Below are positions 1 to 64,000 of a stretch of 64,000 bases of DNA, piece after piece. The notes below the pieces were generated by a model, which was not told where the DNA came from, did not search any database, and saw nothing but the letters and a program-made list of their open reading frames with translations. Numbering within the stretch: position 1 is the first letter of the stretch; every line of letters begins with the position of its first letter. The stretch lies in NCBI RefSeq assembly GCF_000147715.2, contig NC_017934.1, positions 992,001 through 1,056,000 of the forward strand, given 5' to 3'. This stretch comes from Mesotoga prima MesG1.Ag.4.2. GTDB lineage: Bacteria > Thermotogota > Thermotogae > Petrotogales > Kosmotogaceae. The translations under genes were made by a program, and so were the position numbers.

Positions 1-2
1 TG

Positions 3-350
3 GCGGTAATTGGAGTCAGGATGATCCTCGTCTCCTTCGCGACGAACGTTTACGCGCTCTATTTGGTGGAGTCGTTGCACGGTTTGACGTATATTCTAAT
101 GTATTACTCGCTTTTTCACTTCATCCATTACGGGCTTTCTGGCAGGCAGCAAATTTTCGCTCAAAGTGTCTTCTGGATTGTAAGGTCGGGACTGACCTTC
201 ATCGTAGGATCAATAGGAGGGGGAATAATTATCGACGCATTCTCAGTCTTCTTTGCCTTCAGGTTCTTTGGATATGTCGGGCTCTTATCAGCAATCATTA
301 TGACGATCGTTTACTTATCGTTTCGAAGATCACGATCTAATTCTGGATGA
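3..350 (+). CDS. C-terminal part of an MFS-type membrane transporter (partial)
   Basis: The reading frame is open from base 3 with no start codon visible, so the gene begins upstream of the window. About 115 residues are present, with three or four hydrophobic segments separated by short basic loops and a charged tail ending RRSRSNSG. The helix pattern and the run around SVFWIVRSGLTFIVGSIGGG resemble the last helices of LacY-like major facilitator transporters. Substrate cannot be told from this fragment. It ends about 280 bases before the sugar transporter operon and is probably a separate unit. Confidence 0.55.
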   Translation, partial: AVIGVRMILVSFATNVYALYLVESLHGLTYILMYYSLFHFIHYGLSGRQQIFAQSVFWIVRSGLTFIVGSIGGGIIIDAFSVFFAFRFFGYVGLLSAIIMTIVYLSFRRSRSNSG

Positions 351-499
351 AGCTTCTGGGTCCGGGTATTTTGGACTTTCTCTCAGAACAGCGATTCATT
401 GCTTCTAATGACAGATGGAAACAATCTCCAGATTGAATAACGGGTCAGTCTTTCGAAGGAATTCGTGAGTGATCCTATCTTTTCAAAGAACGAGAGAGA

Positions 500-530
500 A
501 GCGATATCCTGGGTCTGGCGAGCGATATCC
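500..530. repeat. Direct repeat AGCGATATCC, 21 bp apart
   Basis: The decamer AGCGATATCC occurs at 500-509 and again at 521-530. The centre-to-centre distance of 21 bp is two helical turns, and both copies lie just upstream of the predicted promoter of the sugar ABC operon. This arrangement fits a pair of operator half-sites for a regulator, but the regulator is not known. Confidence 0.45.
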
Positions 531-557
531 GATTCTGTTGGCTTCTCAGGGAGCTTC

Positions 558-584
558 TTGAGCGGGAGCACTCGGTGTTATAAT
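558..584 (+). promoter_or_regulatory. Predicted promoter of the first sugar ABC operon
   Basis: TTGAGC at 558-563 and TATAAT at 579-584 with a 15-base spacer. The short spacer is offset by an extended -10 (TG at 576-577, one base, then TATAAT). It lies 49 bases before the start of the binding-protein gene. Confidence 0.55.
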
Positions 585-632
585 TACTGCGGTATTCTGC
601 CGTTTTCAATTTCTGAAAAGGGAGGGTTCTGT

Positions 633-1928
633 ATGAAAAAGCTTCTTGTACTGGTTCTTCTGTGTTTGTCTGTCTTTGCTTTTGGAAAGACCACTATCAA
701 TTTCTGGCACGCTATGAGCGGTAGCAGGTTGGGTGCAGTCGATGCGATTATCGAAGGTTTCAATGCCGAAAATCCCGGCATTGAGGTAATTGCTCAGTTC
801 ACTGGCTCGTATGCCGAGACTCTTACCAAGGCTATAGCTTCATATCGAGCGGGAGATCAGCCTCACATCGTTCAGGTTTACGAGGTCGGTCTTCAGACCA
901 TGTTGGACAGTAACGCTATCAAACCGGTCTTTGAGCTTTCCGGTCCCGATTTTGATTGGGGAGACGTGATTGGCCCTATCCTCGATTATTACACAGTAGG
1001 CGACCAGCTCTATTCAATGCCTTTCAACTCTTCAAGCGCAATTCTCTATTACAACAAGGATATTTTCAGAGCAGCCGGACTCGATCCCAACAAGCCCCCT
1101 TCGACTTTTGATGAACTCTACGAAATGGGAAGAACAATCGTAGAATCGGGAGCCGCACAGGGCGGAATTTCCTTTGGTTGGCCGGCTTGGGTCTTTGAGC
1201 AGACACATTCGGTTCATGGCCAGTTCTACGCGAACAATGAAAACGGCAGAGTCGGCAAGGCAACGGAGGTTTATTTCAACGATGCTTTTGGTGTCAAGGT
1301 CCTTGCGGAATGGATAAAGTGGGCTCAGGCGAAAGTCTTCATGTACGGTGGCAGGGAGTACGATGCCAACCAGGCCTTCCTGACCAAGCAGGTTGCCATG
1401 TTGATTCAGTCGACATCGTCGGTAAGTTCTATCGAGTCGAAGGCCGATTTCGAAATGGGAACAACCTTCCTGCCGGTTATGCCAGGCTATCCAAAGGGAA
1501 ACTCTGTCATTGGCGGAGCGACCCTGTGGGTAATGAAGGGCCATACAGACGAAGAGTATGAGGCGATCTGGAAATTCTTCCAGTACCTTATGAAGACTGA
1601 AGTTACTGCCGAGTGGCATAAGTCGACGGGCTACTTCCCAGCAACCAATAGCGCAGTCAAGAAACTCATGGATGAAGGTTGGTTTGCCGAAAATCCAAAT
1701 CACCTTACGGCCTTCCTGCAGATTCTTTCGGGAACGAGAGTTCCCGAAGCACAGGGAGTAAGGCTAGGGAATTTCGTTGCAATAAGGGATATTGTCGACG
1801 GTGCTATCGAAAACGCAATTCAGTACACGGGAAGTGATTACGAGGGAGAGGCAAAGAGAATCCTCGATGACGCGGCAGAAAAAACGAACACTACTCTTGA
1901 AGAATACACATTGATCTACGGCAAGTAA
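633..1928 (+). CDS. Sugar ABC transporter substrate-binding protein (UgpB/MalE-like)
   Basis: A 431-residue exported protein that captures a carbohydrate or glycerol-phosphate-type ligand for an ABC importer. The ATG at 633 is chosen because GGAGGG lies 7 bases ahead and because it gives a clean signal peptide (MKKLLVLVLLCLSVFAFG); the frame is open further upstream but lacks a better start. The mature N-terminus TINFWHAMSGSRLGAV and the following region with YAETLTKAIASYRAGDQPHIV are typical of family 1 solute-binding proteins related to UgpB. There is no lipobox cysteine, so the protein is probably periplasmic or anchored by its uncleaved signal. Two permease genes follow. No ATPase gene is in the cluster; a shared MsmX/UgpC-like ATPase elsewhere is likely. 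Confidence 0.9.
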   Translation: MKKLLVLVLLCLSVFAFGKTTINFWHAMSGSRLGAVDAIIEGFNAENPGIEVIAQFTGSYAETLTKAIASYRAGDQPHIVQVYEVGLQTMLDSNAIKPVFELSGPDFDWGDVIGPILDYYTVGDQLYSMPFNSSSAILYYNKDIFRAAGLDPNKPPSTFDELYEMGRTIVESGAAQGGISFGWPAWVFEQTHSVHGQFYANNENGRVGKATEVYFNDAFGVKVLAEWIKWAQAKVFMYGGREYDANQAFLTKQVAMLIQSTSSVSSIESKADFEMGTTFLPVMPGYPKGNSVIGGATLWVMKGHTDEEYEAIWKFFQYLMKTEVTAEWHKSTGYFPATNSAVKKLMDEGWFAENPNHLTAFLQILSGTRVPEAQGVRLGNFVAIRDIVDGAIENAIQYTGSDYEGEAKRILDDAAEKTNTTLEEYTLIYGK

Positions 1929-1938
1929 TTTTCTTCTG

Positions 1939-1977
1939 GATCCCCTGACAGAGATGTCAGGGGATCTTTAGTATTTT
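1939..1977 (+). terminator. Intercistronic hairpin after the binding-protein gene
   Basis: A perfect 12-bp inverted repeat (1939-1950 and 1955-1966) with a GAGA loop is followed by a T-rich run. It lies between the binding-protein and permease genes. Such hairpins usually raise the amount of binding-protein mRNA relative to the permeases by partial termination and by 3' end protection. Confidence 0.75.
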
Positions 1978-1994
1978 TCGGACGGTGATAAAGC

Positions 1995-2876
1995 ATGCAT
2001 AGTCGTTTTCCAAACAGGTTCTTACCCTACTTGCTACTTCTACCTTCGGTGGTCGTGGTCATCATCTTTTTGATTGTTCCAACTATTCAGTCGCTGTATT
2101 TGAGTTTCTTCAGGGTATCTCCTTTTGGTGACAGGCTGATATTCGTGGGCTGGTATAATTTCTCCAAGCTCTTCAAATCTTCAGATTACATTGACAGCCT
2201 CGTAATCACGCTTGTTTTTGCGGTTTTCGTCGTACTGATCGGTCTGACTCTGGGAATGTTGCTTTCAGTACTTCTCAATCAAAAGCTGAAGGGGCTGCAA
2301 GTATATCGAACTCTTTTCATCTGGACTTATGCGATTTCACCGGCCGTTGCGGGTACGATCTGGGCACTGATGTTCAGCCCTTCGAGCGGGCCGATCACGT
2401 TTTTGCTGAAGGCGATCTTCGGAGCAAACGTTAACTGGATGATGGATGGGAAAGTTGCCCTCGTTGCGGTAATCATTGCAGCTTCGTGGAAAATGCTCGG
2501 TTACAATATTATCTTTTTCCTGTCAGGACTCCAAACAATTCCTCAAGAATTGATGGAGGCTTCTGCAATAGATGGCGCATCGAGCCTTCGCAGATTCTTC
2601 AAGATCACTATTCCGTTGTTGTCGCCGACCACTTTCTTTCTGCTGATTATGAACACGCTGTACGCCTTTTTTCAGGTCTTCGGACTGATCGACATAATGA
2701 CGAAGGGCGGCCCTGGCGACGCAACGCAAGTGCTGGTTTACAAGTTGTACAGAGACGGATTTATAAACCTCGATACCGGTTTCGCATCAGCGCAGTCAAT
2801 AGTACTCTTCATTTTTGTTGCCATCTTGACGGTTGTGCAGTTCAGGTTTGCCGAGCAAAAGGTCTTCTATGGATGA
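1995..2876 (+). CDS. Sugar ABC transporter permease (UgpA/MalF type)
   Basis: A 293-residue inner-membrane permease with six predicted helices, the first at residues 11-33. The cytoplasmic EAA loop that docks on the ATPase is clear: MEASAIDGASSLRRFFKITI around residues 190-210. It belongs to the binding-protein-dependent permease family. It lies 66 bases after the binding-protein gene with a hairpin between, and 16 bases before the partner permease, so the three form one operon. Substrate is unknown beyond a carbohydrate-type ligand. Confidence 0.9.
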   Translation: MHSRFPNRFLPYLLLLPSVVVVIIFLIVPTIQSLYLSFFRVSPFGDRLIFVGWYNFSKLFKSSDYIDSLVITLVFAVFVVLIGLTLGMLLSVLLNQKLKGLQVYRTLFIWTYAISPAVAGTIWALMFSPSSGPITFLLKAIFGANVNWMMDGKVALVAVIIAASWKMLGYNIIFFLSGLQTIPQELMEASAIDGASSLRRFFKITIPLLSPTTFFLLIMNTLYAFFQVFGLIDIMTKGGPGDATQVLVYKLYRDGFINLDTGFASAQSIVLFIFVAILTVVQFRFAEQKVFYG

Positions 2877-2892
2877 CGGTGGGGTGAGCTAG

Positions 2893-3723
2893 ATGAAGCA
2901 GAGGAAATCATCGATCTTTCTGAGCTATCTCTTTCTGACAATAGCGCTCGTAGTAATAATGTTTCCGATTTACTACGCCTTCACCATGAGCACATTCGAC
3001 GAAAAGGAAGCCTACTCGTTCCCTCCCAAGTTCATTCCAAGCATCCACGCTGTCGATAACTTTGCAACGGCCTGGAAGACCGTGAATATGGGAAGATTGA
3101 TCTTCAACAGTGCATTCATTTCAATTACCGTGGCACTTGCAAAGATATTTCTTTCGATGCTCGCTGCCTTTGCTTTCACCTATTTCGGCAATTTCAAAGG
3201 AAAGTACTTCTTTTTTGCAGTTATACTGATAACCCACATGCTGCCGCTTCCGATCAGAATCGTGCCGACTTATGAACTGATGAGAACATTCGGCTGGGTC
3301 AACACTTATCGAGCGCTTACAATTCCCTTTTTTGCCAGCGCAACAGGCACGCTTCTCTTCCGGCAACTGTTCATGACCGTTCCCTCTTCTCTTTCAGATG
3401 CGGCGAGGATCGACGGGGCGGGACCGATGAGGTTCTTGTTCAATGTTCTCATACCTCTTTCGAAGACTAATGTCGGAGCACTATTTCTGATTGAATTCAC
3501 ATATATGTGGAACGAGTACCTGTGGCCGATGATTGTTACGAACAGCAACAACATGAGGGTTGTTCAGATAGGAATAAAAATGCTTCTGGCCAGTGAGGCT
3601 CAGGCAGCGGAGTGGAACATTATTATGGCGGGAGCAATAATCGCTATGGTCCCTCCGTTGATTATGCTGTTATTGTTCCAGAAAACCTTTATGGAAGGAT
3701 TCAGCCTGAAAGAAGAGAAGTAG
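2893..3723 (+). CDS. Sugar ABC transporter permease (UgpE/MalG type)
   Basis: A 276-residue second permease of the importer, with six predicted helices and the EAA loop SDAARIDGAGPMRFLFNVLI near residues 170-195. The ATG at 2893 follows a purine-rich GGTGGGGTGAG site. It pairs with the preceding permease to form the heterodimeric channel. The operon ends here, converging on two reverse-strand flavin protein genes only 18 bases away; no strong terminator is seen in the gap. Confidence 0.9.
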   Translation: MKQRKSSIFLSYLFLTIALVVIMFPIYYAFTMSTFDEKEAYSFPPKFIPSIHAVDNFATAWKTVNMGRLIFNSAFISITVALAKIFLSMLAAFAFTYFGNFKGKYFFFAVILITHMLPLPIRIVPTYELMRTFGWVNTYRALTIPFFASATGTLLFRQLFMTVPSSLSDAARIDGAGPMRFLFNVLIPLSKTNVGALFLIEFTYMWNEYLWPMIVTNSNNMRVVQIGIKMLLASEAQAAEWNIIMAGAIIAMVPPLIMLLLFQKTFMEGFSLKEEK

Positions 3724-3741
3724 ATCTACACCGACCTTCTC

Positions 3742-4143
3742 CTATCTGTTCAGGGCATTTTCGATCGCCTTTAGAATTACCTTACTGCTGTAGGTCGCCC
3801 CGGAGATTACATCCACCTCGACAGACTGGTTTTCGATAACCGATGCTGTGATCGCTTCCGCGGGCTTTCCTCTGCCGTTATTGTGCTTGACGATCTCAAT
3901 TGATTTGATTTCATGCCCAGATACTGCTACTCTTACAGTTGCACTCACTATTCCGGCCCCGAAGCTGCCCTCGTAATACCCGTCATCCAGCTCAGAGAGA
4001 TTGAGCGGTGCAAATTCGAGTGTGTCCAGTTCTTTCAGTCCGGCTTCGAGTTTTGGAACGACAAATGCAAACATAATTATTAACAGGGCTGCTATGAGAA
4101 TTCCAACCGTGACAAGTACTTTTATAAGGGTCCTTCCCTTCAT
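3742..4143 (-). CDS. FMN-binding domain protein with N-terminal membrane anchor
   Basis: A 133-residue protein with one N-terminal transmembrane helix (LIKVLVTVGILIAALLIIMF) and an FMN-binding domain of the RnfG/NqrC type. The C-terminal motif SGATYSSK is the site where FMN is attached to threonine through a phosphoester in NqrC and RnfG; here the threonine of SGAT is present. The start at 4143 is chosen because AGGAGG lies 6 bases before it. It probably carries electrons at the outer face of the membrane. The gene follows a flavodoxin-like gene on the same strand, suggesting a two-gene flavin electron-transfer unit. Covalent attachment would need an ApbE-type flavin transferase encoded elsewhere. 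Confidence 0.8.
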   Translation of the reverse strand: MKGRTLIKVLVTVGILIAALLIIMFAFVVPKLEAGLKELDTLEFAPLNLSELDDGYYEGSFGAGIVSATVRVAVSGHEIKSIEIVKHNNGRGKPAEAITASVIENQSVEVDVISGATYSSKVILKAIENALNR

Positions 4144-4200
4144 TTTCTTTCCTCCTGAAATGTAGTCGTTACTGGATGTCTCCAAAAACAGATGAGCCGA

Positions 4201-4674
4201 CTAATCCTCAAAGTCTTTGACAAATCTGTCAATATTACCCGGGATGATATGGGGCTGTGGCTTACCCTTTGAGGCGGCTTTCAACATCATTTTTGAAAGG
4301 AATCCCAGTCTCTCTAGATTAAACTCACCTCCAAAGAAACCTTTAGATTTGCATTTGTCGAGAAATTCCTTCGGGAAGTTTTGGGACAAGTACTCGTTGA
4401 AGTTCTCTTCTCCAGCACCCATACAAAGGAACACACCGAGGCGCTTTGCCTTAAGCGTTTCGAGGTTTTTCTGTACGAACTCGGAAATCTCTTTCTGTAC
4501 TTTTCCGATTCTGATGGAAGCTCCAACGATAACTGAATCATATCCAGATAGATCTGGCGAAGAGACCTTCTTGATGTTGACGACGGTACTTTCGCCGGAG
4601 AGCATTTCAGAGATTTTTGCCGAGCACTTTTCGGCTGTTCCACTTCTCGTTGCGTAGATGATTGCGGTTTTCAT
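4201..4674 (-). CDS. Flavodoxin-domain protein (HemG-like)
   Basis: A 157-residue cytoplasmic flavodoxin-fold protein. The N-terminal FMN phosphate loop reads YATRSGTAEKCS, and the later GYDSVIVGASIRIGKVQKEI resembles the flavodoxin_5 family that includes HemG protoporphyrinogen oxidase. The ATG at 4674 has AGGAGG six bases upstream; frames reading further upstream are not needed. No haem genes lie nearby, so a general flavin reductase or electron carrier is as likely as a HemG role. It is the first gene of a pair with the FMN-binding membrane protein. Confidence 0.8.
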   Translation of the reverse strand: MKTAIIYATRSGTAEKCSAKISEMLSGESTVVNIKKVSSPDLSGYDSVIVGASIRIGKVQKEISEFVQKNLETLKAKRLGVFLCMGAGEENFNEYLSQNFPKEFLDKCKSKGFFGGEFNLERLGFLSKMMLKAASKGKPQPHIIPGNIDRFVKDFED

Positions 4675-4813
4675 GCTGCACCTCCTTTTATCACCCATCA
4701 CGATGATATAGCTTTTTCAGTTTACATTATATGAGATATTGGTGATTGTGGTTATGTAAATGAAAACTGTGTTCCGTATTCTCTTTGAAAAAGCATTTTT
4801 CAGGCGGCCGCTC

Positions 4814-4841
4814 TTGAAGAATTCTGGCATTGTGTTATAAT
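4814..4841 (+). promoter_or_regulatory. Predicted promoter of the rpsF operon
   Basis: TTGAAG at 4814-4819, 16-base spacer, TATAAT at 4836-4841, with an extended TG just upstream of the -10. It precedes a 60-base leader of the ribosomal protein operon. Confidence 0.7.
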
Positions 4842-4856
4842 TCTATGCGTTGAAAT

Positions 4857-4882
4857 CCCGCTTTGCCACATAAGGCAAAGCC
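4857..4882 (+). promoter_or_regulatory. Candidate S6:S18 autoregulatory leader hairpin
   Basis: An 8-bp perfect stem (GCTTTGCC at 4860-4867, GGCAAAGC at 4874-4881) with loop ACATAA sits in the rpsF leader. The bases CCCG at its 5' foot recall the CCG element recognised by the S6:S18 complex in rpsF leaders of many bacteria. Since rpsF and rpsR are in this operon, feedback control is plausible; the match is by eye only. Confidence 0.4.
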
Positions 4883-4906
4883 ACAGTCCAAGGGAGGAGG
4901 AAGTTA

Positions 4907-5380
4907 ATGAAGAGGATTTACGAAACGATGTTCATAGTCTCGCCAAAGCTAGATGAAGAAGAGCGTAATGCGATGGCTGAAAAGGTAAGAGACTACATTG
5001 TTGAACGAGTCGGAGGAACCATCGAAAAGTTCGACAGATGGGGTATTAGAAAGCTCGCTTACAGAGTTGCAAAGGGCTTCAGTGAAGGTGACTACACGGT
5101 AGTTCAGTTCAGGGCCGAACCCGAAACTCTAGACATTCTTGAGAGATTCTTCGGTATTACACCCGATGTTTTCAGGTGGCAGACCTTCAGGAGAGAGGAT
5201 CTTGAGAAGGCGGAAAAGAAGGCCTCGCTGAAACCGGCTGAAGCAGTTGAAGAACCGGAGACTGTTGAGGTAGTGGAGAGTGTTGAAGCAGCGGCCGAGA
5301 CCGTTGTAGAAGATAGCTCTGATGAAGCGGCCGGTGTGGAAACCGAGACGGTTGAAGAAGTAAAGCAGACGGAGGAGTAA
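4907..5380 (+). CDS. rpsF: Ribosomal protein S6 with acidic C-terminal extension
   Basis: S6 binds 16S rRNA with S18 on the platform of the small subunit. The first 95 residues (MKRIYETMFIVSPKLDEEER onward, with RKLAYRVAKGFSEGDYTVVQF) match the S6 fold. The protein is 157 residues long, about 55 more than a minimal S6, owing to a tail rich in Glu, Val and Ala. The start at ATG 4907 has GGGAGGAGG ahead. It heads an operon with ssb (4 bases later), rpsR and rplI, the common bacterial order. Confidence 0.95.
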   Translation: MKRIYETMFIVSPKLDEEERNAMAEKVRDYIVERVGGTIEKFDRWGIRKLAYRVAKGFSEGDYTVVQFRAEPETLDILERFFGITPDVFRWQTFRREDLEKAEKKASLKPAEAVEEPETVEVVESVEAAAETVVEDSSDEAAGVETETVEEVKQTEE

Positions 5381-5383
5381 AAA

Positions 5384-5845
5384 ATGTCTATTAGCTACAA
5401 TCATGTTGTCCTGATAGGTAGGCTTACTCGCGATCCTGAGATCAAGTTTGCCGCAAGCGGTACCCAGATAACCACATTCACTCTTGCGGTAGATAGGAAT
5501 ATTCCATCGTCTAACAATGACAACACTGATTTCATTAGGATTGTAACTTTTGGCAAGACGGCTGAGTTTGTTGGAAACTACATAACCAAAGGCAGACTGA
5601 TACTTGTTGAGGGTTCTTTGAGAATCAACAAGTGGAAGACCCAGGATGGGGAACCAAGATCGAACGCGGAAGTCGCGGCTTCCAATATTCGGTTCATGGA
5701 AACCAAAGCCCAGGCCCAACAGTCTTCCGGAGGTTTTGACAGACCGTCGCAGGATACCGGTGTGATTGAAGCCACTGGAAACGATGACATTACTTTCTTT
5801 GGAAGTGAGACAGAAGACTCCGGGAGCGACGATATCCCATTTTAA
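5384..5845 (+). CDS. ssb: Single-stranded DNA-binding protein
   Basis: A 153-residue SSB: an OB fold over residues 1-108 (YNHVVLIGRLTRDPEIKFAA, TDFIRIVTFGKTAEFVGNYI) and a flexible acidic tail ending in DDIPF, the tip that recruits replication and repair partners. It coats single-stranded DNA during replication, recombination and repair. Its place between rpsF and rpsR is the conserved bacterial arrangement. Confidence 0.95.
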   Translation: MSISYNHVVLIGRLTRDPEIKFAASGTQITTFTLAVDRNIPSSNNDNTDFIRIVTFGKTAEFVGNYITKGRLILVEGSLRINKWKTQDGEPRSNAEVAASNIRFMETKAQAQQSSGGFDRPSQDTGVIEATGNDDITFFGSETEDSGSDDIPF

Positions 5846-5860
5846 TGTAGGAGGAAGATT

Positions 5861-6094
5861 ATGGTAAGAGATAACAGAAGAAGAGGAAGAAGCAGAAGAA
5901 AGTGCAGACTCTGCGGTACAAAGACGACATACATTGATTATAAGAATATCTCTTTGCTCCGTGATTATGTGACAGAGAAAGGTAAGATAATTCCAAAACG
6001 TATTACCGGAAACTGCGCCAAACACCAGAGGATGGTGAAGGAAGCGATTCAGAGGGCGAGATTCATGGCGCTGCTTCCTTACACTAAAGAGTAA
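5861..6094 (+). CDS. rpsR: Ribosomal protein S18
   Basis: A 77-residue basic protein. The core [20 protein letters not shown] and the end [14 protein letters not shown] are diagnostic of S18, which pairs with S6 on the 30S platform. The N-terminus has a CRLC pair that, together with the downstream cysteine in TGNCAKH, may bind zinc as in C-plus S18 proteins (inference). TAGGAGGAAG gives a good ribosome binding site. Confidence 0.95.
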
Positions 6095-6104
6095 TAATCA
6101 ATTC

Positions 6105-6129
6105 GGGAGGCGAAGAGCCTCCCTTTTTT
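6105..6129 (+). terminator. Rho-independent terminator between rpsR and rplI
   Basis: GGGAGGC (6105-6111), loop GAAGA, GCCTCCC (6117-6123), then six T. It is followed at once by the AGGAGG site of rplI, so it would reduce read-through into rplI. Confidence 0.8.
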
Positions 6130-6143
6130 AAAGGAGGTTTTCT

Positions 6144-6599
6144 ATGAAGGTGATTCTTCTCAAAGACTTAAGCAACGTTGGAAAAGCCGGTGAAGTGAAG
6201 AATGTGTCGGACGGTTACGGTAGAAACTTCCTGATTCCTAAGGGTTTTGCGGTTGAAGCCAATGCCAAAGAGATGGCGAAACTTAAGCAGACGCAGAAAC
6301 AGAAGGAAGAAAAGGAAGAAAGGATAAGGAAGGCGAGCGAGGAGCTGCTTCATGAGCTTCAAAAGCATCACTTCACAATAAAAGCAAAATCAGGCGTGAG
6401 CGGCAAGCTATTTGGAGCCGTAACCTCGGGAGATATTTCCAACCATATAAGGTCCGTAATAGGCGTTGATATCGATAAGAGAGAAATTGATCTAGAGGAT
6501 CACATCAAACAGACTGGTGAATACAAAGTGGATGTCAAGCTTCCAGGCAATGTAAAGGGAAAGATCGCTTTGAAAGTCGAAGGCCTGGAGGAAGAATAA
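6144..6599 (+). CDS. rplI: Ribosomal protein L9
   Basis: A 151-residue L9. The N-terminal domain [20 protein letters not shown] with [16 protein letters not shown] is the PROSITE-type signature; a charged helix (residues 40-75) links it to the C-terminal domain ending [15 protein letters not shown]. It binds 23S rRNA near the L1 stalk. Its TAA is followed by one base and then the TTG of the RNase Z gene, suggesting translational coupling. Confidence 0.95.
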
Positions 6600-6600
6600 T

Positions 6601-7452
6601 TTGGAGTTTCAGATATTCTCGAAGGCGCTCTATTCTACATGGATTCTATATAGACCCGAAAGGGTCCTCTTCGATGTGGGAGAGGGTATATCGACTGTTC
6701 TTGGAAACAGCGTATATGCTATAAAAGACATCTTTCTTACTCACGGGCACGTCGATCATATTTCGGGCCTTTGGGGTCTTATCAATACAAGAAACACAGC
6801 TATGGGTGACCGCAATAAGCAGTTGAGGATTAATTTCCCTTCGGGCAATCGAGCCATAGAAGCTTATTTGGATTTCATTATTGGAATGAATCCCAGGCTT
6901 AGATACAACATGATACTGAACCCGCTGAACGTTGGGGATGAAGTATATCTAAGAACGGCGGGCAGTTTCAGAAGGCACGTCACCCCCTTCAAAGTGAAGC
7001 ACACGATTGGCGAAATCAGTTATGGTTATCACGTCTATGAAGAAAGAAGGAAGTTAAAAGATATCTACGGCGGTCTTCCGTCAAAAGAAATCGCCAGTGT
7101 CGTAAAAGAGAAAGGCAGAGAAGCTATTACTGATACCTATCTTCAAAAAATCGTGACTATTAGTGGCGACACATTCGCTCTCCCGCCGGAAGTCATTAGT
7201 AACTCAGAGACTCTCCTTCATGAGTGCACATTTCTCGTCGGAAAAGACAGAAGAAATCAGAACCATTCCAGTATAGACGAAGTCATCTGTACAGTGAGGC
7301 AGAGCAGCGGGATAAAGAGACTGATATTGTATCATATATCGGGGCGATACACCTCGAAGATAAAAAAATGGCATAATATTATCAAGAAGGAGTTGGAAGG
7401 TACCGGAACTGAGGTTTTTCTTGTTCACCCGGAACATGTTTTCGAATTGTAA
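6601..7452 (+). CDS. rnz: Ribonuclease Z, Thermotoga type
   Basis: A 283-residue metallo-beta-lactamase-fold endonuclease that trims the 3' end of tRNA precursors. The zinc motif THGHVDHISG is at residues 48-57, with later conserved SGDT (residues 188-191), LLHECTF (202-208) and a histidine in YHISGRYT. The whole protein reads like the T. maritima enzyme (FSKAL..TW, GNRA, GYHVYEERRKLK), a short form with an unusual exosite. The start is TTG at 6601, one base after rplI. In T. maritima this enzyme cuts after an encoded CCA, and the tRNA-Ala gene at 55.5 kb in this window encodes CCA. Confidence 0.9.
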   Translation: MEFQIFSKALYSTWILYRPERVLFDVGEGISTVLGNSVYAIKDIFLTHGHVDHISGLWGLINTRNTAMGDRNKQLRINFPSGNRAIEAYLDFIIGMNPRLRYNMILNPLNVGDEVYLRTAGSFRRHVTPFKVKHTIGEISYGYHVYEERRKLKDIYGGLPSKEIASVVKEKGREAITDTYLQKIVTISGDTFALPPEVISNSETLLHECTFLVGKDRRNQNHSSIDEVICTVRQSSGIKRLILYHISGRYTSKIKKWHNIIKKELEGTGTEVFLVHPEHVFEL

Positions 7453-7485
7453 GGCTGTTCTGTGTACTCCGGGAGGAGGTAAAGA

Positions 7486-7929
7486 ATGGGTTACATAGGC
7501 TGGATGATTTTTGGTGTTGTCTTACTCGTGGCAGAGATACTTACTCCTACGTTCTTCTTTCTGTGGTTTTCGATCGGTTCCTTTCTCGCAGGTCTTACGG
7601 CAATGTTTTCTTTTAGCCTTGGCTGGCAGGTACTTGTATTTGCATTAAGCAGCACTTTGCTTGTTCTTCTCACAAGACCAATTGCCAGGAAACTTTCCAA
7701 AGGCGATTCGCCAAAAAAGATGTACATAGACGGTCTCGTAGGTTCAAGAGGACGCGTAACTGTGGAGATAAATCCTCAGCTGGAAAAGGGATTGGTCAGG
7801 ATAGAAGGAGAGGACTGGAGAGCGGCCTCGTTAAATGGCGAAACAATACCGGTTGACTCTTTGGTCAGGGTGACGAGACTTGAAGGCACTCTGATCTACG
7901 TCGAGAGAATAGCCGACGAAAGTAAATAA
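7486..7929 (+). CDS. NfeD-like membrane protein
   Basis: A 147-residue protein of the short NfeD family: three or four N-terminal helices (MGYIGWMIFGVVLLVAEILT onward), then a soluble OB-fold domain from about residue 80 (GLVGSRGRVTVEIN, LVRIEGEDWRAAS). Such proteins are encoded next to SPFH proteins and are thought to help organise or clip membrane microdomain scaffolds. The SPFH gene follows after 21 bases. Confidence 0.85.
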   Translation: MGYIGWMIFGVVLLVAEILTPTFFFLWFSIGSFLAGLTAMFSFSLGWQVLVFALSSTLLVLLTRPIARKLSKGDSPKKMYIDGLVGSRGRVTVEINPQLEKGLVRIEGEDWRAASLNGETIPVDSLVRVTRLEGTLIYVERIADESK

Positions 7930-7950
7930 CGATAGAAAGGGGGATTAACA

Positions 7951-8883
7951 ATGGTTTTTTGGTTGATACTTGCAGCAGTAATCTTCATCATTGCAGCTTC
8001 AGGAATAAAGATCATTCGTCCTTTCGAAAAGGGACTTGTCGAGAGACTTGGAAAGTACAGAAGAGATGCTAATCCGGGTCTTCAGTTCATTATTCCCTTT
8101 ATCGAAAGAATGGTAAAGGTAGATCTGAGAGAGACCGTAATAGATGTTCCTCCTCAGGAGGTTATAACCAAGGACAATGTCGTGGTAACTGTCGACGCGA
8201 TTATCTACTATCAGATAACCGACGCATTTAGAGTTGTGTATAACGTCTCGAACTTCGAGATTGCCGCAATCAAACTGGCTCAGACAAACCTCAGGAACGT
8301 AATCGGAGAAATGGAACTTGACCAGACGCTTACTTCCAGAGAAAGGATCAACGTTACTCTGAGAGAGGTCCTGGACGAAGCTACGGACAAATGGGGCGTC
8401 AAGGTTACCAGGGTCGAGATCAAGAAGATCGATCCGCCTCAAGATATTATGGATGCCATGTCCAAGCAGATGAAAGCCGAAAGAACCAAGAGAGCAGTCA
8501 TTCTTGAAGCAGAGGGTTACAAACAGTCAGAGATAACCAAGGCCGAAGGTGACAAGATGTCGGCGATTCTTCAGGCCGAAGGCCAGAGTGAATCGATAAA
8601 GAGAGTGGCGGAAGCCAACAAGTTCAAACTGATAGCTGAGGCCGAGGGTCAAGCAAATGCAACGATCAATGTCTTCAAGGCAATTCATGAGGGAGATCCC
8701 ACAAAGGACGTAATTGCCATCAGGTATCTTGACGCCTTGAAGCAGATTGCCGACGGCAAAGCAAACAAGGTCTTCTTACCATTCGAGAGCAGTGCAATGC
8801 TTAGCTCATTAGGTTCCATGGCGGAAATCTTCAAGGATGGGAAAGATAGTTCAAGTGTTAATGAGAAGGAAAGCAAGAAGTGA
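7951..8883 (+). CDS. SPFH/Band 7 membrane protein (stomatin/QmcA-like)
   Basis: A 310-residue protein with one N-terminal transmembrane helix, an SPFH domain ([20 protein letters not shown], residues 20-180), and a long helical coiled-coil region rich in EAEG repeats ([20 protein letters not shown]). It is close to bacterial stomatin homologues, which oligomerise into membrane rings and influence quality control by membrane proteases. It forms a typical pair with the preceding NfeD gene. Confidence 0.9.
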
Positions 8884-8888
8884 TCTGA

Positions 8889-9440
8889 TTGCTGATTAGT
8901 GAGACTCTTCACGTCCTTTTCAGCGTCATAATTATTACTCTGTTGGCCACCGTCTTGTCGGTGGCCTCGGTTTTTGCATTTCAGCGTCAAATAAGGAAAC
9001 CGACCTTCTTTCTGCTGTTCATGAATGTTGCCTTCGCCAGTGGTGTAATATTCTTGGCCAATATTGTCTTTGCGCGCAACGACAGACTCCTGAACGTTGC
9101 CATCTTCTTCATTGCGTATCTTTACGTGTATGGATCACTGGGAAAACATACTTCCAGATATGATGACACTTTCAGGATGCTTTTTCTCTCCATGGGATAT
9201 ACTCGGCAGGAATTCTTCAAGAACTATCTCCTATTGCAGGGGAAATGGAAGTTGGTCGACTGCGTCTTTACATTTTCAGCTATCGCTACCGCTATAAAAC
9301 TCATGTCTGTTCATTTCAAGTACTTCTATCCAGGTGAATGGTTGCAGATTATGCTGCTTTTTATGGTCATCTGCATGGTTGTGGGAATCAGCAGATGGTT
9401 CGGAGACAATTCTGTAAACAAGTTGTCAAAGGAAGAGTAA
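8889..9440 (+). CDS. Membrane protein of unknown function
   Basis: I do not recognise this 183-residue protein. It shows five hydrophobic segments (near residues 8-30, 38-62, 69-88, 118-136 and 150-170) separated by short loops, one carrying GKHTSRYDDTFRML. The start is a TTG at 8889, six bases after the SPFH stop, with only a weak binding site, so coupling to the upstream gene is likely. The next gene is preceded by its own ribosome binding site after a 60-base gap. Confidence 0.7.
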   Translation: MLISETLHVLFSVIIITLLATVLSVASVFAFQRQIRKPTFFLLFMNVAFASGVIFLANIVFARNDRLLNVAIFFIAYLYVYGSLGKHTSRYDDTFRMLFLSMGYTRQEFFKNYLLLQGKWKLVDCVFTFSAIATAIKLMSVHFKYFYPGEWLQIMLLFMVICMVVGISRWFGDNSVNKLSKEE

Positions 9441-9502
9441 TATACAGGTGTTATGATACCCCTATAGGGTATACAATTATTGAGTCCTAAGGAGGGATAG
9501 TC

Positions 9503-10147
9503 ATGGCGAAGCTATTGCCAGATAATATAACCAAGCAAGTGAAGGAGATTTTCAGCAACATGGAAGGTTCTGTGAAAGCCCTGCTCTTCAAGAGTGAGAA
9601 AAACTGCGATTACTGCTCGACTGCCGAGCAGATGCTACAGGAGCTCTCGGAACTCGAAGCAAAGATCAGCTATGAGGTTCATGAGTTGGATTCTGAAATG
9701 GCAGACAAATACAGTGTTGAATTGGCTCCCAGCATAATTCTTCTCACTCCCGACGGAGACGACAAGGGCGTAAGGTTCTTGGGCATACCTGCGGGTCACG
9801 AATTTGGCTCGCTTTTGCAGAATATCGTCTCGTTTTCCAAGGGAGCCATTCCCGAGTTGTCTGAAGAGTCCATAAAAAAGATTGAAACGATTAGCTCTCC
9901 AGTAGATATAAAGGTCTTTGTAACCACCACATGCCCTTACTGCCCGAAAGCAGTTCTTACGGCGCATAATATCGCGATGGTCAATGAGAATGTGACGGCC
10001 TACATGGTCGAGGCAAACGAGTTCCAGGAACTATCAAAGAAGTACGGTGTCTCATCCGTTCCGCAGATCGTTATCAACGATAAGGTGACGTTTGTCGGAG
10101 CTTATCCCGAAGGGCAGTTTGTTGATCAAGTAATGAAGGCCGTTTAA
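9503..10147 (+). CDS. Protein disulfide oxidoreductase (two glutaredoxin/thioredoxin domains)
   Basis: A 214-residue cytoplasmic thiol-disulfide enzyme made of two thioredoxin-fold halves. The N-terminal half carries C35-D-Y-C38 and the C-terminal half C144-P-Y-C147, followed by cis-proline motifs (APSI and SVPQIV). This is the PDO family of thermophiles and Thermotogota, where it acts with thioredoxin reductase. The gene for that reductase follows after 11 bases. The non-standard CDYC in the first half suggests a redox potential different from the CPYC site. Confidence 0.9.
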   Translation: MAKLLPDNITKQVKEIFSNMEGSVKALLFKSEKNCDYCSTAEQMLQELSELEAKISYEVHELDSEMADKYSVELAPSIILLTPDGDDKGVRFLGIPAGHEFGSLLQNIVSFSKGAIPELSEESIKKIETISSPVDIKVFVTTTCPYCPKAVLTAHNIAMVNENVTAYMVEANEFQELSKKYGVSSVPQIVINDKVTFVGAYPEGQFVDQVMKAV

Positions 10148-10158
10148 GGAGGCGTGAA

Positions 10159-11118
10159 ATGTCGTTCTTCGAACTCGGAAGCGCGAAGAAAGCCGATTTG
10201 AAAGAGTATTACGATGTCACGATTATTGGAGGCGGTCCGGGGGGAATTACTGCAGGAATATACGCCGTCCAGGCCGGTCTGAAACCAATAATTGTAGAGA
10301 AAGCGCTCGACGGCGGTCAAATGAACAACACACAGACTGTAGAGAACTGGACCGGGTTCACAACCATCAGCGGAATGGAACTGAGCGAAAAGATGGCCGA
10401 CCATGCGAGAGCCTTCGATGTTCCCTTCGTATATGCGGAGGTTGTAGATATCGAAACCAATGGACTCGAGAAGGCAGTGGTCCTTGACAACGGAAAGAGA
10501 ATAAAGTCCAGGGTAATAATAGTGGCTACAGGATCAAATCCCAGAAAGCTCGGCGTGAAAGGCGAAGAGGAGTTCAAGGGCAGAGGGATCAGCTACTGTG
10601 CGACTTGTGACGGTCACTTTTTCTCCGACAAGCACATTGCGGTCATTGGCGGCGGAAACAGCGCTCTTGACGAATCACTCTACTTGAGCAAAATGGTGAG
10701 CAAAATAACCGTGATTCAAAATCTCCCGAAGCTAACGGCCGACAGACTTCTGCAGACGAAACTGAACGATACTGGGAAGGTCGAGTACATATACAGTTCT
10801 GTTGTGGATTCGGTTGAAGGTGATTCACAAGTCAGAAAGGTAAACATCAAGGATGTCAACAGCGGTGAGATAACTTCATTGGGGGTCGATGGAATCTTCG
10901 TGTTCATAGGTTTGATTCCCAACACCCAGTTCCTCAAGGGAAAGCTCGAAATGAATGAGTTTGGATACATAAAGGCCGATGATTTTATGGAGACAAGAAC
11001 GAAAGGCGTCTATGCAATAGGAGATGTCAGAGAGAAGGAAGTTCGGCAGATCGTTACCGCGGCCGCCGATGGAGCAATAGCGATTTATCACGCGGCAAGA
11101 AACTATTTCAATGACTGA
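10159..11118 (+). CDS. trxB: Thioredoxin reductase
   Basis: A 319-residue low-molecular-weight flavoprotein that passes electrons from a nicotinamide cofactor to thioredoxin-like proteins. The FAD motif GGGPGGITAGIYAVQAG lies near residue 23, the redox pair is C147-A-T-C150, the second dinucleotide motif is IGGGNSALDES, and the C-terminal FAD site reads YAIGDVREKEVRQIVTAAADG. It directly follows the disulfide oxidoreductase gene, as in T. maritima. The two form a thioredoxin-like reducing system. Confidence 0.95.
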   Translation: MSFFELGSAKKADLKEYYDVTIIGGGPGGITAGIYAVQAGLKPIIVEKALDGGQMNNTQTVENWTGFTTISGMELSEKMADHARAFDVPFVYAEVVDIETNGLEKAVVLDNGKRIKSRVIIVATGSNPRKLGVKGEEEFKGRGISYCATCDGHFFSDKHIAVIGGGNSALDESLYLSKMVSKITVIQNLPKLTADRLLQTKLNDTGKVEYIYSSVVDSVEGDSQVRKVNIKDVNSGEITSLGVDGIFVFIGLIPNTQFLKGKLEMNEFGYIKADDFMETRTKGVYAIGDVREKEVRQIVTAAADGAIAIYHAARNYFND

Positions 11119-11146
11119 ATAGATTTAGATTCCATTGTATAAAAGC

Positions 11147-11170
11147 AAAGAGCGCCTGGCGCTCTTTTCT
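11147..11170. terminator. Bidirectional terminator between trxB and the peptidase gene
   Basis: AAAGAGCG (11147-11154), loop CCTGG, CGCTCTTT (11160-11167). T-rich sequence follows on the plus strand and a GCTTTTAT run follows on the minus strand, so it can end both convergent genes. Confidence 0.8.
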
Positions 11171-12115
11171 CTATTTTATCTTCGCTTCGGGAACCGATAC
11201 TATCTCTATTGTTCCCTTTTCCATGTCAATCTCTACCCAGCGGCCCACCGGAAGAACGACTTTAGGAAAGTCACCATGATAACTTGGTAAGCCAATCCAG
11301 ACGGGTATTTCCTTATCGAGAAAATAGTCGTGAATCATTCTCTTGATATCATCCAGGTCGCCGTTCTTTATCTCCGTGAATCCCGCAAAAACGACCCCCC
11401 TAAGAGATGAGAAGTCATCGAGATGTGCAATATTCCAGATCATCCTTTCAAGAGACTCTTTTGTCTCGCTCACATCTTCAAGCACGAGGATCGCGTCCTT
11501 AAGAGAACCGAGATACTCTGTTCCCTGAAGCGCCTGGAACAATGAAAGATTGGCTGGAATTAATCTGCCGATCATCTTTCCTTCGATTACCGGGATCGAC
11601 TGATAGTTGAAGCGAATCGTTCTTTCACCATTGAAGATAGCGGCGATGTTCTGGACGGACCTGGTATCCGATCCAAGCTCAACGGCAACCATTGGACCGT
11701 GAAATGTCGTTTGACCGGTCTTGAAATAGATGGAGAGGAGCAAGGCCGTGATATCGCTGTAACCTACCAGAGGCTTTGGATTAGAAGCAATTACCTCCCA
11801 ATCGAGCCAATCGAGGAGGTTGTACGAACCATATCCTCCTCTCGCCGCAATAATTGCATCGTACTCCGGATTCGCAAAAGCGTCGTTCAGCTCATTTGCC
11901 TTTTCTCTAGAAGAAAGAGAGACTTCGCAGCTTCTGCCTACTATGACTCTGTATCCCACATTTCTCAAGGCGCTTACGCCGGCCTCGAGCTTCGATCTTT
12001 CGGGAAAGCTTGCCGGTGCTGTAACGAAAATCGTTCTTATCTCTTTAGAAATCAATACGGACGAAGTCAAAAACATGCCAACACACAACATAAGTATCAA
12101 CCATACCCTTCTCAT
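11171..12115 (-). CDS. LD-carboxypeptidase family protein (peptidase S66), exported
   Basis: A 314-residue S66-family serine peptidase. The nucleophile elbow region GYSDITALLLSIY and the earlier AARGGYGSYNLLD match LD-carboxypeptidase/MccF proteins, with a C-terminal glutamate/histidine pair expected around LVLEDVSE and the SYHGDFPK segment. An N-terminal signal (MRRVWLILMLCVGMFLTSSV) implies export, unlike cytoplasmic LdcA, so it may trim tetrapeptide stems of murein in the periplasm or cleave a peptide. ATG 12115 is chosen because GGAGG lies five bases before it; an in-frame TTG lies 12 bases upstream. Confidence 0.8.
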   Translation of the reverse strand: MRRVWLILMLCVGMFLTSSVLISKEIRTIFVTAPASFPERSKLEAGVSALRNVGYRVIVGRSCEVSLSSREKANELNDAFANPEYDAIIAARGGYGSYNLLDWLDWEVIASNPKPLVGYSDITALLLSIYFKTGQTTFHGPMVAVELGSDTRSVQNIAAIFNGERTIRFNYQSIPVIEGKMIGRLIPANLSLFQALQGTEYLGSLKDAILVLEDVSETKESLERMIWNIAHLDDFSSLRGVVFAGFTEIKNGDLDDIKRMIHDYFLDKEIPVWIGLPSYHGDFPKVVLPVGRWVEIDMEKGTIEIVSVPEAKIK

Positions 12116-12284
12116 GAGTTCCTCCAACTTGGTTTACTAAGTATAGTTTGCCATTCATGAGGGCTAAAATCAATACGCAACAGGCAATTCCCGAAAAAAA
12201 CATGCCTTTGACAATTGAGATCGAAATAAGATGAGAAAAACCATTGTCGAGAAGTTCGCCGAGAACACGAGAAAGCGAGAAAAG

Positions 12285-12362
12285 CCAGTCTGCTGACGCA
12301 GGCCAGTCAGGCTTCGCCTGGCCAGTCTCGCCTACGGCGAGGCCAGTTCCGACTTCGTCGGG
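12285..12362. repeat. CCAGT-linked hairpin array, copy 1 (four modules)
   Basis: Four consecutive units share the linker CCAGT and a closing G but differ in stem: CTGC-TGAC-GCAG (12290-12301), CAGGC-TTC-GCCTG (12308-12320), CTCGCC-TAC-GGCGAG (12327-12341), CCGAC-TTC-GTCGG (12349-12361). Pairing is kept although the stem sequences differ. Confidence 0.85.
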
Positions 12363-12701
12363 CAAACAAAGACCATTGAGAAAAAGCATTGCGGAGAGGT
12401 TCGCTGCGCTCACGAGAGAAGAGAGAGAGAGAAGAAACCAGTAAGATTGGCGATGAAACTTACCCCGTCACATGCATATCTTTGATCTCACTTTGACTAA
12501 CCAAGAAATGACCCTTCCTCTGGAATTTTCTCCTCATTGACGTCTGCTCTTCTCGGAGAACGGTGGACCGCCGACGGACAACGTTGTCTTCACAGCGATC
12601 AGCGGGTTTTCTCTAGGGTTGAGCGGATCTTTTTGTGTGAATAGACGGGGACCTCAGGCGCTCGTCCGTCCCCAATTCGGTTCCCTTATCAGTGCTCTTT
12701 C

Positions 12702-12721
12702 GGGCGAACAGCCGTTCGCCC
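12702..12721. repeat. GGGCGAAC palindrome, copy 1
   Basis: GGGCGAAC (12702-12709) and GTTCGCCC (12714-12721) around AGCC, flanked by CTCTTTC on the left and CTACAAA on the right. A second copy with the same flanks is at 13047-13066. Confidence 0.85.
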
Positions 12722-12774
12722 CTACAAACAGCCGACAAATTCTTCTGAACTTGATTCAGCATCCTGTTCTTCAA

Positions 12775-12864
12775 AACCCGATTCTCATAACCCGCTTTTA
12801 TCAACCCGATCTTGCTAACCCGAATTTCATAACCCGGGTCTAGTAACCCGATCCTCGTAACCCG
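12775..12864. repeat. Tandem 14-bp repeat with AACCCG core (seven copies)
   Basis: AACCCG recurs at 12775, 12789, 12803, 12817, 12831, 12845 and 12859, exactly every 14 bases, each followed by eight variable bases that are mostly pyrimidine. The period is far too short for a CRISPR array. It might be an iteron-like or protein-binding array, or simple repeat expansion. Confidence 0.9.
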
Positions 12865-12884
12865 CTCCTAGACTCTGCTCTTTC

Positions 12885-12988
12885 CCCGCGAAGCGGGCAT
12901 TGCGTCCTGGCAGGTTCTTCGCCAGTCTTGCGTCCACTGATGCTCCTCAGTGCATTGCGACCGCCGATGCTTCTCGACGCATTGCGGC
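12885..12988. repeat. CATTGCG-linked hairpin array (four modules)
   Basis: Four hairpins alternate with a 9-base linker: CCCGC-GAA-GCGGG, linker CATTGCGTC, CTGGC-9 nt-GCCAG, linker TCTTGCGTC, CACTGA-TGCTCC-TCAGTG, linker CATTGCGAC, CGCCGA-TGCTTC-TCGACG (one mismatch), linker CATTGCGGC. Stems vary while linkers are nearly constant. The linker recalls dispersed CATTGCGA repeats of other bacteria (from memory). Confidence 0.8.
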
Positions 12989-13046
12989 TTCTCCTATGGT
13001 CCCTTTTTTCGAGTAAAAGGCAGAGATTCCAACCAAGACCTCTTTC

Positions 13047-13066
13047 GGGCGAACGGCCGTTCGCCC
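13047..13066. repeat. GGGCGAAC palindrome, copy 2
   Basis: A perfect 20-bp palindrome with the same left flank CTCTTTC and right flank CTACAAA as the copy at 12702. Shared flanks show that the repeat unit is longer than the palindrome. Confidence 0.9.
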
Positions 13067-13168
13067 CTACAAAAGATCGCATAATCGTCTGATATTGTAA
13101 TCCCGTAGCTTTTCGAATAGTGGGCTGACGAGCTCCTGACGTCTGTCTACGTCTATTCACAATAGGAA

Positions 13169-13228
13169 CCAGTCAGGCTTTGCCTGGCCAGTCTCGCCTT
13201 CGGCGAGGCCAGTTCCGACTTCGTCGGG
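13169..13228. repeat. CCAGT-linked hairpin array, copy 2 (three modules)
   Basis: Modules CAGGC-TTT-GCCTG, CTCGCC-TTC-GGCGAG and CCGAC-TTC-GTCGG, each preceded by CCAGT. Compared with copy 1 at 12303-12362, the only changes are in the loops (TTC to TTT, TAC to TTC); all stem bases are unchanged. Confidence 0.9.
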
Positions 13229-13288
13229 CCTAAGAATCTCACACAGATTAGAGGACTGTCAGATAACGAAAACAAGAAGAGACTGTCA

Positions 13289-13312
13289 TCCCGTGATGCT
13301 TTTGCACGGGAT
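13289..13312. repeat. Hairpin with CCCGTG arms
   Basis: TCCCGTG (13289-13295) and CACGGGA (13305-13311) flank ATGCTTTTG, inside GTCATCC...TCTCATTC. The context resembles dispersed GTCATCC-type palindromic repeats of other bacteria. Confidence 0.6.
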
Positions 13313-13381
13313 CTCATTCTAAGAACCGCTGAACGCTCAAGAACGAAAACCCGCTGACCTGACAGGCTTCCTGCGAAACAG

Positions 13382-13466
13382 CATCACTTCCTCGCGCAGC
13401 GAGCCTCACTTCCCAGGATGTTACTCCGGGCATCACTTCCTGGGATGTTCTTCCCAGCATCACTTC
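13382..13466. repeat. CATCACTTC-linked hairpin array (three modules)
   Basis: The linker CATCACTTC (once CCTCACTTC) occurs at 13382, 13404, 13431 and 13458. Between copies lie CTCGC-GCA-GCGAG, CCAGGA-TGTTAC-TCCGGG (one mismatch) and CTGGGA-TGTTCT-TCCCAG. This is a third linker/hairpin family built on the same plan as the two arrays upstream. Confidence 0.8.
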
Positions 13467-13529
13467 TGCTCTTTCCAGGCCCGGTTCTAACTGAGAGATC
13501 ACTAGAGAAACCGTCATCGCAAGGAAGTG

Positions 13530-14276
13530 CTACACAATTGCCGAGAGGTCCGTCAAAAACTCGGCTATTTCCTCCGACATTGAGTCGAAGAACTGGGCTG
13601 GACTGCAATCCGCTGAGATTTCACCGTTCTTGAAGAAGATCACACGATTGGCAATGTGCTTTGCAAATTCAACTTCGTGCGTGACGATAATCATGGTTCT
13701 ACCTTCCGAAGAAAGCCGCCTGATTACCCTCATGACCTCACCGACGAGCGACGGATCGAGAGCGGAAGTAGGTTCGTCCAGGAGCACGATATCGGGATTC
13801 ATGACTAGTGCTCTGGCTATGCCCACTCTCTGCTGCTGGCCTCCTGAAAGCTGAGACGGGTGATTGTTCAACTTGTCGGCGAGGCCGACTTGACTTAGCT
13901 GAACTTCGGCCGCCTTTCTGGCATCGGCCCAAGTCATGTTTTTAACTTTGACGAGAGGAAGCGCAACATTGTCGATGATTTTGAGGTGACTTATCAAGTT
14001 GAATCTCTGAAATACGAATCCAACTCTTGACCTGAAGGCCCTTATTGAATGCTTCGTTCGCTGCACCTGACTACCTTTGAAAAACACCTCGCCCCTGTCG
14101 GGAGTGATCAAATTGTTGATACAGCGGAGGAGAGTTGTCTTTCCTGCCCCGGAAGCGCCGAGAACGGCAATCACGTCACCCTCCTTGACTTCAAAGGAGA
14201 CATCCTTAAGAACCACCTGGCCGTCAAATGACTTGGTCAGGTTCGAGAGTTTGAGTATTACTTTTTCATCCTTCAT
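13530..14276 (-). CDS. Polar amino-acid ABC transporter ATP-binding protein (GlnQ-like)
   Basis: A 248-residue ATPase that powers an amino-acid importer. Walker A is GASGAGKTT (residues 36-44), the signature is LSGGQQQR, Walker B is DIVLLDEPTSALDP, and the H-loop is VTHEVEFA. All residues for activity are present. It overlaps the upstream permease gene by four bases and is the last gene of the operon binding protein-permease-ATPase. The hairpin-repeat region follows its 3' end. Confidence 0.95.
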   Translation of the reverse strand: MKDEKVILKLSNLTKSFDGQVVLKDVSFEVKEGDVIAVLGASGAGKTTLLRCINNLITPDRGEVFFKGSQVQRTKHSIRAFRSRVGFVFQRFNLISHLKIIDNVALPLVKVKNMTWADARKAAEVQLSQVGLADKLNNHPSQLSGGQQQRVGIARALVMNPDIVLLDEPTSALDPSLVGEVMRVIRRLSSEGRTMIIVTHEVEFAKHIANRVIFFKNGEISADCSPAQFFDSMSEEIAEFLTDLSAIV

Positions 14277-15007
14277 GGAATAGCGAGCCTCCTTTCAAGT
14301 ATCCTTCCCACTAGAGATACAAGGGAGGTCATTACGAGATAGCAGGCGGCCAGTACTATATAAGCTTCAAAGACCGCCAGAGTTTGAGTTCCGACCTGTC
14401 TCGCTTTCATTGTGAGATCGCCCAGTGCGATGACTGATACGAGAGAGCTGTCCTTTATCAGAGTGACCAGCTGACCTATAAGAGGCGGGATTGAGATCCT
14501 GAATGCCTGAGGAAATACGATCGAAAACATTATTTGGCTCCTATACAGGCCCATCGCTTCTCCGGCCTCCTTCTCCCCAGAAGGAACGGCGTCAATGCCG
14601 GCTCGAAAGATCTCACCAACGTAGGCTCCCTCAAACAACGAGAGGGAGATCACGCCGGCCCAGAATCTATCAACATTGACGGCCGATCCAAAGCCGTAGT
14701 AAACAAGAAGGATGACGACCAGTAATGGCATGTTCCTGAAAAACCAGACATACAGTGTACCGGCATCACGAAAAAGGTTGACCTTTGAATCTCTTGCGAG
14801 AGCTACGGCTATTCCGACAATCACTGCAAGAGCAAGAGCGATGACACTTAGCTGAAGAGTAGTCATTATGCCGTCTAGAAAAAGTTTGTAATACTTCGTC
14901 AGGGTGCTCCAGTTAAAGGGGTAAACGGCCGATACAGATGAGTAGGAGAACCAGAGTAGACCGGCGACAATAATCCCCAGAGTAATCTTCGACATCGCTC
15001 TTGACAT
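14273..15007 (-). CDS. Polar amino-acid ABC transporter permease (HisM/GlnP family)
   Basis: A 244-residue permease with about five helices. The EAA loop reads EKEAGEAMGLYRSQIMFSIV near residue 145, and the amphipathic SVIALGDLTMKARQVGTQT is typical of His/Glu/Gln-type permeases. With only one permease gene the channel is probably a homodimer. It lies 11 bases after the binding-protein gene and overlaps the ATPase gene. Confidence 0.92.
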   Translation of the reverse strand: MSRAMSKITLGIIVAGLLWFSYSSVSAVYPFNWSTLTKYYKLFLDGIMTTLQLSVIALALAVIVGIAVALARDSKVNLFRDAGTLYVWFFRNMPLLVVILLVYYGFGSAVNVDRFWAGVISLSLFEGAYVGEIFRAGIDAVPSGEKEAGEAMGLYRSQIMFSIVFPQAFRISIPPLIGQLVTLIKDSSLVSVIALGDLTMKARQVGTQTLAVFEAYIVLAACYLVMTSLVSLVGRILERRLAIP

Positions 15008-15018
15008 AAAAACCGTCC

Positions 15019-15786
15019 TTAGAACTCAGGCTCGTATTCTACGAACCAGTAGTCTTGGAGTTCTTGGAGTGTACCCGTTGTCTTTATCCACTGAATGAAA
15101 GTGTTCATCCATTGGAGCGTCTCGAAATCGCCCTTTGGGATAGCCACGCCGAAGTCCTCTCTGGTGAGGAGGTCTTCAGTCACTTCAAGCTGGTCGTATT
15201 TCTTGGCCATGAATCTCGCGTAGATCGAGTCGAAGATCATTGCGTCGGCCCGCCCCGAAGCCACCTGGAAGGCCGCCTCGTCGATTGTCTCAAACATGAA
15301 GATCTGAGCTTCGGAGAGAAGTCTGTTCGCAGCCTCCGCACCTGTCGATCCAAGTTGTACGGCGATCTTGACATCTGGATCGTTCAAATCTTCTTCAGTA
15401 GGTGGGAGTTCATACTTGTTCGTGTTGTAGAGAATTATCTGACCCACAGTTAGATACGGATCAGTAAAGTTGACTCTCAGTGCCCTTTCCGGAGTAATAG
15501 TCATCGCAGACCAGATGATGTCGAACTTGTTCGAAACGAGAGCGGGAATTATTCCGTCCCAGTTTACAACAACAAATTCCAGCTTCACATCTAGTATCTC
15601 GGCCATCTTCTTCAGAATATCGACTTCCAGCCCTATGCGGTCGCCGTCGGGATTCGTTCCGTAAAGGGGCATATAGCCTGCGTCCTGTCCGACTCGCAGT
15701 ACACCTCTCTGCTTGACGTCATCGATGAGACTTCCAAATGCCAGGGTCATACAGAGTAAAACCAAAACCAGCAGTAACTTCTTCAT
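15019..15786 (-). CDS. Amino-acid ABC transporter substrate-binding protein (family 3)
   Basis: A 255-residue exported binding protein with signal MKKLLLVLVLLCMTLAFG. The ligand-binding pattern LRVGQDAGYMPLYG, GLEVDILKKMAEIL and DIIWSAMTITPERALRVNFT is that of polar amino-acid binding proteins such as HisJ and GlnH. An arginine in the PERALR segment commonly contacts the ligand carboxylate. Ligand identity cannot be fixed. The gene is first in its operon and is preceded by a 180-base leader with a strong terminator, so expression is probably attenuated. Confidence 0.92.
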   Translation of the reverse strand: MKKLLLVLVLLCMTLAFGSLIDDVKQRGVLRVGQDAGYMPLYGTNPDGDRIGLEVDILKKMAEILDVKLEFVVVNWDGIIPALVSNKFDIIWSAMTITPERALRVNFTDPYLTVGQIILYNTNKYELPPTEEDLNDPDVKIAVQLGSTGAEAANRLLSEAQIFMFETIDEAAFQVASGRADAMIFDSIYARFMAKKYDQLEVTEDLLTREDFGVAIPKGDFETLQWMNTFIQWIKTTGTLQELQDYWFVEYEPEF

Positions 15787-15809
15787 AGTACACCTCCATT
15801 AAAATAAAA

Positions 15810-15832
15810 AGACCGGGCTATAAGCCCGGTCT
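15810..15832 (-). terminator. Leader terminator of the amino-acid transporter operon
   Basis: On the minus strand AGACCGGGCT and AGCCCGGTCT form a 10-bp stem with a three-base loop, followed by TTTTTATTTT and then the TGGAGGTG binding site of the gene. A strong terminator between promoter and start points to transcription attenuation. Confidence 0.85.
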
Positions 15833-15970
15833 GTTGAATTCTGAGAGAGCACGACTAAAGAGTGCCGCCTCCCGGAACCGGGCGCCGCAGTCTGTGATGA
15901 TGAAGCTTGTTTGTTCTGATCGATGAACTGAAACTAATTCTCACAGAGATCACCTTCGTCGTGTTTTGAT
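15833..15970 (-). promoter_or_regulatory. Candidate regulatory leader (riboswitch or attenuator) of unknown class
   Basis: About 140 transcribed bases lie between the predicted start near 15970 and the terminator. The leader contains CCCGG-TT-CCGGG (15882 down to 15871) whose GCCCGGT (15883-15877) equals the 3' arm of the terminator and could instead pair with the terminator's 5' arm ACCGGGC. Terminator and antiterminator would then exclude each other. I could not match it to the lysine, glycine, SAM or T-box consensus. Confidence 0.5.
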
Positions 15971-15975
15971 AAACG

Positions 15976-16005
15976 ATAGTATCAGCACTGGATATCAAAT
16001 GTCAA
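15976..16005 (-). promoter_or_regulatory. Predicted promoter of the amino-acid ABC operon
   Basis: On the minus strand TTGACA (16005-16000), an 18-base spacer, then TACTAT (15981-15976). Transcription would start near 15970. Confidence 0.65.
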
Positions 16006-16046
16006 GTAACGTTTCGCGCAAAGGTGTTAAGAGAAGGTTTGGGGTC

Positions 16047-16658
16047 CTATAGAATTCTCATAATCTCCTTCGTGATCTGCTGGGCCTTCTCCGGATTGAT
16101 CACAATATCGACGGATCTCGCATCTATCTTGTAAATCGGCGAAAGATCGTAATCTCTTATCCAGCTGGAGTAAAGTCTATCGAGTTGTTCCCAGTAGGCA
16201 ATAGGGACCGCAGTTTCCATTTGTCTTCCCCTGCGTCTTATTCTCGCCAGAATGGTGTCAACATCGGCATCTATATAGACCAGGAGATCAGGCTTCTTGA
16301 GATACTTGATCATCGAGTCGAACATTGTCACATACGCCTTGAATTCCCTGTCGGACATCTTTCCGGTCTCGAAAAGGTTTCGAGCGAAAATCTCTTTGTC
16401 TTCGTATATTGAACGATCAAATACCGTATTTTCATTCACCTCGGCACTCTTTAGGGAGCAGTATCTGTGGTATAGAAAGTAAGTCTGGAGATGATACGAC
16501 CATCTCTTCTGATCGTAATAGAAATCCTCAAGGAAGGGATTGTCGGAGACCGATTCGTAGTGAATATTGAAACCAAGGCCTTCAGCAATGGCGCTTGCTA
16601 TAGTAGACTTGCCTGCACCAACATTTCCGGCAAGCACGATTATTCTTCCCACTTTCAT
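16047..16658 (-). CDS. Deoxynucleoside kinase
   Basis: A 203-residue kinase of the dCK/dGK family that phosphorylates deoxynucleosides for salvage. It has the P-loop GNVGAGKST (residues 12-20), the family motif DRSIYED near residue 85, and the lid arginines RIRRRGRQME near residue 143. Conserved E and YE residues around HYESVSDNPFLEDFY form the base-binding pocket. It is read from its own promoter region opposite an iron-sulfur membrane protein gene. Exact base specificity is unclear. Confidence 0.9.
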   Translation of the reverse strand: MKVGRIIVLAGNVGAGKSTIASAIAEGLGFNIHYESVSDNPFLEDFYYDQKRWSYHLQTYFLYHRYCSLKSAEVNENTVFDRSIYEDKEIFARNLFETGKMSDREFKAYVTMFDSMIKYLKKPDLLVYIDADVDTILARIRRRGRQMETAVPIAYWEQLDRLYSSWIRDYDLSPIYKIDARSVDIVINPEKAQQITKEIMRIL

Positions 16659-16755
16659 CCCCCCTACCAGATCTAATAATACAATTCTAGCATTTCAGCT
16701 TCTAAGCTAACTCTAAGGTTAATCAAGTCAAATAGTTTATCGCCTGGTTGAGGAT

Positions 16756-18336
16756 GTGAAGACTGTGAAAAGTCGCCATAGAGTGCCACGAATTGCTACG
16801 CAGTTACTGTTTCTCCTTCTTGTTCTCTACATAAGTGTTGGTCACTATCTTTCTGAGAAGGGCATAGCGGAGCTGGCTGGCACGACAAGTCTCCATGCTG
16901 TCTGTCCCTTCGGCGGTGTCGTTACGCTATACAATCTTGTCTCTGATGGCACCTACGTCCAGAAGATACATCCTTCCAACCTTTTTGTACTGGGTGGCTT
17001 GCTCATTTCACTAGTCATTGCCGGAGCTTTCTTCTGTGGATGGATTTGTCCGCTAGGAAGTGTTCAGGAGTGGATTGGGAAAGCTGGTAGAAAACTCCTC
17101 AGATCACATTACAATAAGGTCCCAGCAGGTCTCAACAAAATCCTAAGTCTTGGAAAGTATGCCATGTTGATCTTCGTAATTGTTCAAACAGCTAGAATCG
17201 GCACGCTTTCATTCAGTAGTTTCGACCCCTATTATAATCTTTTCAATATTTGGACGGATGAAATTGCATTGTCCGGTTATATTGCAGTATTTCTTACACT
17301 TGGGGCTTCCCTGTTCATCGAAAGACCTTTCTGTCGATATGCCTGTCCACTGGGTGCGATCAACGGTCTATTCAACCGCTTCAGTATTTTTCGTATTAGA
17401 AGGCAATCTTCAACATGTATCGATTGTGGGCTATGCGATAAGGTGTGTCCGGCAGGGATTAATGTCTCGAAGGTTTCCAGTGTGAACAGCCCGGCCTGCA
17501 ACAGATGCATGAAGTGTGTCGATATTTGTCCAGCTAACTCAAATTCAACACTTACGATAGAGGTCGGTCTTTCTAAGAAGTCATCAAAAGCCAGCAAGAC
17601 AGTATCTGTGAAGACTTACATAATACTGGCTCTCTCAGCATTTTTGGTGCCGGTAGGCCTATCTGTCTTGACAGGTAAATTTGAGACGGAAAAGACGAGA
17701 GTATACATAGTCCCCGATGATATTAAGGGTTCAACATCTTTTGAGGAGATTGTCGAGAACTATCCGATCTCGAAGGAACAGCTTTTTAATGGCCTTGGAA
17801 TACCTGAGATGGTTTCTGTTGAGCTCAAAGTGAAGGACCTTACAGGAATTCTTGGTTTTATCGGTGAAGAAGAAGTGATATCGAGGGAGCATCTTTCAGC
17901 ACTGATCGGAAAATTAGGTGAACCAATTTCATCTTTGGCCGAGCATAGCAAAGTGGATTTTGAAAATATTATCGAATTTGTCCAGTCAAGTGGTTTGGAC
18001 GAGTCGACGGTCGTTTCAGAAGTTATGGCTAGTGGCCCTCCAGGGCTGTTCACATATCTCTTCAGCGGAAGATGGCCTTTTGAAACATCTGGAGATGGAG
18101 CAGTCATTGAAGAGAAAGAGACTGGCAGTGAAAATCATGGGCAATCCGCTTCAGTTGATATCAAGGGTTCTACAAGCTTGTTGGAGATCGAAAGGATGGT
18201 CCCGGATTTTGAAGCATTCCTTGAATATTTTGGCCTGCCGATCGATGAACCCAAGAGCTCGTTGTTGAAGGATCTGAAGACAAAATACCAGATCGAGATT
18301 TCGGATATAAAGGATTATGTTTCCAACAATCAGTAG
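16756..18336 (+). CDS. Iron-sulfur membrane protein (NapH/CcoG-like) with duplicated C-terminal module
   Basis: A membrane protein of up to 526 residues that probably transfers electrons across or along the membrane. N-terminal helices carry two CxxxCP motifs (CGWICPLG near residue 94, CRYACPLG near 193) as in NapH. Two 4Fe-4S ferredoxin motifs follow (CIDCGLCDKVC and CNRCMKCVDIC, residues 220-260), then another helix. The C-terminal 220 residues contain two copies of a helical module opening with DIKGSTS, about 160 residues apart. The start may be GTG 16756 or, better spaced from a weak GAGG, GTG 16765. The gene stands alone. Confidence 0.85.
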   Translation: MKTVKSRHRVPRIATQLLFLLLVLYISVGHYLSEKGIAELAGTTSLHAVCPFGGVVTLYNLVSDGTYVQKIHPSNLFVLGGLLISLVIAGAFFCGWICPLGSVQEWIGKAGRKLLRSHYNKVPAGLNKILSLGKYAMLIFVIVQTARIGTLSFSSFDPYYNLFNIWTDEIALSGYIAVFLTLGASLFIERPFCRYACPLGAINGLFNRFSIFRIRRQSSTCIDCGLCDKVCPAGINVSKVSSVNSPACNRCMKCVDICPANSNSTLTIEVGLSKKSSKASKTVSVKTYIILALSAFLVPVGLSVLTGKFETEKTRVYIVPDDIKGSTSFEEIVENYPISKEQLFNGLGIPEMVSVELKVKDLTGILGFIGEEEVISREHLSALIGKLGEPISSLAEHSKVDFENIIEFVQSSGLDESTVVSEVMASGPPGLFTYLFSGRWPFETSGDGAVIEEKETGSENHGQSASVDIKGSTSLLEIERMVPDFEAFLEYFGLPIDEPKSSLLKDLKTKYQIEISDIKDYVSNNQ

Positions 18337-18376
18337 ATCTAATATGAATAGCAATCGGTTCTACCTGCTCCTGTTG

Positions 18377-18382
18377 TATAAT
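18377..18382 (+). promoter_or_regulatory. Likely -10 box before the first small exported-protein gene
   Basis: TATAAT at 18377-18382, 46 bases before the ATG; no clear -35 match is seen. Confidence 0.4.
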
Positions 18383-18428
18383 CGGAGAGGACTCCGGTTG
18401 AGTTCATACACTTAGAGGAGGGATAGAC

Positions 18429-18887
18429 ATGAAGAAGTTGCTGTTGATTCTTGTCGTTTTTGGTATTGCAGTTGCCGTATTTTCAGAGCCCCTTTTAGTT
18501 TGGCCAGATAAGACACATGGGAAGCCACTTGTGGCGGGATTATATTCCCCTGTTTATGGAGAAGCCAAACTGGACGTTTTTGGAAACATCACCGGCTGGA
18601 CGGGTCCAAATCTCGGTCTGGGATGGACCTGGAAGACATATTTCAGCCCTCTCGAGCTTCAGAAGGTCAATTTCTATTACGAGTTTGGTACTAATGTTGT
18701 GATTTTCCCCTATATTGGGGTCGGATTTGATTATGCTCTCGTTCTTCAGAACAATCAGACACTGCTAGTTGGAGCAGGAGCTTCGGCATCTCCTTTCACT
18801 GTTCTAGGTTTCTTCTTTGAGGGGCCGGCAGCTATTCTATCATCTGTTTTGAGTTCCGTGATACTGAGCGTCGCTGTAGTTTTTTGA
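18429..18887 (+). CDS. Small exported protein of unknown function, paralogue A
   Basis: A 152-residue protein with a signal peptide (MKKLLLILVVFGIAVAVFS) and a glycine- and aromatic-rich body. I do not recognise the family. It shares a layout with the 122-residue protein at 19487: a GLY..V segment, a DVFGNITGWTG motif, then TYFSPLEL, a PYIGVGFDYAL-type strand and a hydrophobic end. Alternating hydrophobic residues suggest a small beta-rich outer-envelope protein. AGAGGAGGG precedes the ATG and a terminator follows. Confidence 0.75.
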   Translation: MKKLLLILVVFGIAVAVFSEPLLVWPDKTHGKPLVAGLYSPVYGEAKLDVFGNITGWTGPNLGLGWTWKTYFSPLELQKVNFYYEFGTNVVIFPYIGVGFDYALVLQNNQTLLVGAGASASPFTVLGFFFEGPAAILSSVLSSVILSVAVVF

Positions 18888-18906
18888 TTAGAGGCTATGT
18901 ATAATT

Positions 18907-18930
18907 GACCCCGAAAGGGGTCGTTTTTTT
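18907..18930 (+). terminator. Terminator overlapping the next start
   Basis: GACCCC (18907-18912), loop GAAA, GGGGTC (18917-18922), G, then seven T. The TTG start of the next gene uses the last two T of this run. Confidence 0.85.
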
Positions 18931-19357
18931 GAACGAAGAAGAGCAGATCAATAATAATCCATTAGAGACAGAAAGAGACAGCGAAGTAAAAGCTGTCATC
19001 AGAAAGTACTCAATTATCGCCGTGATTGTACTCTCTGTGTTTCTCATGGTTTTTTCTACGAGAGACAGAGTGGAGGTGTTCAATCCAGAGAGTGTCATTT
19101 CTACGATTGAAGAGACTTTGCTTCTCTTCATAAATCAGAGGCTTGTTAAGGTAAATGAGGATGTAGGGTTTCTGGAAATAGTCTCGTCCGATTACGAAGA
19201 AGTTGAATGGGGCGAGTACACGTACGAGATTCAGACTAGATTTGCCTTATCTGAAAGCGTCGAGAATCTGTACACTCTCTGGAAATACAGAGTTCGAGAT
19301 GATACCCTGGATCTCTTAGGATACTCTTCTGATGGTGAAAACTGGTTAGAACCTTGA
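18929..19357 (+). CDS. Single-pass membrane protein of unknown function
   Basis: About 142 residues from TTG 18929; the open frame begins earlier at 18905 but that part only translates a terminator. A charged N-terminus is followed by one transmembrane helix (SIIAVIVLSVFLMVFS, about residues 28-44) and a soluble domain with two aromatic-acid stretches (EVEWGEYTYEIQTRFA and ENLYTLWKYRVRDDTLDLLG). I do not recognise the fold. The binding site would be GGGG at 18917-18920, inside the terminator stem. It lies between the two paralogous exported-protein genes. Confidence 0.6.
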   Translation: MNEEEQINNNPLETERDSEVKAVIRKYSIIAVIVLSVFLMVFSTRDRVEVFNPESVISTIEETLLLFINQRLVKVNEDVGFLEIVSSDYEEVEWGEYTYEIQTRFALSESVENLYTLWKYRVRDDTLDLLGYSSDGENWLEP

Positions 19358-19410
19358 TGGTTATCACGCACACTGTAGGCCAGAAATTGCATTCTGAGAT
19401 TGCAAATACG

Positions 19411-19440
19411 TTGACTTGATGCGGGTATTAAGTGTAAAAT
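19411..19440 (+). promoter_or_regulatory. Predicted promoter of paralogue B
   Basis: TTGACT (19411-19416), 18-base spacer, TAAAAT (19435-19440), 46 bases before the ATG at 19487. Confidence 0.6.
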
Positions 19441-19486
19441 CGTTAAGTAAGAACAAGCTCAATATCACTCAAAAGGGGGTAATCGA

Positions 19487-19855
19487 ATGAAAAAAGTCCT
19501 GATTCTTGTGGCAGTCCTTCTTGTTGCATCGGTTTTCGTTGCAGCACCGAAGAACTTCATTCTCGGCCAGGGTCTCTACGGAGATGTAGTGTATGATCTA
19601 GCTGGAAACATAACGGGTTATGAAGGAATGGACTTCTATATCTTCCAGGCTAGCACCTACTACGAAAAGGCTCTGACACCAGGTGAACTAAATGCCTATA
19701 CATTTGATGGCAAATTCCTGTTCTTTATTCCGGTTTTTGGTAGAGGATGGGAATTCGTGCTGAGACCAGTGGACAATATTATTTTGACCGCTGGGCTAAG
19801 CCTTCTCTATAACTTCCTCCCCGGGCCGTATCTTGGTCTGACAATATTACTCTGA
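19487..19855 (+). CDS. Small exported protein of unknown function, paralogue B
   Basis: A 122-residue protein with a signal peptide (MKKVLILVAVLLVASVFVAA). The body GLYGDVVYDLAGNITGYEGM, TYYEKALTPGELNAYTF, FFIPVFGRGWEFVL and PGPYLGLTILL parallels paralogue A at 18429 in motif order and spacing, though identity is modest. Aromatic-rich strands suggest a small beta-barrel-like or surface protein. AAGGGGG precedes the ATG. It has its own promoter and terminator, so it is a single-gene unit. Confidence 0.75.
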   Translation: MKKVLILVAVLLVASVFVAAPKNFILGQGLYGDVVYDLAGNITGYEGMDFYIFQASTYYEKALTPGELNAYTFDGKFLFFIPVFGRGWEFVLRPVDNIILTAGLSLLYNFLPGPYLGLTILL

Positions 19856-19872
19856 GCAATCTGTTTATGGGA

Positions 19873-19905
19873 GAAGACGGTGTTTCTGCACCGTCTTCTT
19901 CTTTT
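19873..19905 (+). terminator. Rho-independent terminator
   Basis: GAAGACGGTG (19873-19882), loop TTTCTG, CACCGTCTTC (19889-19898), then TTCTTTT. Confidence 0.9.
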
Positions 19906-20130
19906 GATAAGGCGCAAAAAAGAAGCAGTTTTTTTGAACCGGTAAGGTGGGGTAATAGTGACAGACAAATTGCTACTAAGGACTTCTTCTTCTCGGATTT
20001 CTGGCCTTCTTCAACTTGACAATTAATTCATCTAGAATTGTACAGTTTGCATTGTTATTCAGAAACTTCTTGTAGGTTACCCTCAGAGAAGAGAATTCTA
20101 CTCGTAATGGTTGGTCAAGGAGGTTCGATT

Positions 20131-21372
20131 TTGAGAGAACTTAAAAAGGAAGCAAAGTATATTGTTGAGAGATCAATTGAAACGGTTCAGCCTGAAAGCT
20201 CCGTTAAGAATGCTCTAGAAAAGCTTAGGCTGAAAGGTCCTATATTCCTTTTGGCGGTCGGCAAGGCAGCCTGGAGAATGACCAAAGCTGCAATGGACAA
20301 GCTTGGTGAAGAAGTAAGCGCGGGAATCGTAATAACGAAATATGGCTACAGTCAGGGAGATATCGAACGCGTAGAGATTTTCGAAGCCGGGCATCCGATA
20401 CTTGACAGAAAGACCGTTGAAGCTACAGATTATGCTCTCAAAAGAATTGAGGAATTGAAGCCGGAAAAGATTCTCTTTCTTATTTCGGGAGGCGGATCGG
20501 CTCTCTTCGAAAAACCATTGGAGGGGGTGATGCTTGAGGATCTTGTTGATGTCAACAATCGTCTATTCCGTTCAGGTGCAAGCATCGTCGAAATCAACAC
20601 GGTGAGAAAACACCTTTCTTCAGTAAAAGGAGGGCGTTTTGCAAAGCTGGTCTCTCCCTCTCAGGTCTATACGCTTGTTCTTTCCGATGTTTTAGGAGAC
20701 CGTCTTGATTCGATCGCTTCAGGACCGGCTTACCCCGATAGCAGTACAAGTGACCAGGCGCTTGCAGTCCTTGAGAAGTACGCTATTGATGTTGATTCCA
20801 GAATCATTGAGGCTCTGATGGTAGAGACTCCTGACCGCCTGTTTAACGTTCAAACTGAGATTATCGGAAGTGTTGCGAGAGTCTGTGAATCTGCAGCAAC
20901 ATTTGCCAGAGAGATTGGATATAACGCCACTATCCTCACAACTTCGTTAGATTGCGAAGCAAGAGATGCCGGTGTTTTTCTGGCATCTATCGCAAGAGAA
21001 GAAGCACACAACAGACCAGTGGAAAAGCCGGCCGCTCTGATCATTGGCGGTGAAACAGTTGTGCATGTTAGAGGCAGAGGTCTGGGAGGAAGATGTCAGG
21101 AGCTTGCTCTTGCATTCTCTTTAGGGATTGGGGAAATGGGTGGTGTTACGCTGGCCTGTGTCGGCACCGATGGTACCGATGGGCCTACCGATGCAGCTGG
21201 CGCCATTGTCGATGGAAGAACGGTTCGAAAAATGTTGGATGCTGGCATAGATCCACAGTTATTTCTGCTCGACAACGATTCCTACCACGCTCTGGAAAAG
21301 TCAGGCGACTTATTCATTACGGGGCCGACTGGTACAAATGTAAACGATCTGATAGTGCTGCTTTGCGAGTGA
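20131..21372 (+). CDS. Glycerate 2-kinase (MOFRL family)
   Basis: A 413-residue enzyme that phosphorylates D-glycerate to 2-phosphoglycerate, as characterised for T. maritima and other GckA-type kinases. Motifs include SGGGSALFEKP, INTVRKHLSSVKGGR, SDVLGDRLDSIASGPAYPD and the C-terminal MOFRL segment GTDGTDGPTDAAGAIVDG with GPTGTNVNDL at the end. The TTG at 20131 is preferred because AAGGAGG lies seven bases before it; reading from 20038 would add 31 unrelated residues. It stands alone and converges on the second sugar transporter operon. Confidence 0.9.
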   Translation: MRELKKEAKYIVERSIETVQPESSVKNALEKLRLKGPIFLLAVGKAAWRMTKAAMDKLGEEVSAGIVITKYGYSQGDIERVEIFEAGHPILDRKTVEATDYALKRIEELKPEKILFLISGGGSALFEKPLEGVMLEDLVDVNNRLFRSGASIVEINTVRKHLSSVKGGRFAKLVSPSQVYTLVLSDVLGDRLDSIASGPAYPDSSTSDQALAVLEKYAIDVDSRIIEALMVETPDRLFNVQTEIIGSVARVCESAATFAREIGYNATILTTSLDCEARDAGVFLASIAREEAHNRPVEKPAALIIGGETVVHVRGRGLGGRCQELALAFSLGIGEMGGVTLACVGTDGTDGPTDAAGAIVDGRTVRKMLDAGIDPQLFLLDNDSYHALEKSGDLFITGPTGTNVNDLIVLLCE

Positions 21373-21446
21373 ATATAGAAGTACGATCGACAGTCATTAA
21401 GGAAATTTGATTCCTTCAAAACCAGCTTTACGACGGAAGAAGGCCG

Positions 21447-22280
21447 CTATTTTATTGTCCATCCGACCATTCCTTTGACGTAATATCTTTGAAGCAATAC
21501 GTAGATAAGAATTGGAACGATCATCACCATCAAAGATGCAGCGGAGAGTAGTCCCCAGTCGACATGGTAAACCCCTCGCATTAATGGAATCCTTTGAGTT
21601 GCCAGGAGTTTGTCCGGAGAATAGATGAGAATAAGAGCAAGGAAAAAGTCGCTCCATACCCATGTGAACTGCAAAGCAGAGGACGAAGCAATTGCCGGGA
21701 AAGCATTGGGAAGTACAATCCTGAAGAAGATACCCAAGTCTCCGGCTCCATCGATTCTGGCTGCCTCCTCCATATCGGTCGGAAGAGTCTTGAAGTAATT
21801 ACGCATGAAGAAAGTTATCCATGGTATTCCCCACGCAGTGTGGAGAAGAATAAGACCGAAGTAAGTGTCTACCAACCCTAGAGTGCTCATTATTTTAAAG
21901 ATAGGAATAGCAATCATCTGCTGAGGGAGCGCAAGAGTGAGCACAACGGTTAGAATAAACGTCTTCCTGAACGGGAATCCATATCTGGAAATTCCAAAGC
22001 CTGCCAATGTTGCTAGCATTAAGGGGATTACCGTAGAGGGAAGAGCAATTAACAGAGAGTTGATCATCCCCCTATAAAGTGGTGCTGTACGATGATTAAG
22101 TGCCCCGGTGAAGTTTGATAGAGTTGCAGTGAACGGCTTGAGACTCCACCAACCGTCCAATACTTCACTAAAGGGCCTAATTGCTGTCATAACTACGCCC
22201 ATCAACGGAAGGATCCATATGAGGGCGATAATCCAGGCAATGACTGTTTTTAGAACAATCTCTCTCCTTGACTTTCTCAT
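21447..22280 (-). CDS. Sugar ABC transporter permease (MalG type)
   Basis: A 277-residue permease with six helices and the EAA loop MEEAARIDGAGDLGIFFRIV near residue 170. It ends QRYYVKGMVGWTIK, like other MalG-type proteins. It overlaps the upstream permease gene by four bases and is the last gene of a binding protein-permease-permease operon. The operon has no ATPase gene, like the cluster at the left end of the window. Confidence 0.9.
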   Translation of the reverse strand: MRKSRREIVLKTVIAWIIALIWILPLMGVVMTAIRPFSEVLDGWWSLKPFTATLSNFTGALNHRTAPLYRGMINSLLIALPSTVIPLMLATLAGFGISRYGFPFRKTFILTVVLTLALPQQMIAIPIFKIMSTLGLVDTYFGLILLHTAWGIPWITFFMRNYFKTLPTDMEEAARIDGAGDLGIFFRIVLPNAFPAIASSSALQFTWVWSDFFLALILIYSPDKLLATQRIPLMRGVYHVDWGLLSAASLMVMIVPILIYVLLQRYYVKGMVGWTIK

Positions 22281-23161
22281 TCTGCCTCATCTCCCGCCGA
22301 TTTCATCATGGGAATCGCAGCCAGTAGAGTTGAAGCGGTAATTAAAACCGCAACTACTGCAGATTTTCCAAAGTCCCACTCTCGAAAGCCATAAAGATAC
22401 ATTTGAAGCGCAAGAACGTTTGATGAACCACCTGGCCCTCCCATAGTTGCAATATAAACAATATCGAAGACCTTCAGTTCCCACAGCAGAGTCATTGTAA
22501 GTACGACAACGGTGATTGGTTTCAACAATGGAATCGTTATCTTAAGTAGCATTTTGAACTTTGATGCGCCGTCTATCTGGGCTGCTTCATAGTATGTGTT
22601 GGGAATAGTCTCAAGCCCGGCAGAATAGAGAATCATTGAGAAGCCTGTCCACAACCAGACAGAGCCGAAGATCAGTGCAAAGAGAGCCGTCTCTGGATAT
22701 GCTGTCCAAGTCTTACCTTCCAGTCCAAGTGTCTGCAGAACTAGATTCACAACGCCAACGTTTTCCTCGAACATGAATCGAATCATTATTCCGCCCACTA
22801 TCATTGGCATAACCATGCCAAGGAATATTATCGACTTTACTATTCCCCCTCCCTTTACGTCTCGCAGAAGGATAGCCAGAAATAAACCCACAAGGGTAGT
22901 TAATGGCAGATGGATCGCGATCCACATTAAGTTATGAATAAGTGAACCAAAAGGAAAACCTCTCTCTAGTCCCCGGGGATCTAGGATATCCCTGCTGGAA
23001 AACACTTCTCTGTAGTTTGAGAGTGAAAGGTTCCCTTCGCTGTCAACAAAGCTCAGGAAAATCGTGTTGAACGTAGGATATAAAACGAAAATCACTAGAA
23101 GCAACAACGCCGGCAGAATGAAGTAGCTGAAGTGCCTGAATTTTGCCTTTCTCAAAGCCAA
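22277..23161 (-). CDS. Sugar ABC transporter permease (MalF type)
   Basis: A 294-residue permease with six helices, the first at residues 11-30 (FSYFILPALLLLVIFVLYPT). The EAA loop is YYEAAQIDGASKFKMLLKIT near residue 188, and IATMGGPGGSSNVLALQMYLYGF is a common MalF segment. It follows the binding-protein gene with an intercistronic hairpin and overlaps the partner permease. Confidence 0.9.
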   Translation of the reverse strand: MALRKAKFRHFSYFILPALLLLVIFVLYPTFNTIFLSFVDSEGNLSLSNYREVFSSRDILDPRGLERGFPFGSLIHNLMWIAIHLPLTTLVGLFLAILLRDVKGGGIVKSIIFLGMVMPMIVGGIMIRFMFEENVGVVNLVLQTLGLEGKTWTAYPETALFALIFGSVWLWTGFSMILYSAGLETIPNTYYEAAQIDGASKFKMLLKITIPLLKPITVVVLTMTLLWELKVFDIVYIATMGGPGGSSNVLALQMYLYGFREWDFGKSAVVAVLITASTLLAAIPMMKSAGDEAE

Positions 23162-23182
23162 CTAGATCACCCCCGAAGAAAG

Positions 23183-23208
23183 AAGTGGGACCCAGATGGG
23201 CCCCACTT
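23183..23208 (-). terminator. Intercistronic hairpin after the second sugar-binding-protein gene
   Basis: Arms AAGTGGGACCCA and TGGGCCCCACTT (plus strand) with a two-base loop. On the minus transcript the one non-matching pair is a G-U wobble, while on the plus strand it is A-C, so the hairpin is designed for minus transcripts. A T-rich stretch follows. It mirrors the hairpin at 1939 in the first sugar operon. Confidence 0.75.
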
Positions 23209-23219
23209 AGAGAAATCGA

Positions 23220-24383
23220 TTACTTCGGCATTTTTTCATCAAGGTCCATCAGCGCGTCGTCAAGCCTTTCCGGTCTTACCCAGATTAGTTTAAGCTGGTC
23301 CCAGAATGCTGTCTGCCAGAGACCGCCGATGGAATCATCGAGATCATTTAATGTCTCAACACCCTCTGTCAACTTCGCAATCTCCTTGTCGACCGCAGGA
23401 TAATTAGACATGTCGACTCCGACGGTTGCAATATGGCCACCCTGCGCAACCTGAATGCTCTGACCTTCCACACTCGAAAGGAATTTCACAAGTTCCAGAG
23501 CTTCTGCCTTGTTGGTTGCGTATTCGGGCACAAATGCATAGTCAATACTGAAAACCATCCCGCGATTTCCCGGAAGACTGAAGACAGCCAGATCATTCGG
23601 GTCGTCTACCATTCCCGTTATCCACTGTCCCATGAAGTAAAGACCGTAATCTCCGTTCCACCACTGCTCGAGTATAGTTGTCCACTCTGTGGGTTCACTG
23701 AAGTATCCCTTTTCGAGAAGATAGACTAGCTTTTCCATGGCGTTCCTGACCGCGTAACTCCTCCAGGTCGTGTTTCCTTCGATTAGGTCCTTCTGGAGTT
23801 CGGGGCCGCCAAAGGTAATTAGGAAGTGTTCGGTGACATCTGAAAGAGGCCACCCTACTCCATTGCCGCTTGCAATAGCGTCCTTCACTCCTGGTATAGT
23901 CTCGATTTTTTCAAGGAGAGCAACAAATTCATCCCATGTAGTAGGTGCCTTCAAACCATGGCTTTCAAAGAAGGATTTTCTGTACCAGAACCCCGGTTTG
24001 ACTTTTGCGGTGTAAGAAATCCCGAAGACTCTCCCGTCTGAAGTCTTGACATTGTCGAGTGCACCCGGAATATACGCATCGGTATCAATCACATCAGATA
24101 AATCAACCACGTGTTGTGTGTTGCTTGTAATGAAGTTCGACCACATGAAGATCACGTCTGCTGGTGCCTTCTTTGCAGAAAACTGTGCCGGCAGAACATT
24201 TGCCAGGTCTTCTGCCCTGTATGTCTGGTAGGTGTAATCGATGCCTGTCTTTGCCTTGAATTCTTCGAGGACTGGAAGGAAAGCGTCCATCTCAACGCCA
24301 GACCAGGGACCAATAACCGAAACAGTGCTAGAGATCAATGCGGTGGAGAGAACAACTAGGACTGTTACCAAAAGCTTCTTCAT
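23220..24383 (-). CDS. Sugar ABC transporter substrate-binding protein (family 1)
   Basis: A 387-residue exported binding protein. The signal peptide MKKLLVTVLVVLSTALISST begins at ATG 24383, which has a GGGGG-rich site upstream. The mature start VSVIGPWSGVEMDAFLPVLE with FKAKTGIDYTYQT, KAPADVIFMW and the TTWDEFVALLEKI segment fits alpha-glucoside or oligosaccharide binding proteins. It heads the operon with two permeases. The 460 bases upstream hold an operator-like palindrome. Confidence 0.9.
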   Translation of the reverse strand: MKKLLVTVLVVLSTALISSTVSVIGPWSGVEMDAFLPVLEEFKAKTGIDYTYQTYRAEDLANVLPAQFSAKKAPADVIFMWSNFITSNTQHVVDLSDVIDTDAYIPGALDNVKTSDGRVFGISYTAKVKPGFWYRKSFFESHGLKAPTTWDEFVALLEKIETIPGVKDAIASGNGVGWPLSDVTEHFLITFGGPELQKDLIEGNTTWRSYAVRNAMEKLVYLLEKGYFSEPTEWTTILEQWWNGDYGLYFMGQWITGMVDDPNDLAVFSLPGNRGMVFSIDYAFVPEYATNKAEALELVKFLSSVEGQSIQVAQGGHIATVGVDMSNYPAVDKEIAKLTEGVETLNDLDDSIGGLWQTAFWDQLKLIWVRPERLDDALMDLDEKMPK

Positions 24384-24848
24384 CAAAAATACCCCCTTTT
24401 CAATGTAGATTTGCTTTTCAGTAAACATCTCCCTGAGACCGCTTAAGTGGTCTGAAAATCCGCGCATTCATCCGAAAATACACCCATTAGTTGGTTTGAC
24501 TCTTGTAATCTGAAGTTAGTTCAACAGAAATCAATGACTTAGTAAGGAATTAGACTTAAAAGAAGAAACATCTCAGTTTTTCAATAAAACAATTCTGCTT
24601 TTTGACTCATACGTAGAAGCTGATTGCCATCTTATTCAAAATACAATTCCTTTGGAAAATGGAAATGATATATGGTGGCTGTGATGGGCTTTTATTATTA
24701 TTATCTTATGAAAACTATCTCCATCTTAATGAGAACAAGTCTTGCTGGCGCTTCTTGTCGAGTGTCGCTCAGCGAAGAGAGACAGTGACAGTTGTCATTA
24801 GTTCTTGGTTTTATCTCAAGGACACCTTATGTAGGCTATCATTCATTT
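24384..24848. other. Gene-free upstream region of the second sugar operon
   Basis: An A+T-rich stretch between the binding-protein start and the small cysteine-rich gene that ends at 24849. I see no supported gene. It contains an operator-like palindrome at 24436-24453 and presumably the operon promoter, although no promoter match is strong. Confidence 0.6.
24436..24453 (-). promoter_or_regulatory. Operator-like inverted repeat AGACC-N8-GGTCT
   Basis: AGACCGCTTAAGTGGTCT pairs at eight of nine positions around a CTTAAG centre, 53 bases upstream of the binding-protein ATG. This size and symmetry fit a LacI- or GntR-type operator (inference). Confidence 0.4.
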
Positions 24849-25052
24849 TTACTTGCTTAGTCTCTCTTCAATACTGCCGTCTGGAAGGACAAAATCCGTC
24901 GAGACCGATAGTAAATCATCTAGGCGAAATCTAGCACATTCTGTCCAATCCTTTTCACAGTACATCTCGATCCATTCCCTGTTGATCTTTCCATTTTCGT
25001 AAGCCCTTACAACTGGACACTCATGATAATTGATGCAATACCCATCCTCCAC
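24849..25052 (-). CDS. Small cysteine-rich protein of unknown function
   Basis: A 67-residue protein starting at GTG 25052. It has four cysteines spaced C6-x5-C12-x19-C32-x6-C39, with CPVVRAYENG and REWIEMYC between them. The spacing suits a zinc site or an iron-sulfur cluster; I do not know a named family. The compositional bias and ordered motif make it more convincing than overlapping frames on the other strand. It stands alone between a transporter operon and a lipoprotein gene. Confidence 0.6.
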   Translation of the reverse strand: MEDGYCINYHECPVVRAYENGKINREWIEMYCEKDWTECARFRLDDLLSVSTDFVLPDGSIEERLSK

Positions 25053-25199
25053 CAGATCACCACCATTCTGTAGTCGTCAATTATGTTATCACAACGCGAG
25101 AAAATTGCAATACCCACCATCTGAGTTTGGTAGTTTGTAATATTCTTTGTATCCGTTATACAATGTTTATTATGAGGATGAAAAAACGGGGGTGATCTA

Positions 25200-26771
25200 A
25201 TGCACAGAAGGCTGTCGTCTTTATTACTAATCTTATGTTTGGTTTTGGTCATTGCACTTTCGGGATGTGTTTTTCGACGGTATTCAGTTGTAGTGAGCTG
25301 TACACCGTTGATTGAAAAGATCGAAGTAGGAAACAGAGAGAGGGAGCTGCCGTACAGCTTTTCTGCCAGAAAGGGACAGAACATAGTTGTAAAGGCACCG
25401 CTCGTTCCCGGATATGACTTTGAAGGTTGGTTGATAAACAATGAACTGAGACAAACGGCGGAGATCGCAGTTGAAATAGAAGAAAACACAACAATTAAAG
25501 CGATATACAGCCCAAGACTTGTTCACGAGATTACGTATGGAGGTTCAGGCTATGAAAATGGGACCGGCCTGGTTGTCGAAAACTCAAATGAGATTTTAAT
25601 AGGAATCACTTCAAGTTCCACCGACAGCTCTCTTATTCTCGAAAACAAAGGCAAGAGTGACTTTTGGATTCCTTTTCTTCAATACGAATCAAATAATTAT
25701 GTTGTGGAACCACAGTTGTGTTATGGAGGAAGCGATGAGGAGTCACTTATGGATACAGTCAGAATTGCTGGCGGTTACGTATCGGCCGGCTGGTCGGACT
25801 CAAGTGATATAGCATATTCCGGAAGCGGTTATCCATATCATGGGGGTACTGACGGATACGTTATTATGATGCACAACGATGGCTCACTCAGATGGCAGAC
25901 TTATATAGGTGGAAGCGGAGACGATGAGATTCGTTCGGTGAATACCACTATAGGCGAGAAGCTTATAATCACAGGGATTACAGGTTCTTCAGACTCGAAT
26001 TTCGCAAACAGCGGCTACCACGGGTCAAAGGATGGTTGGGTAGCGTTGATGAGCTCCAGCGGTACTCTCATCACAGACCTCATTAAGGTCTTTGGTGGCA
26101 GCGCGGAAGACGGTCTTCTCTACGCAATGCAGACAAAGGAAGGTGGATACATCGTCTGCGGATACTCGACTTCTTCCGATGGAGATCTAAATTCACTCAG
26201 CAGATCGACGGGCGAGGACTTGTGGGTTCTCAAACTCGATTCTCAGCTGGAAATTGAATGGCAAGATCTCTTCGGCGGGCAGAACGATGAACGTGCCAAT
26301 GTGATAAAAGAGGTCAACGATGGATATATAGCAGTTGGTTTCACTGAATCTGCCGGAGGCGACATCAATGAGAACAAAGGTGGGAAAGATCTCTGGGTAC
26401 TGAAGTTCTCTTCTGACGGTGATCTAGAGTGGAGCAAGACATATGGCGGAAGTGAGGACGATGAAGGGTTTGACGTCGTTCAAACTGCAGACGGCGGATT
26501 TGCAATATGTGGTTACACTGACTCTTCAGATGGCGATATCCTTCACGAAAATAGAGGTATGAGCGACGTTTGGGTTATAAAGCTCGGGTATGACGGTTAC
26601 TTAGAATGGGAAGCTACTTTTGGCGGGTCCGAAAATGATTTTGCAAGAAGAATAAATGAAACCGAAAAAAGAGAATTGATAGTAATTGGCACAACTTCCT
26701 CATCAGATCGCGATATAAAACGCCCGATACAAGGTCCTTCCGATGCGTGGTTACTGAGGCTTGGAAGATGA
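25200..26771 (+). CDS. Lipoprotein with InlB-like domain and GG-D beta repeats
   Basis: A 523-residue lipoprotein. Signal peptide and lipobox LSGC place the lipid cysteine near residue 22. A 70-residue domain resembling bacterial surface beta-repeats follows (KGQNIVVKAPLVPGYDFEGW). The rest consists of about eight repeats of 45-55 residues of the form YGGSEDDEGFDVVQTADGGF, then ICGYTDSSDGDI and W-V-KL, predicted to build a beta-propeller or solenoid. Such repeats occur in surface proteins of many bacteria. A cell-surface binding role is likely; ligand unknown. Confidence 0.8.
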   Translation: MHRRLSSLLLILCLVLVIALSGCVFRRYSVVVSCTPLIEKIEVGNRERELPYSFSARKGQNIVVKAPLVPGYDFEGWLINNELRQTAEIAVEIEENTTIKAIYSPRLVHEITYGGSGYENGTGLVVENSNEILIGITSSSTDSSLILENKGKSDFWIPFLQYESNNYVVEPQLCYGGSDEESLMDTVRIAGGYVSAGWSDSSDIAYSGSGYPYHGGTDGYVIMMHNDGSLRWQTYIGGSGDDEIRSVNTTIGEKLIITGITGSSDSNFANSGYHGSKDGWVALMSSSGTLITDLIKVFGGSAEDGLLYAMQTKEGGYIVCGYSTSSDGDLNSLSRSTGEDLWVLKLDSQLEIEWQDLFGGQNDERANVIKEVNDGYIAVGFTESAGGDINENKGGKDLWVLKFSSDGDLEWSKTYGGSEDDEGFDVVQTADGGFAICGYTDSSDGDILHENRGMSDVWVIKLGYDGYLEWEATFGGSENDFARRINETEKRELIVIGTTSSSDRDIKRPIQGPSDAWLLRLGR

Positions 26772-26786
26772 GTTCCGTTTGCCGGT

Positions 26787-27461
26787 GTGCTGTTGAAAGC
26801 AGATAATGTTCTTGAAAGCGAGATAATTTCCCTTCTTGAAGAAGGGGAACTATGTCCCGTCTGCAGATCTATGGAGAAATCAGTTGATGGGTGGATAGTC
26901 GGAGCCTTTTCCAACCTTCTTCACAACGAAGGTGCTCGAATGGAATTGAGAAGAAATGGGCTTTGCACAGTTCACTTAAAGAGAATTGTGGAAGTAGCAA
27001 AAGAGAGATCCGAAGTAGGATCCCTTGCAGTCTCGATAATGTTCAAAGAGATTCTTGCTGCTCAAGTTTCGTGGCTTGATGAAAAAGATGTCGGATTCTT
27101 GTCTAGAAAAAAGCCGAAATCTGGGAGCTGCGTTCTGTGTTCCGTGGCCAGTAATAGTGAGAGAATCTATCTTTCTGCCTTCGTGAAGTTTCTTCAAAGA
27201 GATGAAGTACAGAGGTCATATGAGAACTCCAGATCCGTTTTTTGTGTGAATCATTCAAGATACATCATCAAGAATATGAGAAATTCATGCGGCCAGTGGC
27301 TAGCTGGAACCCAAAGAAATAAATATGAGGACCTCACAGCAGAGATGGAAAACTACATTTCTAAACATGATTACAGAAACACAACTCCCGTTGGGCAGGA
27401 AAGACATGCTTGGTTAAACGCATCTAAGTTGATTGGGGAGAGGGATGCAAAAAACAGTTAG
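26787..27461 (+). CDS. DUF6062-like protein with duplicated CxxC/CxxH zinc ligands
   Basis: A 224-residue protein with two similar halves. Half 1 has CPVC (near residue 23) and GLCTVH (near 61); half 2 has CVLC (near 113) and VFCVNH (near 153). Two CxxC plus CxxH sets suggest two zinc sites in a helical protein. It resembles DUF6062 proteins of Firmicutes as I recall them. The start is GTG 26787 or TTG 26793, only 15 bases after the lipoprotein gene. Function unknown. Confidence 0.65.
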   Translation: MLLKADNVLESEIISLLEEGELCPVCRSMEKSVDGWIVGAFSNLLHNEGARMELRRNGLCTVHLKRIVEVAKERSEVGSLAVSIMFKEILAAQVSWLDEKDVGFLSRKKPKSGSCVLCSVASNSERIYLSAFVKFLQRDEVQRSYENSRSVFCVNHSRYIIKNMRNSCGQWLAGTQRNKYEDLTAEMENYISKHDYRNTTPVGQERHAWLNASKLIGERDAKNS

Positions 27462-27618
27462 TGAAAAGAACAAAAGTCAAACCTCACTGGTTCTCTACCG
27501 ATTAAATGATGCAGTGAATTTATTCTGGCCTGTCTTGATCGTTTAGAATTGAGAGCTTCCGGTGTGCACCTTTATTTTCATGTTCTGTATCAGTGATTAT
27601 TCCTCAGTAAACTGAAAA

Positions 27619-27703
27619 GGCCCCTCACGGGGCCAGTTGCAGGAAAGCGCTTCCGTTGGAAGCCTCCGGGGTGACTTTATGCAACTCGGTGCATAGTTTT
27701 TTT
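27619..27703 (+). ncRNA. Riboswitch-like structured element with terminator
   Basis: GGCCCC-TCAC-GGGGCC (27619-27634) is followed by AGTTGCA (27635-27641), hairpin GCTTCC-GTT-GGAAGC (27649-27663), CTCCGGGGTGAC, and TGCAACT (27680-27686) that can close on AGTTGCA. A second pairing, TATGCA-ACTCGG-TGCATA (27678-27695) followed by seven T, is a terminator and shares bases with TGCAACT, so the two structures exclude each other. The class is unidentified. No gene begins within 450 bases. Confidence 0.5.
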
Positions 27704-28103
27704 GCTTTTGCCTTTCAAAGGTTCTTGTCGAATCCTTCTAGTACAGTTCTTCACTCTGGAAGTCTCTCTTCCTGTTTAATCTTGTGGCGACAGGAATTAC
27801 TGAGAGCCCCCAAGGCGAACTCTTAATCACAAGCCGAGCGACGCTTTAAAAAGTCATGAGTAGATCTCTTTGCTGAAGTTTCTATATTTACTACCATAGT
27901 AAAAATATTCTTTGTTTTCAGGGATAATTATATCTATCTTTTTAAATATGATCTATATATTCATACTATAACCAGAAAAATTGATTTTGTCAAGTCACAA
28001 ATTCAATAGTAATATGTAATTATTTAAATATTTCTTGATGCATATTCTCAAGAATTGGATATATATCTTATCCGTGAAGGTCGGCGAATCGCAACTTTTC
28101 CCT

Positions 28104-28119
28104 AGTAACATTTGTTACT
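28104..28119 (+). promoter_or_regulatory. HcpR-like operator GTAAC-N4-GTTAC
   Basis: AGTAACATTTGTTACT is an inverted repeat with a two-base centre. Its core GTAACATTTGTTAC fits the GTAAC-N4-GTTAC consensus recalled for HcpR, a Crp/Fnr-family regulator of nitrosative-stress genes, in clostridia and Thermotogales. It lies 57 bases upstream of the hemerythrin/PAS gene. Confidence 0.5.
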
Positions 28120-28175
28120 GCTGTAAATAAAGATTCGGGATAGGCTCTTTATGAAGACAATGAGGAGGTGAAATG

Positions 28176-29366
28176 ATGAGTGAGCTTTTCAACAAAGAAG
28201 AGTTTCTTAAAGGATTGATCAGAAGGCTTCATGAAGCGCCCGATAAGCTTGAGAACATTAGAGAAGATTTCGTGAGAGTAGTGAGAGAGCTGACACCTGT
28301 AGAAATAGCACAGGTCGAGCAGAAACTTGTGGAGGAAGGTATGCCTCCCGAGAGCATCCAGCTCATGTGCAACATCCATCTTGATGTATTCAAGGAGGCT
28401 CTGGACGAAGACAGTCTTGATGTTGGCTCCTGGCATCCTCTTCACATATTGATTGAAGAACACCGCGATATTCTTAACAGGACGAAGGAATTGAGAGATT
28501 TGACCGGGAAGATTATTTCTGGAAATTACGATGGCGAAGACATAAGAAGGCTTCAATCTTCAATACAATATCTCGATAGTTTAGAGGCATATTTTTCCAA
28601 AGAGGAGAATGTGCTTTTTCCCTATCTTGAAAGGCACGGTCTGGTTCAACCTCCTGCGATCATGTGGAAGGAACATGACGAAGTTAGAAACCTACGAAAG
28701 AAGATGAAAATCGAATATGAGAACCTAAAGAATGGAGACCCAAATAAGGTAAACGAGCTCGCAATAACAATTAGCGAACTCTTCACAAATCACATCTACA
28801 AGGAACACAAGATTCTCTTTCCTTCGGCGCTTAAGCTGCTTTCAAATAATGAGTGGGAATCTATTCGAGTGGAGTTCGATGAAATAGGGTACTTTTCATT
28901 TGAGCCGATGCCCTTCGTTTCCTCTGAAGAAGTATCAAAAAACAATGGTGTTGAAGGGTTAGTAAATCTTGGAAGTGGTTTTCTGAAGGTAGATCAGTTA
29001 CTCTTGATGTTGAACACCCTTCCTTTTGATATTACTTTCGTTGATGAAAACGACACTGTCCGGTATTTCAGTGAAAGGAAGGAGAGAATCTTCGCTAGAA
29101 CTAGAGCAATAATCGGTAGAAAGGTTCAGAACTGTCATCCGCAGAAAAGCGCTCACGTTGTGACCAGGATCCTTGAAGATTTCAAGAATGGGGTGCGTGA
29201 TATTGCAGAATTCTGGCTTAATCTTGGACCAAAGATTGTTCACATAAGATATTTCGCTCTGAGGGACAGATCAGGAAAATATGCGGGAACACTGGAAGTG
29301 ACTCAGGAGATCTCTTCTATAAAGGCGCTTGAAGGAGAGAAGAGAATTTATGATCCTCTTGATTAG
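28176..29366 (+). CDS. DUF438-hemerythrin-PAS protein
   Basis: A 396-residue cytoplasmic sensor-like protein. Residues 1-75 match DUF438; residues 85-235 form a hemerythrin domain with iron ligands spread over HPLHILIEEH, SKEENVLFPY, KEHDEV and HIYKEHKILFP; residues 265-385 form a PAS domain (LNTLPFDITFVDENDTVRYF) ending in TLEVTQEISSI. The family binds O2 or NO at a di-iron site. ATG 28176 has better spacing from GGAGG than ATG 28173. The upstream HcpR-like site supports a role in NO or oxygen stress. Confidence 0.85.
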   Translation: MSELFNKEEFLKGLIRRLHEAPDKLENIREDFVRVVRELTPVEIAQVEQKLVEEGMPPESIQLMCNIHLDVFKEALDEDSLDVGSWHPLHILIEEHRDILNRTKELRDLTGKIISGNYDGEDIRRLQSSIQYLDSLEAYFSKEENVLFPYLERHGLVQPPAIMWKEHDEVRNLRKKMKIEYENLKNGDPNKVNELAITISELFTNHIYKEHKILFPSALKLLSNNEWESIRVEFDEIGYFSFEPMPFVSSEEVSKNNGVEGLVNLGSGFLKVDQLLLMLNTLPFDITFVDENDTVRYFSERKERIFARTRAIIGRKVQNCHPQKSAHVVTRILEDFKNGVRDIAEFWLNLGPKIVHIRYFALRDRSGKYAGTLEVTQEISSIKALEGEKRIYDPLD

Positions 29367-29457
29367 CTAAAAATCGACTAAATCGAAAACCCCATGCAGA
29401 TATTGTAGAATAGAATGTACTTACCATTATCTTCATCTTGCTTTCGGAGGTATTGTT

Positions 29458-30585
29458 ATGATTCGGAGAGAAATGGGAAAGACTGGAGAAAAGGTATCTG
29501 CCTTGGGTTTTGGTTGTATGAGACTTCCAACGCGTGACGATCAATCAATAGACGTGGATGAAGCCACAAGAATGTTGAGATTTGCTATAGATAACGGTGT
29601 TGACTATGTCGATACTGCGTGGGGATATCACAACGGACAAAGTGAACCCTTTGTAGGCAGTGCTCTTCAAGATGGTTACAGAGATAAGGTAAATCTTGCT
29701 ACAAAGTTGCCCAGCTGGCTTATCAAGTGTAGAGAAGATATGGACTACTATTTGAATGAGCAACTCAGGAGATTGAGAACAGATGTAATTGATTTCTATC
29801 TAATCCACGCGTTGAACAGAAGATACTGGAAGAATCTCAAGGAACACGACATATTCGAGTTCATGGATTCTGCTCTTGCCAGTGGAAGGATCAGACACAT
29901 AGGGTTTTCCTTTCATGATACTCTTGATGTCTTTAAGGAAATCATCGATTCTTACGGCTGGGAGTTCTGCCAGATTCAGTACAATTTCGTAGATACGGAG
30001 CACCAGGCCGGTCTAGAAGGTTTGAAATATGCTGCCGATAAGGGAATCGGAGTAGCTGTTATGGAACCTCTTCGGGGTGGAAAGCTTGCCACGAATGTAA
30101 GAGATGACATTCTTTCGATTTGGACGTCCTCGGGAATCGATCGGACGCCGGCCGCCTGGGCGTTGAGATGGGTCTGGAACGACCCGGATGTAGGTGTTGT
30201 TCTGAGCGGGATGTCGACTATGGACCAGGTAAGGGAAAACATTGAGACAGCAAGAGAAGCAAGTCCTAATTCAATGAGCTCTTCTGAACTGGCTATTGTT
30301 GATAGAGTCAGGGAGGAGTACAAAAAGAGGATAAAAGTGAGCTGTACGGGTTGCAGCTACTGCATGCCTTGTCCCAGTGGAGTAGCGATCCCAACTTGTT
30401 TTGATTTCTTCAATGACGCGTACATGTTTGACAGCATAGAGGATCATAAAAAAGCTTACTTGAGATCTGTCAAGAAAGAGAACAGAGCTTCACTTTGTGT
30501 CGAGTGTGGACGGTGTGAAGAGCTTTGCCCTCAGAACATTCCTATAATTGAACAACTTAAGGAAGTCTCTTCACTATTTGAATAA
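29458..30585 (+). CDS. Aldo/keto reductase with C-terminal ferredoxin domain (1)
   Basis: A 375-residue protein: an aldo/keto reductase barrel (residues 1-275, MGKTGEKVSALGFGCMRLPT, YVDTAWGYHNGQSE, with the family tyrosine) and a C-terminal iron-sulfur segment with CTGCSYCMPCPSG and CVECGRCEELCPQNI. Such fusions probably couple NAD(P)H-linked carbonyl reduction to ferredoxin-type electrons. CGGAGG precedes the ATG. A second family member is at 51160. It sits between the hemerythrin/PAS gene and glmU; substrate unknown. Confidence 0.88.
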   Translation: MIRREMGKTGEKVSALGFGCMRLPTRDDQSIDVDEATRMLRFAIDNGVDYVDTAWGYHNGQSEPFVGSALQDGYRDKVNLATKLPSWLIKCREDMDYYLNEQLRRLRTDVIDFYLIHALNRRYWKNLKEHDIFEFMDSALASGRIRHIGFSFHDTLDVFKEIIDSYGWEFCQIQYNFVDTEHQAGLEGLKYAADKGIGVAVMEPLRGGKLATNVRDDILSIWTSSGIDRTPAAWALRWVWNDPDVGVVLSGMSTMDQVRENIETAREASPNSMSSSELAIVDRVREEYKKRIKVSCTGCSYCMPCPSGVAIPTCFDFFNDAYMFDSIEDHKKAYLRSVKKENRASLCVECGRCEELCPQNIPIIEQLKEVSSLFE

Positions 30586-30697
30586 CTGCAAAAGGATCAG
30601 TGCTGTGTTTGTGTCTGTACTCTGCCTTTTTCAGCTCGAGTGCTATATAATAATCCCGTGAACGAAATGAAAAAACCTGTCGGGGAGGTTGTACTAA

Positions 30698-32047
30698 ATG
30701 ACTGGAATTGTGCTGGCCGCTGGCCAGGGAAAGAGAATGAAATCAAGATTCCCGAAAGTGGTTCACAAGATTCTTGATCGGCCAATGGTAAACTGGGTCA
30801 TTTCAGCGCTCAGACAGGCCGGTTCAGACAGAATCGTTGTGGTCACCGGTTTCGAGGCTGCTATGGTTGAAGCCGTTCTTGACAAGGATATCATTTCTGT
30901 TAGGCAGACCCCTCAACTCGGCACGGGGCACGCCGTAATGACGGCGCTCGATTATCTCGACGATGAAGACATCGTTGTCATTGCTGGAGATGAGCCGCTT
31001 GTCTTACCATCGACATTGAAAAAGCTTGTTTCAAGGAGGATTGAAGGGGATTTTGATGTTGTCTTCCTTACTATGAAGCCTGCCGATCCGACGGGATATG
31101 GAAGAGTCGTTAAAGACGGCAAAAAGATAAAAATAGTGGAACACAGGGATGCCGATTCGGAAACAAGAATGATTGATGAAGTAAATTCCGCTATATATGC
31201 TTTTAAGGGGAGTTTTCTGAGTTCAGCAATCAAGAGTTTGTCCAACAATAACGATCAGAATGAGTACTATCTCACGGATACGATTTCGCTTGCCGATAAA
31301 GCGGATACTATAGTTGTTGAAAATGCTCAGGAAGTTCTTGGTGTTAATGACAGAATTCAGCTGGCCGAGATAAATAAGATTGCTCAGAAAAGAATCAATG
31401 TAGAACATATGAGAAACGGGGTCACGATAGTCGATCCTGACACCTGTTACATCGGTCCAGAAGTTGAGATCGGTGCTGACACTGTTATTGAACCCATGGT
31501 TTTTCTTTCAGGAAAGACGCGAATCGGAAACTGCTGTTCTATTGGGCCGTTAACAAGAATTGATAGCTCAGTTATCGGAGACGATGTTGAGATATTGCGT
31601 TCTGAAGTATCGAATGCAGAGGTTCATTCTGGCGCAAGAGTCGGGCCTTTTTCCAGGTTAAGACCCGGGGCTGTAGTAATGAATGAAGCACATGTCGGCA
31701 ACTTTGTGGAGCTGAAGAAGACGATTCTTGGCAGGGGATCAAAAGCACAGCATCTGACATATCTTGGTGATACTGATGTGGGTGAGGGTGTAAATATCGG
31801 TGCCGGAACGATAACGTGTAATTATGATGGGAAGAGGAAACACAGGACAGAGATCGGAGATGGGGCATTCATTGGCAGCAATACTTCGCTTGTCGCCCCG
31901 GTAAGAATTGGAAAAAACTCTGTGACTGCTGCCGGTTCAGCGATAACCGAGGATGTTCCGCCCGACTCACTCGCATTCGGTAGAGCGAGGCAAGTCGTCA
32001 AAGAGGGGAAGTATTCAAAAAATAGAGGGCAGGAGGAGAACAGCTGA
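30698..32047 (+). CDS. glmU: Bifunctional N-acetylglucosamine-1-phosphate uridyltransferase/acetyltransferase
   Basis: A 449-residue two-domain enzyme that makes UDP-GlcNAc for peptidoglycan. The N-terminal uridyltransferase has [15 protein letters not shown] (residues 6-20) and QLGTGHAV; the C-terminal half is a left-handed beta helix of hexapeptide repeats with the acetyltransferase end [28 protein letters not shown] precedes the ATG. The stop overlaps the prs start by one base. The gene leads glmU-prs-rplY-pth. Confidence 0.95.
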
Positions 32048-32994
32048 TGCCGTATCAGACTAACGAGATGAAAGTATTCGCTGGCTCTGCGAGTCTACCG
32101 CTTGCAGAGAAAATCTCAAATTACTTGGGAATCAGACTCGGAGACTGCAGGACAAAGAGATTTGCGGACGGAGAGATCAATCTGAAAATTGATGAGACTG
32201 TAAGGGGCCATGATGTATACATAATTCAATCCACATGCAGTCCTGCGAACGAGAATCTGATGGAGCTCCTAATAATGATAGATGCCTTCAGGAGAGCTTC
32301 CGCTCATTCTATTTCGGCCGTAATCCCCTACTATGGATATGCGAGACAAGATAGAAAGGCTAGAGGTCGGGATCCTATAACTGCTAAACTTGTGGCAAAT
32401 CTTCTCACGACTTCAGGAGCAAGCCGTTTAATAACTATCGATTTGCATGCAGAACAGATACAGGGGTTCTTCGATATACCCGTAGACAACCTCTGGTCTT
32501 TCCCTGCATTCCTGAAGTTCTTCAGTCAGAGTGACTTTGATCGAAATGAGATGGCGGTGATTTCACCGGACATTGGTGGAGTAAAACGCGCAAGCAAATT
32601 TGCTGCAAAGCTAGGTGTACCGCTGGCAATTTTGGACAAGAGGAGACCCAAAGACAACGTTGCGGAAATGGTTCACATAATCGGCGATGTTGAGGGAAAG
32701 ACAGCAATAATCTTTGATGATATAATTGACACCGGTCGTTCACTAGTCGAAGCGGCGAAGATGCTAAAATCCAACGGCGCCGATAAGATATTTGCGTGTG
32801 CGACTCATGGAGTTTTTTCCGGTGATGCTAAGAAGATCATTGCCGAGTCAACGATTGAGAAGGTCTTCATAACAGACACGATTTACCATGATGACCTTCC
32901 CGACAACATAATGATGTTATCCATCGCGCCGCTTCTGGCGGAGGCATTGACTCGTGTAAGAAAAAATCTTTCGGTGAGTATTTTGTTCAGATAG
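32047..32994 (+). CDS. prs: Ribose-phosphate pyrophosphokinase
   Basis: A 315-residue enzyme that makes PRPP from ribose 5-phosphate and ATP for nucleotide, histidine and tryptophan synthesis. Key motifs are QDRKARGRDPITAK, DLHAEQIQGFFDIPVDNL and the PRPP loop IFDDIIDTGRSLVEAAKML. Length fits class I Prs. The ATG overlaps the glmU stop by one base, implying coupling, and rplY follows after 13 bases. Confidence 0.95.
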   Translation: MPYQTNEMKVFAGSASLPLAEKISNYLGIRLGDCRTKRFADGEINLKIDETVRGHDVYIIQSTCSPANENLMELLIMIDAFRRASAHSISAVIPYYGYARQDRKARGRDPITAKLVANLLTTSGASRLITIDLHAEQIQGFFDIPVDNLWSFPAFLKFFSQSDFDRNEMAVISPDIGGVKRASKFAAKLGVPLAILDKRRPKDNVAEMVHIIGDVEGKTAIIFDDIIDTGRSLVEAAKMLKSNGADKIFACATHGVFSGDAKKIIAESTIEKVFITDTIYHDDLPDNIMMLSIAPLLAEALTRVRKNLSVSILFR

Positions 32995-33007
32995 AGGAGG
33001 GAAACAA

Positions 33008-33652
33008 ATGCACGAAATAAATCTCGTTGCTGAACTTCGCAACGGTGAAATGAAAGCAAGGAGCCTGCTGAACCAAGGGAAGATTCCCGCGGTAGTTTAT
33101 GGTCCTGAACTGGAGACAGTTCCTGTTAGTCTGGATAAGGTAGAGATCTTGAGAATCATGAACAGGATTGCCGAGACTACCTCGGTGGTTATTTCTATCG
33201 ATGGAAAGGAATATCATACCTTTCTCAAGGGTGTTCAGAGAGATAAAGTAACTGACTCGGTCATTCATCTAGACTTCTACGTTCCTTCCAGCGGTCACAA
33301 GATGGAACTCCGAATTCCGATAAGATTGAAGGGTACCCCGATAGGCGTTGAAAAAGGTGGAATAGTTGATCATATCATCAATGAACTACCCGTTTCGGTT
33401 CTCCCAAAGGATATTGTGGAAGAGATCATTGTTGATGTAAGTTCCTTTGATGTTGGCCATGTTCTGCGAGTTGGAGATCTTGAGATTCCCGAGGGAATAA
33501 AACCTTTGCTTGACGATGAAGACGCGATCATGCTCATAGCCCTTCCGAGAGCGGCAAAGGAAGTCGAAGAGGAAGAAGTCGAAGAGATTGAAGAGGGTGT
33601 TGAGCCCGAGGTAATAAACAAGGGTAAGAAGGAAGAGGAAGAAGAGGAGTAA
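33008..33652 (+). CDS. rplY: Ribosomal protein L25 (TL5/CTC type) with acidic tail
   Basis: A 214-residue L25 of the two-domain CTC/TL5 type, which binds 5S rRNA. The N-terminal half has RSLLNQGKIPAVVYGPELET and HLDFY; the C-terminal domain has PIRLKGTPIGVEKGGIVDHI. The tail of about 30 residues is dominated by Glu, like the S6 protein in this window. AGGAGG precedes the ATG. It lies between prs and pth in the common order. Confidence 0.93.
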   Translation: MHEINLVAELRNGEMKARSLLNQGKIPAVVYGPELETVPVSLDKVEILRIMNRIAETTSVVISIDGKEYHTFLKGVQRDKVTDSVIHLDFYVPSSGHKMELRIPIRLKGTPIGVEKGGIVDHIINELPVSVLPKDIVEEIIVDVSSFDVGHVLRVGDLEIPEGIKPLLDDEDAIMLIALPRAAKEVEEEEVEEIEEGVEPEVINKGKKEEEEEE

Positions 33653-33654
33653 GA

Positions 33655-34224
33655 GTGTTTCTCTTCGTTGGACTGGGAAATCCTGGCCCACGTTATGCGC
33701 TAACAAGACATAACGTGGGCTTTCTCTTCATAGATCAGATGGCTAAGCTTGGCCTAAGGAAGACAGTGCAAAAGAGACTGTATGAAGCACATCTTCTTGA
33801 GGGAGAAGAGAAAGTCTATATTGCAAAGCCACTTACTTTCATGAATTTGAGCGGAGTGGCTGTAAGACTTCTCATGAAAGACCTCAATTTCGAAAAGAAA
33901 GATACGCTGGTTCTAGTGTATGATGATGTATGGATACCTCTTGGTAGGATGAGGATAAGAGAAAGCGGTTCAGATGGCGGGCACAATGGTCTGAAATCAG
34001 TGATTTCGGAGATAGGAACTCAGAGCTTCCCCCGAATCAGAATTGGTGTGGGACCCCTTCCAGAGAACGGAGATATGGTAGATTATGTTCTCGGTAAATT
34101 TAGCGATGATGAATACCAGAAAGTCAGCAAGGTAATCGGCTTAGCTGTCTCCGCTGCAAAGGAGCTTATCTCCGGTGATATTCGAAAGGTCATGACAGCT
34201 TACAATGGAACTGAAGTAGATTGA
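33655..34224 (+). CDS. pth: Peptidyl-tRNA hydrolase
   Basis: A 189-residue esterase that releases peptides from prematurely dropped peptidyl-tRNA. The signature GLGNPGPRYALTRHNVGF carries the catalytic histidine in RHN at residue 20, and YDDVWIPLG and GGHNGLKS are conserved. The start is GTG 33655, two bases after the rplY stop. Confidence 0.95.
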   Translation: MFLFVGLGNPGPRYALTRHNVGFLFIDQMAKLGLRKTVQKRLYEAHLLEGEEKVYIAKPLTFMNLSGVAVRLLMKDLNFEKKDTLVLVYDDVWIPLGRMRIRESGSDGGHNGLKSVISEIGTQSFPRIRIGVGPLPENGDMVDYVLGKFSDDEYQKVSKVIGLAVSAAKELISGDIRKVMTAYNGTEVD

Positions 34225-34802
34225 TTTTCATCTGAAGCCTTCCAAAACTCCTTAAGTCGTTTTTTTAGTCTAGGTTTAAGCGATACCCTTCCAAAGTCTT
34301 TAGCTTCAAAGGAATTATGACACTGAATTCATTTCTCGATCTGGGAGAAGTACGTTGAAGTTTGTCCTTCAAGATTTGCTAGATGAAAGAGCTTTGCAGA
34401 TGAATAACCGCTTTATAACAGCAGCCCGCAAGCTTACAGTTGAATTCATACGGTTTTGAAGGGAGTAAATTGGAAGCGACTCAGTAGAGTGACAACTAAA
34501 TGTTGGCTGATTTTCCAGGCGTTGCCTGTGTGAAAGAGATTCCTGATTCAGAAACATGAGTCAAATGAGACGCCCGAAATTCCCCGAATCGTCAAGATGA
34601 ATCTGCACCACTTCCTTTGTGCGATATGAGATTATCAAGAACGCACCGCTACATTTGCAGGAGATGCGACAATTATTAAATGATTACCTGTTCAGCTGCG
34701 ACTTGTGGGTTGTCACCATTGAACTGTGGCAATCGGGATGCTTGTACCTGAGTTAAGAGCAGAACGAAGAAAGAGAGATGCGCACAGCTAAAGGCAGAAA
34801 GA
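34225..34802. other. 577-bp gene-free gap between pth and uvrB
   Basis: Convergent genes end on both sides. I see no supported gene, RNA or clear terminator. Open frames here are short and have no recognisable motifs; the sequence may be decayed. Confidence 0.55.
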
Positions 34803-36809
34803 TTAGATATTCTGTTTGCTCTTCTTGAGGCTGTACATTTCATCTCGCAGGATTGCAGCGTCTTCAAACCTCAACTCTCCGGCAGCTCTTATCATCTCTT
34901 CGTTGAGTAAGGCGATGTAGTCTTCATAGTCTAGAGACTCCTTCAACGCCATCACTCCTTCAAGATAAGTGGCTCTTGCCTTATCTTCCCTCTCTTTGTC
35001 AAGATTCTCGCCAGCAAACTCCTCGAAGATGTTTCTATACAGAGGTTTAACGATGCTCTCGGGTGTTATATTGTGTTCTTTGTTATATATCAGTTGTTTC
35101 AGCCTTCTCCTGTTTGTCTCATCAATTGCTCTTTTCATTGAACCGGTCATGGTGTCGGCATAAAGGATAACCTGACCGTTGACATTCCTCGCGGCTCTAC
35201 CGATTGTCTGGATCAGTGTTGTCTCAGAACGAAGGAAACCCTCCTTGTCGGCATCCATTATTGCTACAAGTGAAACTTCTGGTAGGTCAAGACCTTCTCT
35301 GAGGAGGTTTACGCCAACGACAACTTCCACGGTTCCATCCCTGAGTTTTCTCAGTACTTCCACTCTCTCGATTGCGTCGAGTTCAGAGTGTAGATACTCC
35401 GATCTGATCCCCACTTCATTCAAGTAGTCGGAAAGCATTTCTGCAGCCTTCTTTGTAAGAACAGTTACCAATGCTCTTTCATTTCTCTTCTTTACTTCTC
35501 GCATCCTTTCAATGAAGTCATCTACCTGGCTTTCGGTTGGATGAACAATAACCTCGGGATCTACAAGACCGGTAGGCCTTATAACCTGATCTATAATTCT
35601 AGTCGAATGCTCAGCTTCGAAATTTCCCGGGGTTGCAGAGACGAAGACAATCTGGCCGACCGTGCTTAGAAATTCTTCGAATTTCAGCGGGCGATTGTCA
35701 AATGCCGCAGGCAGTCTGAATCCGTAATCCACAAGGTTTTTCTTCCTGGAATAATCTCCTCTGTACATCGCTCCCAGTTGTGGAACCCCAATGTGAGACT
35801 CATCGATAAACGTAATAAACTTCTCTCTGTCAAAGTAATCAAGCAATGTATATGGTTTCTCTCCAGGCATTCTTCCATCGAAGAATCTAGAGTAATTCTC
35901 TATTCCTGAGCAGTAACCGACACTGGAAAGCATTTCCATGTCGTAAGTAGTTCGCTGTCTAAGTCTTTGCGCCTCCAGGTACTTTCCTTCCCGTTCTAGC
36001 TGCTTCACCCTTTCTTCAAGCTCATTCTCAATGTTCCGCATAGCACCAAGAATCTTATCCTGAGTTGTGACGAATTCTTTAGCAGGGTAAACCGTTACCA
36101 TGTCTAGCTCTTCAATCGTCTTTCTGTTGATAGGATCGAAGGACACAATCCGTTCTATTTCGTCATCAAAGAAGTACAGCCTAATCCCAAAGTCTTCGTA
36201 TGGGGGGAAGATTTCAAAAATCTCTCCCTTCACATGAAAAACTCCACCTGCCGATACATCTTCGGAACGATTATACTGAATGTTAGCCAGCTTGAGCGCA
36301 AGCTCCTTGCGATTGATACTCTTCCCGCGTTCGAGAAAAATATTCATTGTTGCAAAATCCTTGGGATCGCCGCTGGCATATATCGCGGAGACGCTCGCAA
36401 GTACAACCGTATCGTTTCTGGTCAAAACGGACTTCAAAGCCGAAATTCTCATTCTCTCCAGTGTTTCATTGATCTCTGCCTCTTTTTCTATGAATAGGTC
36501 CTTTGAAGGTATATAAGACTCAGGCATATAATAATCGTAATAACTTATGAAAAGCTCGACTTTGTTCTTGGGAAAGAAGGTCTTGAATTCTCTGTACAAC
36601 TGAGCCACGAGGGTCTTATTGGGTGAAATGACTATTGCAGGTCTCTGGAGAGTGCTTATAACGTTCGCCATTGTAAAAGTCTTCCCAGAACCAGTAACAC
36701 CTAGAAGAGTCTGAAACCTATCCCCACTCTTGAGTCCGTCAATAAGCTTTTCGATTGCTTGCGGCTGATCGCCTTGCGGACTGTACGAGGAATCCATTTC
36801 GAAGAGCAA
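34803..36809 (-). CDS. uvrB: Excinuclease ABC subunit B
   Basis: A 668-residue damage-verifying helicase of nucleotide excision repair. Walker [10 protein letters not shown] (near residue 40), the DESHIG box, helicase motifs [12 protein letters not shown]-like and QTIGRAARN, and a C-terminal UVR motif ([17 protein letters not shown]-type region) that binds UvrC. The TTG at 36809 is chosen: AAAGGAG lies eight bases before it and the protein then begins [18 protein letters not shown] as in other UvrB proteins. A promoter lies just upstream. Confidence 0.95.
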
Positions 36810-36842
36810 AAGATCAACTCCTTTCAATCTTACCGGCAAACA

Positions 36843-36872
36843 ATTTTACACCATCAAAACCCATTGCTTCAA
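36843..36872 (-). promoter_or_regulatory. Predicted promoter of uvrB
   Basis: Minus strand TTGAAG (36872-36867), 18-base spacer, TAAAAT (36848-36843), 34 bases before the TTG start. I saw no LexA-type palindrome beside it. Confidence 0.6.
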
Positions 36873-37095
36873 TGACGTGATGACTTCTTGCCTGTCAACA
36901 AAAGGTCCCCCGTTCAAAAAACTGCTGGCGAATCATCCGGTAGAAATGGTTTTGGATTGTGTGGACAACAAGAAAAATATAAGCAAATCTCCGGAGGGAT
37001 ATCTTCGATCATTCTTTTCTCTTTTGCTGTTGCAGTCTTTCAGTTTGATTGGCAAGGGGCAAATTTGTGTTTTCAAGAAGAATGTAAATGCTCGA

Positions 37096-37689
37096 CTACT
37101 TACGGATCTCCTTCAGTGCTTTCTTTATAAGATCGTGAGTATCGATTTCCCTTTCAGCCTTCAGAATCTCTATAACTACTTTCCTCGACTGGTTTTCGTC
37201 GAAACCAAGGGATGTAAGTGCCGCAACAGCTTCTTCACCGTGCGACCTCTCAACACCCGGAATGGTTTCTTCGTCTGTAATTCCAGAAGTGTCTACCAAC
37301 GAGGCGAGCTCAACGATCATTCTTTCCGCAGTTTTCTTTCCAATGCCGGGAAGGGAAGACAGCTCTGCCGCATTCTTGGTGGAAATAATATGCTTAATCC
37401 TTGAAGGAGAGGCCGAAGAGAGAATCTTCATGGCGGACTTAGGTCCTATCTTGCTTGCCCTCAACAGTATATTGAACAACTCTTTCTCTTCTTGATCGTA
37501 GAAGCCGTAAAGTTCAGGCGGCCTATCCTGTGAGTAGGCCATGAACGTAAGAAGATAAACGTCCTTTTCGACCGGAAGCTTGCTGATTGTGTTCGGAGTG
37601 CAGTTAACTTTAAAAAACAGACCTCCGACCTGTATGACAATTTCGGTCTCTCTTATTTCTCTTACGCGACCCTCAATACCTTCCAGCAT
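37096..37689 (-). CDS. ruvA: Holliday junction helicase subunit RuvA
   Basis: A 197-residue DNA-binding protein that targets RuvB to Holliday junctions. Domain I (LEGIEGRVREIRETEIVIQV), helix-hairpin-helix LSSLPGIGKKTAERMIVEL near residue 108, and a C-terminal RuvB-binding domain (GEEAVAALTSLGFDENQSRK) are all present. ATG 37689 with a GGAG upstream is used; GTG 37695 is an alternative. The start overlaps the end of folC by 17 bases or more, so the two are co-transcribed. Confidence 0.95.
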   Translation of the reverse strand: MLEGIEGRVREIRETEIVIQVGGLFFKVNCTPNTISKLPVEKDVYLLTFMAYSQDRPPELYGFYDQEEKELFNILLRASKIGPKSAMKILSSASPSRIKHIISTKNAAELSSLPGIGKKTAERMIVELASLVDTSGITDEETIPGVERSHGEEAVAALTSLGFDENQSRKVVIEILKAEREIDTHDLIKKALKEIRK

Positions 37690-38992
37690 GCTCACTCACT
37701 CCAGTTAAGAGATTTCTTATCTCGCTTACTAGATATAGAGACCCGCAAACAAGAAGCGAATCGGAGATTTCAAGCGCCTTGTTCATGGCAATCTCATGTT
37801 CTTCCACGAATTGAACAGATGAACAATACTTGCGCCAGACATCGGCGACCTTCTCGGGATGTATACTTCGGTGGTTTGGAACCCTGCACACAACAACACT
37901 GTCGGCAATTTCTGAAAGCACTTTGATATTGGTTTCGTAGTCTTTGTCGTCTAGACTTCCGAAGAGAAGCGTAAGCCTTTCACCTGGAAAGTACTTCTCG
38001 ACAGTCCTCCTGAGAACTCTGGCTGCATCGGGGTTATGCGCGCCGTCAAGTATAACTGACTTGGAATCTTGAGAAAAGACTTCAAATCTTCCCGGCCATG
38101 AGACAGATTTCAGCGCCATCCGCAGTTTCTCTTCACCCAAACCGCTTCGAATCTCTCCCATTGCAATCTCTGACGTCTTGATTGCCAAAGCTGCGTTTAC
38201 AGTCTGATGTTCACCATTTAGATTGATTTGTAGGTTTTCAAAGTTATTACTTCCAGTGTAGTCAAATATATTGCGATTTAGCGCATACTCTCTTCCAGTC
38301 GCGTCGAAATCCCTTTTGTAGAAGAAGTATGGTGAATTCATGCTTCTTGCCTTTTCAGAAACAACTCTTCTTATTGCGGGTCTTGTTATACCTGAAACGA
38401 CTGGACATTCGAGCTTGATAATGCCTGATTTCTCGATAGCAATTTTTTCTTCAGTATCCCCAAGAATTCCCGTATGATCCAAACCTACGCTTGTAACAAC
38501 AGATACGAGAGAAGAATCAATTACGTTGCTAGCATCAAATCTTCCACCAAGGCCGACTTCGAGAACGACTACATCGCAACTCTCTTCCTTGAAGTACTGA
38601 AATGCAATTGCCGTTACCACTTCGAAAAAACTCGGCGCGTATTCTTCACCTTTTCTGTCCATCTTTTCTAGAGCCGGTTCTATGTTCTTCAGGATTCTAC
38701 AGACATCACCTTCCGATATGTACTCGCCATCGACTTGAATCCTCTCCCTGAAAGTTGTAATGTGCGGAGAAATGTTCAGCCCCGTCTTCAGTCCATGAGA
38801 AGACATTATTGATCTCGTGATTGCCGCAACACTTCCCTTGCCATTTGTACCTGTAATATGAATGATCGGATACGACTTCTGGGGATTGCCAAGCCGTTCA
38901 AGCAGTTCTCTGATCCTGAACAGGCCAAACTTGATCTTTCCATAGGGTCTTGAGTTGTAAAGATACTGAATTGCTTCCGAGTATGTTTTCAT
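37673..38992 (-). CDS. folC: Folylpolyglutamate synthase/dihydrofolate synthase family protein
   Basis: A 439-residue Mur-ligase-family enzyme that adds glutamate to folates. Motifs: P-loop ITGTNGKGSVAAI (residues 46-58), EVGLGGRFDASNV, TSVGLDHTGILGDT, and ILDGAHNPDAARVL in the C-terminal domain. It overlaps valS upstream by four bases and ruvA downstream, so valS-folC-ruvA is one reverse-strand operon. Confidence 0.95.
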   Translation of the reverse strand: MKTYSEAIQYLYNSRPYGKIKFGLFRIRELLERLGNPQKSYPIIHITGTNGKGSVAAITRSIMSSHGLKTGLNISPHITTFRERIQVDGEYISEGDVCRILKNIEPALEKMDRKGEEYAPSFFEVVTAIAFQYFKEESCDVVVLEVGLGGRFDASNVIDSSLVSVVTSVGLDHTGILGDTEEKIAIEKSGIIKLECPVVSGITRPAIRRVVSEKARSMNSPYFFYKRDFDATGREYALNRNIFDYTGSNNFENLQINLNGEHQTVNAALAIKTSEIAMGEIRSGLGEEKLRMALKSVSWPGRFEVFSQDSKSVILDGAHNPDAARVLRRTVEKYFPGERLTLLFGSLDDKDYETNIKVLSEIADSVVVCRVPNHRSIHPEKVADVWRKYCSSVQFVEEHEIAMNKALEISDSLLVCGSLYLVSEIRNLLTGVSEHAGRY

Positions 38993-41592
38993 TTGAGATC
39001 TTCTATGATTTTCTCAATTCTGCGAATGTTATCCTTGCTTGTCGCGAGCCTTTCTCTATTTTCAGTAATCACCTCTTCGGGTGCATTGCGAATGAAGTCA
39101 CCGTTTTCGAGCTTCGACAAAGTTCGGGCAAGATCGACCCTTTCCTTCTCTAGCTTTCCCGTTAACCTCTCGATCTCAGCATCGGTATCGATCTCTCCCA
39201 GGACTACATACAACGTGTTCTCTGCATCTCCCCAGGCCGAGACGCTTCCGGAGGTCTTTTCTGCCCTTCTATCTATTTCGTTTGAATTGGAAAGATGTGA
39301 AACAAGTTCAACGACTTCCTGGTTCAGGACTTCACCGATGTAGTAGACATCGGTTTTCGAAGAGGGGGGTATGTTCATCTCTGCCTTGATGTTTCTTACT
39401 CCCCTAACCATGTCCATGATTCTCGAGTACTCCACTTCGGAAGGATTGTCAAAGCTCGATTCATCAAACTCTGGCCACCGAGCAGTTATCAACAATCCAT
39501 CGGAACCGGGAAGGTTCTGCCAGAGCTCTTCGGTAATGTAAGGCATGAAGGGGTGGAGCATTCTTAGAGAAGCGTCAAGAGTTCTGACCAGAACATTCTG
39601 AGCAACGATTCTACTCCTGCCTTCTCTGTTCAATCTTGGCTTAGTACTCTCTATATACCAGTCACAGAATTCATTCCAGAAAAACGAGTAGATCATTTTT
39701 GAAGCACTGGGAAAATCATAGCCATCAATCGATTCTTCAACCGCTTTTACAGACTTCGCCAGTCTTGACAGAATCCAGCGGTCCTCAATGGCGAGCTCTT
39801 CCTCATCGAGATTAACCTTTTCAAAACCTTCCATATTAAGCAATGCAAACCTTGCAGCGTTCCAAATCTTGTTTGCGAATTTCTTGTAAATGTCGAAAAA
39901 CCTAACGTCCAGTTTAATATCGTGATTTTGAGCGGCCAGAATCGCAAGTGTGAATCGCATTGCGTCTGTCCCGTTCTCTCTGATAACGTCAAGTGGATCT
40001 ATACCGTTACCCAGCGACTTCGACATTTTTCTGCCATTCTTGTCTCTTATTAAGCGTGTTATGTAGACATGATTGAAGGGTTTTTCTCCCATGAAGTGAT
40101 ATCCGGCCATTATCATCCGGGCAACCCAGAAAAATATTATGTCAAACGCGGTTACAAGAACACTTGTGGGATAAAAGCTCTCCAAATCTTCAGTTTTTTC
40201 CGGCCAACCCAGGGTAGTGAATGGCCAGAGCTGAGAAGAGAACCAGGTATCGAGAACGTCTTCGTCCTGTCTGATATTCTTTGAACCACATTTTGGGCAG
40301 ACCGACGGATCTTGCTCTTCAACGATTACTTCATTACAATCATCACAATACCAGACGGGAACTCTGTGGCCCCACCACAATTGACGAGAAATGCACCAGT
40401 CACGAATCTCGTTCATCCAGTTCAAGTACACTTTTTTCCAGGTTTCCGGAAAGAAGGTTACACTACCCTCTTCCACGGCTTCTATGGCTTTCTCTGCAAG
40501 CGGTCCAACTTTTACGTACCACTGGTCGGAAAGACAGGGTTCTACTACGGTCTCGCATCTATAACATCTGCCGACGGCGTGGACCATGGGTTCCACCTTG
40601 ATCAAGAATCCCTGCTCTTCAAGGTCTTTAACTATCTGTTTTCTTGCTTCATATCTGTCAAGACCCTTGTACTTACCGCCATTTTCATTGATTCTTGCAT
40701 CTTTGTCGAGGACTTCGATTACTTCAAGTCCATGCCTCAATCCAATCTGAAAATCATTTGGATCGTGTGCTGGGGTAACTTTTAGTGCACCGGTCCCAAA
40801 CGACGGATCGACATATCTATCCTGAATAATGGGAATCTCCCTGTTCATTAGAGGTAGTATTACTGTTTTTCCGACTAAGCCTTCGTACCTATCATCTGAA
40901 GGGTAAACGGCCACAGCGGTATCTGCGAGCATAGTCTCAGGTCTTGTAGTTGCTATAATTACGTACTCATCGCTGTCTTTTATTGGGTATTTTATGTGGT
41001 AGAAGGCGCCTTTTTCGTCTTCATGTTCAACTTCCTCATCGGAGAGGACCGTTGAACACCTCGGACACCAATTTACAATATACTTCCCCCGATAAATCAG
41101 CCCTTCCTTGTATAGCATCACAAAAGCCTTCCTTACGGCTTCACTCAGGCCTTCGTCCATAGTGAACCTCTCTCTAGACCAGTCAACTGAGCAGCCCATG
41201 GCTTCTATCTGTTCGCGGATTCTCTGTCTGTATTCCTTTGCCCAATTCCAGGTAGTCTCAAGAAATCTCTCGCGTCCGAGTTCTTTGCGGTTTGTTCCTT
41301 TTTTCGCCAGATCCTTTTCGACGGCATTTTGAGTTGCAATGCCTGCATGATCTTCGCCGGGAACCCACAGCGCCCTGTATCCTTTCATTCTCTTGAATCG
41401 AATTATTATGTCTTGAATAACCAGATTGAGTGCATGCCCCATATGAAGAGGGGCAGTGATGTTTGGCGGAGGAATCATTATTGTGAACGGCTCACCCGAT
41501 CCCTTCGGTTCGAAAAAACCGCCTTCTTTCCAGCAGGAATACCACTTTTCTTCAAGATCAGAAGGATTGTACCTGGTGCTCAATTCCTTCAT
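38989..41592 (-). CDS. valS: Valyl-tRNA synthetase
   Basis: An 867-residue class I synthetase. The HIGH-type motif is PLHMGHALN (near residue 47), KMSKS lies in GRKMSKSLGNGIDP (near 527), and the editing domain is at about 190-340 with TTRPETMLADTAV. Two zinc-type CxxC pairs occur (CPRCSTVL and CPKCGSKN region). The C-terminal coiled coil (LTGKLEKERVDLARTLSKLE) binds tRNA. AGGAGG precedes the ATG. No T-box leader is visible in the 128-base upstream gap. Confidence 0.96.
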   Translation of the reverse strand: MKELSTRYNPSDLEEKWYSCWKEGGFFEPKGSGEPFTIMIPPPNITAPLHMGHALNLVIQDIIIRFKRMKGYRALWVPGEDHAGIATQNAVEKDLAKKGTNRKELGRERFLETTWNWAKEYRQRIREQIEAMGCSVDWSRERFTMDEGLSEAVRKAFVMLYKEGLIYRGKYIVNWCPRCSTVLSDEEVEHEDEKGAFYHIKYPIKDSDEYVIIATTRPETMLADTAVAVYPSDDRYEGLVGKTVILPLMNREIPIIQDRYVDPSFGTGALKVTPAHDPNDFQIGLRHGLEVIEVLDKDARINENGGKYKGLDRYEARKQIVKDLEEQGFLIKVEPMVHAVGRCYRCETVVEPCLSDQWYVKVGPLAEKAIEAVEEGSVTFFPETWKKVYLNWMNEIRDWCISRQLWWGHRVPVWYCDDCNEVIVEEQDPSVCPKCGSKNIRQDEDVLDTWFSSQLWPFTTLGWPEKTEDLESFYPTSVLVTAFDIIFFWVARMIMAGYHFMGEKPFNHVYITRLIRDKNGRKMSKSLGNGIDPLDVIRENGTDAMRFTLAILAAQNHDIKLDVRFFDIYKKFANKIWNAARFALLNMEGFEKVNLDEEELAIEDRWILSRLAKSVKAVEESIDGYDFPSASKMIYSFFWNEFCDWYIESTKPRLNREGRSRIVAQNVLVRTLDASLRMLHPFMPYITEELWQNLPGSDGLLITARWPEFDESSFDNPSEVEYSRIMDMVRGVRNIKAEMNIPPSSKTDVYYIGEVLNQEVVELVSHLSNSNEIDRRAEKTSGSVSAWGDAENTLYVVLGEIDTDAEIERLTGKLEKERVDLARTLSKLENGDFIRNAPEEVITENRERLATSKDNIRRIEKIIEDLK

Positions 41593-41720
41593 CTAAACTA
41601 CCTCCTTACGGGTCTCAGGCATTTAAATCGAATTATATCACGAAGTAAAACCGCTTAATGGGAGATGGCGTTAAGATGTGGATTAGGAGTTAATGGAGTA
41701 GAATGATACTGGTGAGTTAG

Positions 41721-42059
41721 ATGGTTGAAGAGGATCTGTCGACCTATAAGAAAATATACAAAATGGTCAGGATGATTCCTGTTGGAAGAGTGGCGACTTA
41801 TGGCCAAATTGCTTCCCTCGTGGGCAAGTGCTCTGCTAGAATGGTCGGCTACGCCATGGCGGGTATTTCAGACGAGACAATCCCGTGGCAGAGAGTTATC
41901 AACTCAAGAGGGAGAATAAGCATTAGGGATCCTAACGGGTACACACTGCAGAAGGCTATCCTTGAGAGAGAGGGTGTTCATTTCGACGAAAGCGATACGA
42001 TCGACCTTTCTGTATTTGGTTGGGAAGGCCCCGAAGCCGAATCTGCGAAAGACTGGTGA
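41721..42059 (+). CDS. Alkyltransferase-like protein (ATL; MGMT-related)
   Basis: A 112-residue protein of the O6-alkylguanine DNA alkyltransferase fold. The DNA-binding helix and arginine finger are in GRVATYGQIASLVGKCSARM. The active-site motif is IPWQRVINSRGRIS: the nucleophilic cysteine of MGMT (PCHR) is replaced by tryptophan, which defines ATL proteins. These bind O6-alkylguanine without removing it and hand the lesion to nucleotide excision repair. Its genome neighbour is the uvrB/ruvA side of the window, though not in one operon. Confidence 0.88.
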   Translation: MVEEDLSTYKKIYKMVRMIPVGRVATYGQIASLVGKCSARMVGYAMAGISDETIPWQRVINSRGRISIRDPNGYTLQKAILEREGVHFDESDTIDLSVFGWEGPEAESAKDW

Positions 42060-42150
42060 TTCTTTGCGAGTCTCATCTACGCCAACTGTCTGCACCTAAT
42101 AGCACAATGTAAGAAGTCTATGGTGGCCCCTGGTGCTTGCACTGCGTTAT

Positions 42151-43509
42151 CTAGGAATCCTTCCCAGTAACGTGAACTGTCAGGGTGTGATACTTCTCTA
42201 CCTCCTTTCCTTCAAACTCACCGAAAAACCTGAAGATGATCGGATAATCTCCAGTCTCGAGCGGTGTCCACGTAAAGATGCAGTGGTCGTTTTTTACTTC
42301 GAGCGATCCCTGTGGAGATAGGAGCTCAACATTACTTTCTGACTTCCAGATCCACGCATGGTCACCGAAAGACCACTTGTCAAAGCCTACATATGTCCAC
42401 TCTGCAAGTAAAGAGTTGATCCTGAATTCTACCTTGTCACCAACCATGGAGGTGATTTCTGGTACGGGAATGGTTCTCGAGAATTGCTCAAAGGAGTTTA
42501 GATAAAACATATCTTCCCAGAAGGGAACGATGTTTCTTCCGGCGCTTTCATATGCCTTTTCAACTACACCGACGCACGAATAAAGATCTCTGTCGGTGAA
42601 GGGAAGATCCCAAAATCCCGACCAGGCAAAACCAACCGACCACAGAGCTCCTTTCTCTGCAGTCTCGTACATGAACCTCGAAATCTTCCTTCGGTCTTGC
42701 GGTGAAATTTCTCCCGGGAACCTTCTGGCTCCAGAAAAACTTGTTGCCCAGTATCTTAGCCAACGAGACTCATAAGTATCGTAGTTGAAAAGGTTGACAT
42801 AAGAGTGATTTTCAATATCATTTGGAAAGATAAAAACCCCCTCCTCCACCAAATTGTACCCATGACTAAGAAAGGGATAAGATTCTCCGAACGTCACCTC
42901 ATTGTTGAAGCCAAGTTTCTCGTCGGTCATAGCCGTTTCATAATCAACTCCAAGATATACGGCAGAGTGAGATGGGATCCAGTTAGGCCCTATATGGTAT
43001 AGGAGATCTCCTTCAAGTAGGAACTTGCCGGGAAGATGTTGGGCCGTGTAGAGTGCATCTGCCCTAGATATAAGAAGGCAATAAGGTAGTTTGGTGAACC
43101 TTACTACAGTCGAAAGAGAATCCTTAATGAATTGCGCTTCGTATCTCTCTTCGGTCGGTACATAAGAGGTTTGATTCAGGATTGGCTGTACTATCAAGAC
43201 CTGATCTGCTTCAATTCCGAGAGCTTCGTGAGAGAGATGAAAGATCGGTCCTGGAGCGCTTGCGGTTCCTTCACGAAAGAGAACTAGCAAGGTTCTCTCC
43301 GATATGCGCTCTATTTCATAGGGAATTGAGACCTCTTTCTGGACGTTGCTGAAAGAAATCTTGACACCTCTTGTTAGCTCAAAACAATTCTCACCTGGGA
43401 TAAGCTCGAGGTGTGAGTGTTCTGTTTCAAACCGGATCAGACCGGTACATCCCGAAATACTCAGGATGATGGAAATAATCAATACGGTAAACGAAATGCG
43501 GCTAAGCAT
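42151..43509 (-). CDS. Lipoprotein with permuted NlpC/P60 (papain-like) domain
   Basis: A 452-residue lipoprotein. The signal peptide ends at lipobox ISGC (cysteine near residue 21). A central segment has, in order, GDLLYHIGPNWIPSHSAVYLG (near residues 165-185) and YSCVGVVEKAYESAG (near 310), the histidine-before-cysteine order of circularly permuted NlpC/P60 proteins such as YiiX/YaeF. The C-terminal 100 residues look like an immunoglobulin-type beta domain (FTWTPLETGDYPIIFRF). It may be a cell-envelope amidase or acyl-hydrolase. It is read opposite murJ. Confidence 0.65.
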   Translation of the reverse strand: MLSRISFTVLIISIILSISGCTGLIRFETEHSHLELIPGENCFELTRGVKISFSNVQKEVSIPYEIERISERTLLVLFREGTASAPGPIFHLSHEALGIEADQVLIVQPILNQTSYVPTEERYEAQFIKDSLSTVVRFTKLPYCLLISRADALYTAQHLPGKFLLEGDLLYHIGPNWIPSHSAVYLGVDYETAMTDEKLGFNNEVTFGESYPFLSHGYNLVEEGVFIFPNDIENHSYVNLFNYDTYESRWLRYWATSFSGARRFPGEISPQDRRKISRFMYETAEKGALWSVGFAWSGFWDLPFTDRDLYSCVGVVEKAYESAGRNIVPFWEDMFYLNSFEQFSRTIPVPEITSMVGDKVEFRINSLLAEWTYVGFDKWSFGDHAWIWKSESNVELLSPQGSLEVKNDHCIFTWTPLETGDYPIIFRFFGEFEGKEVEKYHTLTVHVTGKDS

Positions 43510-43591
43510 CTTTATTCTTTAGTTTACCATTAAGAGAGCGAATGGGAGATCAAAGGTGTGGTAAATTATACTGTGAAGAACAGGAGGCGCG

Positions 43592-45088
43592 ATGAAGAGA
43601 CTACCTAGATCAACATCTGTTGCAGCGGGCACTATAGCGATTCTTACCTTTTCGATCATATCGAAGGGGATGGGTTTCTTCAGGGAGATGCTGGTTGCCG
43701 GACTATTCGGTACTTCAGCAAATCTGGATGCCGTTTTCGTTGCCATGACTCCGGCGACCACGCTTTCAGGTATAATCGCGGGTGCACTTGCCGCAATCTT
43801 TGTCCCCGTCTACCATTCTATAAGGAATGAAGACACTGAGAGATCAAAGAGATATGCAGGCGCGGTCCTTATCTCCGGTTCGCTGGTTTTTTTATCAATG
43901 GGGATAGTCTTTCTATTGATTCCCGATCTTGTGATTCGGCTCTTTGCTCCTGGTTTTTCGAGCGAGATAGTAGCATATGCTTCAAGGAAGCTAAGATACT
44001 TATCGATATATCCTCTTATAGGCGGACTTGAAAGCATATTGGGGGCAGTTCTTAAGTCAAATAGAAGGTTTGTGCAATACGGTATGTCACAGCTCTTCTT
44101 TAACGTCATTGCAATTCCCGTAATTCTGTTGACTTCTCCCTTTCTTTCTGAAGCATCGTATATACTGGCCTGGATGCTGGGTAATGCGATCACCGTTCTG
44201 CTATATCTCATACAATCGAGAGATCTTTTTACCCTAAGGGTCGGCAAGGGGACGTCAATTGTCGAGACGCTTTATCTCAGTCTTCCCCTGATCTTTTCGG
44301 GAAGCCTTGGAGTGATAAACAACATGGTTGACAAAGCCTTCGTATCTCTTCTTCCACCCGGTAGGGTTGCCTCTTTACAGTACGCGCATACACTTCTCGG
44401 ACTGATTACCTTTACGATTTCTGCCTTTCAGATGACGGCATATACAGAGCTATCGGAACTTATAGTATCAGGTGATAGAGAAAGAGTTGAAGAGCGCCTG
44501 AGAAAGACCGTTACAACTTCTCTGAATATTTCCTTGCCGCTTGCAGCATGGATTATTATGATGGCCGAACCTCTTGTGAGAGTGATTTATCAACGTGGGG
44601 AATTCGATGCCGGTTCAACTAATCTCGTTAGCATGGCACTTATCGGTTACGGCGCACTAATAGTTCTATCACCTATAGCGCATACATGCTCCAGTTATTT
44701 CACGGCAAGAAAGAAACTGAAGTCCATCACATTAGTGGCGGTCTTCTCGATTTTCTTGAACGCACTCTTCGACTGGCTTATGCTAGAACCGTTTGGTCAT
44801 GCTGGAATCGCGGCTAGTACTTCATTAGTGGTTTTGAATGCTACGCTGATATATGTTCTGCTGATTGCAAGGGAAGGCCTGAGATTCATGCCTTTGAAAC
44901 GGATAATGAGACTTCTCGGGTCGTCAGTTGCAATGTACTTGATTGTTCTGTTGCTGAGGAACAACGTAAGTACTTGGATTTGGCTTCTTGTAGGCAACGG
45001 ACTTTTCTTATGCCTGTTCTTGGTTAGTGCGAAGAGTGAGATGAAAGCGATGATGTCAAGAATCTCTTTTCTCTTCAAGAGAACATAG
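43592..45088 (+). CDS. murJ: Lipid II flippase MurJ
   Basis: A 498-residue polytopic membrane protein of the MVF superfamily with about 14 helices. It moves lipid-linked murein precursor across the membrane. The N-terminus GTIAILTFSIISKGMGFFREMLVAGLFG contains the conserved RE motif, and LLPPGRVASLQYAHTLLGLI and RVIYQRGEFDAGST are typical. GGAGGCG precedes the ATG. It is divergent from the papain-like lipoprotein gene, an arrangement consistent with cell-wall roles for both. Confidence 0.95.
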   Translation: MKRLPRSTSVAAGTIAILTFSIISKGMGFFREMLVAGLFGTSANLDAVFVAMTPATTLSGIIAGALAAIFVPVYHSIRNEDTERSKRYAGAVLISGSLVFLSMGIVFLLIPDLVIRLFAPGFSSEIVAYASRKLRYLSIYPLIGGLESILGAVLKSNRRFVQYGMSQLFFNVIAIPVILLTSPFLSEASYILAWMLGNAITVLLYLIQSRDLFTLRVGKGTSIVETLYLSLPLIFSGSLGVINNMVDKAFVSLLPPGRVASLQYAHTLLGLITFTISAFQMTAYTELSELIVSGDRERVEERLRKTVTTSLNISLPLAAWIIMMAEPLVRVIYQRGEFDAGSTNLVSMALIGYGALIVLSPIAHTCSSYFTARKKLKSITLVAVFSIFLNALFDWLMLEPFGHAGIAASTSLVVLNATLIYVLLIAREGLRFMPLKRIMRLLGSSVAMYLIVLLLRNNVSTWIWLLVGNGLFLCLFLVSAKSEMKAMMSRISFLFKRT

Positions 45089-45161
45089 CCAAAAAGAACT
45101 ATGCTCTGTTGTGTTTGTTTGTATGTTTTCCAAGGTTTTCTAAGTGTGCGGAGGAATTATC

Positions 45162-46397
45162 ATGAGAGAAGTGGTGATACTTGGAGCCGGACCAGCCGGC
45201 ATCTTTGCAGCGATAAATTGCACAACAGCGGGAAGGAATGTGACGATCATTGAAAAGACGAGTTCCGCCGGAAAAAAACTGTTGATTTCTGGAGGCGGAC
45301 AGTGTAACTTGACAAATGCAGAATCGCCATCTCTTATGCTCAAAAGATACTTTGGTGCTGGACGATTTCTTAAGCCTTCATTGATGGCTTTTGATTCTCA
45401 AAAGCTGATGGATTTCTTTGAGCGTCGTGGACTCAGGCTTCACACAAGAGAAGACGGGAAAGTCTTCCCAGTTACCTATTCTGCGGGAGATGTACTTGAA
45501 GTGCTGCTCAAGGAGTGTGACAGGCAGGGAATAAAAATAGTCTATAACTGCAGAGCCAAGGACGTTATTCAATTCCCCTCTGGCGGGTTCTTGGTAAAGA
45601 CGGAATCAGATTCGATTAATGCAGATTATCTTCTTATTGCTACGGGAGGAAAGAGTTATCCGGAAACTGGGTCAACTGGTGACGGATTTGCTCTTGCTAA
45701 GAAACTTGGACACAGTCTATCAGAGCAGCGGCCGGCGTTGACTTCAGTCACAATTAGGAATTTTGGTTTCGGTGATCTGTCGGGAATCTCCCTCAGAAAT
45801 GTTGAAGTATCTTTATGGAGAAATTTGAAGAAGGTTACGACCCGGGTTGAAGATCTGCTGTTTACTCATGACGGGTTTTCTGGACCTGTTATCTTACATC
45901 TCTCAAGAGAAGCCTCGCCTGGTGACATAATCAGATTGAACTTGAGCGGTCAGTTACGCGAGAAACTTGAGGCCAATCTCATCTCCCTCCTTTCAAAAGA
46001 AGGAAAGAAACTCGTGAAGAATGTCTTGGACGAGTATGGTCTACCTGAAAGATTGCTGTCGAAGATCATTGATCTTGCCGGAGTTGGTGAAAGAATATGC
46101 TCCGAAGTCAGAAAGGATGAAAGGAAAGCGTTGGTTACTGGATTATGCGAGCTTGACTTCGAAATAGAACGGGTCGGAGACTTCACTAATGCTATGGTAA
46201 CAAGAGGAGGAGTTTCGTTGTCTGAGGTCAATCCAAAGACAATGGAATCTAGAATTGTGAACAACCTCTTTTTTGCAGGTGAAGTTCTCGATTTTGATGG
46301 AGAGACGGGAGGGTACAACCTTCAAGCAGCCTTTTCAACCGGATATGTTGCCGGGAGGACAATAAATGCAAGAACATCTCGGGTAGAAAACAGATGA
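45162..46397 (+). CDS. HI0933/BaiN-family FAD-dependent oxidoreductase
   Basis: A 411-residue flavoprotein. FAD motif VVILGAGPAGIFAAINCTTAG at the N-terminus, then SSAGKKLLISGGGQCNLTNA, GGKSYPETGSTGDGFALAKKLGH and the C-terminal FAGEVLDFDGETGGYNLQAAFSTG, all diagnostic of the family. The start is ATG 45162 behind GGAGG; the frame is open 18 bases further upstream. The physiological substrate is unknown in most species. It follows murJ by 73 bases and may be separate. Confidence 0.9.
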   Translation: MREVVILGAGPAGIFAAINCTTAGRNVTIIEKTSSAGKKLLISGGGQCNLTNAESPSLMLKRYFGAGRFLKPSLMAFDSQKLMDFFERRGLRLHTREDGKVFPVTYSAGDVLEVLLKECDRQGIKIVYNCRAKDVIQFPSGGFLVKTESDSINADYLLIATGGKSYPETGSTGDGFALAKKLGHSLSEQRPALTSVTIRNFGFGDLSGISLRNVEVSLWRNLKKVTTRVEDLLFTHDGFSGPVILHLSREASPGDIIRLNLSGQLREKLEANLISLLSKEGKKLVKNVLDEYGLPERLLSKIIDLAGVGERICSEVRKDERKALVTGLCELDFEIERVGDFTNAMVTRGGVSLSEVNPKTMESRIVNNLFFAGEVLDFDGETGGYNLQAAFSTGYVAGRTINARTSRVENR

Positions 46398-46583
46398 AAT
46401 AGAGCATGCAATTTTCTACTCGAAGAAGAAAACGATATGTTAGTATGATGTCAGGTTGTTGGTTATGCTGTTAGGGCTTTTGTCTGGAGTTGTCTAGAAG
46501 ACTTGAATTCTCGAAACGTAGTTCTCGTAATTCGAATTAGAGATTTGTTTACGTTCTCAATGTCTCGCTTTCGGAGGTGCATT

Positions 46584-46772
46584 TTGGAAGTAAAAAAGCC
46601 AAAATGGTTTGACAGCTGGATAGAGATCGATGAGAGTTATTTGAAAGTCGCGGGAACAAGCTGGAGACTGAAAGCCAATGCTCCAAAAAAAGTGAAGAGA
46701 GAATACCAGAGACTTTTGAAGCAAATTACTGGAAATAATGATTATCCTTATTCATGGAAACATGAGCGCTGA
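46584..46772 (+). CDS. Small basic protein of unknown function
   Basis: A 62-residue protein from TTG 46584, chosen because CGGAGGTG lies eight bases ahead. Content is Lys-, Trp- and Tyr-rich: VKKPKWFDSWIEIDESYLKV, then KVKREYQRLLKQITGN. No family is recognised. The frame is open upstream to 46503 but that part lacks a binding site. It precedes the cobalamin adenosyltransferase gene. Confidence 0.5.
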   Translation: MEVKKPKWFDSWIEIDESYLKVAGTSWRLKANAPKKVKREYQRLLKQITGNNDYPYSWKHER

Positions 46773-46838
46773 ATCTTTAGAATCCGTAAGCTTTATCAAC
46801 CGGATTTATGGCTCATTAGACAGATGGGAGGGTGTGAT

Positions 46839-47369
46839 TTGAGCATTACTACTGGCACAGGAGATAAAGGTGAAACGAGTCTTTGGAGCGGGGAGAGAGT
46901 GAACAAAGACAGCTTACGTGTTGAAGCATACGGGACAGTGGATGAATTGAGCTCTTTTCTTGGTGAAGCCAAGCATTTCGTGTCGGAGGAAATCGGTCGC
47001 CACATCGTGTCTATCCAGCGATTTCTCTTTAAACTAGCCGGTCAACTTGCGTCGAGAGACATGCAATACGTCGAACCGATAGTCGAAAACGATATCGTTG
47101 CGATCACTGAACTTGTGCACGAGTTCGAGTCGGTGGTCAAACTTGACGGATTTGTTATTCCTGGAAGCACTATAGGTTCTTCAAAGATAGACATTTGCAG
47201 AACAGTCGCCAGAAGGGCTGAAAGACGCATCGTTGCTCTTTCTAGAGTAGAAACAATCGATACCACGCTGCTTAAGTACATTAACAGGCTCTCTGATCTC
47301 CTCTTCATCTTTGCGAGGTATGAAGAATACAAGGCGGGGAAGATTGTTTATAAGAAAGACATAATGTGA
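46839..47369 (+). CDS. pduO: ATP:cob(I)alamin adenosyltransferase (PduO type)
   Basis: A 176-residue enzyme that converts cob(I)alamin to adenosylcobalamin. The N-terminal TGTGDKGETSLWSGERVNKD and VEAYGTVDELSSFLGEAK are the family ATP-binding signature; the C-terminal CRTVARRAERRIVALS carries conserved arginines. TTG 46839 is preceded by GGGAGGG at about 7 bases. Adenosylcobalamin would serve B12 enzymes of the cell; a B12-binding radical SAM protein is at 58.5 kb in this window. Confidence 0.93.
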   Translation: MSITTGTGDKGETSLWSGERVNKDSLRVEAYGTVDELSSFLGEAKHFVSEEIGRHIVSIQRFLFKLAGQLASRDMQYVEPIVENDIVAITELVHEFESVVKLDGFVIPGSTIGSSKIDICRTVARRAERRIVALSRVETIDTTLLKYINRLSDLLFIFARYEEYKAGKIVYKKDIM

Positions 47370-47371
47370 GT

Positions 47372-47644
47372 TTATCGATAGCTTACCCTGGCAATACCAT
47401 CCTTCATGCATGAACCAAAACCGTAGGCCACTGAGCTGGTGTCCATTCCAGGAAGATAAAAAACCGTTATCATTTCGTCAACGTCCTGACCGGAGGTCTC
47501 CCACAGTTTGCGGGTAATTCTCTGGAGCTCGACTTCGCTTACAACTGATTTCTTCAGTTGAATTCTTGCGGTGCGCCTTCTCCAGGCCTTTCCAAAATCC
47601 CTCACGGTTACGACTGAATAAGCGTCTTCCAGATTAGACTTCAA
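47372..47644 (-). CDS. Conserved small protein of unknown function
   Basis: A 90-residue protein from TTG 47644 with GGAGGG upstream. It has a basic N-terminal half (GKAWRRRTARIQLKKSVVSE), a helical ELQRITRKLWETSGQDVDEM, and an aromatic strand region TVFYLPGMDTSSVAYGFG. I do not recognise it, but the domain-like pattern and good binding site argue that it is real. It converges on the adenosyltransferase gene with two bases between stops. Confidence 0.6.
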   Translation of the reverse strand: MKSNLEDAYSVVTVRDFGKAWRRRTARIQLKKSVVSEVELQRITRKLWETSGQDVDEMITVFYLPGMDTSSVAYGFGSCMKDGIARVSYR

Positions 47645-47948
47645 CTTTAAAGTCTCCCTCCGAATACGATGGAAATATTATACAACATGTTACAAAACAA
47701 TTCCAACTGGTACAAATAATCTGGTCGGTAATTACTTCTATACAATTCGCATACTAAACTATTCGGCATCGCTTTACTGAATGATGGAAGAGAGGAGTAG
47801 CATTCCGAACGAGCTTCATTGCGTAATCGTAAGTAATGCTCTTAGAACTCCACCAAAACAGCAGCCTTTGTAACAAAAAAAGATTGATGCTATATTGGCG
47901 CTGAAGGTTCAAGCTTTCTTTGACATTAACAAGAGCTTCGGGAGCTCC
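47645..47948. other. 304-bp gene-free gap
   Basis: Between the small reverse-strand gene and the broken zinc-ribbon gene I see no supported gene or clear signal. The sequence is A+T-rich. Confidence 0.5.
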
Positions 47949-48122
47949 CTAGCCGATATTGCTTCTTCCGACGCCGAGAACTTTCTTACAAACGGGGCAG
48001 AAATATACCACATTTTTGCTGAACTAAAAGCCTGGTCCCTTTGTTTTGTAGTAAAGCTCTGTGAGCTCTCCCTCGCAATATGGGCACTTCGGCGTCAGGT
48101 CGTCTCTTCTTAGCAGATTCAT
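47949..48122 (-). pseudogene. Zinc-ribbon protein gene interrupted by an in-frame TAG
   Basis: From ATG 48122, behind AAAGGAG, the frame reads a 32-residue N-terminal half with CPYC (residues 13-16), then TAG at 48026-48024, and continues in the same frame as FSKNVVYFCPVCKKVLGVGR to TAG at 47951-47949. Ignoring the internal stop gives a 57-residue protein with two CxxC motifs 25 residues apart, the spacing of a zinc ribbon. It lies 77 bases after the GH84 gene on the same strand. A nonsense mutation or sequence error is most likely; amber read-through is possible but unproven. Confidence 0.7.
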
Positions 48123-48199
48123 TTCTTTCAGCTCCTTTCAATTCGATCTAACTTAGCATGGCAACTGCAATTCCCAAAACAGTTATCAGGTCTGTAACA

Positions 48200-49576
48200 C
48201 TAATCGATTATGAGTTTGAGATAGCCCTTTGTTCTGACGAGAATCTCTTGAACGATTTCTCTGAAGAGAATACCACTCGTAAGCGTTTCGGTCTTTACCA
48301 GTTTGCAAAGGGATATTTCGATTTCTCTGCATAGTTTAGTAGTTTCCGAAAGTTCCTCATAGCTCACGGAGCTTGAAAACATTAGATCTCTCATCGCCAA
48401 AATCCCAGTTGTTTTCGTCAGAGCATCTCCCCAAAGAGAGAACTCAAATATCCAGGGTTCGATCTCACGGATCAGATCAGCGGATAGCCTTTCATTTAGC
48501 GCTTTTTCCGATCCTGAGATCTTTGTTGCTTCGTCCAAAAGGATTTCATAGACCTCAGTCCATCTGTTTTTCGATAAGAGTTTGCTCAAGTTACTTGTGA
48601 GTCCTGTAAGTCTCTCGGAGTGGGTAGTGTGTACGGGACTTCGAAGATTGTATTCACAGAAATGGATCATCTCTTCTTCACAACCCGGTGCAATCTCGGA
48701 GATTGCTCTCCTCCAGGATAAGTCAGAATCATAGCGATAAGGGTCTAGAAGGAATTCCGATGCCGAGAAAATTGCGATTTTCGAAGCTAAAGGTTGAATC
48801 ATGGGGTTTAAAACTATACCCTCCGCGTGATTGACAATGTTCGGGTCTCTGCCTTCATAAGGACCTACATGAAGCTCTGGTACCATAGAAGCATCGTTAA
48901 CAGGATAATTATCCCACAACAGGATCTTCCTTTGGAAGGCATTCTCGGCCAACTCTGCATTATCTGCACTTAGAACATTAGAGCAAACGTCGGGCCCGGT
49001 CCAAAGGATTGAGATATTCCTGTCTAGTTCTGTTCCAAGTGTCTTCATATACTCGGTTGCTTCGCGACCGCAGTACTGAGTGGGACAGATCATAAACCGG
49101 GAAAGAGTCTTGAGCTTCTCGTTAATGCTTTTGAAAACTGAATTTGTGAAATATGCCTGTGCCGATGAGAGGGAAGAGAAAGTGTTCCGATCTTTTTCAT
49201 AAATCAAGGTTTCCGGAATATCATCATAAAAAAGTCCAAAGGAACGGACACCCGCATCTGCCAACCTCATTAGCTTTTCTACCATGGCACTTACATCTGA
49301 ATTGCTGGAATACGTTATATTCAACCCGGGACTCACCGCAAATACTATCGATATTCCACGGGATTCCGCTTCCTGAACCAGTATAGAGAACTCTTTGAAG
49401 AAGTTTTCGTCATATTGCTCACGCCAGCGCTTTCTGTGTAGCTCATCGTCCTTTGGAGCATAGATATACGTGTTGAAACCGTGATCTCCAAGATACTGAA
49501 TAACTTCTCTTCTGATATCCATTGTCCACGGTTTGCCATAAAAGCCTTCAACTACTCCCCTGATCTCAAAAGCCAT
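48200..49576 (-). CDS. GH84-family beta-N-acetylglucosaminidase
   Basis: A 458-residue cytoplasmic glycoside hydrolase related to O-GlcNAcase and NagJ. The N-terminal RGVVEGFYGKPWTMDIRREV and NTYIYAPKDDELHRKRWREQ are typical. The catalytic aspartate pair is in FGLFYDDIPETL near residue 115. The enzyme uses substrate-assisted catalysis on N-acetylhexosaminides. No signal peptide is present, so it may act on imported GlcNAc saccharides. It starts close to DegV, which is read the other way, and precedes the interrupted zinc-ribbon gene. Confidence 0.85.
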   Translation of the reverse strand: MAFEIRGVVEGFYGKPWTMDIRREVIQYLGDHGFNTYIYAPKDDELHRKRWREQYDENFFKEFSILVQEAESRGISIVFAVSPGLNITYSSNSDVSAMVEKLMRLADAGVRSFGLFYDDIPETLIYEKDRNTFSSLSSAQAYFTNSVFKSINEKLKTLSRFMICPTQYCGREATEYMKTLGTELDRNISILWTGPDVCSNVLSADNAELAENAFQRKILLWDNYPVNDASMVPELHVGPYEGRDPNIVNHAEGIVLNPMIQPLASKIAIFSASEFLLDPYRYDSDLSWRRAISEIAPGCEEEMIHFCEYNLRSPVHTTHSERLTGLTSNLSKLLSKNRWTEVYEILLDEATKISGSEKALNERLSADLIREIEPWIFEFSLWGDALTKTTGILAMRDLMFSSSVSYEELSETTKLCREIEISLCKLVKTETLTSGILFREIVQEILVRTKGYLKLIID

Positions 49577-49761
49577 AATTGTTTTTGCTCCTCTCGTTCA
49601 AACTGCTTTGGCAACCCTTTCTACATTATCATTATTCCCGATCATTGGGGATAGCATCATCATTGTAACGCAAGAATATTCTTTGCAACATCTCGATTTC
49701 CACTGGATTTTGTATCTAATGGCAATAATTGTAGAATAGTTTGATGAAGGGGGTGGGTAGA

Positions 49762-50598
49762 ATGAAAATAGGTTTGGTAACTGACAATACATGTAATCTG
49801 ACTGCCGAAGAGATAAAGGAATACGATGTACGAATCGTTTCTCTGTATATAAGCCGAAACGGTAACTATACTAAAGCTACAGAGCTTAATCTCGATGAAT
49901 ACTACGAAGAACTCGCCGCGGCTGCGGAATTGCCCAGGACGTCTCAGCCTTCACCTCAAGATTTCATTCCTGTCTTCAAGGAAGCCTTGGAGACATACGA
50001 TGCGCTGATTGTGCCGGTGCTGTCTGGAAAGCTGAGCGGAACCAATGTTTCTGCCAACATTGCCGCCAAAGCCTTTGAGAAGCCCATCCATGTCATAGAC
50101 TCACAGCTTATCGCCGATGGGACGGGAATGCTGGTGAAGAACCTTGGCGACATGATAAACTCTGGTGCCAACCTTGATGAACTAGTGGAATACGGAACGA
50201 ATTTTCACGAAAAGACTAGAACGTTCTGTTCGACAGATGACTTGAGCTACCTTCAGAAGGGCGGAAGAATTGGAAAGGCGAAGGCACTAATGGGAAATCT
50301 TCTCAAGATGAAGCCTGTGATTATTGTTGACGAAGGTGAGCTCAAACCCGTGGAAAATGTTAGAGGAAACAAGAAGCTTCTGGATGTTCTTGTGAGCCAT
50401 GTGTTCAGTGAGATTCCACCTGAGAGATTGCGTAGAGCTAGGGTTCTGACTATATGGAGGAAGGAAGACGGCAAAACTTTAGAAAGGATGTTGCGCGAGA
50501 AAGCTCCCGAAGCCGAAGTAGAATCGAGAGTTATCGAAGCAATTATCGGTACTCATCTCGGTCCTCAAGGCATAGGAGTAATCAGTGAAATGAAGTGA
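49762..50598 (+). CDS. DegV family fatty-acid-binding protein
   Basis: A 278-residue protein of the DegV fold. MKIGLVTDNTCNLTAEEIKE, TSQPSPQDFIPVFKEAL and SGKLSGTNVSANIAA, DSQLIADGTG, and the C-terminal THLGPQGIGVI all match the family; the threonine/serine pocket residues for a fatty-acid carboxylate lie in those motifs. Proteins of this kind (FakB) hand fatty acids to a kinase FakA. The start is ATG 49762 behind AAGGGGGTGGG. No FakA gene is beside it. Confidence 0.92.
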   Translation: MKIGLVTDNTCNLTAEEIKEYDVRIVSLYISRNGNYTKATELNLDEYYEELAAAAELPRTSQPSPQDFIPVFKEALETYDALIVPVLSGKLSGTNVSANIAAKAFEKPIHVIDSQLIADGTGMLVKNLGDMINSGANLDELVEYGTNFHEKTRTFCSTDDLSYLQKGGRIGKAKALMGNLLKMKPVIIVDEGELKPVENVRGNKKLLDVLVSHVFSEIPPERLRRARVLTIWRKEDGKTLERMLREKAPEAEVESRVIEAIIGTHLGPQGIGVISEMK

Positions 50599-50685
50599 TA
50601 ACGGCAGCTGAAGTTCACGATGACAAAATAAGGATTCTGCAGAGGGATTTCTAAAGAGATCGGAGTGACTGGAGGAAAAAGAGTT

Positions 50686-50892
50686 TTGGATGCGCTTGAA
50701 AGAATAGAGATAAGGTATGGAAAAGTCTTTGACTTTCTACAAAGCATGTACAGGCTTACAAATGAAGAGAGGCTTACAAAACGCTTCTCTGAGCTTTCCC
50801 CGGGTTACGCTCCTGTAGGGAAAATCGATGAATGGGTAAAGAGTAGCCGCGCAAATCAAAGAACAGGGATAATACTTTCAATAGATTTCTGA
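50686..50892 (+). CDS. Small protein of unknown function
   Basis: About 68 residues from TTG 50686, which follows GGAGG at ten bases; GTG 50665 is an alternative start. The sequence DALERIEIRYGKVFDFLQSM is helical and has no known motif. It follows DegV by about 70 bases on the same strand. Support is modest and rests on the binding site and composition. Confidence 0.45.
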   Translation: MDALERIEIRYGKVFDFLQSMYRLTNEERLTKRFSELSPGYAPVGKIDEWVKSSRANQRTGIILSIDF

Positions 50893-50941
50893 GTGTCATT
50901 TGGAACTTGCACTTTATTCAGGAATGTCGAGAAATTAAAAA

Positions 50942-50960
50942 GCCCGGAAGACCTCCGGGC
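50942..50960 (-). terminator. Hairpin with U-run on the minus strand
   Basis: GCCCGGA and TCCGGGC arms with a five-base loop. T-rich sequence (CTTTTTAATTT) follows only on the minus strand. No minus-strand gene is seen upstream of it, so it may end an unrecognised transcript or serve the plus gene weakly. Confidence 0.5.
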
Positions 50961-51159
50961 AGGGTGGTAGCAGAAGAAGCTTTTCACGATTTATATGACT
51001 TAAGGCTACTGAACTTTGTTCGTCTTTTAAATTCAAATGTGGAAAACGCTTTACAGGAATTTTGGAGTTATTGACTGTAAATGAGTTTCTTTCGAAGTTA
51101 AAAGAGAGAGTTTACATCCCACATACAACCTAGCAAGATTCTCATCAGGGGGTGAAAAA

Positions 51160-52263
51160 ATGGAATATCGCAGACTTGGGAAGACAGATCTTGAGGTATC
51201 TCTTCTGGGGTTGGGAGGTTTTCATCTTCTCGAGATAGAGCTTGAGACTGTGAAGGAGATCGTCGAAAGATACCTCGAAGCGGGCGGGAATTATTTTGAG
51301 ACCGCAAGGTCTTACGGTGATGGAGTGTCCGAGAGAAAACTCTCTCTAGTTCTACCCAAAGACGGGATAATAGTTGCTTCGAAGACCGAAGGAAGAGACA
51401 GGAAGTCTTCCGAAAGGGATCTTTTGGCCACCCTCAAGGCTCTTGGGAGAGAGCACATAGACATACTCTTTCTCCACGCCGTTACAAAGAATAGCGACTG
51501 GGAAGAGATATCCTCCTCAGATGGTGCACTGAGGACTATAGAATGGGCCAAGAGGGAAGGACTCATAAGTTACGTGGGAATAACCAGTCATGGTTATGGC
51601 GGAACACTATTGAGAGCGCTCAAGGAATATCCTTTCGATCTCTTCATGACACAGATGAACTACTATGACAGATTCAATTTCCCTGAGATAGAAACAAAGG
51701 TGATACCCTTTGCAGTCTCTAACAACATAGGGATAGTTGCGATGAAACCACTTGCCGACGGCTATTTATGGAGGAGCACCGAAAACGCTTTCAGGTATAC
51801 TTTGACTATTCCCGTCTCGTGTATCGTAAGCGGGATAAATTCTATTGAGCAGCTTGAAGAAGATCTTCGCCTCATTGAGAAGGAACCATTTTCTTCTGAA
51901 GAACTTGACGAATTGCTTCTAACCGCTCCTGAGCTCGGTAACTATGTTTGCAGGCAGTGCATGAAGTGTCTCCCATGTCCGCAAGGGATAAATATTCCCG
52001 GTTTCTTTCTCGCAGAAGGTCGCTATGACAGGCAGATGCTCGACGGAAAAGTGAGGGATGCTGCAGATTATGCCTTGAGGGACAGACTGGCTCACTGGTT
52101 TGGAAGTGAAGAGCAGGGTCTTTCAGAGTACAGTACCATATCTCCCGGCTTAGATAGTTGCGATGATTGCGGTGTATGTAATGAACGGTGCCCATACGAA
52201 ATCGATATTCCTAGGAAATTGAGAATCGTCAAATCGAAGTTCACGGAAGGATATATTTGGTAG
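51160..52263 (+). CDS. Aldo/keto reductase with C-terminal ferredoxin domain (2)
   Basis: A 367-residue protein. The barrel begins MEYRRLGKTDLEVSLLGLGG, with GGNYFETARSYGDGVSERKL for the cofactor and catalytic site. The C-terminal region has CRQCMKCLPCPQGINIP and CDDCGVCNERCPYEI, ligands for two 4Fe-4S clusters. It is a relative of the protein at 29458 with diverged sequence. GGGGGTG precedes the ATG. A small membrane protein gene starts three bases after its stop, so they are coupled. Confidence 0.88.
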   Translation: MEYRRLGKTDLEVSLLGLGGFHLLEIELETVKEIVERYLEAGGNYFETARSYGDGVSERKLSLVLPKDGIIVASKTEGRDRKSSERDLLATLKALGREHIDILFLHAVTKNSDWEEISSSDGALRTIEWAKREGLISYVGITSHGYGGTLLRALKEYPFDLFMTQMNYYDRFNFPEIETKVIPFAVSNNIGIVAMKPLADGYLWRSTENAFRYTLTIPVSCIVSGINSIEQLEEDLRLIEKEPFSSEELDELLLTAPELGNYVCRQCMKCLPCPQGINIPGFFLAEGRYDRQMLDGKVRDAADYALRDRLAHWFGSEEQGLSEYSTISPGLDSCDDCGVCNERCPYEIDIPRKLRIVKSKFTEGYIW

Positions 52264-52266
52264 TGT

Positions 52267-52809
52267 GTGGAGATGTCGGTGAGAAAGACCAGTTTTCCTA
52301 GTTGTGAAGTAGTAGGCTTCTCTTTCGTATTTATTGTTGGTACCTTGCTTCACATGGCCTATGACTGGAGCGGGGACGATGCTATCGTAGGTATTTTTGC
52401 GCCGGTAAATGAAAGTATCCGGGAGCTCCTTAAAATGGTTTTCACGCCTGGACTAATACTTCTTTTTCTAGAATTGCTGTTTTGCAGTGAGATACCGACC
52501 GCTTCTTTTCTCTCTGGAAAGGCAGTTGGAATCTACGTGATGTGCGTAACGATTCTTGGAGGTTTGTATTCCTATTCTCTTGTCATTCATTACGGTCTCA
52601 TTCTTGATGTACTTCTCATGGTAATCGCGATTGCACTGGGGCAGCTAGTGTCGTTCAAGATCTCACCCAGGATCGCTGCAGATTCAACTGCAGGAATCAT
52701 TTCACTTGTAATGTTGGTCTTGCTAGGTGCTTCCTTCGTAGTATTCACCTTTTTGCCGCCGCATTGGGAGTTCTTTAGAGATTCAATAACGGGAGCTTTC
52801 GGGATCTAG
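52267..52809 (+). CDS. DUF6512-type membrane protein
   Basis: A 180-residue integral membrane protein with about six helices. HMAYDWSGDDAIVGIFAPVNESIRELLKMVF is the segment I recall from the DUF6512 family. The start is GTG 52267 or ATG 52273, immediately after the reductase gene. Function unknown. Confidence 0.7.
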   Translation: MEMSVRKTSFPSCEVVGFSFVFIVGTLLHMAYDWSGDDAIVGIFAPVNESIRELLKMVFTPGLILLFLELLFCSEIPTASFLSGKAVGIYVMCVTILGGLYSYSLVIHYGLILDVLLMVIAIALGQLVSFKISPRIAADSTAGIISLVMLVLLGASFVVFTFLPPHWEFFRDSITGAFGI

Positions 52810-52877
52810 CGAAGATAATAGTTACCGGTTTTTGAATACAGAAACAATGACTCATCAGAATAAAAGGAGGTAATGTC

Positions 52878-54914
52878 TTGCTTTCTTCAGAAGAGATTTT
52901 CAAATCTATGGAAATCAAACTGGAAGATACTTTGCCACCGGATCCAGAATTCAAGCCGGGAATCCGGAGAGCACCGAAGAGAGAACTAACTCTCTCTAAA
53001 AAGGAGATAGAGCTTGCTCTAGTGAATGCGCTGCGTTACATACCTGTAAGGCTTCATGAGAAACTTGCCCCAGAATTCCTAAATGAACTTTTAACGATGG
53101 GCAGGATCTACGGATATAGATATAGGCCTCGGGGTGAAATAAAGGGCAGGCCTATCGAAATGTATAAGGGGAAGTGCATTGAAGGTAAAGCATTTCAGGT
53201 AATGATAGATAACAATCTTGACTTCGATGTTGCTCTCTACCCTTATGAACTCGTCACTTACGGTGAGACGGGACAGGTCTGTCAGAACTGGATGCAGTAC
53301 AGGCTTATCAAAAGGTACCTTGAGGAATTGACTGAAGATCAGACTCTGGTTGTAATGTCTGGACACCCGCTTGGATTATTCAGTTCAAACAAATCTAGTC
53401 CAAGAGTAATCATAACAAACGCCCTTATGGTAGGAATGTTTGATAATCAGGAACAGTGGATAAGGGCACAGGCGCTTGGAGTTGCTAATTATGGCCAGAT
53501 GACCGCGGGTGGCTGGATGTACATAGGGCCTCAAGGAATTGTCCATGGAACCTTCAACACGATTCTCAATGCAGGAAGACTGAAACTCGGCATTGGTGAC
53601 GAAGGCGATCTTGGTGGTCATCTCTTTGTCTCATCGGGACTGGGAGGAATGAGCGGAGCTCAGGGAAAGGCCGTAAAGATAGCGGGCGGTGTCGGCATAA
53701 TTGCCGAAGTTGACCGATCAAGGATCGAGACGCGACTCGAACAGGGATGGGTTGACGAGGTGATCGAAGATCCTTCTGAAGCATTCGCTCTCGCAATAGA
53801 AAAGATGAAGAGCAGAGAAAGCCAAGCTATTGCCTTTCACGGGAACATAGTGGATCTTCTCGAATACGCTGTAAATAATGATGTTCACATTGAATTGCTT
53901 TCGGATCAGACGTCCTGTCATGCTCCCTATGATGGAGGTTACTGTCCTCAGGGTTTGACTTTCGATGAGAGAACCGAGCTACTGAGAAGTGACAGGAAAA
54001 GATTTATAGAACTGGTAGATAAATCACTCGTGAGGCATTTCAGTCTGATAAGAATGCTTGTTCACAAGGGAACCTATTTCTTCGACTACGGCAATTCCTT
54101 CATGAAAGCGGTCTTCGATGCCGGTGCAAAAGAAATTGCGAAGAATGGAACGGATACTTCGGAAGGATTCATTTTTCCCTCTTATGTAGAAGATATAATG
54201 GGTCCAATGCTTTTCGATTTCGGGTACGGACCGTTCAGATGGGTATGCCTCAGCGGCAAAAAGGAGGACTTGTTGAAAACCGATGCCGCAGCAATGAGTC
54301 TTATTGATCCAGATCGACGAGGCCAGGACAGGGACAATTACATCTGGATTAGGGACGCCGATAAGAACCGGCTTGTAGTTGGCACGCAGGCGAGAATACT
54401 TTATCAGGATGCTGCCGGAAGACGCGATATCGCTCTGAAATTCAACGAGATGGTGAGATGCGGAGAGATAGGTCCGATAATGATTGGGAGAGATCACCAC
54501 GACACCGGCGGTACCGATTCGCCTTTCAGGGAGACATCGAACATAAAGGATGGAAGCAATATTATGGCAGACATGGCAACCCAGTGCTTTGCTGGCAATG
54601 CTGCAAGAGGCATGAGCATGGTCTCGCTCCACAACGGTGGAGGCGTTGGAATAGGCAAGGCAATAAACGGTGGCTTTGGTCTTGTATTGGATGGAAGCGA
54701 GAGAGTGGATAAAATTATCAGAACATCGATATCTTGGGACGTCATGAGTGGTGTGGCCAGAAGAGCCTGGGCGAGAAACGAAAACGCCCTGTCAGTTGCA
54801 TCTGAATTCAACAGGCAAAAGAGGGGGAGCGAGCAGATAACGCTTCCTTATCTGGTGGATGAAGGAATCATCAGCAAAGCGATTAAAGAAGCTGAAACTG
54901 AAAAGGAGAAATGA
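52878..54914 (+). CDS. hutU: Urocanate hydratase, long form
   Basis: A 678-residue NAD+-dependent enzyme that converts urocanate to imidazolonepropionate in histidine breakdown. Motifs include QVCQNWMQYRLI, MSGHPLGLF, VANYGQMTAGGWMYIGPQGI, the NAD region SSGLGGMSGAQGKAVKIAGG, and TSCHAPYDGGYCPQGLTF. It is about 120 residues longer than the usual bacterial enzyme (about 557) and close to the animal form (about 676), with an extra N-terminal stretch. TTG 52878 follows AAAGGAGG. No other hut genes are seen here. Confidence 0.92.
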   Translation: MLSSEEIFKSMEIKLEDTLPPDPEFKPGIRRAPKRELTLSKKEIELALVNALRYIPVRLHEKLAPEFLNELLTMGRIYGYRYRPRGEIKGRPIEMYKGKCIEGKAFQVMIDNNLDFDVALYPYELVTYGETGQVCQNWMQYRLIKRYLEELTEDQTLVVMSGHPLGLFSSNKSSPRVIITNALMVGMFDNQEQWIRAQALGVANYGQMTAGGWMYIGPQGIVHGTFNTILNAGRLKLGIGDEGDLGGHLFVSSGLGGMSGAQGKAVKIAGGVGIIAEVDRSRIETRLEQGWVDEVIEDPSEAFALAIEKMKSRESQAIAFHGNIVDLLEYAVNNDVHIELLSDQTSCHAPYDGGYCPQGLTFDERTELLRSDRKRFIELVDKSLVRHFSLIRMLVHKGTYFFDYGNSFMKAVFDAGAKEIAKNGTDTSEGFIFPSYVEDIMGPMLFDFGYGPFRWVCLSGKKEDLLKTDAAAMSLIDPDRRGQDRDNYIWIRDADKNRLVVGTQARILYQDAAGRRDIALKFNEMVRCGEIGPIMIGRDHHDTGGTDSPFRETSNIKDGSNIMADMATQCFAGNAARGMSMVSLHNGGGVGIGKAINGGFGLVLDGSERVDKIIRTSISWDVMSGVARRAWARNENALSVASEFNRQKRGSEQITLPYLVDEGIISKAIKEAETEKEK

Positions 54915-54918
54915 AGCA

Positions 54919-55479
54919 ATGACGATGTACTTTTCAAAGAGTGACGAAGAAACAACAAAAACACTCCTTGCGAGAATATTTGAAAGGGCCGAGGAGAAGA
55001 ATATCGATAAAGTGATCTTGCCTTCTACGAGTGGTGTAGTTGCAAGAATGGCTTTTGATCTTGTCCCTGATTCAGTCCGGTTGATAATCGTCACCCATAG
55101 TGTTGGCTTTCGAGAACCAGATGAAGATGAATTCGACCCTCAAGTTAGGAAGCTCTATTCTGGAAGTCGACATTCACTACTTACAGTGACCCATCTCTTC
55201 AGAGGAATAGAAGTAGCTTTTGCCAAAGCGAATGGCGGTGTGTATCCTCTACAGATTTTTGCGACAGCCCTGCGCCTCTTTGGCCAGGGAACGAAAGTAG
55301 CCGTTGAGATAGCCATAATGGCAGCCGATGCAGGAATTGTAAGAACCGATCAGTGGGTGATTTCGGCAGGCGGAACAAACCACGGGATAGATACTGCTTT
55401 TGTACTAAAGCCATGTCATTCAACTGATTTGAGTATCTTCAAATTCGGGGAGCTAATAGGTATTCCGTCTAGTCTCTAA
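54919..55479 (+). CDS. Orphan pyruvate-kinase C-terminal (alpha/beta) domain protein
   Basis: A 186-residue protein of the PK_C fold without the catalytic barrel. DKVILPSTSGVVARMAFDLV, VTHSVGFREPDED and the conserved end WVISAGGTNHGIDTAFVLKP mark the family. In pyruvate kinase this domain binds allosteric effectors; the isolated form has no assigned function. ATG 54919 starts four bases after the hutU stop with GGAG about 11 bases before, so it is co-expressed with hutU. Confidence 0.8.
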   Translation: MTMYFSKSDEETTKTLLARIFERAEEKNIDKVILPSTSGVVARMAFDLVPDSVRLIIVTHSVGFREPDEDEFDPQVRKLYSGSRHSLLTVTHLFRGIEVAFAKANGGVYPLQIFATALRLFGQGTKVAVEIAIMAADAGIVRTDQWVISAGGTNHGIDTAFVLKPCHSTDLSIFKFGELIGIPSSL

Positions 55480-55492
55480 TCTGCATATCTGA

Positions 55493-55521
55493 TTGAATTC
55501 CTTGTTGATTCAGGCTATAAT
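55493..55521 (+). promoter_or_regulatory. Predicted promoter of tRNA-Ala
   Basis: TTGAAT (55493-55498), 17-base spacer, TATAAT (55516-55521), 11 bases before the tRNA. Confidence 0.8.
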
Positions 55522-55532
55522 CAATTTTATGT

Positions 55533-55608
55533 GGGGCCGTAGCACAGCTGGGAGCGCGCCGCCTTCGCAAGGCGGAGGCCGGGGGTTCGAATCCCCTCGG
55601 CTCCACCA
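55533..55608 (+). tRNA. tRNA-Ala (anticodon CGC)
   Basis: A 76-nt cloverleaf: acceptor stem GGGGCCG with CGGCTCC, containing the G3-U70 wobble that marks alanine tRNA; anticodon stem CCGCC/GGCGG around TTCGCAA gives anticodon CGC for codon GCG; T arm GGGGG-TTCGAAT-CCCCT; discriminator A and encoded CCA. It has its own promoter and terminator. Confidence 0.96.
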
Positions 55609-55609
55609 G

Positions 55610-55631
55610 GGGGAGTTATCTCCCCTTTTTT
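55610..55631 (+). terminator. Terminator of the tRNA gene
   Basis: GGGGAG (55610-55615), loop TTAT, CTCCCC (55620-55625), then six T, directly after the CCA end. Confidence 0.92.
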
Positions 55632-55916
55632 GTTTCTGTTTGGACAGTTACTCTTGTTCTTGCTTAAAAAACCTCATCGCTTTCAAAAGATGAACTATCG
55701 CATGAAAGACTTTATTTTTCGGAAAAGAGTGATTGATCAAATATTCTTTGTCTCCCCTCGATCTTCTAAAGATCCTTTACCAGTTGTTGCACAGCATGAA
55801 AGTTATTCTGAAAAGATTGCTACTGGCCGATTTCTATACCAAACGAACTCTATAATCACAATGCACTGCGGACTAGACTGTTTTTAGAGACTGGATTAGA
55901 GTGTATCTTCACTTCA
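55632..55916. other. Non-coding gap after the tRNA
   Basis: Beyond the tRNA terminator I see no supported gene before the glycosyltransferase start. A leucine-rich open frame in this stretch lacks a binding site. Confidence 0.5.
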
Positions 55917-58067
55917 GTGGAAGAGACTCTAACTGATATCATCGTTGTTGAGGTGAGAAGGTGCAAGATAAAGAATCGAGACTGTTCGAAAGTGTCCGGA
56001 ACATCGCAGATAGGGTGGAGAAATCTGTACTTGCCTTCGAAGACGCCTGAGAGAGTTCGTGACGGTGTTGTTATTAACGATGATTTCTCGGCTTCTCAGC
56101 ACTTGATCTCTCAGCTTAACGAACCCAAGAAGCTTGAAAAATTATCTCTTCATCAAAGCAATCTAGTAAGAATTCTTTCTGCAATCAGGATGGGTGAGGT
56201 TCTTAGCTATGAGGCATTAGAAACAAAGCTTAGGGAGTGGGAGAATGACATTCTTTTGTCCACATCGTTGTTCAGAGGAGTACAACGTAGTGGAAGAAAA
56301 CTTGCATTTAGAGATTTGCTGACTGTTATTGGAAAGTCAGAAGAGATCGATTCACTTCTCTCAAGAGTAATTCGCTATGATTCTTCCGATCTAGTTGCTG
56401 CAAAAAAGCATGCTTCAGTCCTTCTCGAGTCTGCGGTACTTGACGGAAGAGATGGCTTCGATCCGGAAGCCCTGCTAGATCTATGGAAAGAGAATGAAAG
56501 GGTCCGCTCTCTTCTGCTCCTGCTATCAGGTGAGAAAAGACCATTAATTAGGGAAATGATAGGTAAGTCTCTCGGAGATGATCTTTCACTTCACCTCGGT
56601 ATTATCTTGAAAGCGGTGAGGTATGGAATCAATCTTCCTGATAATCACCCGGCCTTAACTGCTGGTCCTTGCTTAAAAAAGATTTACTCTTTGCTTATAG
56701 ATCTGAGAGATCAGATTCGTGTGAACTCAGTTCTTGTTCAGTTCAGTTTCTATGGTGATCCTCTGAAGACAGGAAAGGGCTCCAGTGGTGGAATGGGAAC
56801 GTTTCTCAGAACACTCGGAAATGAACTGACTCAGAACTTACCGGGTGTTGTTACAATCGTTCCACTCGAAATGAGGGAAATATCGAGAATGGACCGATTG
56901 TGGAGAACGGAAAGAGAACATCACTTCTTAATATATGTTCCTTTTCTAGGCTACGAAAAGATGATTATGAATAACTTCCTTGAAGAGAGAACTACTCTAA
57001 TTTCGAACGTTACAGACATACTTTCGATTGCGGGAATAAGCCCGGAACAATTTCATATGAGGTTTTCGGATTTCGCTTCTCAAGCGATGCTCGATCTATC
57101 GAAAAAGACTGGGATCCGGTCCTTTTTTACGGTAACACCCGATCCCCAGTGGCGCTTCGTAGATCAGAAAGGGTCTCTTATCAAACTGGATGCTGTTGAT
57201 GCAGTAAGAGAGACTTCAAAAGTCGAAGTATCGTGGAAGATGCTTAGGGATTGCGACGGGCTTTTCGGAATAGGAAGTGAGGAGAGCAGGAATCAGCTAC
57301 TTGCATACTATCCGCCACTTCTCGACGAAAGTATCTCAAAGAAACTCACGATGATGCCGGAAGGTATATCATTACGGAATGAGTGCCCGATTTTTGTGAA
57401 TGGGCCTCTCTATTCGATGCTGTTCGAGAAAGATAAGGAATTCTACCTCGAAAGATCTTTCAGAAACAATCCTCTGCTTCTTACGGTTGGAAGACTTGAT
57501 CCTGCAAAGGGCCAGGTGAAACTACTAACGGCCTGGGGAAACTCCGGTCTCTGGAATTCGTTTAATTTAGTTATAGTCGGGGGAGATCTGGATCATCCAA
57601 ATAGAATCGAAGCAAACGAACTTGAGGAGATCAGGAAATACGTGAGACAAAACAAAGAACTCCACGGGAGATTCTGCCACTTACCTGCGATGAACAACGA
57701 TGAGATTAGATGTCTTGAAAATAGTATTTCGCGAGTAAAAGCCACTCCGTGGCCTCCGACGTATGTTGCTCCTTCCTTCAAAGAGGAGTTTGGAATAGCC
57801 ATACTTGAAGCCATGGCTGCAGGCTTTGTGGCTATCGCGCCAAAGCGTGGGGGAGTGAAGAGTTATATACGTGACGGATACAATGGTTTTCTCATTGATA
57901 CAACCGACGAGGTTTCGATCGAAAAGGAGTTAAGGAGACTGCTGATAGATGTAAGACCCTCCGCAAGAAGAATGAAGATGATTGCCGAGAACGGGAGCAA
58001 AACTATTTATAGGAGGTACTCCATTTCCGTAGTGGCAAAGCAGTTTTCATCTTATTATTCTTCTTGA
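55917..58067 (+). CDS. GT4-type glycosyltransferase with long N-terminal extension
   Basis: A 716-residue protein. From about residue 268 it is a GT-B glycosyltransferase of family 4: a glycine loop in KGSSGGMGTFLRTLGNEL, a nucleotide-sugar site VGRLDPAKGQVKLLTAWG, and the E-x7-E motif in SFKEEFGIAILEAMAAGF. The first 265 residues are helical, charged and of no known family. The start GTG 55917 is uncertain; another in-frame GTG lies 36 bases later. The enzyme probably makes a storage saccharide, solute or envelope glycan. Confidence 0.75.
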   Translation: MEETLTDIIVVEVRRCKIKNRDCSKVSGTSQIGWRNLYLPSKTPERVRDGVVINDDFSASQHLISQLNEPKKLEKLSLHQSNLVRILSAIRMGEVLSYEALETKLREWENDILLSTSLFRGVQRSGRKLAFRDLLTVIGKSEEIDSLLSRVIRYDSSDLVAAKKHASVLLESAVLDGRDGFDPEALLDLWKENERVRSLLLLLSGEKRPLIREMIGKSLGDDLSLHLGIILKAVRYGINLPDNHPALTAGPCLKKIYSLLIDLRDQIRVNSVLVQFSFYGDPLKTGKGSSGGMGTFLRTLGNELTQNLPGVVTIVPLEMREISRMDRLWRTEREHHFLIYVPFLGYEKMIMNNFLEERTTLISNVTDILSIAGISPEQFHMRFSDFASQAMLDLSKKTGIRSFFTVTPDPQWRFVDQKGSLIKLDAVDAVRETSKVEVSWKMLRDCDGLFGIGSEESRNQLLAYYPPLLDESISKKLTMMPEGISLRNECPIFVNGPLYSMLFEKDKEFYLERSFRNNPLLLTVGRLDPAKGQVKLLTAWGNSGLWNSFNLVIVGGDLDHPNRIEANELEEIRKYVRQNKELHGRFCHLPAMNNDEIRCLENSISRVKATPWPPTYVAPSFKEEFGIAILEAMAAGFVAIAPKRGGVKSYIRDGYNGFLIDTTDEVSIEKELRRLLIDVRPSARRMKMIAENGSKTIYRRYSISVVAKQFSSYYSS

Positions 58068-58484
58068 AGGAGTTTCCCAACTGGTTTGTGTAAGAAGGTA
58101 ATTGATGTATAAGAGTAACTTCATTTTGAAGTAAACAGACACTGTCTTCAGTGGTAGGTAACTTTATCAGAAGATCTTGAGTCTAGTTGAGAAGCCCTTG
58201 TGTTGGCAAGACAAGATGGACAGATAGACTTTGAAGATGAGGACTGTGTGATAAGATTATTTATGGACCACTGCGGGATAAGTTGGGTTTCGGTCACCAA
58301 CAGATTACTACTCTTTCCGACGTTAGCAAATCTTTGTCTTATAAAAACTTCTAGTGAACGAAGCCGGTTAACTCAGCAGAAAAAAATCAACGACTAGCTT
58401 GGCGATAATTTTTCCTGCAGGAATCGATTTACAAAGAAATAATTTTCAGAGTGTTGAGCATCATTAGAGAAAGGAAGTGGAGAT
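58068..58484. other. 417-bp gene-free gap
   Basis: No supported gene, hairpin or promoter match is seen between the glycosyltransferase and radical SAM genes. Open frames are short with no motifs. Confidence 0.5.
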
Positions 58485-59999
58485 ATGAGAGTTTTGATGG
58501 TTTATCCAGAATATCCAGAAACGTTCTGGAGTTTCAAACATGCCTTGAAATTCGTCTCGAAAAAGGCTGCATATCCACCGCTGGGACTCATGACCGTTGC
58601 CGCTATGTTGCCTAAAGAATGGGAGAAGAAACTCATCGATATGAACACAGATACTCTGCGCGATGAAGATATAGAGAAATCGGATTACGTAATGATTAGC
58701 TCAATGGATATTCAGTTCGACTCGACAAAGAATGTTATTCAGAAGTGTAAAGATTTGGGTGTCAAAACTGTAGCGGGCGGGCCGCTCTTTACAACAAGAC
58801 CCGAGGAGTTCAGTGAGGTCGATCACCTTGTCCTCGGCGAAGCAGAGAAGACATTGGAGCCATTTCTACTTGATTTGGAGAAAGGACAGGCCAAGCACAT
58901 CTACAAATCCGATGATTTTCCGGATATTGAAAGTAGTCCCATTCCAGACTGGAGTCTTTTGGACATGAGAAAGTACTCTTCAATGAACATCCAGTACTCT
59001 AGAGGCTGCCCTTACAACTGTGAGTTCTGTGACATCGTTCTGCTCAACGGGCACATTCCCAGGACAAAGAGCGCTGAAAAGCTTGTCGCTGAAATGGAAG
59101 CTTTATATAAAGTCGGCTGGCGTGGAGGAGTATTCTTAGTTGACGATAACTTCATCGGCAATAAGGTAAAACTGAAGAGAGAGATTCTTCCAGCCATTGC
59201 AGAATGGATGAAAAAAAGGAACTATCCATTCGTGCTGAATACAGAAGCCTCAATCGATCTTTCAGATGACGACGAACTCATGAGACTCATGGTAGATGCA
59301 AGTTTTGGAACCGTATTCGTTGGGATAGAGACTACCGAAGAGGAAAGTCTAGTTGAGTGCGGTAAGTTCCAGAATCGAAACAGGGACTTGCTTTCATCTG
59401 TGAGAAAGATGCAGGAGTTCGGACTTCAGGTTCAGGGAGGGTTCATTGTGGGTTTCGATCATGACAAACCCTCGGTATTTAGCAACATGATCGATTTCAT
59501 TCAGAAGAGCGGTATAGTGACGGCGATGGTCGGTGTTCTCACTGCACCAACGGGAACGAGACTTTTCCAGAGACTGAAAAAAGAGAACAGGATCGTATCG
59601 GAGTTCTCCGGCAACAACACCAGCATTATGACTAACATAGTTCCCAAGATGGGAATGAAGAATCTGGTAGACGGATACTACAGAATTCTCAAGAGCATCT
59701 ACGCGCCGAAGCCTTACACCCAGAGAGTAATTACCTTTCTTAAGAACTACAAACCTAATTCAGTTAAACACGTTAGGCCTTTCACCGATAGTATCAAGGC
59801 TTTTTTGAAGTCCCTATGGGTACTTGGAATTAAGGATAAAGGCAGAATGAACTACTGGTCGTTGCTCTTGTGGACGATTTTCTTCAAGCCGTCGCTTTTC
59901 CCTTTGTCAGTCGAATTTGCAATATACGGCTATCACTTCAGAAAGTCCCTTTCATTTGGGTTGCAAGCGGAAAACGAAGCTCAACCGCCGAGCAGTTAG
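58485..59999 (+). CDS. B12-binding radical SAM protein (DUF4070 type)
   Basis: A 504-residue enzyme. Residues 1-130 form a cobalamin-binding-like domain (MRVLMVYPEYPETFWSFKHA; no clear DxHxxG histidine is seen). The radical SAM cluster motif is SRGCPYNCEFCDIV near residue 175. The C-terminal region, with the SIYAPKPYTQRVITFL segment, is the DUF4070 part, ending in a hydrophobic stretch (LLLWTIFFKPSLFPLSVEFA) that may touch the membrane. Relatives methylate unactivated carbons in lipids or antibiotics. It lies 166 bases before the dehydratase-like pair; a link is not proven. Confidence 0.85.
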   Translation: MRVLMVYPEYPETFWSFKHALKFVSKKAAYPPLGLMTVAAMLPKEWEKKLIDMNTDTLRDEDIEKSDYVMISSMDIQFDSTKNVIQKCKDLGVKTVAGGPLFTTRPEEFSEVDHLVLGEAEKTLEPFLLDLEKGQAKHIYKSDDFPDIESSPIPDWSLLDMRKYSSMNIQYSRGCPYNCEFCDIVLLNGHIPRTKSAEKLVAEMEALYKVGWRGGVFLVDDNFIGNKVKLKREILPAIAEWMKKRNYPFVLNTEASIDLSDDDELMRLMVDASFGTVFVGIETTEEESLVECGKFQNRNRDLLSSVRKMQEFGLQVQGGFIVGFDHDKPSVFSNMIDFIQKSGIVTAMVGVLTAPTGTRLFQRLKKENRIVSEFSGNNTSIMTNIVPKMGMKNLVDGYYRILKSIYAPKPYTQRVITFLKNYKPNSVKHVRPFTDSIKAFLKSLWVLGIKDKGRMNYWSLLLWTIFFKPSLFPLSVEFAIYGYHFRKSLSFGLQAENEAQPPSS

Positions 60000-60165
60000 A
60001 AGGGATTCTTGTCAGGCTGATAGTGGCAGCGGAAAGAGCAATTATGATGAACGATAAACTCTCTGTTCTCAAGAGGGTATAATTGAATCTCTTTTAACAT
60101 TCCTGACTAAATAAGGATAATGGTGGTGTCAGTGATTTTCGATGGCGGGAGTGAGGGCATAGTTA

Positions 60166-61425
60166 ATGTCAAGAAAGAGTGTTAGATTCGGGAGCTTTCT
60201 CAGAAATCACATAGATGACAGAGATAGTTTCAAGAAATGGCTTCAGCTCGGCATGGCATTTGAGAACTTCAGAAGAAAGTATTTTCCAGACAGAGATCGA
60301 CCGCGATTTGTCAATACGGTCAATCATTTGGCTTTGGAAGAGGTCTACCATGCAGTGAAGGGTGAGAAGACCGCGTGGGTAAATCTGATGAACCCTTCAG
60401 AACTTCTTCTTTCGGCGGGGCTTAGACCCGTTTCGGCCGAAGGCATTTCAGGCGCTCTTTCGTCTATGCATCTTGAGGACACGGCAATCTCTGTTTCTTC
60501 GCAGGCTGGAATAAGCGACTCTTTGTGCACTTTTCATAGGGCTTCTCTCGGTGTTTCTTTGAGAAAGTTACTTCCTCCGCCGAAACTGGTGATGACCACA
60601 AGCATTCTATGCGATGGAAACCTCCCGACTTTCAAGAGAATAGCTGGAGAGTACGATGTGCCTTTTATTCTGATCGATGTGCCCAGAGGTCGGAAGCAGG
60701 AAGCGGTTGGGTACGTCCTGTCTCAACTGAAAGATGTAATTGTCACAATTCAAGAGATCACCGGGAAGCCTTTCAAGATGGATGAGTTGTCATTGAGATT
60801 ATCTTATGAAAGAGAACTGATAAATAACCTCGAAAAGGCTAGGCTCAGAGCGCACGACTCGTATCTTCCTCAGCATCTCTACGAACATATGAACTCGCTG
60901 TATGTCCTTCATACTCTTGCCGGTGATCCTCGAATTGCATTGGGCTCCAGAAACGTCGCGGAGAGCCTTAAAGTAATCCCCGAAAACGCAAAGAGGATAC
61001 TATGGCTACACATACCACCTTATTACGACAATGAGTTATTCGAGTTATTTTCACCTAATAGTGAAAATCTAGTTGTAGGTAACGAACTTATGTGGGACTG
61101 GATATATCCAGTAGATCCCGACCGACCGCTAGAAAGCCTTGCAAAAAAGCTTGTTTTCAATCCGCTTTGCGGTAGCGTCGTTGATCGGGGCGAGTTCTGT
61201 TTGGGTCTCGCCAGAGATTTCAATGTCGATGGGGTTATCCACTTCTCTCATTGGGGTTGCAGGCAGTCTTCCGGAGGCGTACCTTTCCTCAAGAGGTTGT
61301 TTGAAAGTGAGAAGATTCCATTTCTAGAGTTAACGGGAGACTGTGTCGATCATTCATCACAAGGTGCGGGGCAGCTTCGAACAAGAGTGGAAGCCTTCCT
61401 CGAAATACTGGAGAATAGAAGATGA
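60166..61425 (+). CDS. 2-Hydroxyacyl-CoA dehydratase-like subunit
   Basis: A 419-residue protein of the HgdA/HgdB/FldB family, whose members hold a 4Fe-4S cluster that receives one electron from an ATP-driven activator. Cysteines that could be ligands are in ISDSLCTFHRASLG, TSILCDGN, NPLCGSV and HWGCRQSSGG. The last two motifs and VDRGEFCLGLARDFNVDGVI resemble the conserved C-terminal subdomain. Its stop overlaps the next gene (ATGA), so the two proteins are made together. The substrate is unknown and need not be an acyl-CoA; double-cubane reductases have the same fold. Confidence 0.8.
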   Translation: MSRKSVRFGSFLRNHIDDRDSFKKWLQLGMAFENFRRKYFPDRDRPRFVNTVNHLALEEVYHAVKGEKTAWVNLMNPSELLLSAGLRPVSAEGISGALSSMHLEDTAISVSSQAGISDSLCTFHRASLGVSLRKLLPPPKLVMTTSILCDGNLPTFKRIAGEYDVPFILIDVPRGRKQEAVGYVLSQLKDVIVTIQEITGKPFKMDELSLRLSYERELINNLEKARLRAHDSYLPQHLYEHMNSLYVLHTLAGDPRIALGSRNVAESLKVIPENAKRILWLHIPPYYDNELFELFSPNSENLVVGNELMWDWIYPVDPDRPLESLAKKLVFNPLCGSVVDRGEFCLGLARDFNVDGVIHFSHWGCRQSSGGVPFLKRLFESEKIPFLELTGDCVDHSSQGAGQLRTRVEAFLEILENRR

Positions 61426-63140
61426 TCTACTACACATGTAGCTATTTACCTTTGGAAGTACTTATGGGTAGTGATATTGCTTTTCAGAGGCTGATGACAT
61501 CTTCTCCGACCTCGAGTCATGAACTGGGATGCAACCTTTGCGGATATGCAAAGACAGTCTATCAGAAGGGCATGGAGCTTGACTCGAATGATTGTCTCTT
61601 GATAGTCGATTCCTGCGATGCAATGCGTAGAGTTGGAGACCTTCTCGATGAACTCTCCTTGGCAAACGTATTCATCCTCAGATTACCCTGGAAAAGGGAT
61701 GGAGAATCAGTAAGATTCTTGGCAGTCGAGATTCAAAGGTTAGTTTACTTCCTCGAGAGCTCAGGTATTTCCGTCGATCTTCGAGAAGGCATTCTTAGAT
61801 TCAACAAACTTGTCGATTTTGTGCAAGCGAATGAAAAGAGATTGGCTGCAGGAGACCTTTCAAACCTATATTTACAGCCACTTAATGGCATGCAGGCAAC
61901 TTACACTTCGAAATACGGAGCAACTCTAGGCAAGAGCCGGCTTGCAATAACCGGCGGGATAACTGACATTGGAGCTTTAGATGCAGCCGTTAAGAAGACC
62001 GGAGGCGTGATCGTTATGAACGACACCTGTTTGGGAGCTAGACCATTTTCAGAGAGAACCCAAGAGAAACCCGATCCGTTTCAAGCAGTTGCAGAGAGAC
62101 TCCTTAAGTGGAGATCGCCGTGCGCTCGGTTCTCGGAGGGAGAATTTCGTTCAAATGGGGAAGTTGATGCGACGGTCTTTGTGGCACCGAAGTTCTGTGA
62201 TTTCTATGATTTTGTGCGTCCTAAGGATGGCAAAAGTGTCTACAGAATAGAACTTGATTATCCTATCAATTCCCAAGGGCAGTTGTCGACGAGAATAGGA
62301 GCATTGATGGAGAAGAATAGCGTAAGATCAGTGTCACCTTCCAAGGAGGGAATAAAGATGCTTTTCGCCGGGGTCGATTCCGGTTCTACCACGACTAACG
62401 CAGTTCTGATAGACAAAGAAGGAAGAATCATTTTCTCGAAGACATTGAAGACCGGTGTAAGAGCTTCAAATACGGCCGAAGCTCTAATTGCGGAGATGAC
62501 TGAAGTGGCCTCGAAGGAAGGCAAACGCATAGGAAAATGTGTTTCCACTGGTTATGGAAGGTTGCTGGTTTCCTCTGCAAGTGATAGGATTACGGAAATC
62601 TCATGCCACGCCAGGGGAGTCTTCGAACTCTTTCCAGAGGCAAGGGGGATAATCGACGTCGGTGGTCAGGACAGCAAGGTAATTCGGCTATCCCCGGACG
62701 GTAATGTCGATGACTTCGCCATGAACGACAAATGCGCAGCTGGAACGGGAAGGTTTCTGGAAGTTACGGCGGCCGCACTTGAACTTGAAATAGATGAGAT
62801 GGCCCTTATGGCTAGGAAACGGAATAAAGACATCTCTATAAGTTCTGTCTGCACAGTTTTCGCAGAGTCCGAAGTCGTTTCCTTGATCGGAATGGGAGAG
62901 AGGATCGAGAACATCTCGTCTGGTCTGTTTAGAGCCATTGCCAAGAGAGTTGGAGCAATGTATTCGAGACTTGGATCTCCCGTTCCCCTTGTTTTCACCG
63001 GGGGCGTTGCGAGAAACTCTGGAGTTGTTGACGCTTTGAAGGAACTTTTCGGAACAGAGATCATAGTCCCTGAAGCTCCGGAGATAGTGGGGGCCTTTGG
63101 AGCTGCGCTGATCGCAAGAGACTCGGTGGTTGAAGATTAG
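61422..63140 (+). CDS. Fusion of a dehydratase-like subunit with its ATP-dependent activator
   Basis: A 572-residue two-part protein. Residues 1-290 resemble a second HgdB-type subunit with cysteines in YTCSYLPLEVL, GCNLCGYAKTVYQKG, VDSCDAMRR, DTCLGARPF and KFCDFYDFVRP. Residues 310-570 are a BadF/BadG/HgdC-type activator ATPase: GVDSGSTTTNAVLID, STGYGR, DVGGQDSKVI, NDKCAAGTGRFLEV with the cluster cysteine, SSVCTVFAESEV with the second cysteine, and FTGGVARNSG. Activator and acceptor are normally separate; here they share one chain. ATGA overlap with the upstream gene. Confidence 0.85.
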   Translation: MIYYTCSYLPLEVLMGSDIAFQRLMTSSPTSSHELGCNLCGYAKTVYQKGMELDSNDCLLIVDSCDAMRRVGDLLDELSLANVFILRLPWKRDGESVRFLAVEIQRLVYFLESSGISVDLREGILRFNKLVDFVQANEKRLAAGDLSNLYLQPLNGMQATYTSKYGATLGKSRLAITGGITDIGALDAAVKKTGGVIVMNDTCLGARPFSERTQEKPDPFQAVAERLLKWRSPCARFSEGEFRSNGEVDATVFVAPKFCDFYDFVRPKDGKSVYRIELDYPINSQGQLSTRIGALMEKNSVRSVSPSKEGIKMLFAGVDSGSTTTNAVLIDKEGRIIFSKTLKTGVRASNTAEALIAEMTEVASKEGKRIGKCVSTGYGRLLVSSASDRITEISCHARGVFELFPEARGIIDVGGQDSKVIRLSPDGNVDDFAMNDKCAAGTGRFLEVTAAALELEIDEMALMARKRNKDISISSVCTVFAESEVVSLIGMGERIENISSGLFRAIAKRVGAMYSRLGSPVPLVFTGGVARNSGVVDALKELFGTEIIVPEAPEIVGAFGAALIARDSVVED

Positions 63141-64000
63141 CTTTGATGAACTTGTGAGCTTCACTCAATATTGCTTCTTCACAAAACTTGGGAAGTGAGC
63201 CAATGGATTTTGATGATTAACTGAAGAAAGTTCCAGAGATCAGAGAAGGTTTATTGAGGATATTTCTCATGTCAAACCCCACGAGGACAAATGGGTAGTC
63301 GACCATGAAAGTGAAGAGAAGATGATTCATGTGTTCGAAGAGAAGGTTGATGCAGTTAAGGCGGCCTCAGAGATGGCCAGGAACAGCCCGATAAAAGACT
63401 GTGATTCATGATTCAAATGGAAACGTGGAAAAACAAAACGGTGTGAATTGGTAAGTCTCTTCAAGAATGCTTTGGAGCTACGAGAGTGTTTATTCCTGTG
63501 GCACTTCATAATAGATTGTCCAGACACTGTAAGATTTCGCAAAAACTCTGTTGTTTTGGAAGAAAGAAATAAACTGCGCAACGAGGCCACTCTATCTTGT
63601 TCAAAGCAAAGTTCAATCCATTTGAAAAACAAGTATGGAAGTCCAGGAGTAAACAGAATGAAGCAGCCTCGAGATAGCAGACGTTAATCTTAGAACACCA
63701 AAACATTACCTGAACAACAATGAAACAAGATCATATCTTCCCTGGTTGGAATTACAAATGCGTCTCAGAGCGGAAAATACACCCTTGGGCGGAAGCGATG
63801 AGTAAAAACGAGATAAGAGTAGTCGTTTTATACTCCGTGAGATCTCTTAAACAAAGCGGTTTTCACTGCTACCCTAATAGTTTTCAATGGAACATTTGCG
63901 ACTGAGTCACCTTTTATCTATTTTGAATACCCACTGCGCAAAGACTCCTGATTCAACGATTACAGTATGTGCTAGACCGGCTGGAATGAGAAGAGATTCG
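63141..64000. other. Decayed intergenic region at the right end
   Basis: Apart from the broken DUF2188 gene at 63247-63454 I find no supported gene. Remaining frames are short and lack motifs; the region looks eroded. Confidence 0.6.
63247..63454 (+). pseudogene. Frameshifted DUF2188 gene remnant
   Basis: One frame from about 63247 reads FIEDISHVKPHEDKWVVDHE and then a helix ending MARNSPIK before hitting TGA. In the frame shifted by one base from 63398 the reading is TVIHDSNGNVEKQNGVNW followed by TAA at 63452. Joined, these give the full DUF2188 pattern (VxPHxxxW, a helix with A-x-A, VIHDxxGNV). A single indel near 63392-63400 explains it. No good start codon is found. Confidence 0.7.

Follow-up and report, generated by a model that had tools for sequence, protein, structure and literature searches.

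A zinc-ribbon gene of Mesotoga prima probably interrupted by a recent nonsense mutation

Ordinary nonsense-mutated genes of bacteria carry a single substitution to a stop codon, keep the remainder of their frame intact and have intact orthologues in related genomes. Here, we describe a small gene of Mesotoga prima MesG1.Ag.4.2 with the same combination of features, a single substitution to a stop in an otherwise intact frame with intact orthologues, and nothing that we tested separates it from such genes. Its closest counterparts are the orthologues in four other Mesotoga genomes (G001, G009, G003 and G004), which are 58-65% identical to the read-through frame of the M. prima gene and resemble it in their neighbours and in their terminal TAG, but have TTG at codon 33 where M. 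prima has TAG. We consider it highly probable that this gene, of the CPxC..CPxC zinc-ribbon type, has undergone a recent nonsense mutation in the lineage of the M. prima type strain.

The analysis covered a stretch of 64,000 nucleotides (the window), in which the interrupted zinc-ribbon frame is a real feature flanked by two conserved neighbours:

47949..48122, minus strand: remnant of a zinc-ribbon gene of 57 codons and a stop, with an interrupting TAG at codon 33 (read directly and from relatives)
48024..48026, minus strand: premature TAG, codon 33 (TTG in 5/5 other Mesotoga copies, ATA in the copy of another genus, G023)
47949..47951, minus strand: terminal TAG, codon 58 (same stop at the same position in 6/6 Mesotoga copies)
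48123..48138, minus strand: ribosome-binding site region AAAGGAGCTGAAAGAA preceding the ATG (direct reading)
48200..49576, minus strand: upstream neighbour, GH84-type beta-N-acetylglucosaminidase (same place in G001, G003, G004, G008 and G009)
47372..47644, minus strand: downstream neighbour, conserved 90-aa open reading frame (ORF90) with no Pfam match over cut-off

Read on the minus strand from 48122 to 47949, the frame runs from MNLLRRDD..CPYC..GF to the first TAG and continues as FSKNVVYFCPVC..NIG to the second. The full translation is MNLLRRDDLTPKCPYCEGELTELYYKTKGPGF, TAG (codon 33), FSKNVVYFCPVCKKVLGVGRSNIG and TAG (codon 58), while the plus strand at 47949..48122 carries unrelated sequence. 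The preliminary description of this locus had reported a frame with CPYC, TAG at codon 33, CPVC and TAG at codon 58, which we find as given, although on the minus strand, a point that it had left unstated. The strong ribosome binding site claimed for the gene corresponds to AAAGGAGCTGAAAGAA ahead of the start codon ATG (48120-48122, minus strand), which we judged by eye to be a good Shine-Dalgarno sequence. Its statement that a zinc ribbon is completed only with read-through holds as well, as two CxxC pairs in one chain require codon 33 to be read through and the 32-residue product has one pair.

An open frame behind a TAG codon is in itself a common occurrence. Among the 1241 TAG trinucleotides on both strands of the window, 380 (31%) are followed by an open run of at least 24 codons, so that the open frame alone proves nothing. 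That the two halves form one gene follows instead from homology, namely from uninterrupted full-length relatives in four other Mesotoga genomes and in one other genus of the Thermotogae. A search with the read-through protein matched 7 of 61 genomes made up of the organism's own and others from its genus, family, order and class; these were six Mesotoga genomes, including the window's own, and G023, from another genus of the order. The identical seven genomes were recovered by an alignment-based search of 103 genomes of the class, for which the alignment query included the window's own row.

The gene was found at the same locus in five of nine other Mesotoga species genomes (G001, G003, G004, G008 and G009), and in all five the order GH84, zinc ribbon, ORF90 is kept. 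Since both neighbours are shared in 5/5 cases, the copies are orthologues by position. Behind ORF90, a PduO gene was matched in G003, G004 and G009, and the contigs of G001 and G008 stop within or just past ORF90. ORF90 itself belongs to a family of which a genome may hold as many as three copies, not all of them intact in appearance, and relatives with in-frame stops occur in G004 (one TAA) and G009 (one TGA and one TAA; loci L058 and L060). Codon 33 of the zinc-ribbon gene is TTG (Leu) in G001, G003, G004 and G009, and likewise in G008 in the aligned register, the one-base deletion of that copy lying further upstream in the gene. In three relatives from other phyla, the residue aligned with codon 33 is L or F. 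The window shares the sequence directly after the codon, TTCAGCAAA, with G001, G004, G008 and G009 without any difference. With TTG in all five Mesotoga relatives, one T-to-A transversion accounts for the TAG of the window, and a sense codon at the place of the stop in every same-locus orthologue, with neighbours kept, is what is expected of a pseudogene that arose by nonsense mutation. According to this comparison, a single T-to-A change would have turned Leu33 (TTG) into TAG, and translation would then stop at codon 33 and yield a 32-residue peptide bearing the first zinc knuckle only, from which no ribbon could form.

The sequence behind the stop provides a rough indication of its age. Between the window and four relatives, the proportion of nonsynonymous differences is 0.13-0.15 in codons 34-57 and 0.25-0.29 in codons 1-32, with corresponding synonymous proportions of 0.72-0.83 and 0.61-0.79, and the lower nonsynonymous proportion in the distal part indicates that constraint on the half after the stop is no weaker than on the half before. 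Residues invariant among five relatives are kept in the window at 11 of 11 positions after the stop and at 8 of 10 before it. In a simple neutral simulation, all 11 were kept with a probability of less than 5% once about 0.12 substitutions per site had accumulated. Jukes-Cantor synonymous divergence from the relatives is at least 1.28 for codons 1-32 and 2.41 or saturated for codons 34-57; as 0.12 is far below the synonymous divergence where this can be estimated (at least 1.28), a neutral phase can account for no more than a small portion of the branch. This is a coarse estimate, resting on 24 codons, one sequence and saturated synonymous sites. Apart from the stop, the window copy carries no lesion and nothing else marks the gene as dead; an old pseudogene would be expected to show additional lesions or a loss of constraint past the stop, and neither was found in it, and the stop is therefore either recent or not real, rather than old. 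Within its limited power, the comparison points to a distal half still under purifying selection and to a young stop, and the mutation would be recent relative to the split from other Mesotoga species, given that the sequence after the stop still looks constrained.

The preliminary description had left two explanations for the intact downstream half, decay of very recent date or decoding of the codon, and had suggested a comparison with other Mesotoga and a search for a suppressor tRNA. The comparison supports recent decay and speaks against recoding, and the tRNA search lends decoding no support. A useful read-through of the amber codon to a full-length protein, by leaky termination or by a suppressor tRNA, would agree with a downstream half that is intact, in frame and constrained until recently, but TAG stands at codon 33 in none of the five Mesotoga relatives nor in G023, and none of the 46 tRNA genes found in the genome by an Rfam tRNA search has a CUA anticodon. 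ARAGORN read the anticodons of all 46, all ordinary, including that of one tRNA-Leu which is printed as 'tag' and reads CUA codons. Release factor RF1 is present (493.6 bits against a cut-off of 423.25), whereas pyrrolysyl-tRNA synthetase (PylS) gave no match over cut-off in the genome (best 21.1 bits against 178.15), 12 of 14 control genomes likewise giving only matches below cut-off. The terminal TAG at codon 58 is common to all six Mesotoga copies, with downstream sequence that varies by species, so that this gene normally ends in TAG. A mechanical list of the window's open reading frames of 200 aa or more, in which some entries may not be genes, has 42 members. Of these, 16 end in TAG, 17 in TGA and 9 in TAA, and the open tails behind their stops are no longer after TAG (median 16 codons) than after TAA (19), the median after TGA being 9. 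Thus, none of the marks of amber recoding, that is, a CUA tRNA, loss of RF1 or a pyrrolysine system, and an in-frame TAG conserved in orthologues, was found; amber decoding, whether global or local, was rejected on the evidence of the tRNA set, RF1, PylS, the use of stops and the orthologues, and TAG functions as a stop in this genome. We accordingly regard useful read-through as very unlikely. A variant in which the amber codon is a conserved feature of M. prima and low-level read-through, with no suppressor tRNA, lets one gene yield two zinc-ribbon products, short and full-length, is extremely improbable. Hardly any credence can be given either to the two halves being separate peptides that assemble into a ribbon, the second re-initiated at GTG codon 38: this GTG is in frame five codons past the premature stop, but no Shine-Dalgarno sequence is visible before it by eye, in none of the relatives is the gene split in this way (the case of G008 being a one-base deletion), and a second half of 20 residues would hardly be stable. 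Neither read-through nor re-initiation has any positive evidence in its favour. Elsewhere in the window, 10 of the 42 open reading frames of at least 200 aa have frames that stay open for at least 54 codons past the stop. The two longest of these post-stop frames, 181 codons after a TAG (52264-52806, plus strand) and 229 codons after a TGA (26772-27458, plus strand), directly follow the stop of the preceding gene in the same frame; by eye, they resemble separate next genes rather than interrupted ones.

An error of sequencing or assembly, or a mutation fixed in one culture, would look identical to a mutation of the lineage, and the gene would then be intact in M. prima. The good preservation of the rest of the gene is also what would be expected if it were unbroken, and the comparison covered one M. 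prima genome. Finished genomes rarely contain substitution errors, however, and the window lies at 992001-1056000 of a single contig of 2,974,229 bases, a length equal to that of the published chromosome. The chromosome of M. prima MesG1.Ag.4.2 is given as 2,974,229 bp (PMC4603820). An error, or a change private to the sequenced culture, is thus improbable in our view, and a recent nonsense mutation in the type-strain lineage is the reading that we favour.

The distribution of the gene in the genus is patchy, as it is present in 6 of 10 Mesotoga species genomes, the window's own included. No match was found in G002, G005, G006 and G007, either in the protein search or in the alignment-based search of 103 genomes, and the absence from G005, which is 80% complete, may reflect incompleteness. 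G007 and G002 have the pair of ORF90 and PduO without GH84 or the zinc ribbon, and no zinc-ribbon remnant was found beside it, the best E-values there (0.19 at L071 and 0.84 at L072) being at chance level. For ORF90, G006 yielded nothing beyond weaker matches, and G005 yielded none. Some of the copies that do exist are altered: in G004 (L005 1501-1671, minus strand), Phe replaces the first Cys of the first knuckle; in G008 (L012 2529-2698, plus strand), a one-base deletion shifts the frame, which is possibly an assembly error of metagenome contig WOZY01000150.1 at 4.7x coverage; and in G003 the start is shifted, as its first codons can be aligned only if a TTG is taken as the start, and this TTG lies at a distance from the Shine-Dalgarno-like GGAG that is large. 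As other species lack the gene or carry damaged copies, Mesotoga would seem able to do without it, although each item alone is weak, and with the incompleteness of G005 and the low coverage of G008 the evidence is weaker than the raw counts.

The window gene probably encodes a small zinc-binding protein. Its relatives have about 57 residues with the CPxC..CPxC arrangement, both CxxC pairs being present in G001, G003, G009 and G023, and are also found in metagenome-assembled genomes of Acidobacteria, Stahlbacteria and Zixiibacteriota. The homologues of Candidatus Stahlbacteria (L011), Candidatus Zixiibacteriota (L013), Acidobacteria (L010) and G023 share length and the pattern CPxC...KGxG...K..YFCPxC.K..G..S with the window frame, but differ from it in their C-terminus (QSRMA versus RSNIG), in their gene neighbours and in having no internal stop. 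More widely, family members L010, L011, L013 and L077 and the Mesotoga copies L003-L006 have a conserved C-terminal YFCPxCxK.xG..S, with the QSRMA end outside Mesotoga, and no neighbourhood common to the homologues of the different phyla is apparent by eye. Among the matches listed, no Pfam or NCBIfam model was over cut-off for the protein; the zf-LITAF-like family (PF10601; 18 bits against a cut-off of 23.8) and Zn_ribbon_PaaD (PF23451; 16.2 bits against 27) are alike in Cys-pair spacing over short matches. No solved structure matched convincingly (best E-value 0.052), and an AlphaFold2 model of the Zixiibacteriota relative has four strands and no helix at a mean pLDDT of 59, which is no proof of fold. 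For a small zinc ribbon, nucleic-acid or protein binding would be a guess. A phage or plasmid origin of the gene was considered and rejected, as no relatives were found in the viral_contigs, phages and plasmids databases, and the exact DNA pattern around codon 33, with the changed base left free, had no match in viral_contigs. Around the gene, promoter-like sites (3 against 1.2 expected) were uninformative and a pattern scan gave no terminator-like site. Among the matches listed from the literature on Mesotoga pseudogenes, stops and zinc ribbons, no published account of the M. prima gene was found.

Beyond annotation, the finding matters little. The locus would be a clear instance of a nonsense mutation seen at an early stage, in which the open frame past the stop could pass for recoding. 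It also draws attention to an uncharacterised family of small zinc ribbons, which among the matches listed has no Pfam or NCBIfam coverage over cut-off and which has members in several phyla.
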